Origin: Caulobacter sp. FWC2
GTDB lineage: Bacteria > Pseudomonadota > Alphaproteobacteria > Caulobacterales > Caulobacteraceae
DNA: 64,000 bases
Assembly: GCF_002742625.1 (NCBI RefSeq)
Contig: NZ_PEBF01000001.1
Span: 1,364,001 to 1,428,000 of the forward strand
Direction: 5' to 3'
Both the position numbers and the translations under genes were made by a program. Positions within the stretch are counted from its first letter, which is position 1, and each line of letters begins with the position of its first letter. Shown here piece after piece: positions 1 through 64,000 of the stretch. Below the pieces are notes generated by a model. It was not told the DNA's origin, made no database searches, and worked only from the letters and a program-made list of their open reading frames with translations.

Positions 1-59
1 TTGGCAGGTGCGGTCATTGCTACCGCCAAGACCAGGCCGAGAATCAGGGCTCGCTTCAT
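1..59 (-). CDS. Truncated secreted protein (signal peptide only)
   Basis: Only the first 19 codons lie in the window. They read MKRALILGLVLAVAMTAPA, a classical signal peptide with a positive N-terminus, hydrophobic core and small residues before a likely cleavage site. An AGGAGGGG ribosome site sits 5 bases upstream of the ATG at 57-59. The leader resembles that of the secreted moron protein at 26265-26618 (MRALILGISIAMTASVALA), so the two may be related. The function of the mature protein cannot be judged because it lies left of the window. Confidence 0.6.
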   Translation of the reverse strand, partial: MKRALILGLVLAVAMTAPA

Positions 60-113
60 TCGCCCCTCCTAGGGGGATAAGGGGAGTGGCGGCCTCCAAG
101 AGCGTCAGGGAGG

Positions 114-305
114 CTAGTCTTTAGACCTGAGCGCGATCAGCGCCTTGATGACGCGGTCAGCCTGCCCCTCAACAGACCAAATAATCCAGAACGCCAGGGT
201 CAGGGCGGTGAAAAACCAATGCCATGGAGAATGCGGACCAGTGGCGAAAACCGCAGTTGCGACGATGGGGAATGCCATCGAGGCCGCGAAGTCGTTGCGT
301 GACAT
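114..305 (-). CDS. Small membrane protein, 63 aa
   Basis: The protein has one or two hydrophobic stretches (about residues 9-22 and 29-45) and a basic, charged C-terminus, so it is probably an inner-membrane peptide. A GGAAGG/GGTGG ribosome site precedes the ATG. It lies in the leftward, repressor-side arm of the prophage, between the repressor gene and the truncated secreted protein. Genes in this position are often expressed in the lysogen. No family is recognised, and roles in superinfection exclusion or lysogenic conversion are only possibilities. Confidence 0.55.
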   Translation of the reverse strand: MSRNDFAASMAFPIVATAVFATGPHSPWHWFFTALTLAFWIIWSVEGQADRVIKALIALRSKD

Positions 306-334
306 TCCACCCGCCTTCCAGCCGCTATGCGGCG

Positions 335-637
335 CTAGCTGACCTTGAGTAGGGCCTTGGCGATCTCGACGACCTGAGCCTTCTGTGTGCTGCTCATCTT
401 GTCGTAGAAGTCCCAGATCTCTTCCGAGGCCTGGGCTTTCGGATCGACCTTCAGAAGGTCAGCCGGTTCGCAACCGAGCGCGTCGGCGGCGCGCTCCAGG
501 AATTCTTGATCGTACTTCCGGGTGCCCTTCTCGATCCTAGACAGGTTGCCCTGGTTGATCTGGACACGCTCGGCGAGCTGGACCTGCGACAGGCCGCGGT
601 GCTTCCGCCATTCGCGAATGAAGTGAGATTGTCCCAT
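335..637 (-). CDS. CI-like phage repressor, XRE-family HTH, 100 aa
   Basis: The N-terminal half is a lambda-repressor-type helix-turn-helix: residues about 5-60 contain REWRKHRGLSQVQLAERVQI followed by NQGNLSRIEKG, the canonical XRE core. The C-terminal 40 residues (QASEEIWDFYDKMSSTQKAQ and onward) look like a short helical oligomerisation tail. There is no LexA/CI-type autoprotease domain, so RecA-stimulated self-cleavage is not expected. ATG at 637 is chosen, and an in-frame ATG at 643 is equally near the start of the HTH. Neither has a good ribosome site, so the message may be leaderless. It is divergent from the Cro-like gene at 731, with operator dyads between them. Confidence 0.85.
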   Translation of the reverse strand: MGQSHFIREWRKHRGLSQVQLAERVQINQGNLSRIEKGTRKYDQEFLERAADALGCEPADLLKVDPKAQASEEIWDFYDKMSSTQKAQVVEIAKALLKVS

Positions 638-681
638 GGGCATATTGTGCCCGTGGCGACGTTCTGCCCCGATATCTCGGC

Positions 682-727
682 TGACATATTCCGCTTGCAT
701 CAAAATATGTCCATGTGACATATTCCG
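682..727. promoter_or_regulatory. Lysis-lysogeny operator region between repressor and Cro genes
   Basis: The 12-mer TGACATATTCCG occurs twice, at 682-693 and 716-727. The second copy forms the right half of a perfect dyad, ATATGTC (705-711)-N5-GACATAT (717-723), a 19-bp palindrome with the spacing expected for an HTH dimer. The first copy supplies a lone half-site. The dyad ends 7 bases before the cro-like ATG, so binding there should block rightward transcription or initiation. Assignment as repressor/Cro operators is inference from position and symmetry. Confidence 0.75.
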
Positions 728-730
728 AGT

Positions 731-925
731 ATGACGCTCGACCAGCATATGACCGACCACAAGCTCACCGATGCGAAGCTGGCCGAAATGGTCGGCGTGA
801 CCCAGCCGCACATCTGGCGCATCCGAAAGCGTAAGGCCAGGCCGTCGCCCGACGTAGCCAAGCGCATCGAGGGCGTCACGGGAATTCCTGCGTCCGAACT
901 CGTGTTCGTCGACGTGGCGCGGTGA
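731..925 (+). CDS. Cro-like HTH regulator, 64 aa
   Basis: This small protein is essentially a single helix-turn-helix: residues 11-36 read as two helices around KLAEMVGVTQPHIWRIRKRK, matching the YdaS/Cro class. It is divergent from the CI-like gene and starts 4 bases after the repeated 12-mer at 716-727. In lambdoid switches the gene in this position competes with the repressor for the same operators to allow lytic growth. That role is inferred. Confidence 0.8.
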   Translation: MTLDQHMTDHKLTDAKLAEMVGVTQPHIWRIRKRKARPSPDVAKRIEGVTGIPASELVFVDVAR

Positions 926-932
926 AGGCAAG

Positions 933-1316
933 CTAGATGCCCCTGCACCCCCCACAAGCCTCGCAGGCCCGTTCCAACTCCTTGATCGCCATGATCGGTG
1001 AGGGCGCTCCCTCGCGGGGTCGTAGCGCCTTCAAGCTGGCGACGGCCCGCCGCATGTTCACGCCGCAACGCGCGGTGTCGAGCTGCGTTGGCCGGTTGGT
1101 GGCCAGGATCGACGCCAGCGCCAGCCGCACGGCGGGCGCTTCGGATCGGTCGGAGGGGAACTTTAGAACGGTCGCGGCGGGTTCTGACATGTCCCAGACT
1201 CGCGGCTCTGGTTGCGCCAATTCCGGACGTGACGGCGTTAACGAATTCACTCGTTTTGGGTTCGCTGGGGCCTTGGTCCTGACAGGCACGATGTCGAATA
1301 CGCTGACGCGCGGCAT
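933..1316 (-). CDS. Hypothetical phage protein, 127 aa
   Basis: The start ATG at 1314-1316 has a strong GGGGGAAG ribosome site. The C-terminal half (from about residue 43) is a compact helical region (LKFPSDRSEAPAVRLALASI, GVNMRRAVASLKAL) ending with two close cysteines (CEACGGC). An internal ATG at 1190 would give an 85-residue version. The gene is leftward, back to back with the cro-like gene end, and lies directly downstream of the next two leftward genes. No family is recognised. A longer rightward frame also crosses this region but has poorer protein-like composition. Confidence 0.5.
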   Translation of the reverse strand: MPRVSVFDIVPVRTKAPANPKRVNSLTPSRPELAQPEPRVWDMSEPAATVLKFPSDRSEAPAVRLALASILATNRPTQLDTARCGVNMRRAVASLKALRPREGAPSPIMAIKELERACEACGGCRGI

Positions 1317-1370
1317 TGCTTCCCCCAACCCGAAGGCGAGCGAGCAACAGACCAGTCGCAACCAATACGG

Positions 1371-1607
1371 TCAAGCCTTCGCGGTTTCGGCCAGCTTCGT
1401 GAAGAAGGCCTGGAGCACGTCCTTCACTTCGGAATGGGTTTCGGAGGCGGTGTTGGCCTTCTCGCGGGCCTCGATGTCGAGGACGTGGCCTTTGACGTTC
1501 ATCGCCGCGACGGCCTGCCGCGATTTCGGCAGTGCGCGGATGATGGAGTCGGCCAGCGCCGTCACGACGCCTAGCGCGATCTCGTCTCTCTCGGGTTCTT
1601 CGGTCAT
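1371..1607 (-). CDS. Hypothetical phage protein, 78 aa
   Basis: The predicted protein is a well-formed helical polypeptide beginning MTEEPERDEIALGVVTALAD and ending FFTKLAETAKA, with acidic and basic residues spaced as in a small soluble phage protein. ATG at 1607 is preferred, and upstream in-frame starts add only a low-quality leader. It lies in a leftward block of three genes between cro and the rightward early operon. No domain is recognised. Confidence 0.55.
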   Translation of the reverse strand: MTEEPERDEIALGVVTALADSIIRALPKSRQAVAAMNVKGHVLDIEAREKANTASETHSEVKDVLQAFFTKLAETAKA

Positions 1608-1850
1608 GGCGCCGCTTATTGGCGCGAGCATTGCCGAAAACAACGCACCTGACGTGGCCGTTCATAGTGAACGACAACCCACCGTCGAAAATGGCCGTTT
1701 CGCCGCACCTTCGCGTCCCGAGATCGGGGCCTGACGATGGGCAGGGGGCAATCACACAACCAGATCGACCGGAAAGCCGCTCCCCCGGCTGGCTGCGTCG
1801 CGGCGCGCGGGGGCTTGGCCTTACCCGCTGGGAATGGACCCCGCGCGTCT
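1608..1850. other. Stretch without a convincing gene
   Basis: Leftward frames across this stretch are open but arginine-rich, and the best candidate starts at a TTG at 1955-1957. No dyad or promoter could be assigned with confidence. Confidence 0.3.
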
Positions 1851-2096
1851 TCACCCTCCAACACCTTTGCCGGCGTCGCCTTCCCTCTGACGACGGCAAT
1901 TGCGCGCGGCCCGATTGGTCCCTCCCGCCGCGTCCGGGTCGCGCGCACCCACTTCAAAGGCGGCTCCCATCAGCCGGCTAGCCATGACGCGGCCCGCATG
2001 GGCGCGAGCGGCCAGCTCGTCGGAGCGTCGCTGATCCTCGGCCGCCTGGGTCGCGTATCCGATGACCCTCAGCCAGTCCCCACCACTCATCACCAT
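1851..2096 (-). CDS. Hypothetical phage protein, 81 aa
   Basis: The N-terminal 45 residues form an amphipathic helix-rich segment (SGGDWLRVIGYATQAAEDQR, then ELAARAHAGRVMASRLMGAA), followed by an arginine/glycine-rich tail of lower quality. ATG at 2094-2096 or 2088-2090 are both possible, each with only a weak purine-rich site upstream. It is the first gene of the leftward block and is divergent from the early operon that starts at 2202, so the space between holds a likely divergent promoter. The tail overlaps an alternative leftward frame. Confidence 0.4.
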   Translation of the reverse strand: MVMSGGDWLRVIGYATQAAEDQRRSDELAARAHAGRVMASRLMGAAFEVGARDPDAAGGTNRAARNCRRQREGDAGKGVGG

Positions 2097-2201
2097 CCCG
2101 CCCACACCGCGCGGCCCGCCTGCCGCGACGGGGGGACAATCCCCCTTTTGAGTTTCCGCGTCGCGTTCGAACAAAAACCCAAAATGAACAGGCTCGCCTA
2201 G

Positions 2202-2663
2202 ATGACGAAAATCCGCGAACCGCTGTCGGTCGCCGATGCGATCACCGAGATTGCTAAGACGGTCGGCTGGGAAGAATCCGCCGCCATCGTCGGCCTCACC
2301 GTCCGTACGATCGCCTACTGGTCGGACCCGGAAGATCCGCGTGAGCCGAAGCTTTCGCAGGCCCTGGCGCTAGACGCTGCCTATCGCGCCAAGACCAAGA
2401 GCGACTATGCGCCCGTCCAGGCCGCGTACGCCTATCAGCTCGACGTGCTGCAGGCGCCAGTCGGCAATCGTGAGCAGCTTCGCCAGATCGTCGGCGAGTT
2501 GGTCAAGGAGGCTGGGGAGGCCGTGTGCGCGGTGCTCCACGCCAGCGACAACCCCGATCCGAAGGCTGAGCGCGAGGCCATTCGCGAACTCGATGAAGCC
2601 GCCGAAGTCATCGGCCGCGCCCGCGCCGCCATCGTGCCGTTCCCGAAGGCCGCTGCGTCATGA
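2202..2663 (+). CDS. HTH phage regulatory protein, 153 aa, first gene of early operon
   Basis: Residues about 14-45 form a helix-turn-helix (VGWEESAAIVGLTVRTIAYW), with the turn at the GLT motif. The remainder is mostly helical and acidic, including an NPDPKAEREAIRELDEAAEV segment that could oligomerise. It opens the rightward early operon and overlaps the next gene by 4 bases (ATGA). Its position resembles CII-type or early regulator genes of other temperate phages, but no named family is certain. Confidence 0.7.
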   Translation: MTKIREPLSVADAITEIAKTVGWEESAAIVGLTVRTIAYWSDPEDPREPKLSQALALDAAYRAKTKSDYAPVQAAYAYQLDVLQAPVGNREQLRQIVGELVKEAGEAVCAVLHASDNPDPKAEREAIRELDEAAEVIGRARAAIVPFPKAAAS

Positions 2664-2943
2664 CCCCGGTAGCCGTCACCGTCACCCGCCACGCCAAGAA
2701 GCGCGTGCATCAGCGGTTGGGCCTGCCGAGCCGCGCCGTGGTTCGCGCCGCCGCCCGCGCCCTCCGCGCCGGCCTCTCCAGCCGTGAAGTCGGCAAGGAG
2801 CTTCGGATCACCTCGACGCCAAGGCTGGCCAGAACGCTGAGATTTTCCGGGTCTACAGGGGCGCTGTCTTCGCGTTTGCCGTCGTCGGCGACACCGCATC
2901 GCTCATCACCGCTTGGCCCCTGAGCAAGGAGCTTCAGCCGTGA
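2660..2943 (+). pseudogene. Frameshifted small phage protein
   Basis: The gene starts inside the previous stop (ATGA) with VTRHAKKRVHQRLGLPSRAV, typical of a small phage protein of about 90 residues. After the codons for GKELR (to 2806) the original frame degenerates. The frame beginning at 2806 continues convincingly as DHLDAKAGQNAEIFRVYRGA, then FAFAVVGDTASLITAWPL, stopping at 2941-2943. Restoring one base, for example an extra G in the CGG-ATC junction, would give one continuous protein whose two halves match the usual layout: basic N-terminus, then a beta-rich end with TAWPL. This is either a real mutation or a sequencing error in a G run. Programmed slippage is less likely because no slippery heptamer is present. 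Confidence 0.7.
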
Positions 2944-3032
2944 GCCGCATCCGCTGGTCCCGCATAGCCGCGATCGCCGCCGCCATCGGCCTCTGGATCC
3001 TCATCGTCATCGCCGTCCGACACTTCGTCTAG
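2940..3032 (+). CDS. Tiny membrane peptide, 30 aa
   Basis: A GTG overlapping the preceding TGA (GTGA) opens a 30-codon frame: SRIRWSRIAAIAAAIGLW, then ILIVIAVRHFV. It has a basic N-terminus and one hydrophobic helix, the shape of a single-pass inner-membrane peptide. Translational coupling to the upstream frame through the 4-base overlap supports expression. No function can be assigned. Confidence 0.5.
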   Translation: MSRIRWSRIAAIAAAIGLWILIVIAVRHFV

Positions 3033-3094
3033 CGGCCAGGCCCAAGCGCTCGGGGGCCTTCAAGACCGACGCACAAGGAGAGGGGCTTTCTCTC

Positions 3095-3364
3095 ATGTCT
3101 GACGACACTACCCCGCACGCCGACGTTCTCGGCCAAACCGCCCAGGCGCAAATCAAGTCCATCATCGACCGCGTCGAGCGTCTGGCCGCCGAAGAGGCCG
3201 AAATCCGCGAACAGAAGAAGGAGGTCTACGCGGAGGCCAAGGGTAACGGATTCAACGTCCAGATCCTGAAGGCCGTGGTCCGCCTTCGCAAGGTCGATCC
3301 GGCCAAGCGTCAAGAGGCTGACGCCATCCTCGACCTTTATCTCAGCGCCATCGGGGAGATCTAG
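3095..3364 (+). CDS. GapR-like nucleoid protein (DUF2312), phage-encoded
   Basis: The 89-residue protein matches the DUF2312 family along its whole length: STAQ-like start, IKSIIDRVERLAAEEAEIRE, the diagnostic VYAEAKGNGFNVQILKAVVR, then a C-terminal EADAILDLYLSAIGEI. Caulobacter GapR is a coiled-coil tetramer that clamps overtwisted DNA ahead of replication and transcription and stimulates type II topoisomerases. Here it is an early phage gene with an AGGAGAGG ribosome site just upstream. It is probably a second copy beside the host gene, either helping phage DNA relieve supercoils or competing with the host protein. Family assignment is firm; the role in the phage is inferred. Confidence 0.92.
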   Translation: MSDDTTPHADVLGQTAQAQIKSIIDRVERLAAEEAEIREQKKEVYAEAKGNGFNVQILKAVVRLRKVDPAKRQEADAILDLYLSAIGEI

Positions 3365-3367
3365 GTC

Positions 3368-3832
3368 ATGACCACGATCGCATACCGCGACGGCGTCCTG
3401 GCGGCGGACACTCAATCCACCTGCGGCAACCATCGTCAGCCTGGAGAGGCAATAAAGGTGGCCGTCGGGCCGATGGGCCTCGGCACCGCCTGCGGTAGCG
3501 CCGCCTTCTGTGAGACTTGGCTGGCCTGGGTTCGTGGCGATGAGCCTGAGCGCCCGGTTCCGGAACGCGCCGATGAGCACGGCGGTGACTGCGGCATCCT
3601 AATCCATCGGGACGGACGACTTCAGCTGTTCGAGCACAACGGCGCGCATTTTCCGGCGGGTGCCTACTTCGCCGAAGGCACGGGCATGGGGCCTGCCCTC
3701 GGCGCGCTCTACCATGGGGCCACCGCAGAGCAGGCGATCGAGGCGGCTATCGCGCTGGACGTCTTCTCCGGCGGTCGGGTCATGGCTGTTCGCCTAGCCG
3801 ATATTCCGGCCACCCAGGCGGAGGCCGCATAG
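3368..3832 (+). CDS. Proteasome/HslV-like Ntn hydrolase homologue, phage early protein
   Basis: The protein begins MTTIAYRDGVLAADTQSTCG, the strand pattern of proteasome beta and HslV subunits (T-T-I-ay-dGvvlAaD). It continues with a glycine-rich core (MGLGTACGSAAF) and FAEGTGMGPALGALYHGATA, which resembles the G-SG-A helix region. The Thr directly after Met would be the N-terminal nucleophile after Met removal. At 154 residues it is shorter than HslV (about 175). Such phage Ntn proteins have no established function, and protease activity is unproven. It lies in the early operon 4 bases after the gapR-like gene. Confidence 0.75.
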   Translation: MTTIAYRDGVLAADTQSTCGNHRQPGEAIKVAVGPMGLGTACGSAAFCETWLAWVRGDEPERPVPERADEHGGDCGILIHRDGRLQLFEHNGAHFPAGAYFAEGTGMGPALGALYHGATAEQAIEAAIALDVFSGGRVMAVRLADIPATQAEAA

Positions 3833-4105
3833 ATGTCCGCCGCCGTCCACACCACTCCCAAGGCCGCCGTCGGCGTGGACGGCGCACAGCAGCGTTCATG
3901 GCTTTCGGCGGTCGGGGAGGAGCTTCGCCTTCTCTTTGGTCGCCGGACTCCGACGCCGCACGAGGCGGCTCAAGTTCTGGGCCGAGCCGCCGCTGCAAAG
4001 CGCCAGCGCGACAACCTCACGCTTGAGGAGCGTAAGGCCGACAAGATCGCCCAGCTTCGCGCCGAATGCGACGCGGGCTTGGTCTGTGGACGGCCGCGCC
4101 AATGA
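3833..4105 (+). CDS. Hypothetical early protein, 90 aa
   Basis: The N-terminus is low complexity. The C-terminal 60 residues are strongly helical and basic (RSWLSAVGEELRLLFGRRTP, then AAAAKRQRDNLTLEERKADK). It starts immediately after the previous stop and overlaps the rusA-like gene by 4 bases, so it is part of a coupled operon. No family is recognised. Confidence 0.6.
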   Translation: MSAAVHTTPKAAVGVDGAQQRSWLSAVGEELRLLFGRRTPTPHEAAQVLGRAAAAKRQRDNLTLEERKADKIAQLRAECDAGLVCGRPRQ

Positions 4106-4488
4106 TCACCTTCAGCCTGCCGTTTCCGCCCGGCGTCAACAACCTCTATCCACAGGTCAAGACCAAGACCGGCTTTCGGCGGATCACGTCCAAGGAATAC
4201 GCGGTCTGGCAGAAGGCGGCCGGCTTGATGGTTCCTCGCCAAGCGAAGGGCGCAGCGCCGCAGTGGTTCCGCGTCGCGCTGTCCTTCGACCGGCCCGACA
4301 AGGGCAACCGCGTAGACCTGGACGGCAGGATCAAGGTTGTCCTCGACCTTCTGAAGAAGACCGGCGTCATCGCCGACGACCGCTGGAACGACGGAATGAC
4401 CGTCGCGTGGTCCTCGCCCTGCACGGCGCCCGTCTATCCCACCCAACCCATGGTCCAGGTGACCATTGAGCCCCTGGAGGCCGCATGA
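4102..4488 (+). CDS. rusA: RusA-family Holliday junction resolvase
   Basis: The protein starts ITFSLPFPPGVNNLYPQ, the RusA N-terminal strand with its conserved PPG..N segment. It carries the metal-binding acidic motif NRVDLDGRIKVVLDLLKKTG followed by VIADDRW. RusA enzymes are small dimeric nucleases that cut four-way junctions during recombination-dependent phage replication. The size (128 residues) fits the family. ATG at 4102 overlaps the upstream stop, and a longer in-frame start at 4066 is rejected because it adds unrelated residues. Confidence 0.92.
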   Translation: MITFSLPFPPGVNNLYPQVKTKTGFRRITSKEYAVWQKAAGLMVPRQAKGAAPQWFRVALSFDRPDKGNRVDLDGRIKVVLDLLKKTGVIADDRWNDGMTVAWSSPCTAPVYPTQPMVQVTIEPLEAA

Positions 4489-4967
4489 GCCCCGAACTTC
4501 GCAGCTTCATGTACCAGAAGCGCGGCGCGGGTGTGCCGTGGCATCACATCGCCGTCATGGCCGGAAAGCCGCTTTCGCTCTTCGCACCGTACATCGCCCT
4601 AGAGCGCGGCTACGCGGCCACGAAGGCAAAGCGCGATGCTGAGACCGAGGAGGCCAAGGCTAAGAAGCGGACTAAGGCTCCGGTCCCCGGCGAGATCTTC
4701 GTTCCGCCGCCCATCATGCCTGCACTCGCTGAGGAAATCGCGGGCCTCTACGGCGTCACCGTGAGCGACATCATGGGGATTAAGCGCGTGCGAGGCATAT
4801 CCCTCGCCCGCCAACACCTCATGTGGGTCCTGACCCAAGACGCGAAGTTCTCGACGTCCAAGGTTGGGCAATTCCTCGCCGGCCGCGACCATTCCACCGT
4901 CCTGTATGGCGCCAAGAAGCACGCCGAACGCTTGGCTGGCCTTGGCAAGGGGAGGGCTGCGGCTTGA
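4485..4967 (+). CDS. DnaA domain IV-like DNA-binding protein (first copy)
   Basis: The C-terminal half (residues about 85-150) matches the DnaA domain IV fold: LAEEIAGLYGVTVSDIMG, RGISLARQHLMWVL, and the signature helix-turn-helix VGQFLAGRDHSTVLYGAKK, equivalent to the FgGRDHsTV DnaA-box recognition motif. There is no AAA+ ATPase domain. The N-terminal 70 residues are basic and helical, with a WHHIAVMAGKP segment that may be a second HTH. It should bind DnaA boxes or related sites without firing them, as a replication modulator. It is coupled by overlaps to rusA upstream and the methyltransferase downstream. Confidence 0.88.
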   Translation: MSPELRSFMYQKRGAGVPWHHIAVMAGKPLSLFAPYIALERGYAATKAKRDAETEEAKAKKRTKAPVPGEIFVPPPIMPALAEEIAGLYGVTVSDIMGIKRVRGISLARQHLMWVLTQDAKFSTSKVGQFLAGRDHSTVLYGAKKHAERLAGLGKGRAAA

Positions 4968-6319
4968 AGTCCGTCACCATCCACCACGGCGACAGCCGCG
5001 ACGTCCTGAAGGGCCTCGCCGACAACTCGATCGACAGCGTCGTGACGGATCCGCCGTACGCCCTGGTTTCGATCGTGAAGCGCTTCGGCGGCAAGAACGC
5101 TTCGGCCGCCAAGAGCGAGGGGGCCAGTGGCGTCTACAAGCGCGCGTCTGCTGGCTTCATGGGCCAGACCTGGGACACGGGCGAGACCGCCTTTGATCCC
5201 GAGTTCTGGGTCGAGGTGATGCGCGTGCTCAAGCCGGGCGGCCACCTGATCGCGGCCAGTGCGACGCGCACCTATCACCGCCTGGCCGTGGCGATCGAGG
5301 ACGCCGGGTTCGAGATCCGCGATATGATCAGCTGGCTGTACGGCTCGGGCTTTCCCAAGTCCCACGACGTCAGCAAGGGCATCGACAAGGCGAATGGTGA
5401 CGCCCGCCCGGTGACCGGCTCAAGGCTATCGGAGGGCGGTCGCGGCGGCTCTACAGCATCGGTCGGCCAGTCGCTTATTGACGCCGGCCGCGTGATTGAG
5501 ATCACGGCGGCGGCCTCGGCGGCCTCGGCGGCCTCGGCGGCTTGGGAAGGCTGGGGCACCGCCCTCAAGCCCGCCTGCGAGCCTTGGGTTCTAGCCCGCA
5601 AGCCGCTGGGCGGTACGGTCGCGGCCAACGTGCTCGAGCACGGAACCGGCGCGCTCAACATCGACGCGTGCAGGGTCGAAGCGCCGCAAGGCCTGACGGG
5701 CGGTGGAAGTCGTCACGGATCTCCGCTCCACATGGACCGCGCGGCTGGCATCAATCGGGTTAACGAGCGCTCTGAAGCGCACGTCGCCGGGCGCTGGCCT
5801 GCCAACGTAATCCACGACGGCAGCGACGAGGTGGTTGACGCCTTCCCGGACGCTCCTGGTCAACAAGGCGATCTAAACCCCACCGGCCGCGCGCGGCCAA
5901 CGAAGACCTGCCTTGGCGATATGGCGCCCCCGCTGGCGTCCGCCGCGCGCGGCGACAGCGGGTCTGCAGCCCGCTTCTTCTACAGCGCCAAGGCCGATGC
6001 AGACGACCGCCTGGGCTCCAAGCACCCGACAGTCAAGCCGATCGACCTGATGCGCTACCTCTGCCGGCTGGTGACGCCGCCCGGCGGTGTCGTGCTGGAT
6101 CCGTTTGCGGGTTCGGGCTCAACCGGCGTCGCCGCAATGCTGGAGGGCTTCGAGTCCATCCTGATCGAACGCGAGGCGGCGTACGTCGCCGACATCGAGC
6201 GCAAGGTCGCCTTCTACCGGGGCGAGGGCCGGCTGGCCGCCCAGGAGAAGGGAAGGGTTGGATCCGAGTCCGCCGATGCGCTCCCTCTCTTCGCTAATGG
6301 GACAGGAGAAGCGGCATGA
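4964..6319 (+). CDS. Beta-class DNA methyltransferase (N6-adenine or N4-cytosine)
   Basis: Catalytic motif IV DPPY is at residues 29-32, and the AdoMet motif I, VVLDPFAGSGSTGVAAM, lies near the C-terminus after HPTVKPIDLMRYL. That order defines the beta class. TTG at 4964 is the chosen start: it overlaps the upstream stop, has AAGGGGAGGG upstream and leaves the methylase fold intact. The central region contains a four-unit alanine-serine repeat from 9-bp tandem DNA repeats near 5513-5545. No partner restriction enzyme is seen, so it is an orphan methylase that may protect phage DNA or mimic host control by the cell-cycle methylase CcrM. The target sequence cannot be read from the protein. Confidence 0.92.
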   Translation: MKSVTIHHGDSRDVLKGLADNSIDSVVTDPPYALVSIVKRFGGKNASAAKSEGASGVYKRASAGFMGQTWDTGETAFDPEFWVEVMRVLKPGGHLIAASATRTYHRLAVAIEDAGFEIRDMISWLYGSGFPKSHDVSKGIDKANGDARPVTGSRLSEGGRGGSTASVGQSLIDAGRVIEITAAASAASAASAAWEGWGTALKPACEPWVLARKPLGGTVAANVLEHGTGALNIDACRVEAPQGLTGGGSRHGSPLHMDRAAGINRVNERSEAHVAGRWPANVIHDGSDEVVDAFPDAPGQQGDLNPTGRARPTKTCLGDMAPPLASAARGDSGSAARFFYSAKADADDRLGSKHPTVKPIDLMRYLCRLVTPPGGVVLDPFAGSGSTGVAAMLEGFESILIEREAAYVADIERKVAFYRGEGRLAAQEKGRVGSESADALPLFANGTGEAA

Positions 6320-6603
6320 TCGTCTACCTGTCGCTCTGGCGCGGGAAGGTGTCCCTAAAGCGCTCCATGCGAGACATCGCTCACCAAGTGTCCGCTGCCT
6401 ACGGCTTCACGCTCGATGAGCTGCGGGCCGACACCCAGCGGCGAGAAATCGTCCACGCACGTCAGGAGGCCATGGCTTCCATGGCCCAGCAGCCGGGGGC
6501 CAACAAGTCGGCGATCGGCCGTTTCTTCGGACGCACTAGTTGGACGGTGCTGCATGCCATCCGCGCTCACAAGGCCCGCATGGGCGAGCTGGAGGCTGCG
6601 TGA
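6316..6603 (+). CDS. DnaA domain IV-like DNA-binding protein (second copy)
   Basis: Residues about 20-90 again follow DnaA domain IV: IAHQVSAAYGFTLDELRADT, then a helix with VHARQEAMASMAQQ and the HTH IGRFFGRTSWTVLHAIRAHK, aligning with IG..FGgRDHtTVlha.. of DnaA. The GRDH signature is changed to GRTS, so the recognition helix probably has altered specificity. Like the copy at 4485, it lacks an ATPase domain. ATG at 6316 overlaps the methylase stop, and a later ATG at 6367 would keep the fold. The two copies flank the methylase. Confidence 0.82.
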   Translation: MIVYLSLWRGKVSLKRSMRDIAHQVSAAYGFTLDELRADTQRREIVHARQEAMASMAQQPGANKSAIGRFFGRTSWTVLHAIRAHKARMGELEAA

Positions 6604-7463
6604 GCGCTCCGCCCTACATGAAGCTCTATGTCGCCGACTACCTGGGCGACACACACCACCTCGGCGCCCTGGAGCACGGGGCTTACCTGCTGCTGCTCAT
6701 GGGCATGTGGCGGGCTGGCGGCTCACTCCCAGCGGCCGACGCCAACCTGTCGCGCCTGGCCCGCTGCACCCCTGCCGAATGGGATGCGATCAAGGGCGTG
6801 ATCCTGCCGTTCTTCACCCGGTCACGCGGCAAGCTGACCCATGGGCGGCTGGCGGCGGAAATCGCCAAGTACGAAAGCACTTCCGGTAAGCGCTCGGAGG
6901 CGGGAAAACAGGGTGCATCCAAAAAGTCCAATAAGAACAACGCGCAGTCCCAAGCAATTGCTTCCGAAGATGAAGGCAATTGCCGACATAACCAGAACCA
7001 GAACCAGAACCAAAACCAGATAGAAGTTGTTGCTGTAGTAGAGGCGCGGGCGCCGCTCGACGTTTCGGTCGACGATTGGCCGAAGGGCGACGCCAGTGCG
7101 CTGGCCGGCGACCTGAAGGCGCTTGACCGCAACATCGACCCCGATCGGAAGCAAGGCCTGATCCTCACGGTCGGCGAGATCTCCCGCTGGAGGTCGCTCG
7201 GCTATTCCTGGTTCCTCGACGTGATCCCCGCTGTCCAGGCCCATGGGGCAAGGGCGGGTCCAGACCCCGTGAGCACGTGGAAATTCTTCACGCCTGCCAT
7301 CGAGCGAAACCACGCCAACCGAACCCGCCCCATCGACCCCGTTCAGCAGAGCCGACCCCATGAACGCCATGACGCCAGTTCAGCAAAGTTCGCCGCCAAA
7401 CAGCGAAATCTCGCTGTCGCCGCAACTGTCGAGCCTGCTCGACGGGAGCGGTTCATCGGATGA
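6600..7463 (+). CDS. DUF1376/YdaU-like phage replication protein
   Basis: GTG at 6600 overlaps the upstream stop. The N-terminus PPYMKLYVADYLGDTHHLGA followed by EHGAYLLLLMGMWRAGGSLP is the DUF1376 signature, found in phage replication initiators of the YdaU group. A linker with five repeats of Asn-Gln from near-perfect 6-bp tandem repeats (about 6987-7020) leads to a C-terminal domain (WRSLGYSWFLDVIPAVQAHG). It probably recruits replication proteins at the phage origin. Its 3' end overlaps the next gene by 104 bases. Confidence 0.85.
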   Translation: MSAPPYMKLYVADYLGDTHHLGALEHGAYLLLLMGMWRAGGSLPAADANLSRLARCTPAEWDAIKGVILPFFTRSRGKLTHGRLAAEIAKYESTSGKRSEAGKQGASKKSNKNNAQSQAIASEDEGNCRHNQNQNQNQNQIEVVAVVEARAPLDVSVDDWPKGDASALAGDLKALDRNIDPDRKQGLILTVGEISRWRSLGYSWFLDVIPAVQAHGARAGPDPVSTWKFFTPAIERNHANRTRPIDPVQQSRPHERHDASSAKFAAKQRNLAVAATVEPARRERFIG

Positions 7464-8106
7464 GGCTGTCGCGGCGATCGCGGCAAACCCGGTGCTGCTG
7501 ACGGAGGCGGCAAGGGCGCTTCCGGCGCTGAAGGCCAGGGCGACCGATCCGGCAGGCTACCATGGCGTCAAGCGTGTCATCGGACGGCGGTTCGCGCTGT
7601 TCCCGCAGCCGGAGCGCTCGGACGGCGAGTGGGCGGAGTTCTGGGCGGACTATACCGACGTGCTGGGCGACCTGACCGAGGGTGCAGTTGAGGCGGCGAT
7701 GGCGGCATGGGTTCGTCGGCCGGATGCTGAATTTCTGCCCAAGCCAGGCAAACTGCTGGAACTGGCCAGGACCACGCCAAACCGCGCCGTTCGGTCGTAC
7801 GAGCGCGCCAAGGCGGCGATGGACTACAAGCCGCCGCGCCGGCCGCACCCTGCGGACTCGGATCCGAACTACATCGACCCGTCCATACGCCCGCTGCTTC
7901 AGACCTCAACCGGCCGCGTAGAGCCCACGGCGGAGGATAAGGCCCGCGTCCGCGCCCAGCTCGCGCATTATCTCGCCAAGGACGACGAGCGCCGAACCCG
8001 GTCCAAGTCGGTCCAGGCTCCTCGCCCTGACGTGTCTGGACGTGTCGACGAGAGCGGCATCACTCCGCAGCTTCGCTCCCTTCTCGAACGCCAAGCCCAA
8101 GCCTGA
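7360..8106 (+). CDS. Phage replication-region protein, 248 aa
   Basis: The protein has a disordered N-terminus, a central helical domain with aromatic residues (WAEFWADYTDVLGDLTEGAV, PDAEFLPKPGKLLELA) and a charged C-terminus. A short motif occurs at both ends: SPQLSSLL near residue 20 and TPQLRSLL near the C-terminus, suggesting paired peptide ligands. The long 5' overlap with the DUF1376 gene looks real because the N-terminal motif lies inside it. The central domain resembles proteins encoded after phage replication initiators, possibly a helicase loader, but this is not certain. Confidence 0.7.
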   Translation: MNAMTPVQQSSPPNSEISLSPQLSSLLDGSGSSDEAVAAIAANPVLLTEAARALPALKARATDPAGYHGVKRVIGRRFALFPQPERSDGEWAEFWADYTDVLGDLTEGAVEAAMAAWVRRPDAEFLPKPGKLLELARTTPNRAVRSYERAKAAMDYKPPRRPHPADSDPNYIDPSIRPLLQTSTGRVEPTAEDKARVRAQLAHYLAKDDERRTRSKSVQAPRPDVSGRVDESGITPQLRSLLERQAQA

Positions 8107-8131
8107 CCTCAAGACACCCGGGGAATCCACT

Positions 8132-8728
8132 ATGACCAACATCACGAAGACTGAGGTCGATGACCTGACCCACAAGTTGAGCGACGATGGCCTGATGGCC
8201 CGCCCCGCGCTCGGCATGGGCTGGTACGCGATCAAGGCCAAGCCGACCCGCGAGGCCAGCTTTCTCGCCGGGCTGAAACGCCTGAAGCTGGACACCTATC
8301 GTCCCGTCTCGACCCATTTCGTCCGCAAGCGGTCGGGCAAGGTGACGATCAAGCGGCCGATCTTCCCCGGATACGTGTTCGTCTGCTGCTCGATCGCCGA
8401 CCACTATGAGCCGATCCGCGATCTAGACGGCTTTGGGCGCTTCGTTCATCGCGCTGGCACGGTCAATCCGTTCCGCTTCCCTGACATGAAGATCGGTGAC
8501 CTCATGATGCGCCAGCGCTTCGGCGAGTTCGACGACCCGACTCCGAAGGAGGGGAAGTATCGTCCCCAGAAGGGCGACCGCGTCCTAGTCGTGGCGGGCA
8601 AATGGTACGGCTATTTTGCCGAGGTGCTGGGCTTGGTCACCAAGAAGAACCGGGCCAAGCTGCAGTTCGACCTGGGCGGCGCGCCGCAAGAGGTCGAGTT
8701 CACCCAGATGACGCCCGAGGCCGTCTGA
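8132..8728 (+). CDS. NusG/RfaH-like transcription antiterminator
   Basis: The N-terminal NGN domain is recognisable: MGWYAIKAKPTREASFLAGL, then IKRPIFPGYVFVCCSI, the canonical P-lFpGYvFv strand. The C-terminal domain has a KOW-type segment (KGDRVLVVAGKWYGYFAEVL). ATG at 8132 follows a GGGGA ribosome site. Such proteins bind the RNA polymerase clamp. At the boundary between early replication genes and the late packaging operon, it probably lets RNA polymerase read through the long structural operon, taking the place of a lambda Q-like protein. The recruiting DNA or RNA element is unknown. Confidence 0.88.
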   Translation: MTNITKTEVDDLTHKLSDDGLMARPALGMGWYAIKAKPTREASFLAGLKRLKLDTYRPVSTHFVRKRSGKVTIKRPIFPGYVFVCCSIADHYEPIRDLDGFGRFVHRAGTVNPFRFPDMKIGDLMMRQRFGEFDDPTPKEGKYRPQKGDRVLVVAGKWYGYFAEVLGLVTKKNRAKLQFDLGGAPQEVEFTQMTPEAV

Positions 8729-9141
8729 TGCGCGCGCTGATCATCGCTGCCGGCCTGGCGCTCACCGCTGGCGCCGCCCATGCCGACCCGTGCGAGGCCC
8801 CGGTGAGCGGCTATCGCGCCGGCCAGGTCATCGCTGGGCCGGTGATCTACGCTGGCGATGGGGATTCGCTTTGCGTCGCCTTGGGCCGCGACCGGGCGCA
8901 ATGGGTCGAGATCCGCGAGGCCCGTTGGTTCGCCCCGGAGCTGCACGAACCCGGCGGTCGGGAGGCGAAGCGCGTCATGGATCGCCTCGTCGGCCGGCGT
9001 GCCGTCTGCATCGTCGAGCGCGGCCAGAACGGCCGGACATCCAGCTACGACCGAGTCATTGCCGCCTGCAGTGTTGACGGCAGGCCTATCGCCGAGCACA
9101 TGAGACGCGACGGTATCGCCGAGGGCGGGCGAGGGCGCTGA
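8728..9141 (+). CDS. Secreted SNase-like (thermonuclease fold) protein
   Basis: A clear signal peptide (MRALIIAAGLALTAGAAHAD) precedes a staphylococcal-nuclease-like body. VIYAGDGDSLCVAL matches the v-DGDTl strand, WFAPELHEPGGREAKRVM matches D-APEl..--G-eA, and SYDRVIAACSVDGRPIAEHM matches the D.YGR..a.v..dG..l region. The canonical DRYGR arginine environment is altered (TSSYDR), so activity is uncertain. The ATG overlaps the upstream stop by one base. A periplasmic phage nuclease could degrade incoming DNA or salvage nucleotides; both roles are inference. Confidence 0.8.
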   Translation: MRALIIAAGLALTAGAAHADPCEAPVSGYRAGQVIAGPVIYAGDGDSLCVALGRDRAQWVEIREARWFAPELHEPGGREAKRVMDRLVGRRAVCIVERGQNGRTSSYDRVIAACSVDGRPIAEHMRRDGIAEGGRGR

Positions 9142-9506
9142 ACACCACCCCTTGCGCCAAGCCGCGAACCAGGGCACAACATAGGCAATGGCCTTCGCTT
9201 CGGCGTGGTCCTGGACGAGGGCTGAGGGCCTAGGCCCGATAAGACGGTAGCTCGCTAGACGGGCAGGCCCCCCAGACGGAAAGCCGGTTAGGCCTGATGG
9301 CCGTCCGCGCTTTTCATATCTCAGAAAATGCGCCCCGGCGCCCGTATTTCCCGCCCTTCCTCATCCCCTCATCTTGTGAAGCCCCCACGACGAGCCGGGG
9401 AGGGGCGGGAATTCACCTTCGCGCCGCCGCAACAACGCCACCCCATGCCCGGTAGACCGAGGCCTCAGCAAAGAGGCGGCAGGCGCGAAACCCATAGGAG
9501 GCCGGC
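9142..9506 (+). other. 365-bp non-coding stretch between early and late genes
   Basis: No credible gene is seen on either strand. The stretch holds short GC-rich self-complementary segments, including GGCCTAGGCC, and polypurine-polypyrimidine runs. Because it separates the antiterminator/nuclease genes from packaging genes, it is the natural place for the late promoter, a terminator subject to antitermination, or a pac site. No specific promoter boxes could be assigned. Confidence 0.4.
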
Positions 9507-9626
9507 ATGAGCTTGATCGCCATCTTAGGCCTGCTCGCCGCCGGTCTCGTCATCGGCGCCTTCCTGGTACTCTTCCTGGTTTGCGCCACGGCCAAGCACG
9601 TCATGGGAAAAGCCCTTGGCTGGTAA
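9507..9626 (+). CDS. Small membrane protein, 39 aa
   Basis: The frame begins MSLIAILGLLAAGLVIGAFL, followed by VLFLVCATAKHVMGKALGW. It is a single long hydrophobic helix with a short basic tail, preceded by an excellent TAGGAGG ribosome site. The gene overlaps the next start by 11 bases. It is the first gene after the non-coding stretch. A pinholin or inner-membrane accessory role is possible but not shown. Confidence 0.65.
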   Translation: MSLIAILGLLAAGLVIGAFLVLFLVCATAKHVMGKALGW

Positions 9627-10050
9627 GTCCGACGCCGACCATATCGTATGGATCGAGCGTGGATGGCAGCCAGTCAGCATCGGCTTCTGCCCTAGCAAGA
9701 AGGCCTGGCGCCGCGAAATGCGCCGCATTGGCCAGAGCGAGCCGTACCCGAACACCGCCGGCCGGGCGAGCTTCTATCGCCACAAGGGCAGCGCAGGCGC
9801 CATCGTCACCCTCGGAGACCATCTTGAGGAGGCTCACAGTCGCATCGAGATCGCTGGTGTCTTGGCTCACGAGGCCACGCACGTCTGGCAACATGTCCGC
9901 GAGGAGATCGGCGAAGAGAAGCCGTCGCCTGAGTTCGAAGCCTACGCCGTGCAAGCGATTTTCCAGCAGCTCTATCAGGCATGGCTCGACACCCGCGCGC
10001 CCGACGAGATGAAGGCCGCCTGCGCCAAGCGTATGAAGGCCAAGAAGTAA
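9616..10050 (+). CDS. HExxH zinc-metalloprotease-like phage protein
   Basis: The protein contains VLAHEATHVWQHVREEIGEE, a gluzincin-type HExxH motif inside a predicted helix, with downstream acidic residues (SPEFEAYAVQAIFQQL) that could supply the third ligand. TTG at 9616 is the likely start and lies within the end of the preceding small gene. Proteins of this type are seen near phage packaging genes with unknown substrate. Enzymatic activity is inferred from the motif only. Confidence 0.72.
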   Translation: MAGKSDADHIVWIERGWQPVSIGFCPSKKAWRREMRRIGQSEPYPNTAGRASFYRHKGSAGAIVTLGDHLEEAHSRIEIAGVLAHEATHVWQHVREEIGEEKPSPEFEAYAVQAIFQQLYQAWLDTRAPDEMKAACAKRMKAKK

Positions 10051-10137
10051 ATCCCGACCGCCAAAAATCCCGCATGTGTCTGGAGCTACGGCCAGGGCCA
10101 GCGTTGGGATGGCGGAAAGGCCTAGGAGATCCGAGAC

Positions 10138-10296
10138 ATGTCCGACTACGTGACCCAGGCCCTTCAGCTTCGCCTCGCCGACCTTGAAGGTAAGCTCAAG
10201 GCCAGAAAGGGCCAAGCCGGCTTTGCCGAGAACGTCGAGGAGCTGAAGGCCGCTATCGCCGCGCTGAAGGCCGAAATCGCGAGCCGCGAGGGCTAA
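10138..10296 (+). CDS. Small coiled-coil phage protein, 52 aa (gpW-like size)
   Basis: The frame reads MSDYVTQALQLRLADLEGKL, then KAAIAALKAEIASREG, with heptad-spaced leucine and alanine suggesting a coiled-coil hairpin. An AGGAG site lies 9 bases upstream of the ATG. It precedes the small terminase by 3 bases. Size and position resemble small head-completion or packaging accessory proteins, but no specific family is proven. Confidence 0.6.
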   Translation: MSDYVTQALQLRLADLEGKLKARKGQAGFAENVEELKAAIAALKAEIASREG

Positions 10297-10299
10297 GAC

Positions 10300-10788
10300 G
10301 TGGGGCGGCCATCAGACTACACGCCGGAGATAGCAGAGGAACTCTGTAACCGCCTTGCCAAGGGTGAAAGCCTTCGCGCCATCTGCCAGGGCGACCGCCA
10401 GACCGATGTCGGGTTCCTTCCGTCTGAGACGACGGTTCGACGATGGCTCGCCGGTAATGAGGAATGGAACGAGGACTTCCGGCGGCAATACGCGCAGGCG
10501 CGCGAGGCCCAGGCGGACTTTCAGTTTGATCGAGCCATGACCATCGCGGATGGGGCGACAGTCGATAGCGTTCCTGTCGCTCGGCTTCAAATCGACACCA
10601 TCAAGTGGCAGACCGCTAAGTTGGCTCCCAAGAAGTACGGCGAGCGCGTCGTCGCCGAGATTGGCGGAATCGACGGGCGGCCCATAGAGACAAACGACAG
10701 CTTGGTCGCCGCGAAACTTGCGGCAATCCTTGCTGTTGCTGAGGCCAGAAAGCGCAAAGCGGAAGATGGGGCTGATGCGGGCGACTGA
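10300..10788 (+). CDS. Terminase small subunit
   Basis: GTG at 10300 opens MGRPSDYTPEIAEELCNRLA, the start of many phage small terminases. An HTH follows (GESLRAICQGD, then SETTVRRWLAGNEEWNEDFR), with a helical body rich in Ala/Gln and a KLAPKKYGERV segment typical of the DNA-binding small subunit family. The protein recognises the packaging site and regulates the large subunit. It overlaps terL by about 23 bases. Confidence 0.85.
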   Translation: MGRPSDYTPEIAEELCNRLAKGESLRAICQGDRQTDVGFLPSETTVRRWLAGNEEWNEDFRRQYAQAREAQADFQFDRAMTIADGATVDSVPVARLQIDTIKWQTAKLAPKKYGERVVAEIGGIDGRPIETNDSLVAAKLAAILAVAEARKRKAEDGADAGD

Positions 10789-12328
10789 TATCGCCGATCT
10801 ACTTCCCTACATGACCGACGATGAGCGTGCCGAGGTCGGCAAGCTCCTTTCGACAGACAAGGCGCTCTGGCGCCCTCAGCCGGGACCGCAAACCGACGCC
10901 TACTTCTCAGAGGCGGACATTACTGGCTACGGCGGCGCAGCGGGCGGCGGCAAAACCGATTTGATGTGCGGAACGATGCTGACGCAGCACGAGCGCGGCA
11001 TCATCTTCCGTCGGGAAGCCACTCAGCTTGTCGGGATCATCGACAGGCTCGCCGAGCTGCTCGGCTCGCGCCATGGCTACAACGGCCAGGACAAGATCTG
11101 GCGCATCCCGGGAAAGCAGGTCGAGTTCGGCTCGTTCCCGCATGCCGGCGATGAGGCGAAATACCAAGGCAGGCCGCACGATTTTATCGGGTTCGATGAG
11201 GCGACGAACCTCTTGGAGAGCCAAGTCAGGTTCCTGCTGGGGTGGTTGCGGACCACGACTCCTGGCCAGCGATGCAGGGCTCTACTGACGTTCAATCCGC
11301 CCACGACTTCGGACGGCCGCTGGGTCATCGACTTCTTCGGCCCTTGGTTGAACGCCCAGCATCCCAACCCGGCCAAGCCAGGAGAGTTGCGCTGGTTTGC
11401 CACCATCGCCGGAGCAGATGTCGAGGTCGAGGACGGCCGCGAGTTCGTGATCGCCGATGGTGAGCCCCGATACGAATTTGATCGAAAGCGGTATCGGCGC
11501 GAGGAGATCATCAAGCCCTTGTCGCGGACCTTCATTCCGTCGCGAGTGACAGACAATCCGTTCCTGACCGGTACTGGCTACATCGCTCAGCTTCAGGGCC
11601 TGCCTGAGCCGCTTCGCTCACAGATGCTCCGCGGCGACTTCATGGCCGGCGTCGAGGATGACCGATGGCAGGTCATCCCGACGGCTTGGGTCGAGGCAGC
11701 GCAAGCGCGCTGGACCCCGAAGGATGCCAAGGGGCCGATGGATAGCCTTGGTGTGGACGTGTCGCGTGGTGGGCGAGATGAGACGATCATAAGCCCGCGC
11801 CACGGCGCTTGGTATGACGAACTCACCGTCATGCCTGGTACGGCGTCGCCTGACGGCCCAACTGTCGGCGGCCAGGTTCTGATGAAGCGTCGCGACAAGG
11901 CGCCTGTCCACATCGACATCGTAGGTTGGGGCTCAAGCCCTTACGACTGGCTGGTCGGGCAGGAAATCCAAACCATCGGCGTCAACGGCGCTGAGGGTAC
12001 CGACGAGCGGACAAAGGATGACACGCTCGGCTTCTACAATGTCCGCGCCCGAGATTGGTGGCGCCTTCGCGAAGATCTGGACCCGGAAAACCCCGACCCG
12101 ATCGCACTTCCGCCCGACCCAAAACTGAAGGCCGATCTCTGCGCGCCTCGTTGGAGGCCCACGCCGCGCGGGATCCTGATCGAAAGCAAAGAGGAAATCC
12201 TAAAGCGCCTGCGCCGCAGCCCTGACCGGGGCGACGCGGTCGTGCTCGCGCGTCGGATGACTGCCAAGCGCGCCCTGGAGCGCCGCGTAAGACCGCAGCG
12301 CAGCGGATCAACCTGGATGGGAGCATAG
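10766..12328 (+). CDS. Terminase large subunit (packaging ATPase/nuclease)
   Basis: The ATPase domain has a Walker A-like GYGGAAGGGKTD and a Walker B HDFIGFDEATNL, followed by the coupling motif region (CRALLTFNPPT). The C-terminal nuclease domain shows LGVDVSRGGRDETII, the RNase H-like first aspartate strand. The predicted length of 520 residues is typical. ATG at 10766 or 10775 are both possible. The motor pumps DNA into the prohead through the portal encoded immediately downstream. Confidence 0.95.
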   Translation: MGLMRATDIADLLPYMTDDERAEVGKLLSTDKALWRPQPGPQTDAYFSEADITGYGGAAGGGKTDLMCGTMLTQHERGIIFRREATQLVGIIDRLAELLGSRHGYNGQDKIWRIPGKQVEFGSFPHAGDEAKYQGRPHDFIGFDEATNLLESQVRFLLGWLRTTTPGQRCRALLTFNPPTTSDGRWVIDFFGPWLNAQHPNPAKPGELRWFATIAGADVEVEDGREFVIADGEPRYEFDRKRYRREEIIKPLSRTFIPSRVTDNPFLTGTGYIAQLQGLPEPLRSQMLRGDFMAGVEDDRWQVIPTAWVEAAQARWTPKDAKGPMDSLGVDVSRGGRDETIISPRHGAWYDELTVMPGTASPDGPTVGGQVLMKRRDKAPVHIDIVGWGSSPYDWLVGQEIQTIGVNGAEGTDERTKDDTLGFYNVRARDWWRLREDLDPENPDPIALPPDPKLKADLCAPRWRPTPRGILIESKEEILKRLRRSPDRGDAVVLARRMTAKRALERRVRPQRSGSTWMGA

Positions 12329-12330
12329 AC

Positions 12331-14379
12331 ATGGCTGAAGACGCCAACGCCTATACCATCCCGGATGGCTTCGAGGACGAAGACGCTTTCTGCCAGTGGG
12401 TGCGTGAGGAATTTCAGGCTGACCTTGACGCCGATCGCCTGAACCGCGACGCGACACTTGAAGACATGGAATTTCACGTCGGCAAACACTGGACCGACGC
12501 CGACCTGGCCGCTCGCAAGGGCAAGCCCTGCCTGACGATCAACGACCTCCCGCAGAAGGTGGCGCAGGTCACGGGCGACATCCGTATCAACCGCCCGGCT
12601 ATCAAGATCTCGCCGGCCGAAGAGAACGACAAGGCAGAGGCCGATATCCGCGAGGGCCTGGTCCGCCAGATCGAGCGCGAGTGCGATGCTCAAGGCATTT
12701 ACGTCGGCGCAGGCGAAACCCAGGCCATCGGCGGCGTCGGAGCGTTTGAGGTCGACATCGATTTCGCCGACCCACGCAGCTTTAACCGCGTCATCCGCCT
12801 CAAGAGCATCCCGAACCCGCTCAGCGTGGTCTGGGATCGCATGAGCGTGGAGAAGACCGGCCGCGACGCTGGGCATGTCTGGGTCAGCGACGTCATGACC
12901 CGCAAGGCCTTCGACAAGGCCTATCCGGACAAGGTTCCGTCCGACCTGACCTCCGACATGGCGCAGGCCGATTGGTGCACGACGGACACCGTCCGCGTCA
13001 CCCGCCTGTGCATGATGAAGGAGACCAAGGTCGAGATCGCCCTTCTGGAGGACGGCTCGGTCGTTGACGCGGACAAAGTACCGGAGGGCGCAACGGTTCT
13101 TCGCAAGCGCGAGACGGTGCGAAAGTCCTGCTGCATCTACCTGACCAACGGTCACAGCATCCTGGCCGAACCGGTCGAGTGGCCCATCGACCGCGTTCCG
13201 GTGATCAAGGTGACGGCCAACGAATTGTGGGTCGGTGATCGCCGTGTACGCTGGGGTCTCGTGCGCTTCGCCAAGGACCCGGCGCGCCTCAAGAACTACT
13301 GGCGTTCGGTCTCGGCAGAATCCCTCGCCCTGGCCCCGAAGGCGCAGTGGCTTATGCCGCAGACCGCCGCCTCGCCCAACGACGACTTCCGCGACGCAGC
13401 GGAGAACGGCGACACCGTCCTTCCGTACGACGCCAACAATAGGCCCGAGCGCGTCAACCCGCCGCCGATCTCCGCCGCCGTCCTGAACGAAGCCGCCATG
13501 GCTTCACAGGACATGAAGGACGTCACGGGCATACATGACGCCAGTCTGGGCATCCGCTCGAACGAGACTAGCGGCAAGGCGATCCTGGCCCGCCAACGCG
13601 AAGGCGACGTTGCGACCTACGTCTATGGCGATAACCTCCGTGCTTCCATCAGGGCAGGTGGCGACGTCATCAACCAGCTTCTGCCGATCACCTATGACAC
13701 CAAGCGGATCATTACGATCCTGGGTAAGGATGAGGTGGCCAAGGCCGTCAACCTGAACGACCCGAACGATCCGCAGTCGATCAAGTTTGGTGACAGCAAA
13801 TACGACGTGGTGATTGACACCGGTCCTTCGTACACCACTCAGCGCGTCGAAGCCGCTGAGACCCTGACCAGCCTGGCGCAGTCCATGCCGATCCTTGGCC
13901 AGGTCGCGCCGGACCTCATCATCAAGTCGCACGACATTCCGCTGGGCAACGAGATCGCTGAGCGCCTTCACAAGAGCCTGCCGCCTCAGCTCACTGCGGA
14001 TCCAAACCAGCCGCAACAGCCGCCTCCGCCGAACCCCGCCCAAGAGCAGGCGCAGAACATGGCGCTCCAGAAGGCGCAGCTTGACCTGCGCGAACAGAAC
14101 GCCAAGGCGCGCAAAGCGGAGGCTGACGCCGACAAGGCCGAGGCCGATGCTGCTGTCGCCATCGCCCAGGCTTCGATGACCGGCGTCAACCCGCACGAGC
14201 ACGCTCCGCTCTCGGCTCCGCTGGAAATGCCCGGTGCGCCGCCGCAGGACCAATTCGCTCCGGCGCCGCCGATGAGCGCGCCCATGTCATCGCTGGCGAC
14301 CCAGCCTGCGCCGACTTTCGAGCAGGGACCGGCCAGCCCTGAACAACTCGCCCCCGGCCAAGGCTTCCAGGCGGCCTAA
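12331..14379 (+). CDS. Portal protein, P22 gp1 type
   Basis: At 682 residues it has the length of P22 portal (725). The early segment HVGKHWTDADLAARKGKPCL TINDLP is the hallmark of P22-type portals: an acidic, aromatic start followed by R.G.PCLTiN-lp. The long middle domain is followed by a coiled, Ala/Lys/Glu-rich C-terminal barrel-like helix (ADADKAEADAAVAIA) and a Pro/Met-rich tail. It forms the dodecameric DNA gate. It starts 2 bases after terL. Confidence 0.92.
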   Translation: MAEDANAYTIPDGFEDEDAFCQWVREEFQADLDADRLNRDATLEDMEFHVGKHWTDADLAARKGKPCLTINDLPQKVAQVTGDIRINRPAIKISPAEENDKAEADIREGLVRQIERECDAQGIYVGAGETQAIGGVGAFEVDIDFADPRSFNRVIRLKSIPNPLSVVWDRMSVEKTGRDAGHVWVSDVMTRKAFDKAYPDKVPSDLTSDMAQADWCTTDTVRVTRLCMMKETKVEIALLEDGSVVDADKVPEGATVLRKRETVRKSCCIYLTNGHSILAEPVEWPIDRVPVIKVTANELWVGDRRVRWGLVRFAKDPARLKNYWRSVSAESLALAPKAQWLMPQTAASPNDDFRDAAENGDTVLPYDANNRPERVNPPPISAAVLNEAAMASQDMKDVTGIHDASLGIRSNETSGKAILARQREGDVATYVYGDNLRASIRAGGDVINQLLPITYDTKRIITILGKDEVAKAVNLNDPNDPQSIKFGDSKYDVVIDTGPSYTTQRVEAAETLTSLAQSMPILGQVAPDLIIKSHDIPLGNEIAERLHKSLPPQLTADPNQPQQPPPPNPAQEQAQNMALQKAQLDLREQNAKARKAEADADKAEADAAVAIAQASMTGVNPHEHAPLSAPLEMPGAPPQDQFAPAPPMSAPMSSLATQPAPTFEQGPASPEQLAPGQGFQAA

Positions 14380-14412
14380 GCCCTGAACCCGCCGTAAGGC
14401 GCAAACCCCACC

Positions 14413-15330
14413 ATGACCGACACGACCAACGGAGCGGACCTGTCCGCCTCTGACGACTTCGCCGCGTTCGAAGCCTCGATCGACAACCCTGCGACCGAAG
14501 TTCCGGCCGAGGAGCCCAAAGCCGCCGATGCCGAACCGGAGCCCGCTCCGTCGGCAGAGGGAGACGGGGACAAGCCTTCGGATCCTGCTGAAGGCGATGA
14601 ACCCCAACCCGAACCGGAAGCCGCCGCCAAGCCGAAGAAGACGGCGCAGCAGCGCATCGACGAGCTCACCTGGAAGGCCGCTGAGGCCGAACGCCGCGAG
14701 CAAGCCATCCAGAAGCGGCTGGAAGAGGCTCTTGCCGGCAAGGCCCCTCCGACCGATCAGCGCCAGGCCCAGACCGACGGCGCGCCCGACCCGAACGACT
14801 ACGAATTCGGTGACGAAGACGCCGCCTACATCCGCGACCACGCCCGCTTCGAAGTCCGGCAGGAGATGCGCCGCGAATTCGACGCGGAGCGCCAGCGCGA
14901 ACAAGCCGACCAAGCCCTCGCCAAGTCCCGCGAGGCCTTCTCTCAACGCAAGGCCGAGGCGTTCCCCGACGGCGATCCTGACGGCTTCACCGCCTTCTGC
15001 GCCCTACCGGAAGTGCCCACCGGCCTGAACGACATCATCATGGTGTCCGAAGTCGGACCGCAGCTCGCGGACTACTACGGCGCCAACAAGAACGAACTCG
15101 AACGCCTGTCAGCCTTGCCGCTGCACCTTCAGGTCTACGAGATCGCCAAGGTCGAGGGCCGTCTGGCCGCCACGACCGCCGCACCGGCTCAAGCCGAGAC
15201 CACGCCCCCACCGAAACCCAAGATCGCGACCGATGCGCCTTCTCCGGCGCCGCAAGTCCGTGGATCCGGCGGCCAGTTCAAGGTCTCGCCCGACACCGAC
15301 GACTTTTCGGCGTTCGAAAAGGCCTACTAG
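14413..15330 (+). CDS. Scaffolding protein
   Basis: The protein has a Pro/Glu/Asp-rich disordered N-terminus, a long charged helical centre (KKTAQQRIDELTWKAAEAER, EVRQEMRREFDAERQREQAD) and ends with a short FSAFEKAY tail. A similar DFAAFEASI occurs at the N-terminus. This composition and its place between portal and coat match phage scaffolding proteins such as P22 gp8. It should guide coat assembly and exit before DNA packaging. Confidence 0.85.
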   Translation: MTDTTNGADLSASDDFAAFEASIDNPATEVPAEEPKAADAEPEPAPSAEGDGDKPSDPAEGDEPQPEPEAAAKPKKTAQQRIDELTWKAAEAERREQAIQKRLEEALAGKAPPTDQRQAQTDGAPDPNDYEFGDEDAAYIRDHARFEVRQEMRREFDAERQREQADQALAKSREAFSQRKAEAFPDGDPDGFTAFCALPEVPTGLNDIIMVSEVGPQLADYYGANKNELERLSALPLHLQVYEIAKVEGRLAATTAAPAQAETTPPPKPKIATDAPSPAPQVRGSGGQFKVSPDTDDFSAFEKAY

Positions 15331-15388
15331 CGGCTTCGCGGTCCTTCCCTGACAGCGCCGGTGCGCCGGCAAGCAAGGACCATCTCAC

Positions 15389-16627
15389 ATGGCCAATGGC
15401 TTTCTCTCCCCCAAGGTCTTCGCCAACGCGGGCCTTAAGTTCCTCAAGAACAACCTCGTTCTCGCCAAGCTGGTCGACAACGAGGGCGTCGACAAGACGT
15501 TCGATCCGGGCTCCGGAACGGGCCTGACGGTCTACGTCAAGCGTCCGCCGGAGTTCATCGTCCGCGATGGTCGCACCGCTTCGCCGCAAGACGTGATCGA
15601 AGGCGAAATCGCCGTGAACCTCGACAAGCAGAAGGGCGTGGACGTGCAGTTCACCTCGGTCGAGGAGACGCTGAACGTCAACAAGCTGCTGAAGTCGCGG
15701 GTCCTGAACTCGGCGATGGGCCAGCTCGCCACTCAGATCGACCTCGACCTGATGGACCAGACGCTGGAGTTCCCCAACTGGGTCGGCACGCCGGGCAACA
15801 CCCTGTCGAGCCCGACGCAGTTCTTCGCCGCTCCGCAGCGCCTGGACGAGCTGGCCATCCCGGCCACCGATCGCTATGCGGTCATGACCCCGGGTGACGG
15901 CTATGGCGTCGCCGGCTCGCTGCTGGCCAACGCGGCCATGTCCGACAACGACATCGCCACGAGCGCCCTCAAGAAGGCCAAGATCCCGATCATCGGGAAC
16001 ACCGAGCCTTACATGAGCCAGACGGTCCGCACACTGACCACCGGCACGCGCAACGCCACCGGCACGGTCAACGGCGCCTCGCAGAACGTCACGTTCCTGT
16101 CGGTGCGCTCGGGCTACCAGCAAACCCTGATCGTCGCGGGCCTGGGTAACGCCGGCACGGTCAAGCGCGGCGAAATCTTCACCATCGCTGGCGTCTTCGC
16201 CTGCAACCCGCGCACCAAGGACACGCTGCCCTACCTGGCGCAGTTCGTGAACCTGGCCGACGTCACCGCCGACGGTTCGGGCAACGCCACCCTGACGATC
16301 GCCAATCCGATCATCACGAGCGGCGCCTACCAAAACGTCTCGGCCGCCCCCGCCAACGGTGCGACCATCACCTGGCGCGGCACGGCGAGCACGTCGTACG
16401 CCCAGAACACGGCGTTCCACGCGACTGCCCTGAAGCTGGTCAGCGCCAAGATGATCATGCCCTACACCGGCGAGGCGTCTTACGCGACCGACCCGGATAC
16501 CGGCCTGACCATCCGCTACTGGCGCTATTCGGACGGCGCCAGCGACACCCACAATCACCGTTTCGACGTGATCTACGGCGTCAAGAACATCGATCGCCGC
16601 CTGGGCACCCGCTTCAGCGGCGCGTGA
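15389..16627 (+). CDS. Major capsid protein, P22 coat (gp5) family
   Basis: The 412-residue protein begins MANGFLSPKVFANAGLKFLK and ends with NHRFDVIYGVKNIDRRLGTR, both strong matches to the P22 coat family. In between are the HK97-fold segments and an inserted beta domain region (about 210-330). A purine-rich site precedes the ATG. It forms the icosahedral shell. Confidence 0.93.
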   Translation: MANGFLSPKVFANAGLKFLKNNLVLAKLVDNEGVDKTFDPGSGTGLTVYVKRPPEFIVRDGRTASPQDVIEGEIAVNLDKQKGVDVQFTSVEETLNVNKLLKSRVLNSAMGQLATQIDLDLMDQTLEFPNWVGTPGNTLSSPTQFFAAPQRLDELAIPATDRYAVMTPGDGYGVAGSLLANAAMSDNDIATSALKKAKIPIIGNTEPYMSQTVRTLTTGTRNATGTVNGASQNVTFLSVRSGYQQTLIVAGLGNAGTVKRGEIFTIAGVFACNPRTKDTLPYLAQFVNLADVTADGSGNATLTIANPIITSGAYQNVSAAPANGATITWRGTASTSYAQNTAFHATALKLVSAKMIMPYTGEASYATDPDTGLTIRYWRYSDGASDTHNHRFDVIYGVKNIDRRLGTRFSGA

Positions 16628-16686
16628 TCGACCTGGGCGGCCTTCGGGTCGCCCACCCCCATCCCCCAAGCACGAAAGGACTCCCC

Positions 16687-17049
16687 ATGGAGTTCATCGA
16701 ATACCCGAAGATGCTCGTGCGTGAAGGCGTGGAGCGCATCGTCGAAACTGCTGAGCAAGATGCCGCCGCCGTCGCCGAAGGTTTCAAGTTCGTCGGGGCA
16801 GGCAAGCTTCCCGAGGGGACGCCCGCCAGTTCCGCAGATGCCGTCTCGCCGCCCAAGGCCTTCGAAGAGTACCCGAAAATGCTCTTCAAGGGCGAACAGC
16901 ACATCATCGTCGCTGGCGAAGACGAGGAGCTGACCGCCCTGGAGGCTGGCTACGCCGGCCACGATCAAGACCCGCTCGACCACGATGGCGACGGCAAGAA
17001 GGGCGGCTCTCGTGGCCGCAAACCGAAGACCGAAACGACCGAGGCCTGA
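16687..17049 (+). CDS. Small head-region protein with duplicated EYPKML motif, 120 aa
   Basis: The protein is an internal duplication: FIEYPKMLVREGVERIV...AEGF and FEEYPKMLFKGEQHIIVAGE...EAGY, each followed by an acidic helix. The tail is rich in Gly, Lys and Asp. The (Y/F)PKML motif is common in small proteins of tailed-phage head and tail-connector regions with unknown function. ATG at 16687 follows an AAAGGA site. It sits between coat and the gp4-like gene, where P22 has no gene, so it could be a decoration or head-completion protein (inference). Confidence 0.75.
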   Translation: MEFIEYPKMLVREGVERIVETAEQDAAAVAEGFKFVGAGKLPEGTPASSADAVSPPKAFEEYPKMLFKGEQHIIVAGEDEELTALEAGYAGHDQDPLDHDGDGKKGGSRGRKPKTETTEA

Positions 17050-17128
17050 TCCCCACCTCGGCCCAGCGTCCGGCCCTTGATCAGATCTCACGGCGCCGGA
17101 CGCGCCCCTTTCTCCGGGAGGTGACCGC

Positions 17129-17821
17129 ATGTCGACTTGTCGCGACATCCTGACCGACGCCTACCGCGAGATTGGCTCCTATGCCAACGAAGCGATGAGC
17201 GCTGCTGACGAGCGCAACGGCATGCGCCGGTTCAACGCCCTGATGGACGACTTGGCGGGCCTTGGGGTCGGCGAGAAGCTGCGAGACGTCGATCTTGCGC
17301 TCTACCCCGAGATCGACGCGGCCTGCATGCCCAACAACCTGCGCCTCCTGGCTTCGACGGGCGGCATAAACCTCTCGTTTCCGGTGGCGCCAGAGAACGG
17401 CAGCCGCTTTTCGGTCGTGGATGTCAACGGCATGTTCGCGGCCTCGCCGGTCACGATCAGCCGCAACGGTCGTAAGGTTGAGGGGGCGGTGGCGGACCTT
17501 ACCGCTAACACCGCCGGATTCAATCGCACTTGGATGTACCGTGCTGACCTGGCCGACTGGCGCCGCGTCACCGAGCTGTCCAGCAACGACGAATTCCCGC
17601 TCGCTCGGGACTGCGAAGACGCCTTCACTGTCATGCTGGCGATGCGCCTTGCGCCGACGGATGGCGCATCGGTCCAGGGTGAGACGACCGTCGCCTTTCA
17701 GCGCGCTCAAGGCGCTCTGCGAGCCCGTCACCGTCAGGTCCGCAACGTCTACGTCGATCCGGTGCTTACGCGCCGTGGCTATCAGGCCTTTCCGCAGGGG
17801 CTCAATCCTTGGCCGCGATAG
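17129..17821 (+). CDS. Tail accessory factor, P22 gp4-like
   Basis: The 230-residue protein starts MSTCRDILTDAYREIGSYAN, with an all-helical N-terminal region (RRFNALMDDLAGLGVGEKLR) as in P22 gp4, the first tail adaptor bound to the portal and a weak lysozyme in P22. Its position straight after the head genes agrees. An AGGTGA site precedes the ATG. It overlaps the next gene by 13 bases. Confidence 0.8.
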   Translation: MSTCRDILTDAYREIGSYANEAMSAADERNGMRRFNALMDDLAGLGVGEKLRDVDLALYPEIDAACMPNNLRLLASTGGINLSFPVAPENGSRFSVVDVNGMFAASPVTISRNGRKVEGAVADLTANTAGFNRTWMYRADLADWRRVTELSSNDEFPLARDCEDAFTVMLAMRLAPTDGASVQGETTVAFQRAQGALRARHRQVRNVYVDPVLTRRGYQAFPQGLNPWPR

Positions 17822-19215
17822 CGCTTGCCAAGGGGCGATATGTCAGGTCGGAGAACATTCCGGCCCGGCCGCTGAACATGATCTTCGAGGCTGACCCGAC
17901 GAACGTTGACGATCAGGTGTCAATGATCAGCCGGCCAGGCCTTAGCTACCTGGGCAATGCGGGCGGTGGCTTCATCGCCGGTCTCATCCGCCGCGAGAAT
18001 GCCAACGACGACGTTTTCGGTGTCTCGGGTGAGTTCTATTTCGCGGTCTCGTCAAGCGGCGCGGTCTCGGTCGGCAGTGGCGGGATTTCTGGATCAAGCC
18101 GCGTCCGCATGGCCACCGACGGCGCAAACACGATGATCGTCCGCAGCGGTACGCTCTACTGCAAGCCTGGAAGCGGCCCCCTGGACGTTGTGGCACTACC
18201 TGACACCTCGCAAGCGTCGGATGTCGTGTACCTTGCCGGCCGGTTCTGGGTTTCGATCAAGAGCACCGGCCGGGTATACTTTACCAATCCTGGCGAAACG
18301 ACGATTGACCCGCTGAACTATTTCACGGCCGAGTCCTCTCCGGACGCCATCCAGGGCCTTGGCGTCGATGACGACCAACTGATGATCCTCGGTCGCTCCT
18401 CAATTGAGTGGTGGACGCCGACCGGTGACCCCGACCTTCCGGCGCAGCGCGTGGTGGGGCGCCATTCTCCGGCTGGCCTCGCTAGCGTCTTCAGCCTGGC
18501 CACGACAGACGCGGGTTTGGCCTGGGTAGGAGATGACGGGATCATCTATCGGTCGGGCGGCATTCCGACGCCGATCAGCCAGCCGGACATAGCCGAAGCG
18601 ATAGCGCGCGGCCGATTGATTGCTAACGACAACGACCCAGCCACCACGCTCAATGGCTGGTCCTTTACCCTGGAGCAGCACGTCTATTATGTGCTCGATG
18701 TGCCGGGTGAGGGGACGCTGGCATACGATTTCACGACGGGTCAGTGGTCGGACTTCGGCACGAACGGCAAGAGCCTGTTCATGGCCGGCTGCGGGGCCAA
18801 ACTGGCCAAGGGCAAGTGGATCACCGGCGGATCCTTCGACAGCAAAATCCGCCAGATCACGCCCACGGCCCTGACAGATGACGGCACGCCGCTGGTGCGC
18901 GAGTTCTTCGGGCTGACCCGATCGCGCACCACCCTACGGTTTTCAAACGTCTTCACCGAGTGCTCGGTTGGCGGCGCAGGCTTGGCCTATCCCAGCGACG
19001 ATCCAAAGCTGGCGATGCGATACAGCGACAACGAGGGCAAGACCTGGTCGGAATGGCAGTACGCCTCGCTTGGTCGCCAAGGTCAGTACAACCGCAAGCC
19101 CACCTTCAAAAACCCGACGAAGATGCGCTTTGGCACTCGCATCTGGTGTTGGCGAATGTCTGACCCTGTACCGTTCACGGTGCACACCGCCGGCTACAAC
19201 GAGAAGCTCACCTGA
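17809..19215 (+). CDS. Packaged DNA stabilisation protein, P22 gp10-like
   Basis: The 468-residue protein is beta-rich with repeated blade-like units. It contains GRVYFTNPGETTIDPLNYFT AESSPD and LGRSSIEWWTPTG, the signatures of P22 gp10, the hexameric tail nozzle that closes the filled head. TTG at 17809 starts the frame inside the gp4-like gene. Its length matches P22 gp10 (472). Confidence 0.9.
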   Translation: MAAIALAKGRYVRSENIPARPLNMIFEADPTNVDDQVSMISRPGLSYLGNAGGGFIAGLIRRENANDDVFGVSGEFYFAVSSSGAVSVGSGGISGSSRVRMATDGANTMIVRSGTLYCKPGSGPLDVVALPDTSQASDVVYLAGRFWVSIKSTGRVYFTNPGETTIDPLNYFTAESSPDAIQGLGVDDDQLMILGRSSIEWWTPTGDPDLPAQRVVGRHSPAGLASVFSLATTDAGLAWVGDDGIIYRSGGIPTPISQPDIAEAIARGRLIANDNDPATTLNGWSFTLEQHVYYVLDVPGEGTLAYDFTTGQWSDFGTNGKSLFMAGCGAKLAKGKWITGGSFDSKIRQITPTALTDDGTPLVREFFGLTRSRTTLRFSNVFTECSVGGAGLAYPSDDPKLAMRYSDNEGKTWSEWQYASLGRQGQYNRKPTFKNPTKMRFGTRIWCWRMSDPVPFTVHTAGYNEKLT

Positions 19216-19604
19216 TGGCGGCAACCTTCAAATTCCCCGCCTTGGAGCTATCGCGCGCCATCGTCCAGCGTGACGGCACGCCGACGCCTGGCTTCCAAAT
19301 CTTCTGGCAGAACCTGGGCAAGGCCATCGAGACCCAGGAGGGTGCTCAGGATGACCTGCTAACCATGCTGCAGGCGGCCATTGCCGACATTGCGGCGCTA
19401 CAGACCAGCCAGAGCGATCAGATCGACTACCTGAACGCGTTCGCTGAGTGGATGACGGACTTCGTCAACGCCACCACCTCGCGCACCGCCTACCTGCAAA
19501 TCTGCGTCGCGGTTCTCGCTACAGCGACCAGCACGACCCTCCCGCCGCCCGATCCGCCACTTCCGGACTATCCAGGGCCGGCGCCAACGCCGCCAACGCC
19601 ATGA
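19215..19604 (+). CDS. Protein at P22 gp26 (tail needle) position, 129 aa
   Basis: Between the gp10-like and gp14-position genes, where P22 encodes the tail needle, lies a 129-residue protein. It has a helical middle (ETQEGAQDDLLTMLQAAIAD, then IAALQTSQSDQIDYLNAF) suited to a short coiled coil, and a proline-rich C-terminus. It is much shorter than P22 gp26 (233). A needle-like or tail-plug role rests on position and coiled coil only. It starts on the last base of the preceding stop. Confidence 0.6.
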   Translation: MAATFKFPALELSRAIVQRDGTPTPGFQIFWQNLGKAIETQEGAQDDLLTMLQAAIADIAALQTSQSDQIDYLNAFAEWMTDFVNATTSRTAYLQICVAVLATATSTTLPPPDPPLPDYPGPAPTPPTP

Positions 19605-20311
19605 TCGAACGCACGAGCAGCGCAGACTTTCTCAATGACGTCGCCAATCACCCCGATGTTCGCTCCGCGCTCGGTGGCCATGGGATCATAGACCTCTCGG
19701 AACTTCTGCGAGACGAGAGCAACATTGCCCTTGTCGCTCCGGAAGGGGGGTTCGTCTACGTGCACCTTGGCGGGCACGTCTACGAGGTGCACAGCATGTT
19801 CTTGCCTGGCGCGAAAACTGCTGTCGCTGCCGCAAGGGCAAGTCTGGCCTACATGTTCACCCAGACCGAGTGCCTGGAGGTCGTGACCCGCGTTCCCGCC
19901 CCGAACCTGTCGGCTCTTGGCCTCGTCAGAGCGTGCGGTTTTGACAAACTATTCACGCGGCGCGGCGGCTGGACGGACGGGACTGACTTCACGGTCTACG
20001 GCCTGACGCTCGATCGCTGGGTTCAGCGCTCGGACGTTTGTCGGCGCGAGGGCGAGGCTTTCCATGAGCTGATCGAAGCAGCGCTTGGGCATGAGAACCA
20101 TCCCGAGGACGAGGCGCACGACCGGGCGGCGGGTGCGACGGCTTTGATGTTCAAGGCCGGCAAGGCGCTGAAGGCGGCCTGGACTTACAATAAGTGGGCG
20201 TTGATCGCGGGCTACGGCCTGATCACCCCCATAGGCGCGGACCAGATGGACATCGGGAACGCTGTGATTGGCTTGCGCGGAGACGTGCTGGAGGTTGTGA
20301 AATGCCAGTAG
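19601..20311 (+). CDS. GNAT-like phage protein at P22 gp14 position, 236 aa
   Basis: ATG at 19601 overlaps the previous stop. The first 150 residues have an acyltransferase-like layout: GGFVYVHLGGHVYEVHSMFL, a helix, then TQTECLEVVTRVPAPNLSAL followed by GLVRACGFDKLFTRRGGW, resembling the n..a..la.k.GF motif of GNAT folds. The C-terminal region is helical. P22 gp14 occupies this place and also belongs to an uncharacterised family. Acetyl-CoA binding is not evident, so activity is uncertain. Confidence 0.65.
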   Translation: MIERTSSADFLNDVANHPDVRSALGGHGIIDLSELLRDESNIALVAPEGGFVYVHLGGHVYEVHSMFLPGAKTAVAAARASLAYMFTQTECLEVVTRVPAPNLSALGLVRACGFDKLFTRRGGWTDGTDFTVYGLTLDRWVQRSDVCRREGEAFHELIEAALGHENHPEDEAHDRAAGATALMFKAGKALKAAWTYNKWALIAGYGLITPIGADQMDIGNAVIGLRGDVLEVVKCQ

Positions 20312-21708
20312 GCGGTGCAATTCTGGGTTCAGCCGTTGTTGGCGCGGGCGCGAGCGCGTACGCGTCAAGCAAGGCGGCCAAAGCCTCACAGAGCGCGACC
20401 GACGCGACGCTTCAAGCCAATCGCGAGGCCCTGGCGACGCAACAGGCCAATACCGCCGTAGCGCGTGCTCAGGGTGATGCTGCCCTCGGCCAACTCGGTG
20501 ACCGCCTCGGTGTCAATGCTCCCGCCGGCCCCAAGGCGGGCGACCAGAACTGGACTGCCTATCTCGCCGCGCATCCAGACGTCGCGGCGGCGGTAAAAGA
20601 TCCGAACGGCGGCTTCAATGGCGCGACCGAAGCCGAGCGCGCCGCCGACCACTTCAGCCGCTATGGCCAAGCCGCCGGCTACAGCGTGCCGGCCTATACC
20701 GCCGAAGAGGCCGCATCGGCGGCGCCCAAGACCGACGTTCAGCTTTCGGACGCGGCGAAGGTCGGAACCTACACGCGTCCGGCCGATCAAGCCGCTCCAG
20801 CCGCCTACACGCCGGACACCTACACCGGCCAGGAGTACAAGGCCCCGACCTATGCCGCGACTTCATACGCGGCTGGCGACTACACCCGCCCGGACTACAA
20901 TCCCAAGCTTGACGTGTCGCTGGAGGCCTTCAAGAGCTCGCCCGAATACCAGGCGGCCCTCTACGACATCAACAGGCAGTCCGGAGCCGCTGCTTCGGCG
21001 CTGGCGGCGACTGGCGGCCTGCAATCCGGAGCGGCTTTGAAGCGCCTCCAGGAGATCGGCCAGGACAACACCGTCAAGTACTACGGCGACTATCGTGACT
21101 TCACGACCGGCCAGTACAATACGGACCGCAATCGGTCGGACTCGAACTTCAACTACGACACCGGTCTGAAGTCGTCGAACGCGCTGAACTACGACCAACT
21201 GAACGCTCAACAGCGTCAAGCCTACGACCAGTTGAACAGCGGCAACGCGCTGAACTATGCGCAGCTCAACAGCGGCAACAAGCTCAACTACGACCAGTTG
21301 AACTCCGGCAACAAGCAGAACGCCGCGACCATGGCAAGGTCCGATTACCAGTACGGCCAGGGCCGCGCCGATCAGAATTTCAACACCGACCGCGCCTACG
21401 GCACCGATCTGGCGCTGAACAATCGCACCTATGAGACCGGTCGATACGACGTTGGCACCAACAACCTCTTCAACCTCGCCAACATCGGCCAGGGCGCGGC
21501 GGCGCAAACCAACACCGCCGTCCAGAACGGGGTGAACACGACTTCGAACGCGCTGTTCTCGAACGCCGCCAACCAAGGCAACGCCGCGCTGTCCAGCGCC
21601 AGCAACCTCAACGGCCTGCTGAGCACCGGCGTCAATGCCTTGAGCTACTACAACGGCCTGAAGGCCCCCGCCGCCGCCCGCACGGGCGCCTACGGCCCCA
21701 GCGTCTAG
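20302..21708 (+). CDS. DNA ejection protein, P22 gp7-like position, repeat-rich
   Basis: The N-terminus GGAILGSAVVGAGASAYASS is a glycine-alanine hydrophobic segment typical of ejection and DNA-transfer proteins. The middle contains NWTAYLAAHPDVAAAVK and a repeated LNYDQLNSGNK unit (four degenerate copies, about 21180-21320). The C-terminus is Asn/Ala-rich and probably fibrous. Such proteins leave the virion and form a conduit across the envelope. ATG at 20302 is chosen, overlapping the upstream gene by 10 bases. Confidence 0.7.
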   Translation: MPVGGAILGSAVVGAGASAYASSKAAKASQSATDATLQANREALATQQANTAVARAQGDAALGQLGDRLGVNAPAGPKAGDQNWTAYLAAHPDVAAAVKDPNGGFNGATEAERAADHFSRYGQAAGYSVPAYTAEEAASAAPKTDVQLSDAAKVGTYTRPADQAAPAAYTPDTYTGQEYKAPTYAATSYAAGDYTRPDYNPKLDVSLEAFKSSPEYQAALYDINRQSGAAASALAATGGLQSGAALKRLQEIGQDNTVKYYGDYRDFTTGQYNTDRNRSDSNFNYDTGLKSSNALNYDQLNAQQRQAYDQLNSGNALNYAQLNSGNKLNYDQLNSGNKQNAATMARSDYQYGQGRADQNFNTDRAYGTDLALNNRTYETGRYDVGTNNLFNLANIGQGAAAQTNTAVQNGVNTTSNALFSNAANQGNAALSSASNLNGLLSTGVNALSYYNGLKAPAAARTGAYGPSV

Positions 21709-21717
21709 GAGATCGAC

Positions 21718-22527
21718 ATGGCTGGACAGATCGACTTCGGGATGTTGACGACGCCGAATTTCCTCGGTGATGCCGTTCGCTATCAGAAGGCGGGCCAGGA
21801 GCGCCGCGACGAGGAGGCCCTGCGCCTCGCCCGCGCGAACGGCGACATGGCCACGCTGCGACGCCTTGCACCGGATGAGGCCTCGGTCCTGGAGCGCACC
21901 CAGCGCGACGCCACCGACCGCGCCGCCAAGGTCTCCGGCGCCCAGGCCTTCGCCAAGGGCGACTATCAGGCCGCCAAGTCCGCGTATGCCGACATCGGCG
22001 ACGTCGCAGCGGTCGGCACAGTTGACGAAGCCCACGACGCGCAGACGAAGAAGATCGCGACCGAGGCGGCCTATCTCCAAGGTATCCTGAAGGACCAAGG
22101 GCCTGACGCAGCGATCGCCGCTTACGACCAGCGCGCGGCGACCTATGGCAGCAACCCGGAGCAGATTGCGCAAATCCGAACCGCCCTGGTCGCCGATCCC
22201 GCCAACACTCTTAGCCGCCTGGCCGGCGCGACCACCTACAAGTACCAGCGCGACCCCAACACCGGCGCCATCATTGGCATCAACGAGGCCACTGGCGAGG
22301 CGAAGGAAATCTATAAGGGCACGCCCCGCGCCGCGAGCGGCTACGCCTACGACGAAGACGGCAACATGACCTATGTCCGGGGCGGCCCCCGAGATCCCGA
22401 AGTGATCGCGCGAGAGGCCGGCATTCGTCGGGATGCTGTCGTGTCACGGCCTGCGAAGAAAAGCGCAGGCAGGGCCATTTCATCGATCCCCGCGCCGCCG
22501 CAAGGCTGGTCGAAGGCTGGAGGCTGA
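21718..22527 (+). CDS. Candidate ejection protein, 269 aa
   Basis: The protein is helical and Ala-rich in its first 170 residues, with TPR-like spacing (RLARANGDMATLRRLAPDEA, AKGDYQAAKSAYADIGDVAA), followed by a short beta segment and a Pro-rich tail. It lies in the ejection-gene cluster and is probably a virion protein. Direct homology to P22 gp20 is not evident. An AGGAGA site precedes the ATG. Confidence 0.6.
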   Translation: MAGQIDFGMLTTPNFLGDAVRYQKAGQERRDEEALRLARANGDMATLRRLAPDEASVLERTQRDATDRAAKVSGAQAFAKGDYQAAKSAYADIGDVAAVGTVDEAHDAQTKKIATEAAYLQGILKDQGPDAAIAAYDQRAATYGSNPEQIAQIRTALVADPANTLSRLAGATTYKYQRDPNTGAIIGINEATGEAKEIYKGTPRAASGYAYDEDGNMTYVRGGPRDPEVIAREAGIRRDAVVSRPAKKSAGRAISSIPAPPQGWSKAGG

Positions 22528-22529
22528 TC

Positions 22530-23312
22530 ATGGCGCAGCAAGGCTACGAAGTCCGCGGCCCGAACGGTGAGCGCGGATGGTGGGACGGAAAGAAAATCAC
22601 CGTCCTGGGAAGCAACGGCGCGCCGCAGAAAGCCCTTCGCCAAGGCGATCAGACGGCTGAGACGGGCGATATCGAAGCCATGCAGAGCGCCAATGCGCTG
22701 AGCGAGCAGCTGGCCGGCTATCACGAGAAGATCGATGGCGGAAAGCTGAGGCTCAGCCCTGTCGCGAACGCGGTGAATACCGTGCGCAACGCCGTCGGAG
22801 CCAGCACTGACGAAAGCCGGAACTATGGGTCGTTCAAAGCCGGCCTTGAGAAGATGCGCAACGACAGCCTGCGCCTGAATAAGGGCGTCCAGACGGAAGG
22901 CGACGCTCAGCGCGCCTGGAACGAACTGATCGCCAACACCGGCGACCAAGAGTTCGTGAAGCAGCGCCTCGCTGAGATCCAGGCGATCGATGACCAGGCC
23001 GTTCGGCTTCGCGGACAGACCATCAACGCGCGCCGCTCGGCCCAAGGTGTCGACCCCCTCGACACGCGCCAGTTCACCCAAGGGTCCATCCGAAAGCCGT
23101 TTGACCTGAGTGGCGGTCAGCCTCGCTCGACGATCCCTTTCGGCGCCCACTACATCGACCCGCAAGGAAACCTCCGCCGTAACGACAATGGCGACGCGGG
23201 CAATCCGGTTGTGCGCCCGGCCAAGAACCTTGGAGAGCCGGTCAAGCGCACCGGTGGCCAGGCCAAGACGTCCTCCAACCGCCCTTCGCTCGACAGCATT
23301 TTCGGGAACTGA
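22530..23312 (+). CDS. Candidate virion/ejection protein, 260 aa
   Basis: The N-terminus is a small beta unit with NGERGWWDGKKITVLGSNG. The body is helical (AMQSANALSEQLAGYHEKID, EKMRNDSLRLNKGVQTEGDA) and includes phage-typical VQTEGDAQRAWNELIAN. A Gly/Pro-rich C-terminus ends LDSIFGN. Similar proteins occur next to ejection proteins in podoviruses. It starts 2 bases after the previous stop. Confidence 0.6.
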   Translation: MAQQGYEVRGPNGERGWWDGKKITVLGSNGAPQKALRQGDQTAETGDIEAMQSANALSEQLAGYHEKIDGGKLRLSPVANAVNTVRNAVGASTDESRNYGSFKAGLEKMRNDSLRLNKGVQTEGDAQRAWNELIANTGDQEFVKQRLAEIQAIDDQAVRLRGQTINARRSAQGVDPLDTRQFTQGSIRKPFDLSGGQPRSTIPFGAHYIDPQGNLRRNDNGDAGNPVVRPAKNLGEPVKRTGGQAKTSSNRPSLDSIFGN

Positions 23313-23315
23313 TCA

Positions 23316-25562
23316 ATGGCCGACAAAGTCGCGCCGTACGGCGTTTCAGGCATGATCGCGCAGGGCGTCGTTGCTGCCCCCAAGGCCGCGTCGTCGGACG
23401 TCGGCGCTAAGATCGCCAAGGCCAAACAGGCCGGATACAGTGACCAGGAGATTGCGGATTTCCTTGGACGAGACGCCGCTATCGGCCCCAAGGTCGCCGC
23501 TGCTCGTTCCGCCGGCTATGGTGCAGCCGAGATCGTCCTTCACCTTGCTGGCCAACCGTCCAGCGGCAAGGCAAAGGCCCTCGCTGAACAGCGTGAGAAC
23601 TACCGCCGCATCCGCGACATTCCCGTGCTCGGTGGGTTCGCGGAGGGCCAGCTTGCGCAGGGCAGGGGAGCGCTGTTCGGCTGGGGTGACGAGATCCAGG
23701 GCGGTGTCGCCGCCGCTGCGACCATGGCTCGGAACGCGCTCGCCCCGATCACCGGCAAGCCAGCCGGCTACACCGCTAAGGATGCCTACGACGCCGCTCG
23801 TCAGGCCTCCCTAGAGCAGGAGAAGGACTTTGCCGCGCGGAAGCCGGTGACGAACGCCGTTCAGCAACTGGCGGGCGGGGCATGGGTACCCGGCGGCAAG
23901 TATGTGGAAGGTGCTAAAACTCTAGGTGGCGCGGCATTGCGGGCTGCTCAGGTGGGAGCTGCAGCCGGCGCGATAACTGGATCCGGATCGGCAGACGAGG
24001 GCAAGCGCGTTCCCGGAGCCGCGCAGGGCGCTCTTGTGGGTGGCGTAGTAGGTGGCGCTGCGCCGGTCCTCGCCAAGGGTGGGATGGCAGTCGCCAAGCG
24101 CGCATGGTCTGCGGCGCGCGAGGCTGGTGACCGCGTTGTGACCGGCCTTGGTCGCGACCTGCCTGAACCGACTGCCAAGCAAGTCGCCAAGGGCGCCGAG
24201 AAGGGCCAGGAGTACGTCGGTAACATCGTCAGCCGATCAAAGCGGGCGCTCTCGGGCAATGAGGTTGAATCGGTGGGCAAGCCGATCACCGCTGCCGAGG
24301 CCCTTGGTCGTACTGGCATATCGCAGCTCGCCGCGACGGCGCGACGTTCTGGCGCTACCGGCGACAATCTTGAAGCCCTTCTGACCGCGCGCAAGGAGGC
24401 GGCGGGTGAGCGCCTGCTGAACGATCTATCCGAGGTGACGGGCCTCTCTCCCGATGCGGCTTTGGGTGACATCGAACATATTGTGAAGGTGGGTCAACAA
24501 GAAGCCGCTCCGCTGTTCCGCGCCGCTTTTGATGCGGCGCCAGGCCCGCTCCAGACTGAAGGGCTAGCCCAGCTATCGCGCCGTCCGGTGATCAAAAAGG
24601 CGCTATCGACCGTGGCCGCCGATATGCTCAACACTGGACAAGATCCACAGGCGGCGGGTTTTGTGGTAAAGGGAATGACCGAGGGCGGTTTGCCGGATGT
24701 TGTGGAGGTCCGAGGCGCGACGGCGGAGACGTGGGACGCGGTGCGCAAGGCGATTGGTCGCCAGGTCGAGCGGCATCCCATTTCCAATAAGCCGCTGCCC
24801 GATGCTCAGTCCCAGGGGAACTATGGTATCGGCGTGGCAACGCGAGACCTCACCACTGAGCTGAAGCAGGCCATTCCTGGCTATTCGGAAGCCCTAGATA
24901 GGTCTTCGGACTATCTCAAAGCCGACACGGCCTTCAAGAATGCCAAGAAGCTCATGAACCCGTCTGTTCCTGTTCCCATGTTCCGCGAGCGCTACGCTAG
25001 CCTCTCGGATGCGGAAAAGCAGGCTCACTTGGCCGGCTTCGTGAACGATACGCTGGAGAAGGCCGCCAATGGTCGCCTGAACCTGAAGGCCCTGCGGACG
25101 CCGGCAACGATGCAGAAGTTGGCCACGATGGTTGGCCCCGCCAAGGCCCGCCTCCTCGCAAATCGGTTCGCCCAAGAGGCAGAGATAGCTAAGACCGGCT
25201 CGCGCATGATGCCTGGCGCCGGTTCCGCGACGATGGAGCTCTCGGCGGCAGATGCGGAGCAGAAGGCGGCGATGGGCAGCCTCAAGGGGGCCGCTCGCAC
25301 TCTGGCCGAAGGGCGTCCAATTCGTGCGGCTATCCAAGCCATGACGTCGCCGTTGGTTGGCGCATATCGCGGCGCCCAAGTACCGATCGACCAAGCTACC
25401 CGCGATGAAGTCGGGCGTCTTCTGCAACTCTCGCCGAGCGAGCTGGACGCGGTTCTGAAGGCGGCTGCTGCTCGGCCGAGGTCGCCCGCTGTTGGTCGCT
25501 CTACGGCGACGACTGCGAATGCGCTAGCGCGAGGAGCGGCGGGCCTCGCAGCGCAGAACTAA
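23316..25562 (+). CDS. Large ejection protein, P22 gp16-like position, 748 aa
   Basis: This large protein has hydrophobic Gly/Ala segments (QVGAAAGAITGSGSA, QGALVGGVVGGAAPVLAKGG) that could insert in membranes, long helical stretches, and a repeated GYSDQEIADFLGRD / GYGAAEIVLHLAGQ unit at the N-terminus. It is the last gene of the P22-ordered morphogenesis block, at the gp16 position, and is probably ejected with the DNA. Its 3' end overlaps the end of the convergent gene at 25559. Confidence 0.7.
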   Translation: MADKVAPYGVSGMIAQGVVAAPKAASSDVGAKIAKAKQAGYSDQEIADFLGRDAAIGPKVAAARSAGYGAAEIVLHLAGQPSSGKAKALAEQRENYRRIRDIPVLGGFAEGQLAQGRGALFGWGDEIQGGVAAAATMARNALAPITGKPAGYTAKDAYDAARQASLEQEKDFAARKPVTNAVQQLAGGAWVPGGKYVEGAKTLGGAALRAAQVGAAAGAITGSGSADEGKRVPGAAQGALVGGVVGGAAPVLAKGGMAVAKRAWSAAREAGDRVVTGLGRDLPEPTAKQVAKGAEKGQEYVGNIVSRSKRALSGNEVESVGKPITAAEALGRTGISQLAATARRSGATGDNLEALLTARKEAAGERLLNDLSEVTGLSPDAALGDIEHIVKVGQQEAAPLFRAAFDAAPGPLQTEGLAQLSRRPVIKKALSTVAADMLNTGQDPQAAGFVVKGMTEGGLPDVVEVRGATAETWDAVRKAIGRQVERHPISNKPLPDAQSQGNYGIGVATRDLTTELKQAIPGYSEALDRSSDYLKADTAFKNAKKLMNPSVPVPMFRERYASLSDAEKQAHLAGFVNDTLEKAANGRLNLKALRTPATMQKLATMVGPAKARLLANRFAQEAEIAKTGSRMMPGAGSATMELSAADAEQKAAMGSLKGAARTLAEGRPIRAAIQAMTSPLVGAYRGAQVPIDQATRDEVGRLLQLSPSELDAVLKAAAARPRSPAVGRSTATTANALARGAAGLAAQN

Positions 25563-25867
25563 CCGTGGCGGGTGCCGAAAGCTGTAGTCTTTGCCCAGAA
25601 CGCTAGCGCTAGGAGGGCTGACATCCACGCGGCGGTGAAAATCGCCCACACTAACTGTGCATACCAAGGCGACTCGAAAATCTCTTCATCAGCACCCGCA
25701 GCCCTGGCGAGTAACCACCAGTAGTGAAACAGTCGCGCCTTCAGGCTCGGATACGGCGGGATCGGCTTCCCAGGCTCAACCTGCCAGGCCTCAAGCTTGC
25801 CCGTCGAGCGATCGGGGCCGTGAAGAACCTCGAACTCGGCATCGACGATGCGAGGTGCATCATTCAT
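25559..25867 (-). CDS. Membrane-anchored moron protein, 102 aa
   Basis: The protein has a soluble acidic N-terminus, an aromatic amphipathic segment (LKARLFHYWWLLARAAGADE) and one strong C-terminal helix (YAQLVWAIFTAAWMSALLAL). It is the last gene of a three-gene leftward cassette embedded in the rightward late region and overlaps the upstream gene by 9 bases. Opposite orientation within the late operon is typical of morons expressed in lysogens. No family is recognised. Confidence 0.65.
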   Translation of the reverse strand: MNDAPRIVDAEFEVLHGPDRSTGKLEAWQVEPGKPIPPYPSLKARLFHYWWLLARAAGADEEIFESPWYAQLVWAIFTAAWMSALLALAFWAKTTAFGTRHG

Positions 25868-26264
25868 CGCCTGCTCCGTCGCAAGGCCACTTCTCCGACA
25901 TAGCTACAACGTAGGCCGCAACTCCAAGCTCCATCTGCCTAGGCGTAAGGGCACCGGCGTTCCGCTCGAAGTATGATATGTAAGCGTTTGCCATTGCCAT
26001 GGCCGTGCTGGCCCTGAGTTCGGATGAAAGGGGCAAGCAAAACCGGAATTGATCTCCATTCTTCTTTACGGTATTGGCGTCGACGGCGACTATACTCATT
26101 GCTTCACAGGTTTCAGGGTAAATCGAATTGTTATTCTTGCCGTCATTGCGGACGAAAAGATAACAACTGACGTACATGTCGCTAGCACTGGGGGGCTTGC
26201 GCGCAAGCTCGGCATCTTGGGGGATGGTCGACAAGAGCAGAGCTGCGGTAAGTGCGGAAAGCAT
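25860..26264 (-). CDS. Secreted Rap1a/Tai-like protein
   Basis: A signal-like leader (MLSALTAALLLSTIPQDAEL) is followed by a small four-cysteine domain. SCYLFVR near residue 33, a second Cys in ETCEAM, the FRFCLP strand, a helical section ANAYISYFERNAGALTPRQM and a terminal SEKWPC match the Rap1a/Tai pattern (one FCLP and one WPC cysteine). Rap1a proteins of type VI systems are immunity proteins against peptidoglycan amidases, but many members occur elsewhere with unknown roles. The ATG directly abuts the preceding TAG, so translation is probably coupled. A periplasmic immunity or exclusion role is inference. Confidence 0.7.
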   Translation of the reverse strand: MLSALTAALLLSTIPQDAELARKPPSASDMYVSCYLFVRNDGKNNNSIYPETCEAMSIVAVDANTVKKNGDQFRFCLPLSSELRASTAMAMANAYISYFERNAGALTPRQMELGVAAYVVAMSEKWPCDGAGDE

Positions 26265-26618
26265 CTAGTTGCAGATCCGCCCGTAGCCCGAGCCTGTGCA
26301 GACCTGTCCGGTCCCGTAGTTCATGTAGGTCTTGGTCTGGGGGTTATAGCGCCACTGGTTGCCGTCAGCGTCGGTCCCGCGTTGTTGACCGTCGGGCTGG
26401 ATCGTAGTCCGCCATTGAGTGCCGTTCTGATAGTTGTTGCCCCGAACGGTGGCTGTTCCATCGGGCGCCGTCGTCGTCGTGTAGTTGTTACCGCTGCGCC
26501 AGTCATAGGTGCTCGTCGTGGACGGCTGCTGGGGCTGATAGGGCTTGAAGGTCTGATACTGCGCCAGAGCGACCGAAGCGGTCATGGCGATCGAAATTCC
26601 AAGGATCAACGCACGCAT
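26265..26618 (-). CDS. Secreted Thr/Gln/Asn-rich protein, first gene of moron cassette
   Basis: A signal peptide (MRALILGISIAMTASVALA) precedes a low-complexity polar domain with several WR(S/T/Y) units: YDWRSGNNYTTTTAPDGTAT, GTQWRTTIQPDGQQ and GNQWRYNPQTK, which form imperfect beta-repeat units. It ends with a C-x6-C pair. AGGAGGGG lies upstream of the ATG. It is probably periplasmic or exported, and of unknown function. Its leader resembles that of the truncated gene at 1-59. Confidence 0.65.
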   Translation of the reverse strand: MRALILGISIAMTASVALAQYQTFKPYQPQQPSTTSTYDWRSGNNYTTTTAPDGTATVRGNNYQNGTQWRTTIQPDGQQRGTDADGNQWRYNPQTKTYMNYGTGQVCTGSGYGRICN

Positions 26619-26725
26619 AGGGTTCCCCTCCTGGGCGGTGCAAGCTGCGGACTATCCCACAACTCCTTCGACAGGCCTAGCCGTCACCACAGCCCGCCAT
26701 GCGCGGGCCTTTCCGCGAGGTCCCT

Positions 26726-28675
26726 ATGGCCGCTGGCCTTCTCATTTTCCCAGGCTCGACCCCGGCTTTGGGCCAGAACGGCGAGCGGATTGCCGCTAAG
26801 CTCTGGTACTTCGTGAACAACGCGCCGGGCACGCCGAAGACCGTCTATGCAGACGCCGGCCTGACGACGCCTCTGGCGCAGCCGATCGAGAGCGACGCGC
26901 TGGGAAACTTCCCGGAGATTTGGGCGAACACTGCCGACACCTATACCGGCCTGTTCGTTACGGCTGATGGGTTCAGCGACACCCTGGACGACATGAGCGC
27001 GTCTACGGCGGCGAACCAGGGCATCTACGACGCTACGGTTGGGATCTACGACGACACTGTCGTGATCAAGGGCGAGACCCAGGACATCTACGACGATGCG
27101 GTGGCGCTGTACGGTAGCCTGACGGCGATCAACACGGCTGTCACCGCTGCTCAGACGTCGGCGACCAATGCCGCCAACTCGGCCACGGCGTCGGCGAACT
27201 CGGCAACCAGCGCGGCCAATCAGGTCACGCTTGCGGCGGCGCAAGTTACCCTGGCTACGACCCAGGCCGGTAACGCGGCGACCTCAGCGACGAACTCTGC
27301 CAACAGCGCCACGGCGGCGGCGGGCTCGGCGACCGCTGCGGCGACCTCAGTGAATCAGGCCAAGGCCGCGACCGCCGCTGTCCTGATGACGTTCTCGACC
27401 ACCACGACCGACGCCGATCCCGGCGCGGGCAACATGCGCCTGAACAACGCCACTCCGGCGTCGGTCACCTTCATCTACGTCGATGACCTCGACCAAGATG
27501 GCAACAGCCAAGGCGTGTTCTGGGACAGCCTCGACGACAGCACCAGCGCAATCAAGGGCCGCGTCACCCTTCGCGAAGGCGTGACGGGCAAGCTGGCGAT
27601 CTACAACGTCAATGGCGCCGTCGTGAACGGAACCGGCTATCGCAAGATCCCCGTCGCCTATGTCTCCGGTACCGGCACGGCCTTCACCAACGCCGCCACA
27701 ATCGGTTTCAACTTCTCTGCGACCGGAGACACCGCCAGCACGGCGAGCGTGGGGTACCTAGCCAAGACCGGCGCCTACACGGTCATCGCAGGCGACTGGG
27801 GAAAGGTGATTGAGGCTACGTCGGGCACCTGGGCTCTGACCTTGCCGACTGCTGCGTCCGTGGGCGCGGGCTTCAATTTCACATCGAAGAACTCTGGCGC
27901 CGGCCTGATCACCTACACCCGTAGCGGCTCGGACCTTCTCGACGGCCTGACCAGCTACGTCGGCTATCCTGGCGAGGAGCGACGGTGGGTCTCGGACGGC
28001 TCGACCTGGCACTCGTTCGTCGTCAACCCCTTCAGCTACACCTATACGGCCTCGGGAAGCTTCATCTGGCCGCCGGGCTACAAGGTGATCGGCGGCGAAG
28101 CCATCGGCACGGGCGGCGGCGGCGGCGGCGGCCAGAACAACGGCACGGGCGAGCATGGTGGCGGCGGCGCTTCTGGCATCTCGCAGCCGTTTAATATCGC
28201 CTCGACCCAATACACGGCTGGCGCCACGGCGACGGTGACAATCGGCGCGGGCGGAACGGGCGGCGCTGGATCACCGAGCGCCGTGACTGTCGGCAGCGAT
28301 GGTGGAAGCACCTCTCTGGCCTCTCTGGTCGTCATTCCCGGCGGCAAGGGCGCATCGACCAGTACCAGTTCTGGCGCCACGAACGGCACGCAGAACGCGG
28401 TGATCAGCGCGAACGGAGCTGCGGCGCGGACAAGCGCGACGACGGCGGTCTCCGGAAGCCCCTCGACGCTTGGGCCTGGCGGTGGTGCATCCGGCGGCGG
28501 CACCCCGGCCTCTGGCGGAACCTCGGCGCGCTTCGGCGCGGGCGGCGCCAGCAATTCCAACGGCGCGGATCCTGGCGGCGGCGGCGGCGGCGGAACCGGT
28601 ACCAGTACCCCCAACGCGATCAATACAGGCGGAACCGGCGGTCGCGGGGAAATTCGGCTTTGGGGCGTGGCCTGA
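26726..28675 (+). CDS. Tail fibre/tailspike protein with Gly-rich C-terminus
   Basis: The N-terminus (AAGLLIFPGSTPALGQNGER, then WYFVNNAPGTPKTVYADAGL) is a head-binding domain seen in podovirus tail proteins. A trimeric coiled-coil region of Asn-Ser-Ala-Thr repeats follows (about residues 135-215). The last 190 residues are extremely Gly-rich, with (G)7-8 runs, like the receptor-binding tips of some fibres. ATG at 26726 follows CGAGG, and an upstream ATG at 26699 is also in frame. It is the first rightward gene after the moron cassette and fills the P22 gp9 position. Confidence 0.85.
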   Translation: MAAGLLIFPGSTPALGQNGERIAAKLWYFVNNAPGTPKTVYADAGLTTPLAQPIESDALGNFPEIWANTADTYTGLFVTADGFSDTLDDMSASTAANQGIYDATVGIYDDTVVIKGETQDIYDDAVALYGSLTAINTAVTAAQTSATNAANSATASANSATSAANQVTLAAAQVTLATTQAGNAATSATNSANSATAAAGSATAAATSVNQAKAATAAVLMTFSTTTTDADPGAGNMRLNNATPASVTFIYVDDLDQDGNSQGVFWDSLDDSTSAIKGRVTLREGVTGKLAIYNVNGAVVNGTGYRKIPVAYVSGTGTAFTNAATIGFNFSATGDTASTASVGYLAKTGAYTVIAGDWGKVIEATSGTWALTLPTAASVGAGFNFTSKNSGAGLITYTRSGSDLLDGLTSYVGYPGEERRWVSDGSTWHSFVVNPFSYTYTASGSFIWPPGYKVIGGEAIGTGGGGGGGQNNGTGEHGGGGASGISQPFNIASTQYTAGATATVTIGAGGTGGAGSPSAVTVGSDGGSTSLASLVVIPGGKGASTSTSSGATNGTQNAVISANGAAARTSATTAVSGSPSTLGPGGGASGGGTPASGGTSARFGAGGASNSNGADPGGGGGGGTGTSTPNAINTGGTGGRGEIRLWGVA

Positions 28676-29106
28676 TGAGCGAGATCGAACCCACCTACGC
28701 CCGCATCGAAGCAGGGAAGGTCGTCAACCTGGAAGTCTGGGCGGAGCCGCCGACGATCTCCGGCGTCACCTTCGTGAAGTCGGCCGCCGCGCGCATCGGC
28801 GACCACTACAGCGCCGGGGCCTTCTCGCCCGAAGAGGTTGCTCCGACCGCGCCTGCTGAAGTCGCCATGCACCGGATCAAGAAGGCCGCTTTCCTGACCC
28901 CCTGGAGTGACGGAAACCTGAAGGACGCGATTGAGGCGGCTCTGGCTTCGCTCCCGGCCCCGAAGGACGAACTCGGCCTGATCGAGTGGAACACCGCGCC
29001 GAACCTCCAGCGCGACGGCCTCACCACCCAGGCCGTCATGACCATCCTCGGTATGACCGAGCAGCAGCGCGACGATCTCCTGATCTTCGCCTCAAGCCTC
29101 CCGTAG
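28675..29106 (+). CDS. Tail fibre assembly-type protein, 143 aa
   Basis: The start overlaps the fibre stop. The N-terminus (TYARIEAGKVVNLEVWAEPP) has the pattern of phage tail-fibre assembly chaperones (y-.i.-G.VvN.i.w...). The C-terminal half is helical (AAFLTPWSDGNLKDAIEAAL; TTQAVMTILGMTEQQRDDLL). Location after the fibre gene supports a fibre chaperone or attachment role. Confidence 0.65.
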   Translation: MSEIEPTYARIEAGKVVNLEVWAEPPTISGVTFVKSAAARIGDHYSAGAFSPEEVAPTAPAEVAMHRIKKAAFLTPWSDGNLKDAIEAALASLPAPKDELGLIEWNTAPNLQRDGLTTQAVMTILGMTEQQRDDLLIFASSLP

Positions 29107-29119
29107 AAGGAACACATCC

Positions 29120-29479
29120 ATGGGCGCAGAAGTCTCGGCGGGCAAGCCGTCGTTCATCGACATCATCATCCCGGCCGGCGCGTCGATCAGCGATGGCCAC
29201 CGCATCAATGGTAAGATGGTCGGCCTCGCCATGCCGGCCGCCTGGACCACGGCGGCGATCACCTTCCAGGGCGGCCACGAAACGGCAAGCGCTCTCGACA
29301 TCTATGACGATGGAGTCGAAAGGACCATCCCGAGCGCCCAAGCCGTGGTCAATCGCGCCCTCTCACTGGACCTGAATGACTGGTTGCCTTTCAGCGTCAT
29401 CAGGATCCGCTCCGGCACATCGGCCGCGCCGGTGAACCAAGTCGCCGAAGCAAAAATCCGCGTTTTTCTGGCAGGCTGA
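29120..29479 (+). CDS. Predicted beta-rich tail protein, 119 aa
   Basis: The sequence is a compact beta protein with alternating hydrophobics (FIDIIIPAGASISDGHRING, AAITFQGGHETASALDIYDD). It lies between fibre-associated genes and is likely virion-associated. Its small size and content suit a tail or fibre adaptor, but no family is recognised. An AGAAGGA site precedes the ATG. Confidence 0.55.
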   Translation: MGAEVSAGKPSFIDIIIPAGASISDGHRINGKMVGLAMPAAWTTAAITFQGGHETASALDIYDDGVERTIPSAQAVVNRALSLDLNDWLPFSVIRIRSGTSAAPVNQVAEAKIRVFLAG

Positions 29480-29482
29480 CGG

Positions 29483-30583
29483 ATGTCCCTAACCATCGCA
29501 ACCCGTCGGGCTCTCCTCTCCCCTGGAAAGGGTGGGGGGGCTTGGTGCAATGATCCGCGCTACCTCGCCGACGGCCAACGTCCCGCAGCGATCGCGAACT
29601 TCCGAGATTGGCGGTTCGCCATCACCACTGTAGCAGCAGGATCTATACCTTCAGCTACGGCCATGGATCTTGGCGTCATGCGCGAAGCGACCTTTGCCGA
29701 GTGGTTTTCTCTGACGGCCGGCGGATACAACTATATCGCCCAGGACGGGTCTGAGCAGACGGCGGCTCCGAATATCCCTCGCCAGGATTGGACCAACGGC
29801 GTCCGTCAGTTCAAGCTTAATGGTTCAACGACCAACCTGCTTCTGAACTCCGCGACGCTAGCAACACAGTCTGTCTCGACGTCCGGCAACATCATGACGC
29901 TGTCGTTCTACGGCACGGGGACCGTGACCTTGAGCGGGGCTGTCACAGCTGCCGTAACCGGGACTAGCGCGACCTCTAGAACCACTTACTCAATGGCCAC
30001 GCCTGGTGGCAGCTCCATTACATTCACGCCTTCAGGAACAGTGACTAGGGCCCAATTCGAGGCTCAGGCCTTCGCGTCACCGTATGTCGGGACGGGCGGG
30101 GGTGTCGTAGCGCGACCAGCGGAAGTCGCGCAAATGGCGACTGTCCCGACAGCTCTACTTAACCGCACGACTGTGACAGCCGTGGCGAGGATGCGCCCGC
30201 AATTCACGGTCCCCGAATTTCCCTACCGCGCCCTCATTGGGACGGCCGGCACCTACCAGAGGATCGGCACGTCCGGCGCAAACAACTCCCTAGCCCAAGC
30301 GTATGACGGCAAGGCTGACTTGACCGCGACCCTAGGCTCGGGAGGAGCCTGGATGGCTGGCGTCGGTGTGGCTTGTGCCTGGGACGCCGCTGGCAAGTCG
30401 CTTTGCGGAAACGGAGGAACGGTCACCAGCGACACGGCGATCCCTCATGCCTGGGCAACTAGTTGGTATCTGGGAACTGGCACCGCCGCGAATACCGCCG
30501 ACGGTTGGTACGATGAGGTAGTGATTTACCCCTTCAGGGCCTCCGACGCCGCCCTTGCTCAGATCGCGAGTAAATACCCATGA
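29483..30583 (+). CDS. Second tail-fibre/receptor-binding-like protein, 366 aa
   Basis: The protein is Thr/Ser/Gly/Ala-rich with beta repeats (TLSFYGTGTVTLSGAVTAAV) and a concanavalin-like C-terminal half (TTVTAVARMRPQFTVPEF, then TAANTADGWYDEVVIYPFRA), recalling laminin-G/LamG lectin-fold domains found on phage fibres. It is probably a glycan-binding tail component. It follows the previous gene by 3 bases and overlaps the next by 4. Confidence 0.65.
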   Translation: MSLTIATRRALLSPGKGGGAWCNDPRYLADGQRPAAIANFRDWRFAITTVAAGSIPSATAMDLGVMREATFAEWFSLTAGGYNYIAQDGSEQTAAPNIPRQDWTNGVRQFKLNGSTTNLLLNSATLATQSVSTSGNIMTLSFYGTGTVTLSGAVTAAVTGTSATSRTTYSMATPGGSSITFTPSGTVTRAQFEAQAFASPYVGTGGGVVARPAEVAQMATVPTALLNRTTVTAVARMRPQFTVPEFPYRALIGTAGTYQRIGTSGANNSLAQAYDGKADLTATLGSGGAWMAGVGVACAWDAAGKSLCGNGGTVTSDTAIPHAWATSWYLGTGTAANTADGWYDEVVIYPFRASDAALAQIASKYP

Positions 30584-30867
30584 CTCCGACTTATCTTCGC
30601 TTCGGCAGCCGAGCCGATGCACTGGAGGCTTTCCGGCAGCTCCTTGGTCTTGCGGTAGTGCCCGACGCCATCCCGCCGATCGTCCTGAGCGGCGCGGACC
30701 AAGTGCAGGTCGATGTGCTCTTCGGATCGGGTGTTGTGTACAAGGATGGCGCTCCGGTTCCCGGCTTTCACGTCAACCTTCTCACGACCGGCGGCATCGC
30801 GCTCCCGAGCGTGCTCGAGGCCGCTAGAATTACACCCAAAAGCCCAACTTGCGGCTGGGCATTCTAG
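30580..30867 (+). CDS. Small late protein, 95 aa
   Basis: The start overlaps the upstream stop (ATGA). The protein has an N-terminal helix (TYLRFGSRADALEAFRQLLG), a beta-rich middle (QVQVDVLFGSGVVYKDGAPV) and GFHVNLLTTGGIALPSVLEA. This is a frequent small protein downstream of fibre genes in tailed phages. Its function is unknown. Confidence 0.6.
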   Translation: MTPTYLRFGSRADALEAFRQLLGLAVVPDAIPPIVLSGADQVQVDVLFGSGVVYKDGAPVPGFHVNLLTTGGIALPSVLEAARITPKSPTCGWAF

Positions 30868-30944
30868 ATCCGTCCTCGCCACGCCCCCGCATCATCTGAG
30901 GCCGGCCTAGCCGCCTAACCACCATCCCAACATCGGAGGTCCGC

Positions 30945-31292
30945 ATGGAGCCTGTCCGCCTCAAGAAGGTCGGCCGGACGGGCGGCCTCTTCGGTGAGGT
31001 CTTCACCCGGCCGCTTTACCGGACGCTAGACCCCTTCGAGGTTGACGGGGTCATGGTAGAGCCTGGGTATCTGACCGACCTGGTGAGCGCGCCGTGGTGG
31101 GTCCGGCCATTCATGCCTCTCCGCCACCTTCGAGAGCCAGCCCTGAAGCATGATTGGCGCCGCAGAAGCCGCGCCGATCTGTCGCTCGTAGCGATTGACG
31201 ACCTCTTCGCCGCCGACATGCGCGCCGCCGGCGTCGCCCAGCCCTGGCGCTTCCTCTGCCGATGGGCCGTCGGGACGAACACTAACCGCTAA
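30945..31292 (+). CDS. DUF1353 phage protein
   Basis: The 115-residue protein carries the DUF1353 signature: PGYLTDLVSAPWWVRPFMPL, then EPALKHDWRRRSRADLSLVA and a D-DLFAADMRAAGV helix. DUF1353 proteins are common in phage late regions near lysis genes and have no assigned activity. The ATG follows a GGAGGT site. It begins the lysis-end cluster. Confidence 0.85.
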   Translation: MEPVRLKKVGRTGGLFGEVFTRPLYRTLDPFEVDGVMVEPGYLTDLVSAPWWVRPFMPLRHLREPALKHDWRRRSRADLSLVAIDDLFAADMRAAGVAQPWRFLCRWAVGTNTNR

Positions 31293-31330
31293 GAGCGGCC
31301 TCTTCAGATTTCAGTTTCAGGAGCCTGCCA

Positions 31331-31798
31331 ATGGCGGATGGGGTGACGGTCGCCTGGGTGGCCGGTGGATGCACGCTCGCGGGCGGGGTTCTGGTCAAGA
31401 TCCTCGACATGATCGCGACGGGACGAACCGCGAGCGCAAAGGCTCCGGCCGACATGACGCACGCCCTGGCTGATTTTCAAACGGCCCTGGGAACCCAGAC
31501 CGACCTCTTCATCAAGGCCCTGCAGTCCGAGCGCCAGATGCTCCAAGGGGAGATCGCAGACCTTCGCCACCGGGTTAGCGAGCTTGAGGCCGAAAACCAG
31601 CAGTGCCGCGGCGATACCGCCCAGATGCGCCAGCACATCGAGAGCCTCGAAGAACACCTCCGCCGAAAGGGGATCGACATCCCAAAGGGCGCCCGTCCGC
31701 GCGGCCTAACCGTGCTCTCCGAGGGTCTGACAACCGTCTTCACACTGGACGATCCCGCGAAGACGCCGCGCCCGCGCCGCAGGAAGGCCGCCACATGA
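31331..31798 (+). CDS. Coiled-coil protein with N-terminal TM segment
   Basis: Residues about 5-25 form one membrane helix (VTVAWVAGGCTLAGGVLVKI), followed by a long coiled coil with LQSERQMLQGEIADLRHRVS and ENQQCRGDTAQMRQHIESLE. The C-terminus is basic. It lies in the lysis region, where such single-TM coiled-coil proteins are frequent. A holin-associated or spanin-like role is possible but unproven. Confidence 0.6.
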   Translation: MADGVTVAWVAGGCTLAGGVLVKILDMIATGRTASAKAPADMTHALADFQTALGTQTDLFIKALQSERQMLQGEIADLRHRVSELEAENQQCRGDTAQMRQHIESLEEHLRRKGIDIPKGARPRGLTVLSEGLTTVFTLDDPAKTPRPRRRKAAT

Positions 31799-31863
31799 CC
31801 CGAGACTACCGCACCCTCGATGCCATCGTCGTCATAGGCGTGAACTGCCGTGTCGAGGGCTGA
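31795..31863 (+). CDS. Putative 22-aa peptide
   Basis: An ATG overlapping the preceding TGA opens MTRDYRTLDAIVVIGVNCRV EG and then stops. It could be a genuine coupled mini-gene, or the remnant of a longer gene cut when the endonuclease cassette at 31832-32392 inserted. Support is limited to the overlap. Confidence 0.3.
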   Translation: MTRDYRTLDAIVVIGVNCRVEG

Positions 31864-32392
31864 ACCCATGCTTAGCATCAGCAGCAGCGCGGGCGGCGAT
31901 CGCCTCCTCAAGTGTATCGAAGCGGCCAAGAGCGATGCTCCGCCCTTCGGATTTGATCCGAACCTGCCACTTCTTTCGCGCCTTCTCGTAGTGGATGCCG
32001 TTCACGCCGCTCGTGTTGCGCGGGGAAATGATCTTGTTGCGATGGTTCTCGAACCCAGAGACGTCGCGGAGATTAACCCAGCGGTTGTCGTCGCGGGCGC
32101 CATTGATGTGATCAATGTCGTTTGCCGGCCACTCACCGGTCTGGATAAGCCAGATGATGCGGTGGGCGCGATAGTCGCGCCCGTTGATCACTCCCTTCCT
32201 GTAGCCCCAGCAGCTACTAGTAAAGGTCTCCCTGCCAGCATATTGCGTGTTCCAGCGCTTCCATTCTCGATCCGACGAGCACAGTTCGCGCGGCCGCAAA
32301 AGCCAGAACAATCGACCTGTCTCAGGCTCGTATCTAAGCAGCGACCTGACGTAGTCGGCAGTCAGGTCGGTTTTAGGCCAAGGTCTAGCCAC
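31832..32392 (-). CDS. HNH homing-type endonuclease with AP2-like DNA-binding domain
   Basis: The protein contains an HNH_3-type core: YRAHRIIWLIQTGEWPANDI, DHINGARDDNRWVNLRDVSG, FENHRNK, with the His-Asn-His residues in place. A C-terminal AP2-like domain follows (SGVNGIHYEKARKKWQVRIK, ALGRFDTLEEAIAARAAADA). GTG at 32392 follows TGGAAG. It is on the opposite strand inside the rightward lysis cassette, which is typical of a free-standing homing endonuclease that has invaded an intergenic spot. Confidence 0.92.
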   Translation of the reverse strand: MARPWPKTDLTADYVRSLLRYEPETGRLFWLLRPRELCSSDREWKRWNTQYAGRETFTSSCWGYRKGVINGRDYRAHRIIWLIQTGEWPANDIDHINGARDDNRWVNLRDVSGFENHRNKIISPRNTSGVNGIHYEKARKKWQVRIKSEGRSIALGRFDTLEEAIAARAAADAKHGFSPRHGSSRL

Positions 32393-32499
32393 TTCTGTAC
32401 TTCCAAGATCGTTTCAGGTCAGGCAGATCGCGGTAGCAACAACGCGCAAGCCGTTCGCATTTGTAGCAAAAATGCTGGGCACTCTCAAACGAGACCGGC

Positions 32500-32844
32500 A
32501 TGATTGGCCGCATCTGGAAGGCCATGCTCGCCGCCGGATCCATCCGCCAGTGGTCGATGATCCTCGGCGCCATCCCCATGACAGTCATCGTCGGGGTTGT
32601 CATCCGCGTGGTGTCGGACAAGTCGTGGGGTCAGCCGGTCCTACAGCTGAACATCCTGGCGAACCTCGGCTACGGGCCGCTGATCATCATCGCCATCATC
32701 TTCGTCGCACTGACCGGTACGTCGATCGCCGCGAGCGTCGGCAAGGGCGGCGCGAACATCTCCCTCCATTCCGACGACGAGCTAGAGGCCTTCACCGCGA
32801 AGGTCGAGGGCGACGTCGTCATCACTCCGGAGACCAAGCCATGA
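32500..32844 (+). CDS. Putative holin, two membrane segments, 114 aa
   Basis: Two hydrophobic helices are visible, at about residues 18-38 (QWSMILGAIPMTVIVGVVIR) and 57-80 (LGYGPLIIIAIIFVALTGTS), followed by a polar acidic C-terminus. It is immediately upstream of the endolysin and overlaps it by 4 bases. Size, topology and position fit a class II-like holin that forms the membrane lesion releasing lysozyme. The family is not certain. Confidence 0.7.
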   Translation: MIGRIWKAMLAAGSIRQWSMILGAIPMTVIVGVVIRVVSDKSWGQPVLQLNILANLGYGPLIIIAIIFVALTGTSIAASVGKGGANISLHSDDELEAFTAKVEGDVVITPETKP

Positions 32845-33305
32845 AACCCAGCCCGCGCTGCATCGCCTTCATCAAAGGCTACGAGAAGTGCCGCCTGACC
32901 TCCTACATGCCGACCGCGAAGGATCGTCCGACGATCGGTTGGGGCTCGACCGGTCCCGACATCAAGATGGGCATGACTTGGACCCAGGCGCAGGCCGACG
33001 CCCGCTTCGACCGTGACCTCGCCATGTTCGCCGCCGGCGTCGAGCACCTGCTGGCAGGCGCGCCGACGACCCAGGCGCAGTTCGATGCGATGGTCTCGTT
33101 CGCCTACAATGTCGGCCTGGACGATGACGCCGACGCGATCGCCGAGGGCTTCGGCGACTCCACCTTGCTGAAGAAGCACAAAGCGGGCGACTTCGCCGGC
33201 GCGGCCGAGCAGTTCAAGTTCTGGAACAAGCAGAAAGGGACCGTCTTGGCGGGCCTGACGCGCCGTCGCGGCGAGGAGGCGGCGATGTACCGGAGCGCGT
33301 CATGA
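32841..33305 (+). CDS. Endolysin, GH24 lysozyme family
   Basis: The protein starts with a GH24 catalytic region: FIKGYEKCRLTSYMPTAKDR PTIGWGST, with Glu15, a nearby acidic residue (Asp28) and Thr31. The downstream QFDAMVSFAYNVG and FKFWNKQKGTVLAGLTRRR segments are the conserved lysozyme core. It cleaves peptidoglycan at the end of infection. No signal or anchor segment is apparent, so export probably depends on the upstream holin. It overlaps both neighbours by 4 bases. Confidence 0.93.
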   Translation: MKPSPRCIAFIKGYEKCRLTSYMPTAKDRPTIGWGSTGPDIKMGMTWTQAQADARFDRDLAMFAAGVEHLLAGAPTTQAQFDAMVSFAYNVGLDDDADAIAEGFGDSTLLKKHKAGDFAGAAEQFKFWNKQKGTVLAGLTRRRGEEAAMYRSAS

Positions 33306-33892
33306 TCGCAGCCGCCGGCATCGCCCTGAAGGAATGGGGCCTTGCCCTGTGGTCCTTCGCCAAGTCGCCGCTCGGCCGCCGGGTCGCCGTCGCCCTGGCC
33401 GTTGCCCTGGCGCTCTGGGGCATTCACCACGCTGGCTACTCGGCTGGCGTGAAGCACGAGCAAGCCCAATACGCCAAGGCCCTCGCCAAGGCCGAAAAGA
33501 AGGCCGCTGAGACCAAGAAGAAGTCCGACGCGATCACCGCGAAGGTCTCGACCGATCTGGCCACAGCGAACGCCCGCATCGCCACCCTCTCAACCCAGCT
33601 GAAATCGGAGATCCCCCGATATGTCACGCCTCAGGCTGATCGCCGCTGTATCGTCAGCACTGGCTATGTCGAGCTGCGCAACGCAGCGGGTGTCGGTCGT
33701 CCCGCCGTTCCCGAAGGCGCCGGTCGATCTCTCGACGCCGATTCCGGTCTGGTCCTCTCTGACCTTGCCGAAAACGACATCACGAACGCCACCGCCTTCA
33801 ACTCCGCCGTTGCGGAAATAAAGGCCTGGCGCGACTGGTACACGCGTCAGGCCGATCTCTGGAAACAGAACTACGGGGCTTCCACGCCCTGA
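33302..33892 (+). CDS. Rz-like inner-membrane spanin
   Basis: After an N-terminal amphipathic region, a membrane helix at about residues 25-45 (RRVAVALAVALALWGIHHAG) leads into a long Ala/Lys/Glu periplasmic coiled coil (QAQYAKALAKAEKKAAETKK), the i-spanin layout. It follows the endolysin with a 4-base overlap and contains a second gene in another frame (33621-33821). The pair would fuse inner and outer membranes during lysis. Confidence 0.85.
   Translation: MIAAAGIALKEWGLALWSFAKSPLGRRVAVALAVALALWGIHHAGYSAGVKHEQAQYAKALAKAEKKAAETKKKSDAITAKVSTDLATANARIATLSTQLKSEIPRYVTPQADRRCIVSTGYVELRNAAGVGRPAVPEGAGRSLDADSGLVLSDLAENDITNATAFNSAVAEIKAWRDWYTRQADLWKQNYGASTP
33621..33821 (+). CDS. Rz1-like outer-membrane lipoprotein spanin, embedded
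   Basis: This 66-residue frame starts MSRLRLIAAVSSALAMSSCA, a lipoprotein signal with a lipobox-like cysteine at about residue 19. Its mature part is short and proline-rich (VVPPFPKAPVDLSTPIPV), exactly as in Rz1 o-spanins. It lies wholly inside the Rz-like gene in a +1 frame, the architecture of lambda Rz/Rz1. Confidence 0.85.
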   Translation: MSRLRLIAAVSSALAMSSCATQRVSVVPPFPKAPVDLSTPIPVWSSLTLPKTTSRTPPPSTPPLRK

Positions 33893-33921
33893 CGGCTCGC
33901 CTCACGGCTTGAGCCTACATC

Positions 33922-33952
33922 AAGGCCCGGTTCGCTTCGGCGGCCGGGCCTT
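33922..33952. terminator. Bidirectional terminator between lysis cassette and right-arm operon
   Basis: A perfect 9-bp inverted repeat, AAGGCCCGG (33922-33930) and CCGGGCCTT (33944-33952), with a 13-nt loop lies exactly where the rightward lysis genes meet the leftward accessory operon. Its right end overlaps the stop codon of the gene at 33951-34265. Short A/T tracts flank the stem. Confidence 0.75.
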
Positions 33953-34265
33953 AAACTGTTCTGAGGAGCAGCGCAGCACGCCCCTCGTTCGTAACTACGT
34001 ATTTCGTTGAGCGATGGTCGATCGACACCAACTTCAGCCAGCCCCGGCTATAGGCCTCCATAACTGCACCGGCATACGTTCCGGGTATGCAGTTCATGTA
34101 CGAGCTGGTGGTCGCGCCGCCCTCTCGCAAGACATCAAGCACGTTCTCCGCATGAAGACGCGCGATCTCTTTGCGCCACGTCTCTGCACTTGGCTCCTCG
34201 CGCAAGGGTGCCAGCGGGTCGGACTTGCCGGTAAACAAAGCGCCGAGCGCGGCGAGCCACTTCAT
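33951..34265 (-). CDS. Hypothetical phage protein, 104 aa
   Basis: ATG at 34263-34265 follows a GGAGAGAGGGG purine-rich site. The protein has a short hydrophobic start (MKWLAALGALFTGKSD), a helical middle (AETWRKEIARLHAENVLDVL) and a winged-helix-like end (AYSRGWLKLVSIDHRSTKYV, VTNEGRAALL). It is the last gene of the leftward operon. It could be a small membrane-associated regulator, but no family is certain. Confidence 0.55.
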   Translation of the reverse strand: MKWLAALGALFTGKSDPLAPLREEPSAETWRKEIARLHAENVLDVLREGGATTSSYMNCIPGTYAGAVMEAYSRGWLKLVSIDHRSTKYVVTNEGRAALLLRTV

Positions 34266-34326
34266 CCCCTCTCTCCTACTCCTGCCCTTCAGGGCTTCAC
34301 GGCTGGCGCGCCGGGCCTTTCGCGTT

Positions 34327-34497
34327 CTAGCGCCAATGCGTCGGCGTGTAGTAGACGTACATGTCGCCAGCCCACCAGAGATTGCCGCGACGCTTGAGGC
34401 GCTGAACATTGCGCTCGCCATCGGCGTCGTCAATCTTGGTATCGACCTCGCGGCCCTCGGGCGGAAGGTGATCAGTCGTTCTAGTCCAGGGTCTCAT
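34327..34497 (-). CDS. DUF551-like small protein, 56 aa
   Basis: The frame reads MRPWTRTTDHLPPEGREVDT and ends WWAGDMYVYYTPTHWR. The W...P.eG..V pattern followed by a terminal y-THW is the DUF551 signature of small phage proteins. It overlaps the upstream gene by 4 bases (ATGA). The family has no known function. Confidence 0.65.
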   Translation of the reverse strand: MRPWTRTTDHLPPEGREVDTKIDDADGERNVQRLKRRGNLWWAGDMYVYYTPTHWR

Positions 34498-34652
34498 GGT
34501 CTCTCGCTCTCCTTCAGGGGCTCACCCGCCAAGATCCGCCGTACCTCCGCCGTTGCCTCTGCATCTGTAGGCTCTCGACCCAGGCGCGCGGCGAGGCGAT
34601 TCCAGATCGTGTCCGGGTTGTCGTTGCGCCATGTGGTGGTGATGTGGATCAC
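34494..34652 (-). CDS. Hypothetical small protein, 52 aa
   Basis: GTG at 34650-34652 overlaps the preceding stop (GTGA). The frame begins IHITTTWRNDNPDTIWNRLA and continues ARLGREPTDAEATAEVRRIL, a compact helical protein. Overlaps on both sides indicate translational coupling in the right-arm operon. No family is recognised. Confidence 0.6.
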   Translation of the reverse strand: MIHITTTWRNDNPDTIWNRLAARLGREPTDAEATAEVRRILAGEPLKESERP

Positions 34653-34996
34653 GCGTTGCCCTTCACCGCCGACCAGATCTTGTCCTCGGCATGGTCCTGC
34701 GCCCAGAGCTTGGCGCCCAGCTTCTGGAGCGCGGCGACGGCGTGGCCCCGGCGCTCCCACGTCAGGCTCTCCACGACCTGACTGAGCATCCACCCAACCT
34801 CGCGAGCGCACTCCGCAAGGTCTCCGTCCGTTTCGACCGGAGCCGCAAAGGCCGCGCCGCGCATGAAGCACGCGCCAACGCGGTAGGAGAGGGCGGCATT
34901 CTCCATGCCGATCAGGCCTAGGGCCGTCTCGACCTCATCGGGCGTCGCAACGCCGTAGTCGACCACGGACCAGTTCTCGCGCACGTCTTCAGCCAT
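34649..34996 (-). CDS. Hypothetical phage protein, 115 aa
   Basis: The sequence is a helical soluble protein (VATPDEVETALGLIGMENAA, ECAREVGWMLSQVVESLTWE) with several Trp and Met residues. An AGGGAGAT site precedes the ATG. It is in the middle of the leftward right-arm operon. No domain is recognised. Confidence 0.6.
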   Translation of the reverse strand: MAEDVRENWSVVDYGVATPDEVETALGLIGMENAALSYRVGACFMRGAAFAAPVETDGDLAECAREVGWMLSQVVESLTWERRGHAVAALQKLGAKLWAQDHAEDKIWSAVKGNA

Positions 34997-35017
34997 TATC
35001 GTTATCTCCCTGTTGGG

Positions 35018-35314
35018 CTAGGCGAAACGATCGGCGGCTTCGCGGAATTCGGCGCGCAGGGCGCGAAGCTCTTCGAAGTCGTCACCGACCATGACCCCTT
35101 GAATTTCATCCACGGCAAGCTCAACAAGGCGATCGACCTTGTCTAAGATCGCTAGGAGGTCGGTCGCGCCTGACGCCTTCAGGACGCCTTCAACGATCGC
35201 GACGGAGGCAGTCTCATCGGGCTTTATGCGGGCGCGGACGTCGGTTCCACCAATAGTGAACGAGTCGTCCCACCAAATTTCCTTGGCGGCTTCAGCAACT
35301 TCAAAACGGGCCAT
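35018..35314 (-). CDS. Hypothetical phage protein, 98 aa
   Basis: The protein has a beta-rich first half (SFTIGGTDVRARIKPDETAS) and a helical second half (LLAILDKVDRLVELAVDEIQ). An AGGGAGAC site precedes the ATG. It is part of the leftward accessory operon. No family is recognised. Confidence 0.6.
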   Translation of the reverse strand: MARFEVAEAAKEIWWDDSFTIGGTDVRARIKPDETASVAIVEGVLKASGATDLLAILDKVDRLVELAVDEIQGVMVGDDFEELRALRAEFREAADRFA

Positions 35315-35333
35315 CTTCGGTCTCCCTGTTGAG

Positions 35334-35624
35334 CTAGGTGGTCGCCTGCGGATACAGCGGGCGCACGATCAGGGCGTTGGTTTCCGCCCGCGATTTGGCG
35401 CCGCCCCAGAAGTATTCGCCGCTGTCAGCGCAGTAGGCGTCCGGGTTGTTTCCGACAGTCCAGCGCACTTCGGGGCCAGAAATGTTCGTCGGCCCGACCG
35501 TTTCCATGGCGCCGTACTCGGACTTGAAGCCGACGTTGCCGTTGAAGAGGAAAAGCCCAGGCTCGCATTCGGCCAGGGTAACGGGCTCGCCGATGTCGTA
35601 GCTTAGGGTCAGGGTCTCGCTCAT
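35334..35624 (-). CDS. Hypothetical beta-rich phage protein, 96 aa
   Basis: The protein is mainly beta strands: TLTLSYDIGEPVTLAECEPG, LFLFNGNVGFKSEYGAMETV, with an FWGGAKSR turn near the end. A GAGGAA site lies upstream. It is part of the leftward accessory operon. No family is recognised. Confidence 0.6.
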   Translation of the reverse strand: MSETLTLSYDIGEPVTLAECEPGLFLFNGNVGFKSEYGAMETVGPTNISGPEVRWTVGNNPDAYCADSGEYFWGGAKSRAETNALIVRPLYPQATT

Positions 35625-35666
35625 CTGTTCCTCGTCTAGTACGGCTAGAGGTGGGGGTGGTGGAGG

Positions 35667-36272
35667 TTAGGCGGCGGCTCGTGCGATGGCGTCGGCCAGC
35701 GCCGCACCCTCCGCGTTGGACAAATTCGATGCGGCCTGCAAACGGCCGAGTAACCCTTGCAGCACTTCCGCTTGCTCGCGCCGCTCCTGGGCGGCGATCT
35801 CGGCTTGTCGCTGAGCACGAGCGGAGGCGTCGGCTTTTGCTGAGGCCTCGCGCGCCCACCGAGCCTTCTTCTCCGCCTCTTCCTTGTCCTCCCGGGCCTG
35901 CCAAGCGATGACAGCGTCGGCCTGCTGAGACTTGGTCATGACCTTGCCGGACGCGGCCCACTCAGGGATGCTCTCGGCAATGGCGGTGAAGCTCTCGACG
36001 GTGAGCGGCGAGAGTGATCGGACCTGCGTCGGCGACGGCCACGACCGGTTGACGTTCATGCGCGTCCAGCCGATCCCGTTCGTCATGAGGTAGTGCCCGG
36101 CACGAACCCCGCGCTCGTATTCAATCCAGGCCACCTCGGCCCCATTCAAGAACACTCGATAGATGGGGTACTTGCTCCCACGCCAACCGCCGCGCTCGTA
36201 GACAAACGGCGCGAAAACAACCACGTCGTCACCAACCTTGATCTCTCGGCGACGCTTGGTTGGGACGCTCAT
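35667..36272 (-). CDS. Phage protein with beta N-terminus and charged coiled coil, 201 aa
   Basis: The first 85 residues are beta-rich (DDVVVFAPFVYERGGWRGSK, YPIYRVFLNGAEVAWIEYER), followed by helices and a long charged coiled coil (QAREDKEEAEKKARWAREAS, QRQAEIAAQERREQAEVLQG). ATG at 36272 has GGAG upstream, and an in-frame ATG at 36287 is an alternative. It may be a scaffold or DNA-binding accessory protein. No family is recognised. Confidence 0.6.
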   Translation of the reverse strand: MSVPTKRRREIKVGDDVVVFAPFVYERGGWRGSKYPIYRVFLNGAEVAWIEYERGVRAGHYLMTNGIGWTRMNVNRSWPSPTQVRSLSPLTVESFTAIAESIPEWAASGKVMTKSQQADAVIAWQAREDKEEAEKKARWAREASAKADASARAQRQAEIAAQERREQAEVLQGLLGRLQAASNLSNAEGAALADAIARAAA

Positions 36273-36315
36273 CTGGTCGTTCTCCATATCGGCAGATGCC
36301 GCGATAGGGGTGGGG

Positions 36316-36903
36316 TTAGGGGCGCCAAGCTTCGCAGACTTGGCTAGGAAGGGTGACGCCGGCCGATCCATTCGACAGGTCGCCGTCGAGGCGGTCGCCC
36401 GACCAGCACTCGCCACCCTTCCAATCGGCGCAGGTGCCGCAGCGCTCGGGGACGATCTTGCAAAGCGTCTTGTCGATGGTGACGGGGCCAAGGGCGCCAG
36501 CGAGGCGCAGGCTCTTGGTGTTGACCTTCTCGACGCGCCGGACGCCATAGATGCAGTCGACGTACATGCCAGGCTCGATGATGCTGTCCAGGGCGGCGCG
36601 ATAGGCCGTCTTGCGTGCCTCGGCGTCGCCAGCGTTGGTCGAGGCCATGCGACGCAGCTCGGCGGCCTTCTCGCGGTGAGCCTTGGCCTTCGCCTGCAGT
36701 TCCCAGGCGCGGACCTCGCGGTCGTTCAGGCGGGCGCGAGCCTTAGCAACGCCCCGGCTGCTCCGAGCGGGCTGCGTCTGGAAGGCCGGGTCGCGGGCAT
36801 AGGCGGGCTGGCTGGCGAAGATGGCGCTTGCGGCGGCGTCAGCCTTGGCGGCCCAAGCTTCCAGGCGCTCAGCTTTCGCGGCCCATGCCTCTTTCGCACC
36901 CAT
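36316..36903 (-). CDS. Phage protein with zinc-ribbon-like C-terminus, 195 aa
   Basis: A long Ala/Lys/Arg-rich helical N-terminus (AKEAWAAKAERLEAWAAKAD, RAWELQAKAKAHREKAAELR) leads to a beta domain (MYVDCIYGVRRVEKVNTKSL) and a cysteine cluster, PERCGTCADWKGGECWSGDR, ending VCEAWRP, which probably binds metal. ATG at 36903 has GGGAG 6 bases upstream, and ATG at 36909 is an alternative. It is the first gene of the leftward operon, downstream of the dyad-rich promoter region. Confidence 0.6.
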   Translation of the reverse strand: MGAKEAWAAKAERLEAWAAKADAAASAIFASQPAYARDPAFQTQPARSSRGVAKARARLNDREVRAWELQAKAKAHREKAAELRRMASTNAGDAEARKTAYRAALDSIIEPGMYVDCIYGVRRVEKVNTKSLRLAGALGPVTIDKTLCKIVPERCGTCADWKGGECWSGDRLDGDLSNGSAGVTLPSQVCEAWRP

Positions 36904-36914
36904 TGTCATCTCCC

Positions 36915-37017
36915 AGCGGCCCGATGCCGCCCTTATGTGTCTCACTATAATTCCGTGAGAAACCTACGCAAGCACTTTCTCGCTTTCACTCACGATATTT
37001 TCGTGAGAAACAGGCTC
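36915..37017. promoter_or_regulatory. Divergent control region with two related operator dyads
   Basis: Two 17-bp palindromes share the pattern TCAC-(T/G)ATA-(A/T)TT-(C/T)-CGTGA. The first, at 36940-36960, is TCTCAC-N9-GTGAGA and contains TATAAT. The second, at 36989-37007, is CTCACGA-N5-TCGTGAG. Their centres are 48 bp apart. On the leftward strand TTGCGT, 16 bases, then TATAGT gives a plausible sigma-70 promoter for the operon starting at 36903, and that promoter overlaps the first dyad. This is the signature of a second, repressor-controlled promoter. Confidence 0.7.
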
Positions 37018-37197
37018 ATGGTGTATGAGAAGTCCGATAGCCGCTGGCGCGCATGGTTGACCGAGGAGGAGGCCGCTCGCGTGGCCGAGATCGACGCGGC
37101 TGAGGAGGCGTTGAAGCCGCTACGGATCGAGCGCCAGATGATCGCCAACCGCGCGGTCCAGCGCGCGCGGTATCACGAGAAGAAGGGCGCGAAATGA
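37018..37197 (+). CDS. Small helical phage protein, 59 aa
   Basis: ATG at 37018 opens MVYEKSDSRWRAWLTEEEAA followed by RVAEIDAAEEALKPLRIERQ, a single charged helix hairpin. It begins 11 bases beyond the second operator dyad, so its transcription is probably controlled there. The next gene overlaps it by 4 bases. It could be a small regulator or antirepressor, but no family is known. Confidence 0.6.
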   Translation: MVYEKSDSRWRAWLTEEEAARVAEIDAAEEALKPLRIERQMIANRAVQRARYHEKKGAK

Positions 37198-37304
37198 TCG
37201 CCAGCGTCCTGCTGCCAGGGGAAAAGCGCCTCGCCTTCATCCGCGAGGCCATCGACCGAGAGATCAAGCGCCGCGAGCGCTCCAAGCCCAAGGCTGGCCA
37301 ATGA
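37194..37304 (+). CDS. Small basic protein, 36 aa
   Basis: The frame MIASVLLPGEKRLAFIREAI, then DREIKRRERSKPKAGQ overlaps both neighbours by 4 bases. A short strand followed by a helix with R-AI-REIKRRE resembles half of a ribbon-helix-helix DNA-binding unit. Annotation is tentative because of its size. Confidence 0.5.
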   Translation: MIASVLLPGEKRLAFIREAIDREIKRRERSKPKAGQ

Positions 37305-37495
37305 GCGAGTGGATCGCCTACGACGGCAGTGGCCCGCCGGTCGGCCCCCAGGTCAAGGTGAAGGCCGAATACAACTGCGGCGTCGTCACCAAGTGGCTGG
37401 CCGCCAAGTTCATCCCGTGGAACTGGCGCACCGACGCGCCGGGCTACAACGTGCGGCGCTACCTGATCCATCAGCGCCAGAAGCCCAAGCCCTAA
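37301..37495 (+). CDS. Small phage protein, 64 aa
   Basis: The protein reads MSEWIAYDGSGPPVGPQVKV and ends NWRTDAPGYNVRRYLIHQRQ. A W-AYDG-G.Pp....V start and W..D..GYnv.rY end are common in small phage proteins of unknown role. It overlaps the upstream gene by 4 bases. Confidence 0.65.
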   Translation: MSEWIAYDGSGPPVGPQVKVKAEYNCGVVTKWLAAKFIPWNWRTDAPGYNVRRYLIHQRQKPKP

Positions 37496-37724
37496 CGCCA
37501 GGGATTCCCTTCCCCTATGGCTGTGGTAGATTAGCGGGGCTGTAGAGCGTATGAGGGTCCGACCACGGAACCACGCGCATCGGGGACGCCCGGCCCGCAG
37601 CATCAGTAAGCGTACAGCCCCCAGGAAACTCATCGCGCGGCGTGCCAAGCGATCAAGGGGCGACAAAGTGGTCTGACCCGGCTTGAAATGCCGACGTAGG
37701 ACTGCACCGGGCGGCCGATGGGAT

Positions 37725-37985
37725 TCACTCGTCGGCCACTCCCTTCCACCGCCAAATCGCCTCGCTCACCATATGCGCTGAGACCGAGATAAACCCGGCC
37801 GGCGCTCCGCAGCGAGAGCACTTGAACGCCCCGGCCTCGGCTAGATCCTGAAGCGTCCGCTCGCGCCACGGTCCAGGCCGTGAGCAATCCAGATCACGCC
37901 CATGACACCGACCTACGCACCAGATGGTCACGCTATGGCCTAGGCGGGCGCACGCGGCGGGGGTGAGGGCGTCAGGCCCGGACAA
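37725..37985 (-). CDS. Zinc-ribbon-like small protein, 86 aa
   Basis: Cysteines are arranged as WCVGRCHGRDLDC and FKCSRCGAPAGF, giving two Cys-rich knuckles that probably coordinate a metal ion. The protein is otherwise helical. It lies leftward near attR and slightly overlaps the upstream gene. A DNA-binding or nuclease accessory function is possible. Confidence 0.6.
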   Translation of the reverse strand: MSGPDALTPAACARLGHSVTIWCVGRCHGRDLDCSRPGPWRERTLQDLAEAGAFKCSRCGAPAGFISVSAHMVSEAIWRWKGVADE

Positions 37986-38208
37986 ACGGCAGCACGTTGG
38001 CGTTCGGCGGCATGGTGGCGAATTGCTCCCACGCCTCCATGAGGGCGCGGCGCTTGACCAGGGCTATGCTGCCGAGGCCAGCATGGAGGCCTGGGCTCCC
38101 TTGCACCAAGCCATCAAATCCGGTTGTCGGATCAATCGTGGCGCGCCACGTCCACGACGACCCGTTCGCGTGACGAATGGTAGGCTTCCATCCTTCAGGG
38201 CGGCCCAA
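37972..38208 (-). CDS. Hypothetical protein, 78 aa or shorter
   Basis: The frame reads WKPTIRHANGSSWTWRATID and ends VKRRALMEAWEQFATMPPNA, both protein-like. It overlaps the GIY-YIG gene by 145 bases on the same strand, and both frames look plausible there, so the true start may be further downstream. No family is recognised. Confidence 0.35.
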   Translation of the reverse strand: MGRPEGWKPTIRHANGSSWTWRATIDPTTGFDGLVQGSPGLHAGLGSIALVKRRALMEAWEQFATMPPNANVLPFVRA

Positions 38209-38558
38209 AAACGAGGCGATGGCACGCTGTACTCCGCCACGACCAGAAGGGCTTCGGTGGTGGTGTAGATGAGGTGGCTGAGATCGGGTTCGGGCTGAAG
38301 GACAATCGTCTGGTGAATTACCTTCTCAGCCTTCGTCTTTCCCGATCGGTTTTGCGCCGGCTGCATGGCCTCAATGAGAGACTGCTCAACCCAGCCCATG
38401 TCATGCTCTGGGCACGGCATCACTGTCGCGTAGTCAAAGACGCGACCCTTCGTACGGTGCTCGTCGATGCGGGCGTAGACGCTTCGGCTTTTCCCTACGT
38501 AGACGAGCTTGTGGTCTTTGAAGAGGCAATAGACGCCAGAAACGACGGGGTGAAGCAT
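38064..38558 (-). CDS. GIY-YIG nuclease-domain protein
   Basis: The N-terminus carries the GIY-YIG motif as SGVYCLF and LVYVGKSRSVYARIDEH, followed by the catalytic-glutamate helix GWVEQSLIEAMQPAQNR. The arginine (ARI) and glutamate positions of the family are present. The C-terminal third (FWAALKDGSLPFVTRTGRRG, APRLIRQPDLMAWCK) may be a small HTH-like DNA-binding tail. ATG at 38558 is chosen. It is the last prophage gene before the tRNA attachment site, where a homing-type or DNA-processing nuclease would be well placed. Confidence 0.85.
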   Translation of the reverse strand: MLHPVVSGVYCLFKDHKLVYVGKSRSVYARIDEHRTKGRVFDYATVMPCPEHDMGWVEQSLIEAMQPAQNRSGKTKAEKVIHQTIVLQPEPDLSHLIYTTTEALLVVAEYSVPSPRFWAALKDGSLPFVTRTGRRGRGAPRLIRQPDLMAWCKGAQASMLASAA

Positions 38559-38644
38559 CCCACAAATCTCCCAGAACGAACGCGTTCGAGCGTGAACGAA
38601 ACGCGAAAGAATGACAATTCGGAGATTGGAGCTTTTGGATGGAC

Positions 38645-38678
38645 GGGGCTCCAAATCCCTTACGGAATAAGGAGCCCC
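38645..38678. terminator. Stem-loop downstream of tRNA-Thr at the prophage boundary
   Basis: An 8-bp perfect inverted repeat (GGGGCTCC at 38645-38652, GGAGCCCC at 38671-38678) encloses a smaller CCTTA/TAAGG hairpin. It lies 3 bases past the CCA end of the leftward tRNA. It is a likely terminator for the tRNA transcript, or part of the phage attachment arm region. There is no T-run. Confidence 0.5.
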
Positions 38679-38680
38679 GA

Positions 38681-38755
<75 letters not shown>

Positions 38756-38844
38756 GAAGAGGAGGGGCGTATAGCGAGGTGAATCGCGAACGCCAAGCCC
38801 AAAATCGTCTTGACCGCCGATCTTTGTCGCCGCACCCCCGACGC

Positions 38845-39297
38845 ATGGCGATCAGCGACGACAAATCCACCCGCGAGGCCAAGCTGGCCGAAGCCCTCCG
38901 GACCAACCTCCGCAAGCGCAAAGCCGCCGCCCGTGGGCGTTCTGACGATTTCGATCCCGCGATCGCGACGGCCGAGGCCGCGCCGCGGCCCTATAACGTC
39001 GTTCGAAAACTGCTGGGGATAACTCATCGCGACGGCGAGAGGGTCGCGCTTGCGATCGAGATGTCCGCGCCGTTTCCGAATCCTGACGGGCAGGGCTGGG
39101 CGGTCGCCGTGCGGCTGACGGGCGACGGCGGCCAGTTCGACACCGAGGTGGGAAAGGCCGCTCTGGGGCGCGACGGACTGGCGGCGACCCGCAAGGCGAT
39201 CGAGCTGGCCCAGGTGGCTCTTGACCTCGCCAGCACGACCCACGACCTGCGCTGGCCGGACGATGAGCGTCCCTACGATCTTTCGGCTTCAATTTAG
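38845..39297 (+). CDS. DUF6968-like conserved protein, 150 aa
   Basis: A basic N-terminal helix (MAISDDKSTREAKLAEALRT NLRKRKAAARG) leads to a beta domain with GERVALAIEMSAPFPNPDG, WAVAVRLTGDGGQFDTEVGK, and a C-terminal helix. The layout suits the DUF6968 group. It is the first host gene after the prophage and lies upstream of murA. Function is unknown. Confidence 0.65.
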   Translation: MAISDDKSTREAKLAEALRTNLRKRKAAARGRSDDFDPAIATAEAAPRPYNVVRKLLGITHRDGERVALAIEMSAPFPNPDGQGWAVAVRLTGDGGQFDTEVGKAALGRDGLAATRKAIELAQVALDLASTTHDLRWPDDERPYDLSASI

Positions 39298-39396
39298 AGG
39301 CGCGGCCCTTGCAAGCCCCCTTGCAACGGATAGAACCCGCCCCTCACATGTTGAACCGCGCGGCGACCCCCACCCCCGCGCGTTCGAGGGACTTGA

Positions 39397-40686
<1,290 letters not shown>

Positions 40687-40688
40687 AG

Positions 40689-41129
40689 ATGGCCGAAACC
40701 GCCAAGCCGCTCCGCCTGTTGGCCCACGACGCCGACGACCTCGGCGTGCTGTCGGCCGCCTTGCAGGACGCCGTGGCCAAGATCGGCGACATCCGCTGGG
40801 ACGCTCAAGGCCGTACCCTGACGATCGCCTGCAACCGCTTCCGCTGGGAGGCGGCTAAAGGCAAGCAAGGCGAGCGCGTGCGTTCGGCCCTGCAGTTCGG
40901 GGACGTCACCGGCGTGCAGGGGCGCAACCTGCGTCGCGACGCCAAGGGCGCTGTGGTCGAGTTGCTGTCCATCGGCTTCACGCCGGCCGAGGAAGCCCCG
41001 GCCGGCGTCGTCACCCTGACCTTCGCCGGTGGCGGCGACCTGCGGGTCTCGGTGGACTGTCTGGACGTGGCCCTGGCCGACGTTTCCGATCCCTGGACCA
41101 CGCCGCGGACACCCGGGCACGCCGACTGA
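40689..41129 (+). CDS. DUF2948 family protein
   Basis: The 146-residue protein starts LRLLAHDADDLGVLSAALQD AVAK, the DUF2948 opening, and continues NRFRWEAAKGKQGERVRSAL, LQFGDVTGVQGRNL and a beta-rich end LTFAGGGDLRVSVDCLDVAL. This family is widely found next to murA or hisD in alphaproteobacteria. No activity is known. It is co-transcribed with murA. Confidence 0.9.
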   Translation: MAETAKPLRLLAHDADDLGVLSAALQDAVAKIGDIRWDAQGRTLTIACNRFRWEAAKGKQGERVRSALQFGDVTGVQGRNLRRDAKGAVVELLSIGFTPAEEAPAGVVTLTFAGGGDLRVSVDCLDVALADVSDPWTTPRTPGHAD

Positions 41130-41157
41130 AGCGCTACCGATCAAAGCGACAGAATTA

Positions 41158-41191
41158 GGCGTCTGCTCAATTCCTGAGCGGCGCCTTTTTT
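41158..41191 (+). terminator. Rho-independent terminator after murA-DUF2948
   Basis: GGCG plus CTGCTCA pairs with TGAGCGG plus CGCC around a 5-nt loop, with a one-base bulge, followed by six T residues (41186-41191). It closes the murA transcription unit. Confidence 0.85.
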
Positions 41192-41332
41192 CTGATCTGA
41201 TGGCGGGCAGGCAGTCAGCCCGGGAATCGTCCCACGCGGTAGTGATCGGCCGGCCAATTCTCCTGAGGCGCGAGCGGGAGTAGGTTACTCCCATGCGTCC
41301 GACAGAGGCGCGCTCGTCAGGGAGGCCCGAAG

Positions 41333-41527
41333 ATGGCCCGGAAGTCGTCCTATGCGGCTGGGGAAGCCCAGCCGGTTTTCTTCCGCTCATGTGACATCAC
41401 CAAGCCCGAGCCGCCGGTGCTGCGTCACGGCGGGCCGTGCTTCGACTGGGGCCGAGCGACCCTGGTGGCGCTGTGTGTTGTGTTCTTCGCGGGGCTGGCG
41501 ACCCTGGCCTACGCGGCGATGGGCTGA
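41333..41527 (+). CDS. Small single-pass membrane protein, 64 aa
   Basis: The first 40 residues are polar with two cysteines. A hydrophobic helix follows (RATLVALCVVFFAGLATLAY). An AGGGAGG-like site lies upstream of the ATG. It stands alone between murA and the permease gene. Function is unknown. Confidence 0.6.
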   Translation: MARKSSYAAGEAQPVFFRSCDITKPEPPVLRHGGPCFDWGRATLVALCVVFFAGLATLAYAAMG

Positions 41528-41587
41528 GCCGCCGAACGCTGTTCCGCTGATTGCCTCGGGCTGACAAGCGCGCCTAAGCTTTGGCGC

Positions 41588-43036
41588 ATGAGCACGCCCG
41601 ACCGCGACCTGTGGAACGAGGACCTGGCCCCGACCAGCCAGGCCCAGCGCACCTGGCGATGGTGGCACTTTGCGGGCCTGTGGCTGGGCATGGTCATCTG
41701 CGTGCCCGCCTACATGCTGGCCTCGGGCCTGATCGAGCAGGGGATGTCGGCGGGGCAGGCGGTGCTGACCGTGCTGCTGGGTAACCTGGTCGTGCTGGTC
41801 CCGATGCTGCTGATCGGCCACGCTGGCGCGCGCTGGGGCGTGCCCTATGCGGTGCTGGCGCGGGCCTCGTTCGGCTGGAAGGGCGCGCGGGTCCCGGCCG
41901 TTGCAAGAGCGATTGTCGCCTGCGGCTGGTACGGCATCCAGACCTGGATCGGCGGCGGGGCGCTGCTGACCCTGCTGGGCGTCATCGTCGGGCGGAAGCT
42001 GGAGGGCGCGCCGCTGCCCGTGCTGGGAATCGGCCTGGGCCAGCTGCTGGCCTTCTTCGCCTTCTGGGCCATCCAGCTGTTGTTCGTCACCAAGGGCCTG
42101 ACGGCAGTGCGCAAGCTGGAGACCTGGACCGCGCCGATCAAGGTTGCGATCTGCGGCCTGATGGTCTGGTGGGCGGTCAGCAAGGCCGGCGGCCTGGGAC
42201 CAATCTTTCACCAGCCTTCGGCCTTCGTCGAAGGCGGCCCCAAGGCCGGCCAGTTCTGGAGCGTTTTCGCGCCGGCCCTGACGGCCATGGTCGGCTTCTG
42301 GGCGACCTTGGCGCTGAACATCCCCGACTTCACCCGGTTCGCCCGCACGCAAGGCGACCAGATCCTCGGCCAAGCCGTGGGCCTGCCCGCGCCGATGGGC
42401 CTGTTGGCCCTGGTCAGCGTGGTGACCACCTCGGCCACGGTCCTGGTCTTCGGCAAGGCGGTCTGGGACCCGGTGCAGCTGGCCGGCGACGTCGGCGGGA
42501 TCGCGGTGGTCGTGGGCCTGCTGATCATCAGCCTCGACACCGTCTGCTGCAACATCGCCGCCAATCTCGTCGGGCCGGCCTATGACTTCTCGGCCCTATG
42601 GCCCAGCAAGATCAGCTATCGCACGGGCGGCTGGATCACGGCCGGCATCGGCGTCGTCATCATGCCCTGGAAGCTGCTGGAGACGACCCAGGGCTACATC
42701 TTCACCTGGCTGGTCGGCTACGGTGCGTTGCTGGGGCCGATCGCCGGCATCCTGATCGTCGACTACTGGATCGTTCGGAAGGCGGCCCTGGCCATCGACG
42801 ATCTCTATGTCCGCGATGGGGCCTATGCCTACAGAGGCGGCTGGAACCCGGCGGCGATCATCGCCCTGGTCCTGGGCGTGCTGCCGAACCTGCCGGGCTT
42901 CCTGGCGGCCGCCGCGCCGCACCTGTTCAGCGACGTTGGCGCGTTCTGGACCGGGCTCTACACCTACGCCTGGTTCGTGGGCCTGGGGATCGCGGCGATC
43001 GTCTATGGGCTGATGATGCGCGGCAGGACGGTTTAG
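41588..43036 (+). CDS. NCS1-family nucleobase/hydantoin/allantoin permease
   Basis: The 482-residue protein has about 12 hydrophobic segments. It opens with NEDLAPTSQAQRTWRWWHFA, the NCS1 N-terminus (NeDLaPt...R.w...n), and contains ARASFGWKGARVPAVARAIV ACGWYGIQTWIGG, the ligand-binding helix 3 signature with GWfGiq-WiGG, plus FWATLALNIPDFTRFAR. Such transporters import cytosine, purines, hydantoins or allantoin with Na+ or H+. The exact substrate cannot be set from sequence. A leftward stop or terminator is not obvious before hisD. Confidence 0.9.
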   Translation: MSTPDRDLWNEDLAPTSQAQRTWRWWHFAGLWLGMVICVPAYMLASGLIEQGMSAGQAVLTVLLGNLVVLVPMLLIGHAGARWGVPYAVLARASFGWKGARVPAVARAIVACGWYGIQTWIGGGALLTLLGVIVGRKLEGAPLPVLGIGLGQLLAFFAFWAIQLLFVTKGLTAVRKLETWTAPIKVAICGLMVWWAVSKAGGLGPIFHQPSAFVEGGPKAGQFWSVFAPALTAMVGFWATLALNIPDFTRFARTQGDQILGQAVGLPAPMGLLALVSVVTTSATVLVFGKAVWDPVQLAGDVGGIAVVVGLLIISLDTVCCNIAANLVGPAYDFSALWPSKISYRTGGWITAGIGVVIMPWKLLETTQGYIFTWLVGYGALLGPIAGILIVDYWIVRKAALAIDDLYVRDGAYAYRGGWNPAAIIALVLGVLPNLPGFLAAAAPHLFSDVGAFWTGLYTYAWFVGLGIAAIVYGLMMRGRTV

Positions 43037-43119
43037 GCTCCGTCGTCGCCCTCCTCATCGCGAGGGGCTACGGGGCTGAAAGCCCTTGCCTACCGGCGCA
43101 AAAGCCGCATTTAGACCCC

Positions 43120-44406
43120 ATGCGCCGTTTCTCCTTTACCGACCCCAGTTTCCCGGCCGCCTTCAAGGCCTTTCTCGATGAGCGCCGCGGCTCGCCGGCC
43201 GATGTCGACGCCGCCGTCGCTGAAGTGCTGGAGGCCGTGCGCACCAAGGGGCTCGAGGCGCTGCTCGACTACGCCCGTAAGTTCGACAAGGTCGAGCTGA
43301 CCGCCGAGACGATCCGCGTCACGGCCGAGGAGATCGAGCAGGGCGCGGCCGACACCCCCGCCGACGTGCGCGAGGCCATCGCCTTCGCCGCCGCCCGCAT
43401 CCGCGCCTATCACAGCCGCCAGCGCCCCGCCGACCAGGCCTGGACCGACGAGGCCGGCGTGGAACTGGGCTGGCGCTGGACGCCGTTGGAGGCCGTGGGC
43501 GTCTATGTCCCCGGCGGCCGCGCGGCCTATCCCTCGACCGTGCTGATGAACGCCGTGCCCGCCCAGGTGGCCGGCGTCGACCGCATCGCCATGGTCACGC
43601 CGCCCGGCAAGCTGCAACCGGCCGTGCTCGCCGCCGCCAAGGAAGCGGGCGTCACCGAGATCTGGCGCGTGGGCGGGGCTCAGGCCGTCGCCGCGCTGGC
43701 CTATGGCGCGGGTCCCATCCAGCCGGTCGACAAGATCGTCGGCCCCGGCAACGCCTATGTCACCGCCGCCAAGCGCCGGCTGTACGGGGTTGTTGGGATC
43801 GACGCCCTCGCAGGCCCGTCCGAGATCGTCGTGGTGGCGGACAACCAGAACAATCCGGACTGGATCGCCGCCGACCTGCTCAGCCAGGCCGAACACGACC
43901 CGGCCGCCCAATCTATCCTGATCACCGACGACGAGGTCTTCGCCGCCAGGGTGGAGGAAGCGGTCGCCGTCCGTCTGACGACCCTGGCCACCGGCGAGGA
44001 CGCCGCCGCCTCGTGGCGCGACCACGGCGCGGTGATCATCGCGCCGCTGGACGAGAGCCCGGCTCTGGTGGACGCCATCGCCCCAGAGCACGTCGAGTTC
44101 GCGCTGGACAATCCCGAGCGGCTGTCCGACCGCGTCCGACACGCCGGCGCGATCTTCCTGGGCCGCGTCACGCCAGAAGCCATCGGCGACTACGTGGCCG
44201 GCTCCAACCACGTGCTGCCGACCAGCCGCGCGGCGCGCTTCCAGTCGGGCCTGTCGATCTACGACTTCATCAAACGCACCTCGATCGTGAAGTGCGACGC
44301 CGCGTCGTTCGGCATACTGGGTCCGCACACCGTGGCTCTCGCCAAGGCCGAGGGTCTGCCGGCCCACGCCTTGTCGGCGTCCATAAGGTTGCCTTCGGGC
44401 GACTGA
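43120..44406 (+). CDS. hisD: Histidinol dehydrogenase
   Basis: The NAD- and Zn-dependent enzyme oxidises L-histidinol to histidine in two steps. Signature segments are VGVYVPGGRAAYPSTVLMNA, RVGGAQAVAALAYG, KIVGPGNAYVTAAKR, AGPSEIVVVAD, LLSQAEHDPAAQSILIT and APEHVEFA, covering the catalytic His and zinc ligands. At 428 residues it is full length. ATG at 43120 starts the typical MRRFSFTDPSFPAAF. The UPF0262 gene follows 20 bases downstream, as in other alphaproteobacteria. Confidence 0.98.
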   Translation: MRRFSFTDPSFPAAFKAFLDERRGSPADVDAAVAEVLEAVRTKGLEALLDYARKFDKVELTAETIRVTAEEIEQGAADTPADVREAIAFAAARIRAYHSRQRPADQAWTDEAGVELGWRWTPLEAVGVYVPGGRAAYPSTVLMNAVPAQVAGVDRIAMVTPPGKLQPAVLAAAKEAGVTEIWRVGGAQAVAALAYGAGPIQPVDKIVGPGNAYVTAAKRRLYGVVGIDALAGPSEIVVVADNQNNPDWIAADLLSQAEHDPAAQSILITDDEVFAARVEEAVAVRLTTLATGEDAAASWRDHGAVIIAPLDESPALVDAIAPEHVEFALDNPERLSDRVRHAGAIFLGRVTPEAIGDYVAGSNHVLPTSRAARFQSGLSIYDFIKRTSIVKCDAASFGILGPHTVALAKAEGLPAHALSASIRLPSGD

Positions 44407-44426
44407 CGCGCGAACGTCCGCGACAG

Positions 44427-44921
44427 ATGAGCACCGCCGACTCCGCCCGCCACAAGATCAAGTCGATCGAGATCGACGAGGACAGCCTCGCGGCCGCCTC
44501 GCGCGACCAAGAGCAAGAACGCCAGGTCGCGATCTTCGACCTCCTGGACGACAACTATTTCGAGCCCGCCGAGGCGTCGGGCGGGCCATACGACATCAAG
44601 CTGTCGCTGATCGAGAACCGCCTGGCCTTCGACATCGTCGGCCAAGGGCCTGAAGGGACGCGCTACGCCAAGCGCCATCTGTTGTCGCTGTCGCCCTTCC
44701 GGGGGGTGATCAAGGACTATTTCATGATCTGCGACAGCTACTATTCGGCGATCCGCAGCTCGACGCCGCAGCAGATCGAGGCCTTGGACATGGGGCGGCG
44801 CGGCTTGCACAACGAGGGTTCGAACCTTCTGCGCGAGCGCCTGGAGGGCAAGGTCAAGACCGACCTCGACACCGCCCGACGCCTGTTCACGCTAATCTGC
44901 GCGCTGCACTGGCGAGGTTAG
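44427..44921 (+). CDS. UPF0262 family protein
   Basis: The 164-residue protein contains HKIKSIEIDEDSLAAASRDQ, ERQVAIFDLLDDNYFEP, GPYDIKLSLIENRLAFDI and HLLSLSPFRGVIKDYFMICD, the conserved UPF0262 blocks, ending LDTARRLFTLICALHWRG. The family is confined mostly to alphaproteobacteria and commonly follows hisD. Function is unknown. ATG at 44427 has a weak ribosome site, consistent with coupling. Confidence 0.92.
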   Translation: MSTADSARHKIKSIEIDEDSLAAASRDQEQERQVAIFDLLDDNYFEPAEASGGPYDIKLSLIENRLAFDIVGQGPEGTRYAKRHLLSLSPFRGVIKDYFMICDSYYSAIRSSTPQQIEALDMGRRGLHNEGSNLLRERLEGKVKTDLDTARRLFTLICALHWRG

Positions 44922-44984
44922 GGGGCGCGTTCCGTGAAAGTGGCCCCGGTTTCGCGATGAGAACGCGCCCCAGCTTTAAGTTGG

Positions 44985-45033
44985 TAAAGCCTCCTTATCC
45001 CGATCGGACGAAGTCCGCTCGGGGGAGGCTTTA
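44985..45033 (+). promoter_or_regulatory. Hairpin that could mask the ribosome site of the phosphatase gene
   Basis: A perfect 10-bp repeat, TAAAGCCTCC (44985-44994) and GGAGGCTTTA (45024-45033), surrounds a second hairpin built from CCCGA/TCGGG and CGGAC/GTCCG. The right arm includes most of GGGGGAGG (45021-45028), which is the ribosome site for the GTG at 45036. The structure could act as a terminator of the hisD unit, a translation switch, or both. Confidence 0.6.
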
Positions 45034-45035
45034 GC

Positions 45036-45491
45036 GTGGGTGGCCTCCCGGACGCGGTGTTGTTCACCTGCAACTACAACCGCGTGCGCTCGCCGATGGC
45101 CGAGGGCCTGTTCAAGCGATTCTACGGCACGCGCGCGTTCGTCGATTCCTGCGGACTGAAGCCGGACCCGGCCGGGGAGGGGATCGATCCCTTCGTCGTG
45201 GCGGTGATGGATGAGCTGGGCCTGGACGTCTCTGGCCACAAGCCCAAGACCTTCGCCCAGCTGGAAGACGACAGCTTCGACGTCGTCGTCTCGCTGACGC
45301 CGGAAGCCCAGCATCGCGCGGTCGAGCTGTCACGCGATCGCGCGGTCGAGATCGAATACTGGCCCACCCACGATCCCACTCTGTCGGATGGCTCGCGCGA
45401 AGCCCGGCTGGAGGCCTATCGCCTGGTCCGCGACGCCCTGGCCGAGCAAATTAAACGACGTTTCGGGGCGCCATCGACGTTTGGGGGGTGA
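45036..45491 (+). CDS. Low-molecular-weight protein tyrosine phosphatase / arsenate reductase-like
   Basis: The P-loop CX5R(S) is clear near the N-terminus: [20 protein letters not shown] with Cys12 as nucleophile. The C-terminal DP acid loop appears as [11 protein letters not shown] (general acid Asp). Segments [14 protein letters not shown] and [14 protein letters not shown] are typical of the fold. It could dephosphorylate protein tyrosine or reduce arsenate. In alphaproteobacteria it commonly precedes infA. GTG at 45036 is used. Confidence 0.9.
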
Positions 45492-45588
45492 ATGCGTTAT
45501 AGAGGCGCCTCGCCGCGAAGGGCCTCGTGCTGACTCACTGGTCAGCGCGCCCTCGTGGCTATTCGATTCGCTCTATTTGAGAGGCCTG

Positions 45589-45807
45589 ATGGCTAAGGAA
45601 GAACTGCTCGAGTTTCCCGGTACGGTCAGCGAACTGCTGCCGAACGCCACCTTCCGGGTGACGCTTGAGAACGCACACGAGATCATCGCCCACACCGCCG
45701 GCAAGATGCGCAAGAACCGCATCCGCGTGCTGGCCGGCGACAAGGTTCTGGTCGAGATGACCCCCTACGACCTGACCAAGGGCCGTATCACCTACCGCTT
45801 CAAGTAG
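45589..45807 (+). CDS. infA: Translation initiation factor IF-1
   Basis: The 72-residue S1-fold protein reads [20 protein letters not shown] and contains the [20 protein letters not shown] block and [13 protein letters not shown] end that define IF-1. It binds the ribosomal A site during initiation. ATG at 45589 is fixed by the universally conserved N-terminus, and the longer upstream frame is unrelated. The maf gene follows closely. Confidence 0.99.
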
Positions 45808-45814
45808 GACGCCC

Positions 45815-46408
45815 GTGGCTCCTGAGATGGCCGTCCAGCCGTCGCTGGTCCTGGCCAGCGCGAGCCCGCGGCGCCTCGACCTGCTGGCCCAGGTCGGCGT
45901 TACGCCCGACCGGGTCGACCCCGCCGACATCGACGAAAGTCCGCTGCGCGACGAGACTCCGCGCCGCCACGCCTTGCGCCTGGCGCAGGAGAAGGCGCGC
46001 GCCGTCGCCGCGCGCGCGCCTGGCGACTTCGTCCTGGCCGCCGACACGGTGGTGGCCGTCGGCCGGCGCATCCTGCCCAAGGCCGAAACCGAGGCCGATG
46101 TCCTCTATTGCCTCAAGCTGCTGTCCGGTCGGAACCATAAGGTGCTGACCGGCGTGGCCCTGATCGCACCCGACGGCCGCATGGGCTCGCGCCTTGTCGA
46201 GACCAGGGTCGGATTCAAGCGCCTGTCCGACGCCGAGCGCGACGCCTACGTCGCCAGCGGTGAATGGAAGGGCAAGGCGGGCGGCTACGGCGTCCAGGGC
46301 CTGGCGGGCGGCTTTATCACCGAGCTGCAGGGGTCTTACCCCAGCGTCGTCGGCCTGCCGCTGTACGAGACCCTCAACCTGCTCAGCGGCCTGGGCTATC
46401 GCGCATGA
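45815..46408 (+). CDS. maf: Maf-family nucleotide pyrophosphatase
   Basis: The protein opens with LVLASASPRRLDLLAQVG, the Maf substrate-binding loop. It continues RLAQEKARAVAA, VLAADTVVAVG, LPKAETEADVLYCLKLLSGR NHKVLTGVAL and GEWKGKAGGYGVQGLAGGFI, all conserved. Maf enzymes hydrolyse non-canonical or modified nucleoside triphosphates and affect septum formation when overproduced. GTG at 45815 or ATG at 45827 are possible starts. It overlaps the next gene by 4 bases. Confidence 0.96.
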   Translation: MAPEMAVQPSLVLASASPRRLDLLAQVGVTPDRVDPADIDESPLRDETPRRHALRLAQEKARAVAARAPGDFVLAADTVVAVGRRILPKAETEADVLYCLKLLSGRNHKVLTGVALIAPDGRMGSRLVETRVGFKRLSDAERDAYVASGEWKGKAGGYGVQGLAGGFITELQGSYPSVVGLPLYETLNLLSGLGYRA

Positions 46409-47493
46409 CCGGCAAGCCCCACGCCAAGCCCGCCGGCGCCAAACCCCCCAGTGAGCGGCGCGCCTATCTCTACAAGGGCGTCGGCGAGACCGTGGGGGTC
46501 GTGACCCTCGACGGCCGCCCCGAGCGCCTGTTCGTCGCTTGGCCCTCCGACGACCCGCTGGACGCCGAGGGCGTGCGGGGCGTGGCGCGCATCAAGACGA
46601 TCGAGAAGACCTTCAACGCGGCCTTCGTGGCCCTGCCGGGCGGCCAGGACGTGATTCTGCCGCTGCGGCCCGACATGCCCAAGCTGGTCGAGGGCGGGCT
46701 CGTCGAGATCGAGATCAAGACCGCCTCGCGCGCCGACAAGGCCGCCGTCGCCCGCTTTGTCGCCGAAGGGCAGGGCGAGCCGCGCGTGCTGGAGGCCGCG
46801 CCGACCGTCGAGGAGCGCCTGCGCCAGGCCGTGAAGGCCGGATCGCCCACGACGGGTGACAAGGCCCTCCTGGCCGTCGAGGAGGCCGAGGCCGACGCCC
46901 TGACCACCGTCTTCGCCCTGCCGGGCGGCGGCGACATCGCCGTGGAGCCCACGCGAGCCCTGACGGCGGTCGACGTCGACCTGGGCGGTCGCGAATCCGG
47001 CGATTCGAAGCGCGCCGCCCGTCAGGCCAACATGGCCGCCCTCAGCGTCGGGGCGCGTGTGCTGAGGCTGAAGGGGCTGGGCGGCATCGTCGTCTTTGAC
47101 CTGGTCGGGCGCGGCCATGATGGCCAGGCTCTGACCACCGCCGCTCGCAACGCCTTCGCGTCGGACAATCCGGGCGTGGGAATCGGGGCGATCAGCAAGT
47201 TCGGCACGCTGGAGATGATCGTCCCGCGCCGCGCGCCGCCGATTCTCGACCGCCTGCTGACCCGGAATGGGGCTGCGAATCCCCGCTACGTCGCCCGTCG
47301 CCTTGCGCGGGCCCTCGAGCGCGAGGGCAGGGCCGATCCTGGCGGCCGCCTGACCGCTCGCTGCGCGGCCGCCGTGGCCGAAGCGTTCGCGGCCGAGCTG
47401 GACGCCGGCGTCGCCGAGCGTCTGGGGCGTCGCTTCGTCATCGAATCCCGATCGGACTGGCCGGTCGACCGCCTTGAGGTGTCCGCAACATGA
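46405..47493 (+). CDS. Ribonuclease E/G family protein (short form)
   Basis: The 362-residue protein has an S1-like N-terminus and the RNase E/G nuclease segments: TIEKTFNAAFVALPGGQDVI LPL, RLKGLGGIVVFDLVGRGHDG and the ISKFGTLEMIVPRRAPPI tail, where the conserved sequence is s-lGLvEmtRqR. It is shorter than full RNase G (about 489) and lacks a C-terminal scaffold, and the acidic metal-binding residues are partly altered. It forms an infA-maf-RNase-yacG operon, common in alphaproteobacteria. Ribonuclease activity is likely but not certain. Confidence 0.88.
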   Translation: MTGKPHAKPAGAKPPSERRAYLYKGVGETVGVVTLDGRPERLFVAWPSDDPLDAEGVRGVARIKTIEKTFNAAFVALPGGQDVILPLRPDMPKLVEGGLVEIEIKTASRADKAAVARFVAEGQGEPRVLEAAPTVEERLRQAVKAGSPTTGDKALLAVEEAEADALTTVFALPGGGDIAVEPTRALTAVDVDLGGRESGDSKRAARQANMAALSVGARVLRLKGLGGIVVFDLVGRGHDGQALTTAARNAFASDNPGVGIGAISKFGTLEMIVPRRAPPILDRLLTRNGAANPRYVARRLARALEREGRADPGGRLTARCAAAVAEAFAAELDAGVAERLGRRFVIESRSDWPVDRLEVSAT

Positions 47494-47675
47494 ACACGGG
47501 GTGCCCCATCTGCGGCAAGCCGGTCGAAACCGCCTTCCGCCCGTTCTGCTCCAAGCGCTGCTCGGACGTCGACCTGCAGCGCTGGCTGAGCGACCGTTAC
47601 GTCGTCGCCGGCGGCGAGTACGACGACGAAAACCCGCCTGGAAACCTTCCGTCAGAAGACATCCACAACGAATGA
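47490..47675 (+). CDS. yacG: DNA gyrase inhibitor YacG
   Basis: This 61-residue zinc-finger protein has CPICGKP and FCSKRCSDVDLQRWLSDRYV, the four-cysteine CX2C...CX3C site of YacG. The family binds GyrB and blocks its DNA binding. It starts in a 4-base overlap with the RNase gene. tRNA-Phe follows 98 bases later. Confidence 0.95.
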   Translation: MNTGCPICGKPVETAFRPFCSKRCSDVDLQRWLSDRYVVAGGEYDDENPPGNLPSEDIHNE

Positions 47676-47773
47676 AAAAGGGCTATGGACTTCCCGTTCG
47701 GCCTCACTTATAGACCCGGCTCCTCGCTGCACAGCGAGGTCGCCGAAGCGGTTTCGACCGCCGAACGCAAGAT

Positions 47774-47849
47774 GCCTGAGTAGCTCAGTTGGTAGAGCAG
47801 CGGATTGAAAATCCGCGTGTCACTGGTTCGAATCCGGTCTCAGGCACCA
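47774..47849 (+). tRNA. tRNA-Phe (anticodon GAA)
   Basis: The cloverleaf starts GCCTGAGTAGCTCAGTTGGT, has anticodon loop TTGAAAA (GAA), T-loop TTCGAAT, acceptor complement CTCAGGC and an encoded ACCA end. Confidence 0.98.
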
Positions 47850-48417
47850 CTTCCCCCTCGGAAGCCAGAGCATATCCGGGCCGCCTGAAACATGGCCGGC
47901 CGCGTTGTCGTTTTCCCGTCATGATGGCGGTTGCGCCGCCGCTCCGCCGCTCCATCTGCCGCGAGGGCAGGCGCCTTCCTTCATCGACCGGCGTTTTATT
48001 GTTATGCTGCAGTGCAGCATGGTTTTTCTCGTTGCCAGGGAAAAACCGCCCCTTTTTCCGGAAAACCCTTTTGTGCGCTGCGGTGAGCCTGGGGGGCAGG
48101 GGGTGTCGGCGATGAATTTGTGCCCAAATGATCCCCTTGACGGTGCGAAAAGGGGTTGCCAAAGGACCACAGCCGCAATTCTAACATTGCGGTAAGACCG
48201 GAGCCCCAAAAGGGCGTCGGTTGCCCGCGCTTCGAAACGATCCTTCTGGAGGGCTTGGTCCTCGTGAGGGGCGTAACGGGTCGAGCGCAGCGAAGCGGGT
48301 CCGCCAGGTTGGAAGAGAAATCGACCTCCAGGTGGGCTATTCAGAGTTAGGGTGGAGACGCTCTCGCGCGACGACCCTCGGTCCAAACGTGCTAGACCAA
48401 TCAGGAACTGGCGACAG
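47850..48417 (+). other. Intergenic region with dyads upstream of exbB
   Basis: No convincing gene is present. It contains a perfect 17-bp palindrome ATGCTGCA-G-TGCAGCAT (48004-48020), directly followed by GGTTTTTC (48021-48028)/GAAAAACC (48040-48047), an 8-bp stem-loop. The promoter of the exb-tonB operon must lie in the right part, but no unambiguous -35/-10 pair was found. Confidence 0.5.
48004..48020. promoter_or_regulatory. Perfect palindrome with CTGC-N3-GCAG core
   Basis: ATGCTGCAGTGCAGCAT is an exact palindrome about its central G. The CTGC-N3-GCAG core resembles binding sites reported for PhaR-type regulators of alphaproteobacterial polyhydroxybutyrate genes. No such gene lies next to it, so the assignment is only a suggestion. 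Confidence 0.4.
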
Positions 48418-49323
48418 ATGCTCGACATTAAACGGAAGACCCCCCTCATCGCTCTCGTCGGCGCCATGGCGCTGATGGCGAGCGCCCCGGCTTTTGCCCA
48501 GGACGCTGCCGCTCCGGCCGCCGCCTCCTCCACGCAAGCCGCTCCCGCCGACGCCGCCGCCGCTCCGGCCGCGACCCCGGCTCCTGAAGCTCCGCCGGCT
48601 GACGCCGCCGAAGCCGAAGGCGAAAAGAAGGGCGGCCACTCGCTGACGCCCGTCGGCATGTTCCTCGCCGCTGGCGCCGTCGTTAAGGTCGTCATGATCG
48701 GCCTGCTGCTGGCCTCGGTCTTCTCGTGGGTGCTGCTGCTCACCAAGATTTTCGAGTTCGCTGGCCTGAACAAGCAATCGGACAAGTTCCTGGAAGCCTT
48801 CCGCGGCGCTCGCTCGATCGCCGACATCGCGCGCATCAGCTCGTCGGAAGAATTCGAAGGCAACCCGATGGCCGACATGGCCGCCGCCGCCTCGCAGGAA
48901 GTTGAGCTGTCGCGTCAAGCTGGCCTGGCCGTCGGTGGCGAACACCGCGACTCGACCATCGCTCGCGCCACCTACGCCATCAACGCGGTGCAAGCCTCGC
49001 TGGTTAAGCGTCTGTCGGGCGGCATGGTGTTCCTGGCCTCGGTCGGTTCGGCCGGTCCGTTCATCGGTCTGTTCGGTACGGTGTACGGCATCATGACGTC
49101 GTTCATCGGCATCGCGAACACCAACACGACCAACCTCGCCGTCGTCGCGCCGGGTATCGCTGAAGCCCTGCTCGCCACCGGTATCGGTCTGTTCGCCGCT
49201 ATCCCGGCCGTTATCTTCTACAACTACTTCCAGACCCGCATCTCGGGTTACGGCACCCGCTCGGAAGGTTTCGTTGCTGAACTGATGAACGCCATCTCGC
49301 GTCAGCTCGACAAGGGGGCGTAA
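48418..49323 (+). CDS. exbB: ExbB/TolQ-family proton channel protein
   Basis: The 301-residue protein has a signal peptide (about residues 1-27), an Ala/Pro-rich extension, then three membrane helices. Signature segments are LLASVFSWVLLLTKIFEFAG, MVFLASVGSAGPFIGLFGTV YGIM and IAEALLATGIGLFAAIPAVI FYNY. With ExbD it powers TonB using the proton motive force at the inner membrane. The long periplasmic extension is typical of Caulobacterales ExbB. exbD follows 5 bases later. Confidence 0.95.
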   Translation: MLDIKRKTPLIALVGAMALMASAPAFAQDAAAPAAASSTQAAPADAAAAPAATPAPEAPPADAAEAEGEKKGGHSLTPVGMFLAAGAVVKVVMIGLLLASVFSWVLLLTKIFEFAGLNKQSDKFLEAFRGARSIADIARISSSEEFEGNPMADMAAAASQEVELSRQAGLAVGGEHRDSTIARATYAINAVQASLVKRLSGGMVFLASVGSAGPFIGLFGTVYGIMTSFIGIANTNTTNLAVVAPGIAEALLATGIGLFAAIPAVIFYNYFQTRISGYGTRSEGFVAELMNAISRQLDKGA

Positions 49324-49328
49324 CACCC

Positions 49329-49760
49329 ATGGCCGCCAAACTCTCAGGCGGTGGGGGCGACAGGTTCAACGTCGAACAGAACAGCGAGATCAACGTTACG
49401 CCCTTCGTGGACGTCATGCTGGTTCTCCTGATCATCTTCATGGTGGCGGCTCCGCTGGCCTCCGTGTCGATCGAAGTGAACCTGCCCGCGGCGGTGGCGA
49501 AAGCAACTCCCAACCCGCCGAAGCCGGTCTATATCTCGATCAAGTCGACGGGGCAGCTCTACATCGGTGACAACCAGACCTCCATCGACGAGATGGGTCA
49601 GGATATCGTCAAAGGTATGGGCCGACGTGACCCGTCTAAGGAGCGCATCTTCATCCGGGCCGACGAAAAGGTTCGCTACGGGGCTTTCATGGAGGTTATG
49701 AACACCCTCCAGGATAACGGCTTCTACAGCGTCGCTCTCGTTGGCCGGGATGATAGCTAA
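49329..49760 (+). CDS. exbD: ExbD/TolR-family energy transducer subunit
   Basis: A single N-terminal membrane helix carries the essential aspartate in NVTPFVDVMLVLLIIFMVAA. A periplasmic domain follows (VYISIKSTGQLYIGDNQTS, RIFIRADEKVRYGAFMEVMN). It forms the proton-conducting complex with ExbB. Confidence 0.96.
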   Translation: MAAKLSGGGGDRFNVEQNSEINVTPFVDVMLVLLIIFMVAAPLASVSIEVNLPAAVAKATPNPPKPVYISIKSTGQLYIGDNQTSIDEMGQDIVKGMGRRDPSKERIFIRADEKVRYGAFMEVMNTLQDNGFYSVALVGRDDS

Positions 49761-49774
49761 GGTAGGGGTGCTGC

Positions 49775-50506
49775 ATGGCTGAACAACAAACGCCCGAGCA
49801 TCGCCACTACGATCCGCTCACCTCGGAAGGTCCGCGTCGCAAGAAGGGTATGGGGCCGTTTGGCGTCGCTCTTGTCGTCGTCTGCGGTCTGCACGGACTG
49901 CTCTTCGCTTACCTGGCGAAGCAGAAGTTCGAAGCGGTGATGCAGCAGTACTCGGACGAGGCCGTGGATGTGGAGCTGCCTCCGCCGCCGCCGCCGCCGC
50001 CTCCGCCGCCGCCGCCGCCGCCGCCGACCAACGAACCGCCGCCGCCTCCGGCAGTGGTGCAACCGCGTCCCCCGGTGGCTCCGCCCCCGGACGTCGCGCC
50101 GCCGCCGCCGCTGCCGATCCCGCCCGTTGAAAAGCGGGTCGAGACCACGGCTCCGCCGGTGATCTCCGCGGTTCCTCCGGTGCCGACGGCTCCGCCGGCT
50201 CGCGCTTCGGTCGTGACCCGTCCTGACTGGGCCCGCAAGCCCAGCGCGGACGACATGGCCCGCTACTTCCCCGACCGCGCTCAGCGGATGGAAGTTAGCG
50301 GCAAGGCCACGATCTCGTGCACCGTCACGGCGAAAGGCACTCTCGAGAGCTGCTCGATCGTTTCGGAAACGCCTGCGGACATGGGCTTCGGCGATGCGGC
50401 TATCCGCTTGTCGCGCCTGTTCCGAATGAAGCCGAAAACCCTCGACGGCGCGCCCGTCGATGGTGGACAGGTGACCGTCCCGCTGGTGTTCCAAGTCCCG
50501 CAATAG
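49775..50506 (+). CDS. tonB: TonB energy transducer
   Basis: The protein has a cytoplasmic N-terminus, one membrane helix (FGVALVVVCGLHGLLFAYLA), a long polyproline periplasmic linker including a run of 16 prolines, and a C-terminal TonB domain (AQRMEVSGKATISCTVTAKG, GFGDAAIRLSRLFRMKPKTL, GGQVTVPLVFQVPQ). It delivers energy to outer-membrane TonB-dependent receptors, which are abundant in Caulobacter. The CCG repeat coding the polyproline could vary in length by slippage. Confidence 0.95.
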   Translation: MAEQQTPEHRHYDPLTSEGPRRKKGMGPFGVALVVVCGLHGLLFAYLAKQKFEAVMQQYSDEAVDVELPPPPPPPPPPPPPPPPTNEPPPPPAVVQPRPPVAPPPDVAPPPPLPIPPVEKRVETTAPPVISAVPPVPTAPPARASVVTRPDWARKPSADDMARYFPDRAQRMEVSGKATISCTVTAKGTLESCSIVSETPADMGFGDAAIRLSRLFRMKPKTLDGAPVDGGQVTVPLVFQVPQ

Positions 50507-50535
50507 GGCCTGGATCCAAGCGACACCAAAAGAAG

Positions 50536-50565
50536 CGCCCCGGAGTTTCGGCTCCGGGGCGTTTT
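50536..50565 (+). terminator. Terminator of the exbB-exbD-tonB operon
   Basis: A 10-bp perfect stem, CGCCCCGGAG (50536-50545) and CTCCGGGGCG (50552-50561), with a 6-nt loop is followed by TTTT. Confidence 0.95.
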
Positions 50566-50709
50566 CTTTGAAAAACGCCAAAAACGAGGGTGAGCGGGTT
50601 TTCCTTGGAAAAACGCGTCGCCAATGAACGTGCGCTTTCTTGTGAAAAGAGCGTGTTTCGGCGCTTGATCCGGGGAGCCTGTCCGACTAAAGACACTCCC
50701 TCGCGATGC

Positions 50710-50786
50710 GCCGCCTTAGCTCAGTTGGTTAGAGCGCTGGTTTGTGGAACCAGAGGTCCTCAGTTCAAGCCTGAGAGGCGGTACCA
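50710..50786 (+). tRNA. tRNA-His (anticodon GTG)
   Basis: The cloverleaf has anticodon loop TTGTGGA (GTG), a long D-loop and T-loop TTCAAGC. The acceptor stem pairs G1 with T72, and position 73 is A before the encoded CCA. The gene carries no G at -1 opposite C73. This is the alphaproteobacterial form of tRNA-His. Confidence 0.96.
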
Positions 50787-50797
50787 TCGCAGACATG

Positions 50798-50825
50798 AAA
50801 GCCCGGGCTTCGCCCCGGGCTTTTT
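50798..50825 (+). terminator. Terminator downstream of tRNA-His
   Basis: AAAGCCCGGG (50798-50807) pairs with CCCGGGCTTT (50814-50823) around a 6-nt loop, and the second arm runs into a T tract (50821-50825). Confidence 0.93.
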
Positions 50826-50900
50826 GCTTATCTACCCCCTGCGCTGAAAGGCCTCACGGGCCTGCCTCCAAAATGTCATGGGGATGGGATCGAAACGGTC

Positions 50901-51611
50901 GTGCTTCGCGTTCAAACCGCCGAGGGGGACTGGCGTATGGTCTTGGGCTTCCCGCCGTGCGCCCCGGGGCTGACCCCTGGATGGCGCTATTTGCCGTTGC
51001 GCCTGATCGCGACGGTAGGCGTACTGTGCGCCATGGCTGGCGTGGCCGGGGCGGCCGAGCCTCTCCCGGCTCCCCAGGTCGAGAGGGCTCGTTCGACGCC
51101 GAAGGCGGAAGGCCGCCAGGCGCCGCCGATAACCGAAGGCCGTAACGCCAACTATGCCCTGAAGGCCGGCTATCTCTACAAGTTCACGCCCTTCGTCGAC
51201 TGGCCCGCGACCGCGTTCGAGGCTCCCTCCAGCCCCTTCCGCCTATGCATCGCCGGTCATGATCCGTTTGGCGGCGTGGTCGATCACGCCGCGCGCGGCG
51301 CGCGGGTCGGCGAGCATCCGGTCATCGTGGTCCGCCTGCCGGCTGTCGCCAGGAGCCCGGACTGTCACATGTTGTTCCTCGCCGCCTCCCGGGGGCAGAC
51401 CCCGCAGCAGGTGATGGCCATGGTCGCCGGCCAGCCGGTATTGACGGTGGCCGACGAGGGGTTGGAGGCGCCCGGCGCCGTGATCCAGTTCGTCATGATC
51501 GACAGCCGTCTCCGCTTCGAAATCCGGGCGGACGCCGCCCAGGCCGCCGGGCTGACCGTAAGTTCCAAGCTGCTGGCCCTGGCCGCGCAGCCCAAGGAGA
51601 GCGGCAGATGA
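50901..51611 (+). CDS. YfiR-family periplasmic protein
   Basis: After a likely signal region (LIATVGVLCAMAGVAGAAEP), the DUF4154/YfiR domain is seen: NYALKAGYLYKFTPFVDWPA, FRLCIAGHDPFGGVVD, ECHM-like DCHMLFLAASRG, VLTVADEGLEAPGAVIQFVM and RLRFEIRADAAQAAGLTVSS KLLALA. YfiR proteins inhibit partner membrane signalling proteins from the periplasm. Here it overlaps a hybrid kinase gene by 4 bases, so the kinase is its probable partner. GTG at 50901 is tentative. Confidence 0.88.
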   Translation: MLRVQTAEGDWRMVLGFPPCAPGLTPGWRYLPLRLIATVGVLCAMAGVAGAAEPLPAPQVERARSTPKAEGRQAPPITEGRNANYALKAGYLYKFTPFVDWPATAFEAPSSPFRLCIAGHDPFGGVVDHAARGARVGEHPVIVVRLPAVARSPDCHMLFLAASRGQTPQQVMAMVAGQPVLTVADEGLEAPGAVIQFVMIDSRLRFEIRADAAQAAGLTVSSKLLALAAQPKESGR

Positions 51612-53329
51612 AGACCGCGAGCGGCCGTGTGACTTGGCGCCCGGTCCTGACCGTTTCGATGGCGGTCGGGCTGGCGATCGCCATCGTCGCGGCCGCCTTC
51701 GCCCTGGCCGTCTACAACGAGCGCCTGGGCCAGCAGGAGCGTTTCCGGCAGGCGGAGGTGCAACTGCGAATCCTGGCGGGCAGCATGGCCGCGCCGCTGG
51801 CCTTCGACGACCGCTCAGCGGCGCGCGAATATGTCGGCGCCCAGAGTTCCAATCCCGATGTCGAGGCGGTGGCCGCCTACGACATGCAGGGCCAGCTGGC
51901 GGCCAGTTACGTACGGACCGGGGCCCCGCCGCCGCCGACCCGCAACGTCCTGGGACAGCCCCGCAACGATGGCGCGCGCCTGGTCCTCACCTCGCGGGTC
52001 AAGGAGGGCGAGACGGTGCTGGGCTCGGTCTATCTCCGCACAGTGCTGGAATCGCCTGGCCGCCGGGCCATGCGCTATGCCGGTTTCGCGCTGCTGATCG
52101 TCATGGCGGCGCTGCTCGTCGCCGTGTTGGGCGCGGCCAGCGCGCGTGAGGCCGAGGCCTATCGCCGCCTGAGCCGCGAGACCCGCGAGCGCCAGAAGGC
52201 CGAGGAGGCCCTGCGCCAGTCGCAGAAGATGGAGGCCATGGGCCAGCTGACCGGCGGCGTGGCGCACGACTTCAACAACCTGCTGATGGTCGCCTCCAGC
52301 GGCATGGACCTGCTGGAGCGGACCACCGATCCCACCCGCCGCGAGCGCCTGCGCCAGGGCATCCGCCAGGCCATCGATCGCGGCGCCAGCCTGACCCAGC
52401 AACTCCTGGCCTTCTCGCGCCGCGCGCCGTTGAAGCCCGAGGTGGTCGACATCGGAAAATGCCTGAACGGCATGCACACCTTGCTGGATCGCTCCCTGCG
52501 CGAGGACATCAAGGTCGAGATCCGGCTGGCCCACGACCTGTGGCGGGTGGAGGTTGACGCCTCGCAGCTGGAGGTGGCGGTGCTGAACATCGCCATCAAC
52601 GCCCGCGACGCCATGCCGGACGGCGGCGCGATCACCATCGAGGGCCGCAATGAGCCGTCCGGCCAGCCCGACGGGGTGGGCGACATGGTACGGCTATCGA
52701 TCCGCGATACTGGCGTCGGCGTGGCGCCCGAGGTGCTGAGCCGCCTGTTCGAGCCGTTTTTCACCACCAAGCCTGTCGGCAAGGGCACGGGGCTGGGCCT
52801 GTCTCAGGTCTACGGCTTCGCGCGCTCGTCCGGCGGCGAGGCGGGGATCGAGAGCGTCCTGGGCGAGGGGACGACGATCTGGATGCGGATACCGCGCTCG
52901 ACCAAGGCCATGGCGCAAGACGCGGCGCCCGTCGCCTTGCGTAAGGTCGGTCCGGAGGCGCGGCGCATCCTGATGGTCGAGGACGATGACAGCGTCGCCC
53001 AACTGGTCGAGGAGATGTTGCGCGAGCTAGGCTACGACGTGGTCCGGGCCAGCGACGCCCTGTCGGCCCTGGAGATCCTGCGCCAGGATATCGCCTTCGA
53101 TCTGGTGTTCAGCGACATGGTCATGCCGGGCGACATGGGCGGGCTGGACCTGGCGCGCGACATTTCGCGGCTTTGGCCCGACCTGCCGGTCGTCCTGACC
53201 ACCGGCTACAGCGCCGCAGCGGCCGCCGCGACCAACGAGGGCCGGCGGGTGCTGATTAAGCCCTACCGGATCGAGCTGCTGAGCACGGAGCTCGACGCGG
53301 TGTTCTCCAGCGTGAAGCGAGCGAGCTAA
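51608..53329 (+). CDS. Hybrid sensor histidine kinase with C-terminal receiver
   Basis: Two membrane helices (about residues 12-35 and 155-178) flank a periplasmic CHASE8-like sensor with YNERLGQQERFRQAEVQLRI and AAPLAFDDRSAAREYVGAQS. A HisKA domain has the phospho-acceptor His220 in GGVAHDFNNLLM. The ATPase domain shows NARDAMPDGG, RDTGVGVAPEVLSRLFEPFF and KGTGLGLSQVYGF. A receiver follows with EDDDSV and acceptor Asp in VFSDMVMPG. It pairs with the upstream YfiR-like protein, which probably modulates the sensor. No DNA-binding regulator is adjacent. Confidence 0.93.
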   Translation: MKTASGRVTWRPVLTVSMAVGLAIAIVAAAFALAVYNERLGQQERFRQAEVQLRILAGSMAAPLAFDDRSAAREYVGAQSSNPDVEAVAAYDMQGQLAASYVRTGAPPPPTRNVLGQPRNDGARLVLTSRVKEGETVLGSVYLRTVLESPGRRAMRYAGFALLIVMAALLVAVLGAASAREAEAYRRLSRETRERQKAEEALRQSQKMEAMGQLTGGVAHDFNNLLMVASSGMDLLERTTDPTRRERLRQGIRQAIDRGASLTQQLLAFSRRAPLKPEVVDIGKCLNGMHTLLDRSLREDIKVEIRLAHDLWRVEVDASQLEVAVLNIAINARDAMPDGGAITIEGRNEPSGQPDGVGDMVRLSIRDTGVGVAPEVLSRLFEPFFTTKPVGKGTGLGLSQVYGFARSSGGEAGIESVLGEGTTIWMRIPRSTKAMAQDAAPVALRKVGPEARRILMVEDDDSVAQLVEEMLRELGYDVVRASDALSALEILRQDIAFDLVFSDMVMPGDMGGLDLARDISRLWPDLPVVLTTGYSAAAAAATNEGRRVLIKPYRIELLSTELDAVFSSVKRAS

Positions 53330-53330
53330 G

Positions 53331-54764
53331 TCAAATTAGTCCGGCCAGTCGCCCCGCCAGCCGCAGATCGTCCACGAAGTCCGCATAGGCCCGCGTCATG
53401 GCGTCTTCGTCCGGCACGCGCAGCAGGAACGACGGGTGATAGGTGACGACGCCCTTGGCCTGGTCCGGCAACGGCAACGCCTTGCCCCGATTGGCCGCGA
53501 TCGGCGTCGGCTTTCCGACCACGCCCAGCGCCGCCGTGGCGCCCAGCATGACGACGACCCGCGGCTTCACCAGCCGCCGCTCGGCGTCCAGCCACCATCG
53601 ACAGGCTGTGACCTCGCCGCGATCGGGAGTCTTATGAATGCGCCGCTTGCCGCGAAGCTCGTGCTTGAAGTGCTTCACGGCGTTGGTGACATAGGTCCGG
53701 TCACGCGCCACGCCGGCTTCCGCCAGGGCCTGGTCGAACACCTGGCCCGCCGGTCCGACGAACGGGCGGCCGGCCAGATCCTCCTGGTCGCCCGGCTGTT
53801 CGCCGACGAACATCAACAGCGCATGCGCCGCGCCTTCGCCCGGTACGCCTTGCGTGGCGTCGCGCCAGAGATCGCAGCGGCGGCACACCTCGATCCCGGC
53901 GGCGATGTCGTCCAAGGCGGTGGGCATAGACTCGTCGTACGACGCGTCCCGAGCGTGGCGCAGGGCGGCCTTCAGCTTCCGCTCTGGCGGTTTGGATGTC
54001 GGGGCGGCGACCATGGTGGCGGCGCGTTCCTGGGCTGTTTCGATCAGTTCCGGAATGAGCGCCGCTTCGGGCAAGTTCCGCCAGTAGCGCTTGGGCATCT
54101 CCTGACGCATCTGCCTGGGGTTCAGGCGGGCCGGATTGAAGATCGAGGCGTAGTAGGTGCGCCAGAGTTCCTCCTGAGCGTCCTCGGACGGCGCGTCGGC
54201 TGGATCGGCGCCTTCGGACACCATCAGCCGCTCGCGATCCCAGGCCACGCAGGCGTCGGGCGTCAGGATGGTCCAGTCCATGTTGGTGAAGCGGCGGACG
54301 AAGAACGGGGCGGTGGCTTCGGTCACCCGATGGGCGGGCTCGAACCAGGCGGCATAGGTCTCGGTGGCCGCGCCCTCGATCAGGCGAAAGCGGACGAAGG
54401 CCTTCATCTTGTGCGCCGCGCGGCTGACGGCCTTGGCCATGTCGCGCGCGCGGGCCATGTCGGGATCGGCCGGGTTGTCGATCAGCCTAGGCTCTCGCTC
54501 CAGCCGCCAGAGGATGCGGTAGAGCAGGGCGAAACGGTCGGCGCTGCGGTTCTGGATCACCTGTTCGGCCAGTTCGACGAAGGTGGCGGGAACGGTGAAG
54601 TTGGCTGGCTTGTCGGCCGGTGCTGGCGCGGCGTCGAGGCCAAACAGCTCCCGCTCCACGGTCCAAACCACCGCCTGCGGCTCGACACCCTCGGCCCTCA
54701 GTGTCCGTGCGGCCGTGCGCCAGCCGGCGAAGTCGATCTCGGACGCCAGCCGCACGACCCGCAT
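53331..54764 (-). CDS. UdgX-family uracil-DNA glycosylase fused to DUF4130 domain
   Basis: The N-terminal half (residues about 1-250) is a DUF4130 domain (AHKMKAFVRFRLIEGAATET, RRFTNMDWTILTPDACVAWD). The C-terminal half is a family 4-like uracil-DNA glycosylase: CRRCDLWRDATQ, MFVGEQPGDQEDLAGRPFVG and the UdgX-specific KRRIHKTP loop, whose His covalently traps uracil-excised DNA. The start ATG overlaps the stop of the radical SAM gene by one base. The pair is probably LexA-controlled through the box at 56000-56014. Confidence 0.92.
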   Translation of the reverse strand: MRVVRLASEIDFAGWRTAARTLRAEGVEPQAVVWTVERELFGLDAAPAPADKPANFTVPATFVELAEQVIQNRSADRFALLYRILWRLEREPRLIDNPADPDMARARDMAKAVSRAAHKMKAFVRFRLIEGAATETYAAWFEPAHRVTEATAPFFVRRFTNMDWTILTPDACVAWDRERLMVSEGADPADAPSEDAQEELWRTYYASIFNPARLNPRQMRQEMPKRYWRNLPEAALIPELIETAQERAATMVAAPTSKPPERKLKAALRHARDASYDESMPTALDDIAAGIEVCRRCDLWRDATQGVPGEGAAHALLMFVGEQPGDQEDLAGRPFVGPAGQVFDQALAEAGVARDRTYVTNAVKHFKHELRGKRRIHKTPDRGEVTACRWWLDAERRLVKPRVVVMLGATAALGVVGKPTPIAANRGKALPLPDQAKGVVTYHPSFLLRVPDEDAMTRAYADFVDDLRLAGRLAGLI

Positions 54765-55984
54765 CAGAACAGGCTCAACTGCTGGGGCTTCACCAGGGCG
54801 GCCTTCAGGTTCTCACCATCGGTCAAGGCCCCGGGTGTCCAGTCGGCAGTGACCACGAAGGCCCTGGCGCGCTTCAGGACAGCGCCGATCCGCTTGAGGT
54901 CATCCAGGGTCAGGCGCGTCACCCTGCGGGCCGTCAGGATGCGTCCCACGGCCTTGGCTCCCAGGCCAGGGACGCGCAGCAGCGTCTCCCTGTCGGCGGT
55001 TTGGACGTGGACCGGGAAAGAGGCCCGGTTGCGCAGCGCCCAACTGGTCTTGGGATCGACGGTGAGGTCCAGGTCCTCGCCCTCGGCGACGATCTCTGGC
55101 CGCTCGAAGCCGTAGAACCGCATCAGCCAGTCGGCCTGGTACAGGCGATGCTCGCGCAGCAGCGGCGGCCGGGCCAGGGGCAGGCGGTGGCTGGCGTCGG
55201 GGATCGGACTGAAGGCGGAGTAGTAGACCCGGCTCAGGCGGTAGGCGCCGTAAAGGTTGGCGCTGCGGGCCAGGATGTCCCCGTCCTTGGCCGCGTCGGC
55301 TCCGACGATCAGCTGGGTCGACTGGCTACGCGCGAAAGTGCGTCGGCCGGCCTTCTTCGCGGGTTCGGCGTGGTCGTCGATTGCCAGGCGCATGCGGCCC
55401 ATGGCGCGCTTGATGCCGGTGGGGCTCTTTTCGGGCGCGAGCTTGGCCAAATCGTCGTCGCGCGGCAGCTCGATATTGATCGACACCCGGTCGGCATAGA
55501 GCCCGGCCTCGGCCGCCAGCTCCGGCGAGGCTTCGGGGATCAGCTTCAGGTGGATATAGCCGCGGAAGTCGTGATCCAGCCGCAGCGACTTGGCCACCCG
55601 GACCATCTCCTCCATCGTGTAGTCGCCCGTGCGGATGACCCCCGACGACAGGAAAAGCCCCTCGATATAATTGCGCTTGTAGAAGTTCAGGGTGAGGTCG
55701 ACGACCTCCTTCACCGTGAACCGCGCCCGGGGCGTGTTCGACGACACGCGGTTGATGCAGTAGGCGCAGTCGTAGATGCAGAAGTTGGTCAGCAGGATCT
55801 TCAGCAGGCTGATGCAGCGACCGTCGGGGGCGTAGGCGTGGCAGATGCCCATGCCCTCGGTCGAGCCGATCCCTTGGCCGCCTACGGAGTTCCGTTTCGC
55901 GGCCCCGGACGAGGCGCAGGACGCGTCGTACTTGGCGGCGTCGGAGAGGATAGCGAGCTTACGTCTGAGATCGAGAACGGCCAT
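54764..55984 (-). CDS. Putative DNA modification/repair radical SAM protein
   Basis: The [4Fe-4S] cysteine triad CX3CX2C occurs in NFCIYDCAYCINR near residue 70. The protein also has CHAYAPDGRCISLLKILLTN upstream, a SAM barrel, and a helix-hairpin-helix DNA-binding tail (LLRVPGLGAKAVGRILTARR). This family is always paired with the UdgX/DUF4130 protein, as here. ATG at 55984 is preferred, and a GTG at 55993 is an alternative. The substrate is unknown. Confidence 0.9.
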   Translation of the reverse strand: MAVLDLRRKLAILSDAAKYDASCASSGAAKRNSVGGQGIGSTEGMGICHAYAPDGRCISLLKILLTNFCIYDCAYCINRVSSNTPRARFTVKEVVDLTLNFYKRNYIEGLFLSSGVIRTGDYTMEEMVRVAKSLRLDHDFRGYIHLKLIPEASPELAAEAGLYADRVSINIELPRDDDLAKLAPEKSPTGIKRAMGRMRLAIDDHAEPAKKAGRRTFARSQSTQLIVGADAAKDGDILARSANLYGAYRLSRVYYSAFSPIPDASHRLPLARPPLLREHRLYQADWLMRFYGFERPEIVAEGEDLDLTVDPKTSWALRNRASFPVHVQTADRETLLRVPGLGAKAVGRILTARRVTRLTLDDLKRIGAVLKRARAFVVTADWTPGALTDGENLKAALVKPQQLSLF

Positions 55985-55999
55985 GCGAAGCACGTTATC

Positions 56000-56014
56000 G
56001 TTCTTATTTTGTTC
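56000..56014 (-). promoter_or_regulatory. LexA (SOS) box upstream of the radical SAM-UdgX operon
   Basis: GTTC (56000-56003), seven bases, GTTC (56011-56014) exactly matches the alphaproteobacterial SOS box GTTC-N7-GTTC. It lies 15 bases before the ATG of the radical SAM gene, in position to block its promoter. Confidence 0.88.
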
Positions 56015-56074
56015 TAGATAGTCTTCACGCGCGACAAGGGCATGAGGCTCAACGTCGCGCGTGAATAGAAGCGT

Positions 56075-56104
56075 CGGGGAGCAGACTTTGCGGCCCGCTC
56101 CCCG
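56075..56104 (-). terminator. Stem-loop downstream of the HU gene
   Basis: CGGGGAGC (56075-56082) pairs with GCTCCCCG (56097-56104), a perfect 8-bp stem with a 14-nt loop, lying 8 bases beyond the HU stop. There is no clear T-run, so efficiency is uncertain. Confidence 0.6.
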
Positions 56105-56112
56105 CTGAAAGC

Positions 56113-56394
56113 TTAGCCGTTGACGGCGTCCTTCAGTTGCTTGGCCGGCGTGAAGGCGACCTTCTTGCTGGCGGCGATTTCGATGGTCGCGCCCGTGGCC
56201 GGGTTGCGGCCGGTGCGGGCCGGCTTGGCCTGGACCTTGAACTTGCCGAAGCCCGGGATCGAGACTTCTTCGCCCTTCACGGCGGCGTCGGAGATCGACT
56301 TGAAGACGCCGTCGATGATGGCCTTGGCTTGGGTCTTGGTCAGCTTGTCGTCAGCGGCGACAGCGGCGTCGACCAGATCGGAAACGTTCGTCAT
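56113..56394 (-). CDS. hup: HU-family nucleoid DNA-binding protein
   Basis: The 93-residue protein has the HU layout: N-terminal helices VSDLVDAAVAADDKLTKTQA KAIIDGVFKSI, then the GEEVSIPGFGKFKVQAKPAR TGRNPATGATIEI DNA-binding arm with the Pro-containing tip, and SKKVAFTPAKQLKDAVNG. It bends and compacts DNA. ATG at 56394 is preferred because it gives the usual HU length, while an ATG 12 bases earlier follows CACAGGA directly. Confidence 0.97.
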   Translation of the reverse strand: MTNVSDLVDAAVAADDKLTKTQAKAIIDGVFKSISDAAVKGEEVSIPGFGKFKVQAKPARTGRNPATGATIEIAASKKVAFTPAKQLKDAVNG

Positions 56395-56406
56395 CTCTAA
56401 GCTCAT

Positions 56407-56754
56407 TCCTGTGAATCAGGGAAATGCGAGCCTGACGAGACCGATCGCGTTTGTCACCCGTTAGGGAAGGTTAAAACGCCGATTCATGGGGGCAAAACGC
56501 CCGTGCGACGGGGATTTTTTCGGAATCGTCGCCTCCGGAACGGTCAAGTTTGGGGCAAAAGGCTTAATGGTGGTCTCGGAAGTGGACCATGTGGCGACTC
56601 GCGTAGTCGGTGATTCTGCACGGGAATCGGGGCGATCTGCGCCCTGAGGCATGAGCGCTCATCCTTCTCCCCGTTCGGGAAAAGGGGATCTGTTGCGCGT
56701 CCGGAACGCCGCCCGTCTCCAACCATTTCTCCTTCAGGCACAGGAGAGACCGCC
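56407..56754. other. Intergenic region between hup and the acidic protein gene
   Basis: No credible gene is seen. It must hold the leftward hup promoter and the rightward promoter of the operon at 56755. A CAGGCACAGGAGAG ribosome region ends the stretch. No exact promoter boxes were assigned. Confidence 0.4.
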
Positions 56755-57024
56755 ATGACCGACATCGACAACGGCTACGACGAACAGGACGGCGCGGAGG
56801 CCATGGACGATGATGTCATCGGCAAGGACGGCGAGTTCCGCACCTTCGAGGAGCTGCCCGACGTGCTGGACGTCACCCAGGCCGAGGGCGACGAGGATGA
56901 CGACGACGCCTTGATCGGCGAAGATCTCGACGACGACGAGATCATCGACCTCGAGGAAGAAGCCGACGCTGGCGATGGCGTCGACGAGGATGACGTGCGC
57001 CCGCAAGTCTTCGACGGCGAATAA
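56755..57024 (+). CDS. Highly acidic conserved small protein, 89 aa
   Basis: Nearly half of the residues are Asp or Glu ([36 protein letters not shown]). An ordered centre reads [25 protein letters not shown] site precedes the ATG. It is 5 bases upstream of ligD and probably co-transcribed. It may be a DNA mimic or chaperone-like acidic protein, but no role is known. Confidence 0.7.
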
Positions 57025-57029
57025 CCGCC

Positions 57030-59717
57030 ATGCCCGCGCCCAAGCTGGCCGCCTATCAGGCCAAACGCGACTTCCAGCTCACGGCCGAGCCCTCGGGTGA
57101 AGCCGAGGTCGCGGCTTCGGCGCGGGCGCGGTTCGTCATCCAGAAGCACGACGCCACCCGGCTGCACTACGACCTGCGGCTGGAGCACGAGGGCGTCTTT
57201 CTCTCATGGGCGGTGACTCGCGGACCGTCGCGCGATCCGCACGACAAGCGCCTAGCCGTCCATGTTGAGGACCACCCGCTGGCCTATGGTGACTTTGAGG
57301 GCACGATCCCGGCGGGCCAGTATGGCGGCGGCACGGTGATGCTGTGGGACCGAGGCTGGTGGGCGCCGGAGCCGGGCTTCGACCTGGAGAAGGGGTTGAA
57401 GAAGGGCGAGATCAAGCTGGTCTTCGCCGGCGAGCGGATGAAGGGCGGCTGGGTCCTGGTCAGGATCAACAACGACAAGTTCGCCAAGGGGAAGTCGGGG
57501 GGCGGCAAGCGCGAGAACTGGCTGCTGATCAAGCACCGCGACGCCTTCGCCATCGAAGGCGACCTCGACTTCCTCGAAGACACGTCCTTCTCAATCGCCT
57601 CGGGGCGCAAGATGGAAGACATCGCGGCCGGCAAGGGGAAGGCCCCGACCCCGTTCATGACCAAGGCTGGTCCGACACCGGACGCGGTCTGGAGCAGCAC
57701 GAATTCGCCTGAAGCCAGCGCCGAGAAGGCGGCTGAAGAGACTGGCGCGCTGAAGGCCAAGCCTGCCAAGGCCAAGTCGAGCGCGAAGCCGACGAAGTTA
57801 GCGGCGCCCAAGGCGGCCATACCGGACTTTGTCCCGCCGCAGCTGTGCAAGCTGGTTGATCGGCCGCCCAGTGGCGATGGCTGGGTGCACGAGATCAAGT
57901 TCGACGGCTACCGGATGCAGCTGCGCGTCGAGGGCGGCAAGGCGACCCTGCGCACCCGGACGGGCCTCGACTGGAGCCAGCGCTTCCCGCGACTGATCAA
58001 GGACGCCAAGGCCCTGCCCGACGCTCTGATCGACGGTGAGGTCGTCGCCCTGGATGAGGCCGGTTCGCCCAGCTTCGCGGGTCTGCAGGCGGCGTTGTCG
58101 GAGGAGAAGACCGACGACCTGATCTTCTTCGCCTTCGACCTGCTGCACGCCGACGGCCAGGACCTGACGGGCCTGCCGCTGTCGGACCGCAAGACCCGGC
58201 TGAAGACGCTGCTTCCAGTGGATGGCGAGCGCATCCGCTATGTCGAGCACTTCACCAACGGCGGACAGGCTGTGCTGCAATCGGCCTGCCGCATGTCGTT
58301 GGAAGGCGTGGTTTCCAAGGCGCTCGACGGGCCGTACCGCTCGGGCAAGGGCGCGACCTGGACCAAGGCCAAGTGCCGCGCTGGCCACGAGGTGGTGATC
58401 GGCGGCTGGACCACGACGGGCGACGCCTTTCGCTCGTTGATCGTCGGCATCTACAACGACGAGGGTCAGCTGGCCCATGTCGGCCGGGTCGGCACAGGCT
58501 ATGGCCGCGACAAGGTCGCCAAGCTGATGCCGGCCTTGAAAAAGCTGGCGCGCAAGACCTCGCCGTTCGGCGGCAAGGGCGCCCCGCGCGGCGGCGCTGG
58601 CATCCACTGGGTGGCACCAGAGCTTGTCGCCGAGATAGAGTTCGCCGGCTTCACGGGAGACGGCTCGGTGCGCCAGGCGTCGTTCAAGGGACTACGCGAG
58701 GACAAGCCCGCCAAGGCCGTCGCGGCCGAGGCGCCGGCGCCGGTAGAGAGCGTGGAACTGGCCCAGCCGCAGAACGCCTCCAAGACGGCGGCCGCGCCGA
58801 AGCGCGTCGGCGGCAAGGCCTCGGTGTCGGGCGTGGCGATCTCCAATCCCGACAAGCCGCTGTGGCCCGACGCCGGCGACGGGACGCCGGGGACCAAGCT
58901 GGATCTGGCCGAGTATTTCGAGGCCGTCGGACCCCGGATGCTTGAGCACGTCAAGGGCCGGCCCTGCTCGGTGATCCGCATGCCGGACGGCATCGGCCAC
59001 GAGACCTTCTTCCAGCGCCATTCGGGCAAGGGCGTGTCGGCCCTGATCGACGAGGTCACGGTCAGTGGCGACCGCAAGCCGTATCTGGTGTTCAACACCG
59101 TCGAGAGCCTGGTCGCCGCCGCCCAGTGGGGCGCGACCGAGCTGCATCCCTGGAACTGTCGGGAGGGCGCGCCGGAGGTCCCAGGACGTCTGGTCTTCGA
59201 CCTCGACCCGGCCCCGGACGTCCCGTTCGACGTCGTGGTCGAAGGGGCGCGCGAGATCCGCGACCGGCTGGAGGCGCTGGGCCTCGTGCCGTTCTGCAAG
59301 ACCACCGGCGGCAAGGGCCTGCACGTGGTCACGCCGCTGAAGGGGACAAAGGTGGACTGGCCCACCGCCAAAGCCTTCGCCCGCGAGGTCTGCGCTCGCA
59401 TGGTCGCCGACAGCCCAGACCAGTACCTGATCTCGATGGCCAAGAAGGACCGGGGCGGGAAGATCTTCCTAGACTACCTGCGCAATGACCGGATGAGCAC
59501 GGCGGTGGCGCCGCTGTCGCCGCGCGGTCGGCCGGGCGCGCCGGTGTCGTGGCCGGTGGCGTGGACTCAGGTGAGGAAGGGGCTAGATCCAGCGCGGTTC
59601 AATATCCGGACAGTTCCGGGGATGGTGAAGGACTTGGACGCCTGGGACGCCTATGGCGAGAGCGAGCGGGACCTGGCGGCGGCGATCAAGAAGCTAGGTT
59701 CAGCCAAAGCCAAATGA
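57030..59717 (+). CDS. ligD: Multifunctional ATP-dependent DNA ligase LigD
   Basis: The 895-residue protein has all three LigD modules. The 3'-phosphoesterase is at about residues 30-190 ([37 protein letters not shown]). The ligase is at about 265-570, with adenylation Lys290 in [11 protein letters not shown]. The primase-like polymerase is at about 620-890 ([39 protein letters not shown]). With Ku it repairs double-strand breaks by non-homologous end joining. A Lys/Ala-rich linker joins the first two domains. It is convergent with ku. Confidence 0.97.
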
Positions 59718-59724
59718 AACTCGA

Positions 59725-59844
59725 CCACGTCATCCCGCACTTTATGCGCGGGACCCATGGTTCAGCTTTTACATCAGTATTCCATTCCGCTCCGCCCTTG
59801 CGGCGGACAAATGGGTCCCGCGCATAAAGCGCGGGATGACGTGG
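59725..59844. repeat. 34-bp inverted repeat between ligD and ku
   Basis: Arms 59725-59758 and 59811-59844 match at 33 of 34 positions when inverted; the single difference is at the centre of CCCGC(A/G)CTTTATG. Each arm contains CCACGTCATCCCGC and GCGCGGGACCCAT, themselves partly self-complementary. The 52-nt loop is unrelated. It can end both convergent transcripts and looks like a palindromic intergenic repeat (REP/MITE-like). Confidence 0.85.
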
Positions 59845-59855
59845 AAGAAATGAAG

Positions 59856-60707
59856 CTAACCCGCCTTCTTCCTCGGCGCGGCCTTTTGCGCCGCCGGCTT
59901 CTTGGCCGACGCCCCAGCCTCCGCCGGGGCCTTGCCCAGGCTGCTCCGCAGGGCCTCCATCAGGTCCACCACATTGGTGTCCTCCGGCTCCGTCGGCGCG
60001 GAGACCTTGCGGCCCTTGCCCTTCTGCTTTTCCTTGATCAGCGCCCGCAGGGCGTCCTCGTAGCGGTCGTTGAACTGCTCGGGATCGAAGGGGCCTTCCT
60101 TCTGCTCGATGATCTTTTGGGCGATCTGGATCATCGCCGCGTCGGGCTTCTTGTCGGGGATGGCGTCGAAATAACTCGCCGCTTCTCGAACCTCCCGACG
60201 GTTGCGCAAGCTCCAGGCGACCATGCCGTTGTCGCGGGGCTCGATGGCCAGCAGGCGTTCGCGCTGGTGCATAACCACGCGGCCCAGGGCGACCTGGCCC
60301 TCCTTCGTCATGGCCTCCCGGATCACGCCATAGGCCTCGGCGGCCAGCTTGCCGTCGGGGACCAGGAAGTAGGGATTGTCCCAGTAGAGCCGGTCGATGT
60401 CGGCCGCCGGAACGAAGGTTTCGATGTCGATGGTGCGGGTGCTTTCCAGCCGCACGCTGTCGATCTCGTCCTGGGTGATGACGACGTATTCGCCCTTCTC
60501 GTACTCGTAGCCCTTGACGATGTCTGCGCGCTCGATCGGCCCCAGGTCCGGGTCGGTCGGGATCATCCGAATCCGGTTGTGGGTCTTCTTGTGAAGCATG
60601 TTGAAGTGCACGTCGCTGCGCGCATCGGTGGCGGTGTACATCGCGACGGGGCAGGTCACGAGCGACAGGCGCAGGTGGCCCTGCCAGGTGGGACGGCCGG
60701 CGGCCAT
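59856..60707 (-). CDS. ku: Ku DNA end-binding protein
   Basis: The 283-residue protein is a typical bacterial Ku: TWQGHLRLSLVTCPVAMYTA, HFNMLHKKTHNRIRM, VKGYEYEKGEYVVITQDEID, FVPAADIDRLYWDNPYFLVP DG, with the bridge region MVAWSLRNRREVRE. A Lys/Ala-rich tail binds DNA ends. It recruits LigD. It is convergent with ligD. Confidence 0.97.
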   Translation of the reverse strand: MAAGRPTWQGHLRLSLVTCPVAMYTATDARSDVHFNMLHKKTHNRIRMIPTDPDLGPIERADIVKGYEYEKGEYVVITQDEIDSVRLESTRTIDIETFVPAADIDRLYWDNPYFLVPDGKLAAEAYGVIREAMTKEGQVALGRVVMHQRERLLAIEPRDNGMVAWSLRNRREVREAASYFDAIPDKKPDAAMIQIAQKIIEQKEGPFDPEQFNDRYEDALRALIKEKQKGKGRKVSAPTEPEDTNVVDLMEALRSSLGKAPAEAGASAKKPAAQKAAPRKKAG

Positions 60708-60760
60708 GGGCGTTTCTCCGTTCGAGCCGACTCAACGACGCTCGGCGCGGGGGCGTTCCG

Positions 60761-61792
60761 CTAAGCTTCGGCGCACGAGGCCTGGGCGGCTTCCAGAAAG
60801 CGGATGGTGGCCAGTTCGAAGGCGCGTTCCGACCGGCCGGGCTTCAGCGGCAGGACGCCTTGCTGATAGGATTCCAGCACCAGCGGGTGGATGTACGATC
60901 CCCGGCAGACCGCGGCGGTGTTGCCCAGCAGGCCGGCCACCGCCTTCACGCAGGTGTTGACGTTGCGCTTGGCCTCGGTGGCGCTGGCCGCCTTGGGGGT
61001 CAGGCACAGGGCGCGCGCCGCAGCCAGGGTGCCTGCCCAGGTGCGGAAGTCCTTGGCCGAGAAGTCCTCCCCCATCGCCGCGCGGATATAGGCGTTGACG
61101 TCGGCGCTCTCGACCGAGCGCCGCTGGCCGTCGTCGTCGAGATATTGAAAGAGCCGCTGACCCGGAACGTCCTGGCAGGCCTTGACGATGCGGGCCAGGC
61201 GCCGATCGCGAAAGCCGGTCGTGTGGACCACGCCGCTCTTGCCCTTGAACTGGAATGTGCCGCCGACGCTGGACAGCTTGGCGTGCCGGTCGCGCAGGGT
61301 CGTCAGGCCGAAGGTCTTGTTCTCCTGTGCGTAGGCTTCATTGCCGATCCTGATCAGGGTCAGCTCCATCAGCCGCACCACCGCGGCGATCACCTTGTTG
61401 CGGGGCAGGCCCCGCAGGACGAGGTCCTTCTCGACCTTGGCGCGCAGCTTGGGCAGGGCGCGGCCGAAAGCGATCATGCGGCCGAACTTCAGTCCGTCAC
61501 GGTCGCGCCGCCAGCCGTCGTGATAGCGATACTGCTTGCGGCCCCGCTGGTCGCGGCCGGTGGCCTGGATGTGGCCGCGCGGCGAGGGACAGATCCAGAC
61601 CTCGGTCCAGGCCGGCGGGATGGCCAGGGCGCGGATGCGATCGAGGGTTCCTGCGTCGTCGACCCGGGCGCCGTCTGGATCGCGATAATCGAAGCCCGCG
61701 CCGCTCTTGATCCGCCGCAAGCCGGGATCGTCGTCGTTGACATAGAGAAGGCCGGGTGAGACCGGCTGAAGCTCGACCGTGTCGCGTGGCAT
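60761..61792 (-). CDS. DNA topoisomerase IB (poxvirus-like)
   Basis: The protein contains GLLYVNDDDPGLRRIKSGAG FDY, WTEVWICPSPRGHIQATGRD QRGRKQYRYHDGWRRDRD, LTLIRIGNEAYAQENKTFGL TTL, and the catalytic tyrosine in VCRGSYIHPLVLESY. It covers the complete catalytic core and relaxes DNA supercoils through a 3'-phosphotyrosine. ATG at 61792 follows AAGGAC. It lies beside the NHEJ genes and may share regulation. Confidence 0.94.
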   Translation of the reverse strand: MPRDTVELQPVSPGLLYVNDDDPGLRRIKSGAGFDYRDPDGARVDDAGTLDRIRALAIPPAWTEVWICPSPRGHIQATGRDQRGRKQYRYHDGWRRDRDGLKFGRMIAFGRALPKLRAKVEKDLVLRGLPRNKVIAAVVRLMELTLIRIGNEAYAQENKTFGLTTLRDRHAKLSSVGGTFQFKGKSGVVHTTGFRDRRLARIVKACQDVPGQRLFQYLDDDGQRRSVESADVNAYIRAAMGEDFSAKDFRTWAGTLAAARALCLTPKAASATEAKRNVNTCVKAVAGLLGNTAAVCRGSYIHPLVLESYQQGVLPLKPGRSERAFELATIRFLEAAQASCAEA

Positions 61793-61856
61793 GTCCTTGG
61801 CCCCTTCACCGCTCCGTCGCCGGATCAACGGCGGGCGAGAGGGGGCGGTTCCAGAC

Positions 61857-61894
61857 GCGAAAAGGCCCGCGATTCACACGTCGCGGGCCTTTCG
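61857..61894 (-). terminator. Terminator of the XRE regulator gene
   Basis: AAAGGCCCGCGA (61861-61872) pairs with TCGCGGGCCTTT (61881-61892) around an 8-nt loop. On the leftward strand it is followed by a T tract. It separates the regulator from the topoisomerase gene. Confidence 0.85.
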
Positions 61895-61918
61895 AAAGCG
61901 GTACTGAGCGGCGGCGGT

Positions 61919-62326
61919 CTAGGGCGCGTCGTCGTCCACCATGGCGCGGACCAGATCGACGACCCGGCGGCGCAGGCGGCGGTCCGACAGGCGAGGGAAG
62001 AGGCTGGCCAACTCAAGGCCCTCGGGCGTGGAGACGAACTCGGTCATGCGCTGGGCGAAACCGTCGTCGATGCCGCCGTCGGTGTCCTCGAGGCCCTCGA
62101 AGAAGTAGGAGACAGGCGCTTGCAGCAACTTGGCGGCATCATAGAGCTTGCTGGCGCTGATTCGGTTGGCGCCACGCTCGTACTTCTGGATCTGCTGAAA
62201 GGTGATGCCCAGAGCGTCTGCGACTTGGGTCTGGGAAAGTCCCATCATCTTGCGGCGAATTCTCAGCCGGGCGCCCACATAGAGATCAACGGGGTGGGCT
62301 GGTTCGACTGCGGGTCGATCGTTCAT
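61919..62326 (-). CDS. XRE-family transcriptional regulator, 135 aa
   Basis: An HTH occupies residues about 17-75: RLRIRRKMMGLSQTQVADAL GITFQQIQKYERGANRISAS KLYDAAKLL, the canonical XRE core. A short C-terminal region (FAQRMTEFVSTPEGLELASL, RLSDRRLRRRVVDLVRAMVD) is helical and may dimerise. This conserved alphaproteobacterial type is common outside phages. Its targets are unknown. It is divergent from the oxidase gene at 62544. Confidence 0.92.
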   Translation of the reverse strand: MNDRPAVEPAHPVDLYVGARLRIRRKMMGLSQTQVADALGITFQQIQKYERGANRISASKLYDAAKLLQAPVSYFFEGLEDTDGGIDDGFAQRMTEFVSTPEGLELASLFPRLSDRRLRRRVVDLVRAMVDDDAP

Positions 62327-62543
62327 CCGCCTCTATTCCATCTGCGCCGCTCGGCGGCCTTCATGCCAATGTTAACGGGTATAGACACAGCTTGGCTGCA
62401 TCGTCACGTCCGGACGTGCACGGAACGGGTCTTCGCGCCAAAGTGTCGCGCTCGATTTACTATCGTTAATGATGAATAGATCGAGTAACCAACATGGTCG
62501 TTCCGGACTTGACGTTCACGCGTCTGGAAGGTGTTTGCGCGCC

Positions 62544-63554
62544 ATGAAACTTCATTCTGGCGCGCGTGTCGCCGTGGCCGGGGCCGGCGCCTTGGGAACC
62601 GCCGTGGCGCTGCGCCTGGCGCGGGCCTGCTTCAAGGTCACAGTCTTCGATCCGGCCGCGCCGGGCGACAATGCTTCGGGCGTGGCCGCCGGCATGCTGG
62701 CGCCGGTCAGCGAGGCGCTGTTCGACCCCGCCTCGCGCGGACACCTGGCGATCATGCGCCGGGCGCGCGATCTTTGGGCGACGTTTGCTCTGGAGCTGAA
62801 CATCCCCCTGGCTCGCGCCGGCGTGCGCTTCGAGGGATCAGAGGCCTGGCGCGGCGAGGTCGGCGCGCGACTCGCAGCGCTCGGTCTGCCCGATACCGAC
62901 GTGACGACCGAGGACTGGCGCCTCGAGGCGCAACCCGCCCTGGCGGCGATGCGCGTGGCGGCGGAGGCGGCGGGTGCGCGGTTCGAGACGGGAGTCGTCG
63001 AGGCCTTCGCGCCGGGCGCCCTGACGCTGGCCGACGGCCGCACCGAGGCGTTCGACGTCCTGGTTCTGGCGACCGGCCCCGGCCTGCGCGACGGCCACCT
63101 GGCGCCTGAGACCAAGGTCCTGGCGCCGATCAAGGGCCAGATTTTGAGAGTCTCCGGCGAAGTCGGTAACGTGGTGGTCCGGGGCGAGGGCGTTTATCTG
63201 GCGCCGGGCGAGGATCTGGCCATCGGCGCCACCATGGAGGTTGGCCGCGACGACCTCGCGCCCGACGCCTCCGCGACTCGAGGGTTGCGCGCGGCGGCCT
63301 GGGGGTTGCGCCCGGACCTGGATCTCGACGCCGCCAAGGTCGAGGTCGGCGTCCGCGTCACCACGCCTGACGGCCTGCCGCTGGTGGGCTGGAGCCGGAC
63401 CCCCGGCGTCATGCTGGCCGTCGGCGCGCGGCGCAACGGCTGGCTGTTCGCGCCGCTTGTGGCCGACATGGTCGCGGCGTATCTGAATGGTGATAACCTG
63501 GATCCGGACGCCATCGCGATGGACGCGCGTCGTTTCGAGAAGTCCGAGGCCTAG
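62544..63554 (+). CDS. FAD-dependent oxidoreductase, ThiO glycine-oxidase-like
   Basis: The N-terminus has the FAD-binding Rossmann motif VAVAGAGALGTAVALRLARA, then FDPAAPGDNASGVAAGMLAP VSE, characteristic of D-amino acid oxidase/ThiO proteins. A substrate domain and a C-terminal PLVGWSRTPGVMLAVGARRN GWLFAPLVADM, matching the ThiO G-yrnGi-lapl motif, complete the fold. ThiO makes iminoglycine for the thiazole of thiamin. Substrate specificity is unproven, and no thi genes are in the window. It is followed by an acyl-CoA dehydrogenase gene. Confidence 0.85.
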   Translation: MKLHSGARVAVAGAGALGTAVALRLARACFKVTVFDPAAPGDNASGVAAGMLAPVSEALFDPASRGHLAIMRRARDLWATFALELNIPLARAGVRFEGSEAWRGEVGARLAALGLPDTDVTTEDWRLEAQPALAAMRVAAEAAGARFETGVVEAFAPGALTLADGRTEAFDVLVLATGPGLRDGHLAPETKVLAPIKGQILRVSGEVGNVVVRGEGVYLAPGEDLAIGATMEVGRDDLAPDASATRGLRAAAWGLRPDLDLDAAKVEVGVRVTTPDGLPLVGWSRTPGVMLAVGARRNGWLFAPLVADMVAAYLNGDNLDPDAIAMDARRFEKSEA

Positions 63555-63585
63555 AACAACAAAACACGCAGGGGAGGAGCACCGG

Positions 63586-64000
63586 ATGTCCGGATTCTGG
63601 TTGACCGAAGAGCAGGAAGCCATCCGCGAGGGCGTCGCCAAGGTGTGCGCCGCGTTCGACGACGAATACTGGCGCCGCACGGACGAGACCGGCGTCTTCC
63701 CCGAGGACTTTGTCGCCGCCATTGCTCAAGGGGGATGGCTGGGCGTGGCCATGCCGGAAAGCGTCGGCGGCGCGGGCCTGGGCCTGACCGAGGCCGCCGT
63801 GATGATGCAGACCGTGGCCCAGTCGGGCGCGGGCTTTTCGGGCGCCTCGGCCATCCACCTGAACATCTTCGGCCCGATGCCTCTGGTGAAGTTCGGCACC
63901 GACGAACAGCGCGAGCGCCTGCTGCCGCGGATCATCTCGGGCGAGGACAAGATGTGCTTCGCGGTGACCGAGCCGAACTCGGGCCTCGATACGTCCAGCC
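63586..64000 (+). CDS. Acyl-CoA dehydrogenase, truncated by window end
   Basis: The first 138 residues are visible. LTEEQEAIREGVAKVCAAFD, FPEDFVAAIAQGGWLGVAMP, ESVGGAGLGLTEAAVMMQTV and CFAVTEPNSGLDTSS match the N-terminal and FAD-binding regions of the acyl-CoA dehydrogenase family. It oxidises acyl-CoA thioesters. A GGGGAGGAGC site precedes ATG at 63586. The substrate cannot be judged from this fragment. Confidence 0.95.
   Translation, partial: MSGFWLTEEQEAIREGVAKVCAAFDDEYWRRTDETGVFPEDFVAAIAQGGWLGVAMPESVGGAGLGLTEAAVMMQTVAQSGAGFSGASAIHLNIFGPMPLVKFGTDEQRERLLPRIISGEDKMCFAVTEPNSGLDTSS

Follow-up and report, generated by a model that had tools for sequence, protein, structure and literature searches.

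Why should one early operon of a Caulobacter phage combine homologues of host cell-cycle proteins, and do these act on the DNA of the phage or on that of its host? The integrated phage occupies ~57.6 kb, from about -18.9 kb to 38.6 kb in coordinates of the window (the whole stretch of 64,000 nucleotides that was analysed), and its end adjoins a tRNA-Thr gene. Positions 3095-7463 form a tight early operon inside it, in which GapR, an HslV-like Ntn hydrolase, a 90-aa protein, RusA, a first DnaA domain IV protein (DnaA-IV #1), a beta-class methylase, a second such protein (DnaA-IV #2) and a DUF1376 protein are encoded in this order (Table 1). Pfam and PHROGs searches found every family named in the original prediction at its place. 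The prediction had counted seven genes, but eight are present, the 90-aa ORF having been missed; the 4-base overlaps that it described between the genes occur at five of the seven junctions, whereas the other two have gaps of 3 and 0 bases. The operon seems to continue past the DUF1376 gene into the next gene and a NusG-like gene. We consider it probable that these genes serve the early DNA replication of a temperate phage, with an origin inside one of them and, less certainly, with DnaA-IV #1 as a competitor for host DnaA boxes.

Table 1. Features of the operon and of the genes downstream, in window coordinates.
Feature	Position	Strand	Match or remark
GapR, phage copy, 89 aa	3095..3364	+	PF10073 E 8e-28 (Pfam)
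HslV/proteasome-like Ntn hydrolase, 154 aa	3368..3832	+	phrog_1040 (peptidase HslV family) E 1e-29
90-aa protein	3833..4105	+	46% identical over 69 aa to L074 protein
RusA-type Holliday junction resolvase	4102..4488	+	PF05866 E 1e-5, phrog_34 E 3e-17
DnaA-IV #1, Bac_DnaA_C, without ATPase	4485..4967	+	PF08299 E 2e-14
Beta-class N6/N4 DNA methylase, 451 aa, TTG start	4964..6319	+	PF01555 (N6_N4_Mtase) E 2e-24, phrog_67 E 3e-67
DnaA-IV #2, Bac_DnaA_C, 95 aa, SLWRG motif	6316..6603	+	PF08299 E 3e-11
DUF1376 protein, candidate lambda-O-like initiator	6600..7463	+	PF07120 E 4e-19, phrog_3992 (primosomal protein) E 5e-30
Candidate phage origin	6921..7040	+	GC dip 43% vs prophage mean 64.5%
(CCAGAA)n hexamer repeat	6992..7008	+	encodes NQNQ here; PEPE/SEPE in most relatives having it
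Protein after DUF1376, start 7360 or 7492	7360..8106	+	candidate lambda-P-like helicase loader (weak)
NusG/RfaH-like antiterminator	8132..8728	+	PF02357 E 7e-14, phrog_6386

The genes might be neighbours by accident. Phages often carry methylases and RusA, and the full eight-gene order was found, among the loci fetched, only in this prophage and its own IMG/VR record, both of which agree with such a reading. Recurrence of the same families elsewhere makes it very improbable. A first sample comprised 59 non-redundant viral loci with a DnaA-IV gene (the best 80 of 486 confirmed relatives, 21 of which were dropped), and was searched with HMMs built from few seeds and iterated on this sample itself (matches to E 1e-3). 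A methylase was found in 17 loci, always within 2.5 kb of the DnaA-IV gene, GcrA in 13, GapR in seven and a NusG/RfaH-like gene 3' of the module in seven. Pfam confirmed six of the seven GapR and four of the five GcrA proteins checked; it does not confirm the GapR of L087. A gene matching the DUF1376 model was present in 24 loci, in 20 of them either 3' of the DnaA-IV gene or overlapping it, although the model had drifted in this sample and the proteins of L096, L104, L110, L113, L126 and L149 have other N-termini. The strand was that of the DnaA-IV gene for GcrA in 13/13, methylase in 17/17, GapR in 7/7 and DUF1376 in 23/24 cases. One of the 59 proteins (L151), which has GcrA and methylase neighbours, is a full-length DnaA by Pfam that the P-loop filter missed, and its removal leaves GcrA in 12/58 and methylase in 16/58 loci; three others (L117, L135, L156; 401-405 aa) were kept on the P-loop filter alone.

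Co-occurrence was also seen in samples 2 and 3, for which, as for the background, a limit of E 1e-5 was used. Other phage loci have DUF1376 clustered with varying subsets of DnaA-IV, methylase, GcrA, GapR and RusA/DUF1064. In 71 background viral loci, which were found by the hexamer, were chosen to be free of DUF1376 and do not match the samples in their hosts, there was no DnaA-IV, GapR, RusA or DUF1064 gene and one each of GcrA and methylase. Large parts of the arrangement are repeated in L271, L276 and L180, and L271 carries GapR, a borderline GcrA, methylase, DnaA-IV and DUF1376 within 3.4 kb. The combination exceeds chance. Part of the gene order is kept in relatives, in keeping with the check on order that the original prediction had set itself, the exact order being seen only in the prophage and its record. 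Two DnaA-IV genes around a methylase were seen in this prophage only, among the loci fetched with the P0002 contig left out. P0002 is a protein 89% identical to DnaA-IV #1. In L079, a candidate second DnaA-IV gene (4640-5071) beside the methylase was rejected, as it matched our own HMM weakly and Pfam found nothing there. L097 encodes one protein with two DnaA-IV stretches.

Within the DUF1376 gene, the segment at 6921-7040 is the second lowest-GC 120-bp window of the prophage and holds the palindromes AGCAATTGCT and GGCAATTGCC together with (CCAGAA)n. Sample 3 was collected for DUF1376; 78 of 80 loci were used (without L270, the record of this prophage itself, and L186, which had come up earlier) and 30 of these were dropped, leaving 48. 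In 31 of the 48 (30/46 without two sample-1-like loci), no other AT-rich dip in the locus was as deep as the one inside the DUF1376 gene, compared with 0/58 control genes; the dip lay centrally within the gene in 42/48. When sample 1 was rescanned with the clean DUF1376 model, the dip was deepest in 11/20, and third-codon GC dropped most near mid-gene in 24/30 DUF1376 genes of that sample. Short repeats often accompany the dip. Hexamer repeats lay inside the DUF1376 gene in 8/8 cases in 73 loci, and in 48 loci 23 were inside and two outside. The hexamer was rejected as a specific signature of DUF1376, since in a 17-base pattern scan of at least 80 loci 70 of the 80 matches listed lie elsewhere; of ten hexamer ORFs outside DUF1376 put to Pfam, one (L380) gave a weak DUF1376 match below the cut-off. 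From base composition, it is probable that the phage origin lies inside the DUF1376 gene.

The structural model of the DUF1376 protein shows a confident N-terminal domain followed by a low-confidence linker. This domain is probably a winged helix; a fold search with the model gave nothing at E < 0.001, and a second look gave winged-helix matches, all in the noise range. Alignment with lambda O by hhalign gave E 0.48. A counterpart of the next gene follows DUF1376 in several relatives. The top PDB profile match of its protein is 'Helicase loader' (weak, E 0.15), and hhalign against lambda P gave a P-value of 3e-4 and a probability of 39%. Since the dip resembles the origin-in-gene of lambda O, we read the operon primarily as the means by which the phage would initiate its own replication, which is the simplest role for it. 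We are fairly confident that it is a phage replication module. The original prediction holds in this respect, as the module is coherent and includes homologues of host cell-cycle DNA-binding proteins.

What do the two DnaA-IV proteins add to such a module? Pfam found Bac_DnaA_C alone in both and no AAA+ ATPase domain (Bac_DnaA), as had been predicted. DnaA-IV #1 matches 1j1v/3pvp by sequence and by fold. Its model (pLDDT 88.7) superimposes on the DnaA DNA-binding domain on box DNA with an rmsd of 1.2, and has an extra, helix-turn-helix-like helical N-terminal domain. In E. coli DnaA, R399, D433 and H434 are box-contact residues; DnaA-IV #1 retains the equivalents of all three. In DnaA-IV #2, R399 is replaced by Q and D433/H434/T435 by T/S/W, and no phage record matched this protein (6316-6600) in tblastn. 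R399 is retained in 59 of 69 single-domain DnaA-IV sequences, a set that takes in both proteins of the window, part of a host dnaA gene (L078) and the L079 sequence without a Pfam match; conservation of D433-T436 is partly built into the search pattern, that of R399 is not.

The 57.6-kb prophage contains no TTATNCACA and one TGATCCACA, and its own genome has 47 TGATCCACA (G-boxes) compared with one for a reversed control. As DnaA-IV #1 keeps the box-reading residues and the prophage is almost free of boxes, host sites are pointed to as its target; that it competes at host DnaA boxes is, on these sequence features, a tentative reading and somewhat less likely than not. A wider claim is that both DnaA-IV proteins, GapR and the methylase work jointly with the host chromosome as their main target, and halt or re-time its initiation. 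The retained residues, the near absence of boxes from the prophage, the 47 genomic G-boxes and the way in which GapR, GcrA, methylase and DnaA-IV recur in changing sets agree with it; however, all parts lie within the phage replication operon beside its likely initiator, the contact residues of #2 are lost, the methylase lacks the C-terminal part of CcrM and the phage avoids GANTC. This wider claim is somewhat doubtful, although a takeover of host replication by the operon is possible.

Alternatively, the DnaA-IV proteins may attach to the origin of the phage next to DUF1376 and assist in opening it, by analogy with DnaA and plasmid initiators. DnaA-IV was present in 17 of the 48 sample-3 loci and within 2.5 kb of DUF1376 in all 17, and the two genes overlap by 4 bases in L271, L276, L111 and L077, as would suit such helpers. 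However, DnaA-IV was not found in the fetched stretch of the other 31 loci, and DUF1376 genes with 300-bp flanks are not enriched in DnaA boxes (up to one mismatch: 1.08 compared with 1.11 expected in 36 loci with DnaA-IV, and 1.03 compared with 1.04 in 32 loci without); the clean sample-3 model still matches L096, L104, L110 and L126, so these 68 genes include some such relatives with other N-termini. A role as origin helpers is not very probable, and a phage origin made of DnaA boxes is unsupported by the counts in the prophage and in the DUF1376 genes. Among 120 proteins listed out of 7876, no DnaA-IV/DUF1376 fusion occurred; fusions of DnaA-IV with PF02467 did (P0007, P0019, P0028).

The domain could also have been reused as a helix-turn-helix that switches early and late phage genes, like GcrA or Cro-type regulators. 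The second helix-turn-helix-like domain predicted in #1 and the changed contact residues of #2 are consistent with this, as is GcrA, which occupies the operon place of an absent DnaA-IV in L066, L275 and L277 and stands beside DnaA-IV in L075 and L080. The conservation of box-contact residues in most relatives, R399 in particular, argues against it, and we regard it as unlikely.

The phage GapR is 80% identical to the GapR encoded elsewhere in the same chromosome and, by its sequence, is of Caulobacter-type host origin. A GapR tree labelled by phage and host requires six label changes at best, of which well-supported branches force only one; the contig of one 'phage' row (L134) also bears a full dnaA. 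The Ntn hydrolase begins with MTTIAYRDG, which places Thr directly after the initiator Met, and it matches the family profile in PHROGs; Pfam gave no match. The 90-aa protein matched nothing in Pfam or PHROGs, and its relative in a same-genus genome (L074) sits in the corresponding operon. RusA scores 26.5 bits, above the PF05866 cut-off of 22.8.

The methylase is of the beta class, as had been predicted: DPPY (29-32) precedes FAGSGST (381-387 of 451), as in the CcrM class. Its best solved relative is CcrM (6pbd, E 1e-14), but only two stretches align, the alignment ending at residue 416/451 of the methylase and 259/366 of 6pbd, and the CcrM part beyond residue ~260 has no counterpart, so that we rejected the methylase as a CcrM orthologue. 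With this and the altered residues of DnaA-IV #2, the phrase 'mimics of all three' in the original prediction was too strong. GANTC is avoided in the prophage (43 sites, 267 expected) and scattered across it, nine of the 43 lying within 3014-9141; the phage thus offers few CcrM-type sites itself.

In the mechanism that we propose, the DUF1376 protein would be the initiator, probably of winged-helix type, acting at an origin within its own gene at ~6.92-7.04 kb, and the next gene would encode a helicase loader, so that the two would correspond to O and P. Resolving replication junctions would fall to RusA, and GapR, from a Caulobacter-type host, would track the overtwisted DNA that lies in front of phage forks. 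DnaA-IV #1 would most likely occupy host boxes at oriC and DnaA-dependent promoters as an ATPase-less competitor, by putative binding to TGATCCACA/TTATCCACA DNA; #2 may by now recognise a different sequence, perhaps an operator of the phage or the origin, and the methylase would mark DNA at some site. It is a more speculative and rather unlikely generalisation that the replication operons of alphaproteobacterial phages hold a portable kit for overriding the cell cycle, in which an ATPase-less DnaA-IV on host boxes would block or re-time host initiation. Captured GapR, GcrA and a methylase would join it in combinations that differ between phages, and replication of the phage would meanwhile start from the origin hidden in its DUF1376 gene.

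Phage genes for GcrA, CcrM-like methylase and GapR are noted separately in the parts of the literature available to us; here they recur, along with a DnaA DNA-binding domain that stands alone, as changing subsets of a single replication operon. The mid-gene AT-rich dip of DUF1376 genes is new. The in-gene origin signature gives DUF1376 ('function unknown' in Pfam) a concrete candidate role as phage initiator. If DnaA-IV competes with DnaA, it would be a naturally occurring dominant inhibitor of initiation and could serve as a tool in cell-cycle studies.

In lambda, the replication origin lies inside the initiator gene O. The AT-rich stretch lies at ~0.46-0.47 of the initiator gene (here a candidate) in both systems (0.46 in lambda O), and in both this gene precedes that of a (here possible) helicase loader in an early operon. 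In contrast to lambda, DUF1376 shows no clear sequence homology to O, the repeats are mostly hexamers, and DnaA-IV, GapR and methylase genes are also present in the module; 22-23-bp iterons occur in L110 and L126 only, whose proteins share the C-terminal half and not the DUF1376 N-terminus. With DnaA, the phage proteins share the domain IV fold and, in #1, the box-contact residues. Unlike DnaA, they lack domains I-III, #1 having its own helical N-terminal domain; in #2 the leader is short, with SLWRG, and the contacts are altered. Caulobacter phage DMCA (PQ480021) has GapR (76%), DUF1064, GcrA and a 71% identical methylase (DMCA_087) in one early stretch; unlike in the window, a replicative helicase is present and no DnaA-IV was found. 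Excerpts of published reports describe GcrA in phiCbK-like phages (PMC3556154), GANTC methylases in replication modules of Sinorhizobium and Paracoccus prophages (PMC5537653), GapR in Erythrobacter phage R34L1 (PMC12185513) and, in a table, GcrA with one DnaA (COG0593) in S. meliloti phiLM21-like prophages (PMC12429752). The methylase of the window has DPPY, as CcrM, where the GANTC phage enzymes have NPPY/F/W in the account given (PMC5537653), a difference that does not decide what its target is. The gene kinds are the same and the methylase again lies in a replication module; unlike in those phages, as far as these excerpts describe them, several of the homologues here share one operon with two single-domain DnaA-IV genes.

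The window lies at 1364001-1428000 of the contig (G000:C1) within a 5.5-Mb genome. An IMG/VR prophage record (57,479 bases) shares an identical protein with the window. Offset mapping places this record at about -18.9 kb to +38.6 kb in window coordinates, and its mapped end is ~120 bases short of a tRNA-Thr gene. We took this stretch as the prophage and the genes at 3095-7463 as its early operon. Every family named in the original prediction was recovered by Pfam and PHROG scans. The seven genes that it had listed were all present, but the additional 90-aa gene makes the operon one of eight genes. Of the 4-base coupling claimed throughout, overlaps were found at five of seven junctions, and the remaining pair leave gaps of 3 and 0 bases. 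A direct repeat is a probable operator; it is flanked by a repressor-like gene reading leftward and a Cro-like gene reading rightward, both named by eye. Left of the window, apparently in the prophage, C5-cytosine-methylase-like and MazE/AbrB-like genes were recognized by eye from the protein starts.

Features in the window, two further loci of the same genome (L070, L071) and viral loci
Feature	Position	Remark
Repressor-like gene	335-637	leftward
Direct repeat TGACATATTCCG	682-693 and 716-727	probable operator
Cro-like gene	731-925	rightward
90-aa gene	3833-4105	added to the original list
DnaA domain IV protein #1	4485-4967	
DnaA domain IV protein #2	6316-6603	
Low-GC 120 bp in DUF1376 gene	6921-7040	43% GC
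Gene downstream of DUF1376	7360 or 7492 to 8106	added to the original list
NusG-like gene	8132-8728	added, downstream
Lowest-GC 120 bp of prophage	~26047-26166	42% GC; outside replication operon
tRNA-Thr	38681-38755	
C5-cytosine-methylase-like gene	L070:8707-9924 (-)	left of window
MazE/AbrB-like gene	L070:18889-19128 (+)	left of window
Third DnaA domain IV gene	L071:9335-9706 (-)	G000:C1 near 3857433; 123 aa
Viral proteins with N-terminal GapR domain	L112:2447-3562, L143:1096-1929, L147:590-1324	244-371 aa; fused to further part
Viral protein containing DnaA domain IV twice	L097:6722-7642	Pfam

In genomes of the same genus or family, DnaA domain IV genes other than dnaA sit in similar operons. 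One such locus, L074, encodes GapR (73% identical), a protein related to the 90-aa one, a DnaA domain IV protein, DUF1376, the protein of the downstream gene and, by eye, a methyltransferase-like protein; parts of the arrangement were found in L072, L073, L075, L076, and L077. DUF1376 also adjoins DnaA domain IV in two Rhizobium phages. Sample 1, centred on DnaA domain IV in viral contigs (80 of 486 confirmed loci, giving 59 non-redundant ones), contained the DUF1376 model in 24 loci, the methylase in 17, RusA in 14, GcrA in 13, DUF1064 in 8, and GapR in 7. Sample 2, centred on the methylase in genome and viral contigs (77 loci, 70 used), contained GcrA in 17, DUF1376 in 11, GapR and DnaA domain IV in 8 each, and RusA in 5. 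Sample 3, centred on DUF1376 in viral contigs (48 of 78 used, no contig common to sample 1), contained DnaA domain IV and GcrA in 17 each, the methylase in 11, RusA in 10, and GapR in 7. With the same models, 71 background viral loci (690 kb) gave one GcrA, one methylase and no DnaA domain IV, GapR, or RusA, although these loci were chosen to be free of DUF1376 and their hosts are unmatched. In L180 of sample 2 (methylase 73%), DnaA domain IV, methylase, DUF1376, and NusG are ordered as in the window, with a single DnaA domain IV gene. L271 carries GapR, a GcrA-like protein (26.6 bits, just below the 26.9 cut-off), the methylase, DnaA domain IV, and DUF1376 (63% identity with the window protein) within 3.4 kb, and L276 combines GapR, GcrA, DnaA domain IV, and DUF1376.

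The DUF1376 gene of the window contains the second lowest-GC 120-bp stretch of the prophage (43% vs 64.5%). In sample 1, 10 of 30 DUF1376-model genes had a dip that no more than 10% of same-length stretches in the locus equalled, whereas this applied to none of 24 methylases, 13 members of the downstream-gene family, and 15 GcrA genes. With the clean DUF1376 model, the dip was the deepest of the locus in 11/20. The third-codon GC minimum was central in 24/30 DUF1376-model genes against 10/25 methylases, and the median drop was 0.26 in DUF1376, 0.20 in methylases, and 0.10-0.15 in other families. Since third-codon GC falls centrally in DUF1376 genes, the dip goes beyond amino-acid effects alone, the contrast being moderate. 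In sample 3, DUF1376 contained the deepest dip anywhere in the locus in 31/48 loci vs 0/58 other module genes (30/46 after leaving out two loci with a protein similar to one from sample 1), and the DUF1376 dip lay at the gene middle in 42/48 (median 0.47).

Short repeats of at least three copies, mostly hexamers, were present in 21/68 DUF1376-model genes vs 12/293 control stretches; L110 and L126 have iterons of 22-23 bp, and both proteins match the DUF1376 model with a different N-terminus. The hexamer (CCAGAA)n was within DUF1376 genes in 8/8 cases among 73 loci and in 23/25 in sample 3. Its exclusivity to these genes was ruled out (10/80 among the matches listed from viral contigs at large). 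It reads as PEPE in 27 genes and as NQNQ in the window, L275, L278, and L285; since the frame varies between genes, the DNA itself is conserved. We infer that DUF1376 is a phage initiator with an origin within its own gene. Among the papers listed on DUF1376/YdaU in the mainly open-access literature, none, judged by its entry, deals with an origin within DUF1376 genes.

In the predicted structure of DnaA domain IV protein #1 (pLDDT 88.7), a helical N-terminal domain resembling a helix-turn-helix sits on a long helix and is followed by DnaA domain IV at the C-terminus. The best Foldseek matches were DnaA DNA-binding domains bound to box DNA, and the N-terminal part had no convincing match among the Foldseek results. 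The DNA-contact residues R399, D433, and H434 of E. coli DnaA have counterparts that are retained in #1 and altered in #2. R399 is retained in 59/69 single-domain sequences including the window's, and retention of D433 to T436, which the search pattern restricted, says little. The prophage (57.6 kb) has no TTATNCACA and one TGATCCACA, and DnaA boxes were absent or at background around 58 proteins with retained residues and in DUF1376 genes. In the genome, TGATCCACA is strongly over-represented (47 vs 1 reversed) and TTATNCACA is not (9 vs 20). Because the box-reading residues are kept, boxes are scarce in the phage, and TGATCCACA is enriched in the genome, the sequences favour a possible target on the host chromosome for #1. 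#2 resembles the domains of L073 (42%), L080 (41%), and L074 (40%), and its short SLWRG-type leader occurs in 15/120 homologues among the matches listed, 67-74 residues ahead of the RDHTT motif. In at least three homologous proteins (P0007, P0019, and P0028, one from an Acidimicrobiales genome), DnaA domain IV is joined to a PF02467 (WhiB) domain.

The same genome encodes its own DnaA and GapR elsewhere, along with a 381-aa frame for a PF01555 methylase, which is probably CcrM. A third DnaA domain IV gene without an ATPase frame retains R399 and D433, with H434 changed to R; its surroundings look chromosomal, and a neighbouring gene is sugar-kinase-like by eye. Many genomes of the genus have two Bac_DnaA_C matches. 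Prophage and host GapR share 80% identity. The copy in Caulobacter phage DMCA (PQ480021) shares 76% with the prophage protein and 88% with this host GapR. Since the phage copies are closer to the host protein than to one another, GapR was captured from Caulobacter-type hosts, probably more than once, although the GapR tree forces just one gain. The GapR domain is also N-terminal in longer viral proteins.

Sequence comparison rejected the window methylase as a CcrM orthologue. GANTC sites are scarcer than expected in the prophage (43 observed vs 267 expected, 0.16). The depletion is weaker in the host DNA on its flanks (25 kb; 41 vs 115, 0.36), and the DMCA stretch (10 vs 69) is depleted about as strongly as the prophage. 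According to Decewicz et al. (PMC5537653), Sinorhizobium prophage methylases unrelated to CcrM and located in replication modules methylate GANTC; methylase function can therefore converge, and may have done so in the window enzyme.

Parts of this picture have precedents in earlier reports: GcrA in phiCbK-like phages together with the takeover idea (PMC3556154), GapR in a phage, described as a first in 2025 (PMC12185513), a discussion of phage interest in the cell cycle, with DnaA sites showing no positional asymmetry in the phages studied (PMC9437464), one DnaA (COG0593) and GcrA tabulated for S. meliloti phiLM21-like prophages (PMC12429752), and transposase relatives with Bac_DnaA_C-like ends (PMC6006769). 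DnaA-like domain proteins are already annotated in deposited phage records; among the papers listed on phage DnaA domain IV in the mainly open-access literature, none, judged by its entry, places a single-domain DnaA in a phage replication module.

The observation is borne out and its interpretation in part: the operon is a phage replication-initiation module with a recurring set of homologues of host cell-cycle proteins. The boldest reading, and a possible one, is that the module would act directly on host replication. Phage DMCA shares GapR and a 71% identical methylase with the window and also has DUF1064 and GcrA; unlike in the window, DnaA domain IV was looked for in DMCA and not found. 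In lambda gene O, the dip is at relative position 0.46, within the iterons (0.39-0.48) and comparable with the DUF1376 median of 0.47, but unlike most sample-3 DUF1376 dips it is not the lowest point of the surrounding region. For the family of the gene directly after DUF1376, the best PDB profile match was a 'Helicase loader' (233-residue chain; weak, E 0.15), and its alignment with lambda P covers the same stretch, residues 39-114 (P 3e-4).
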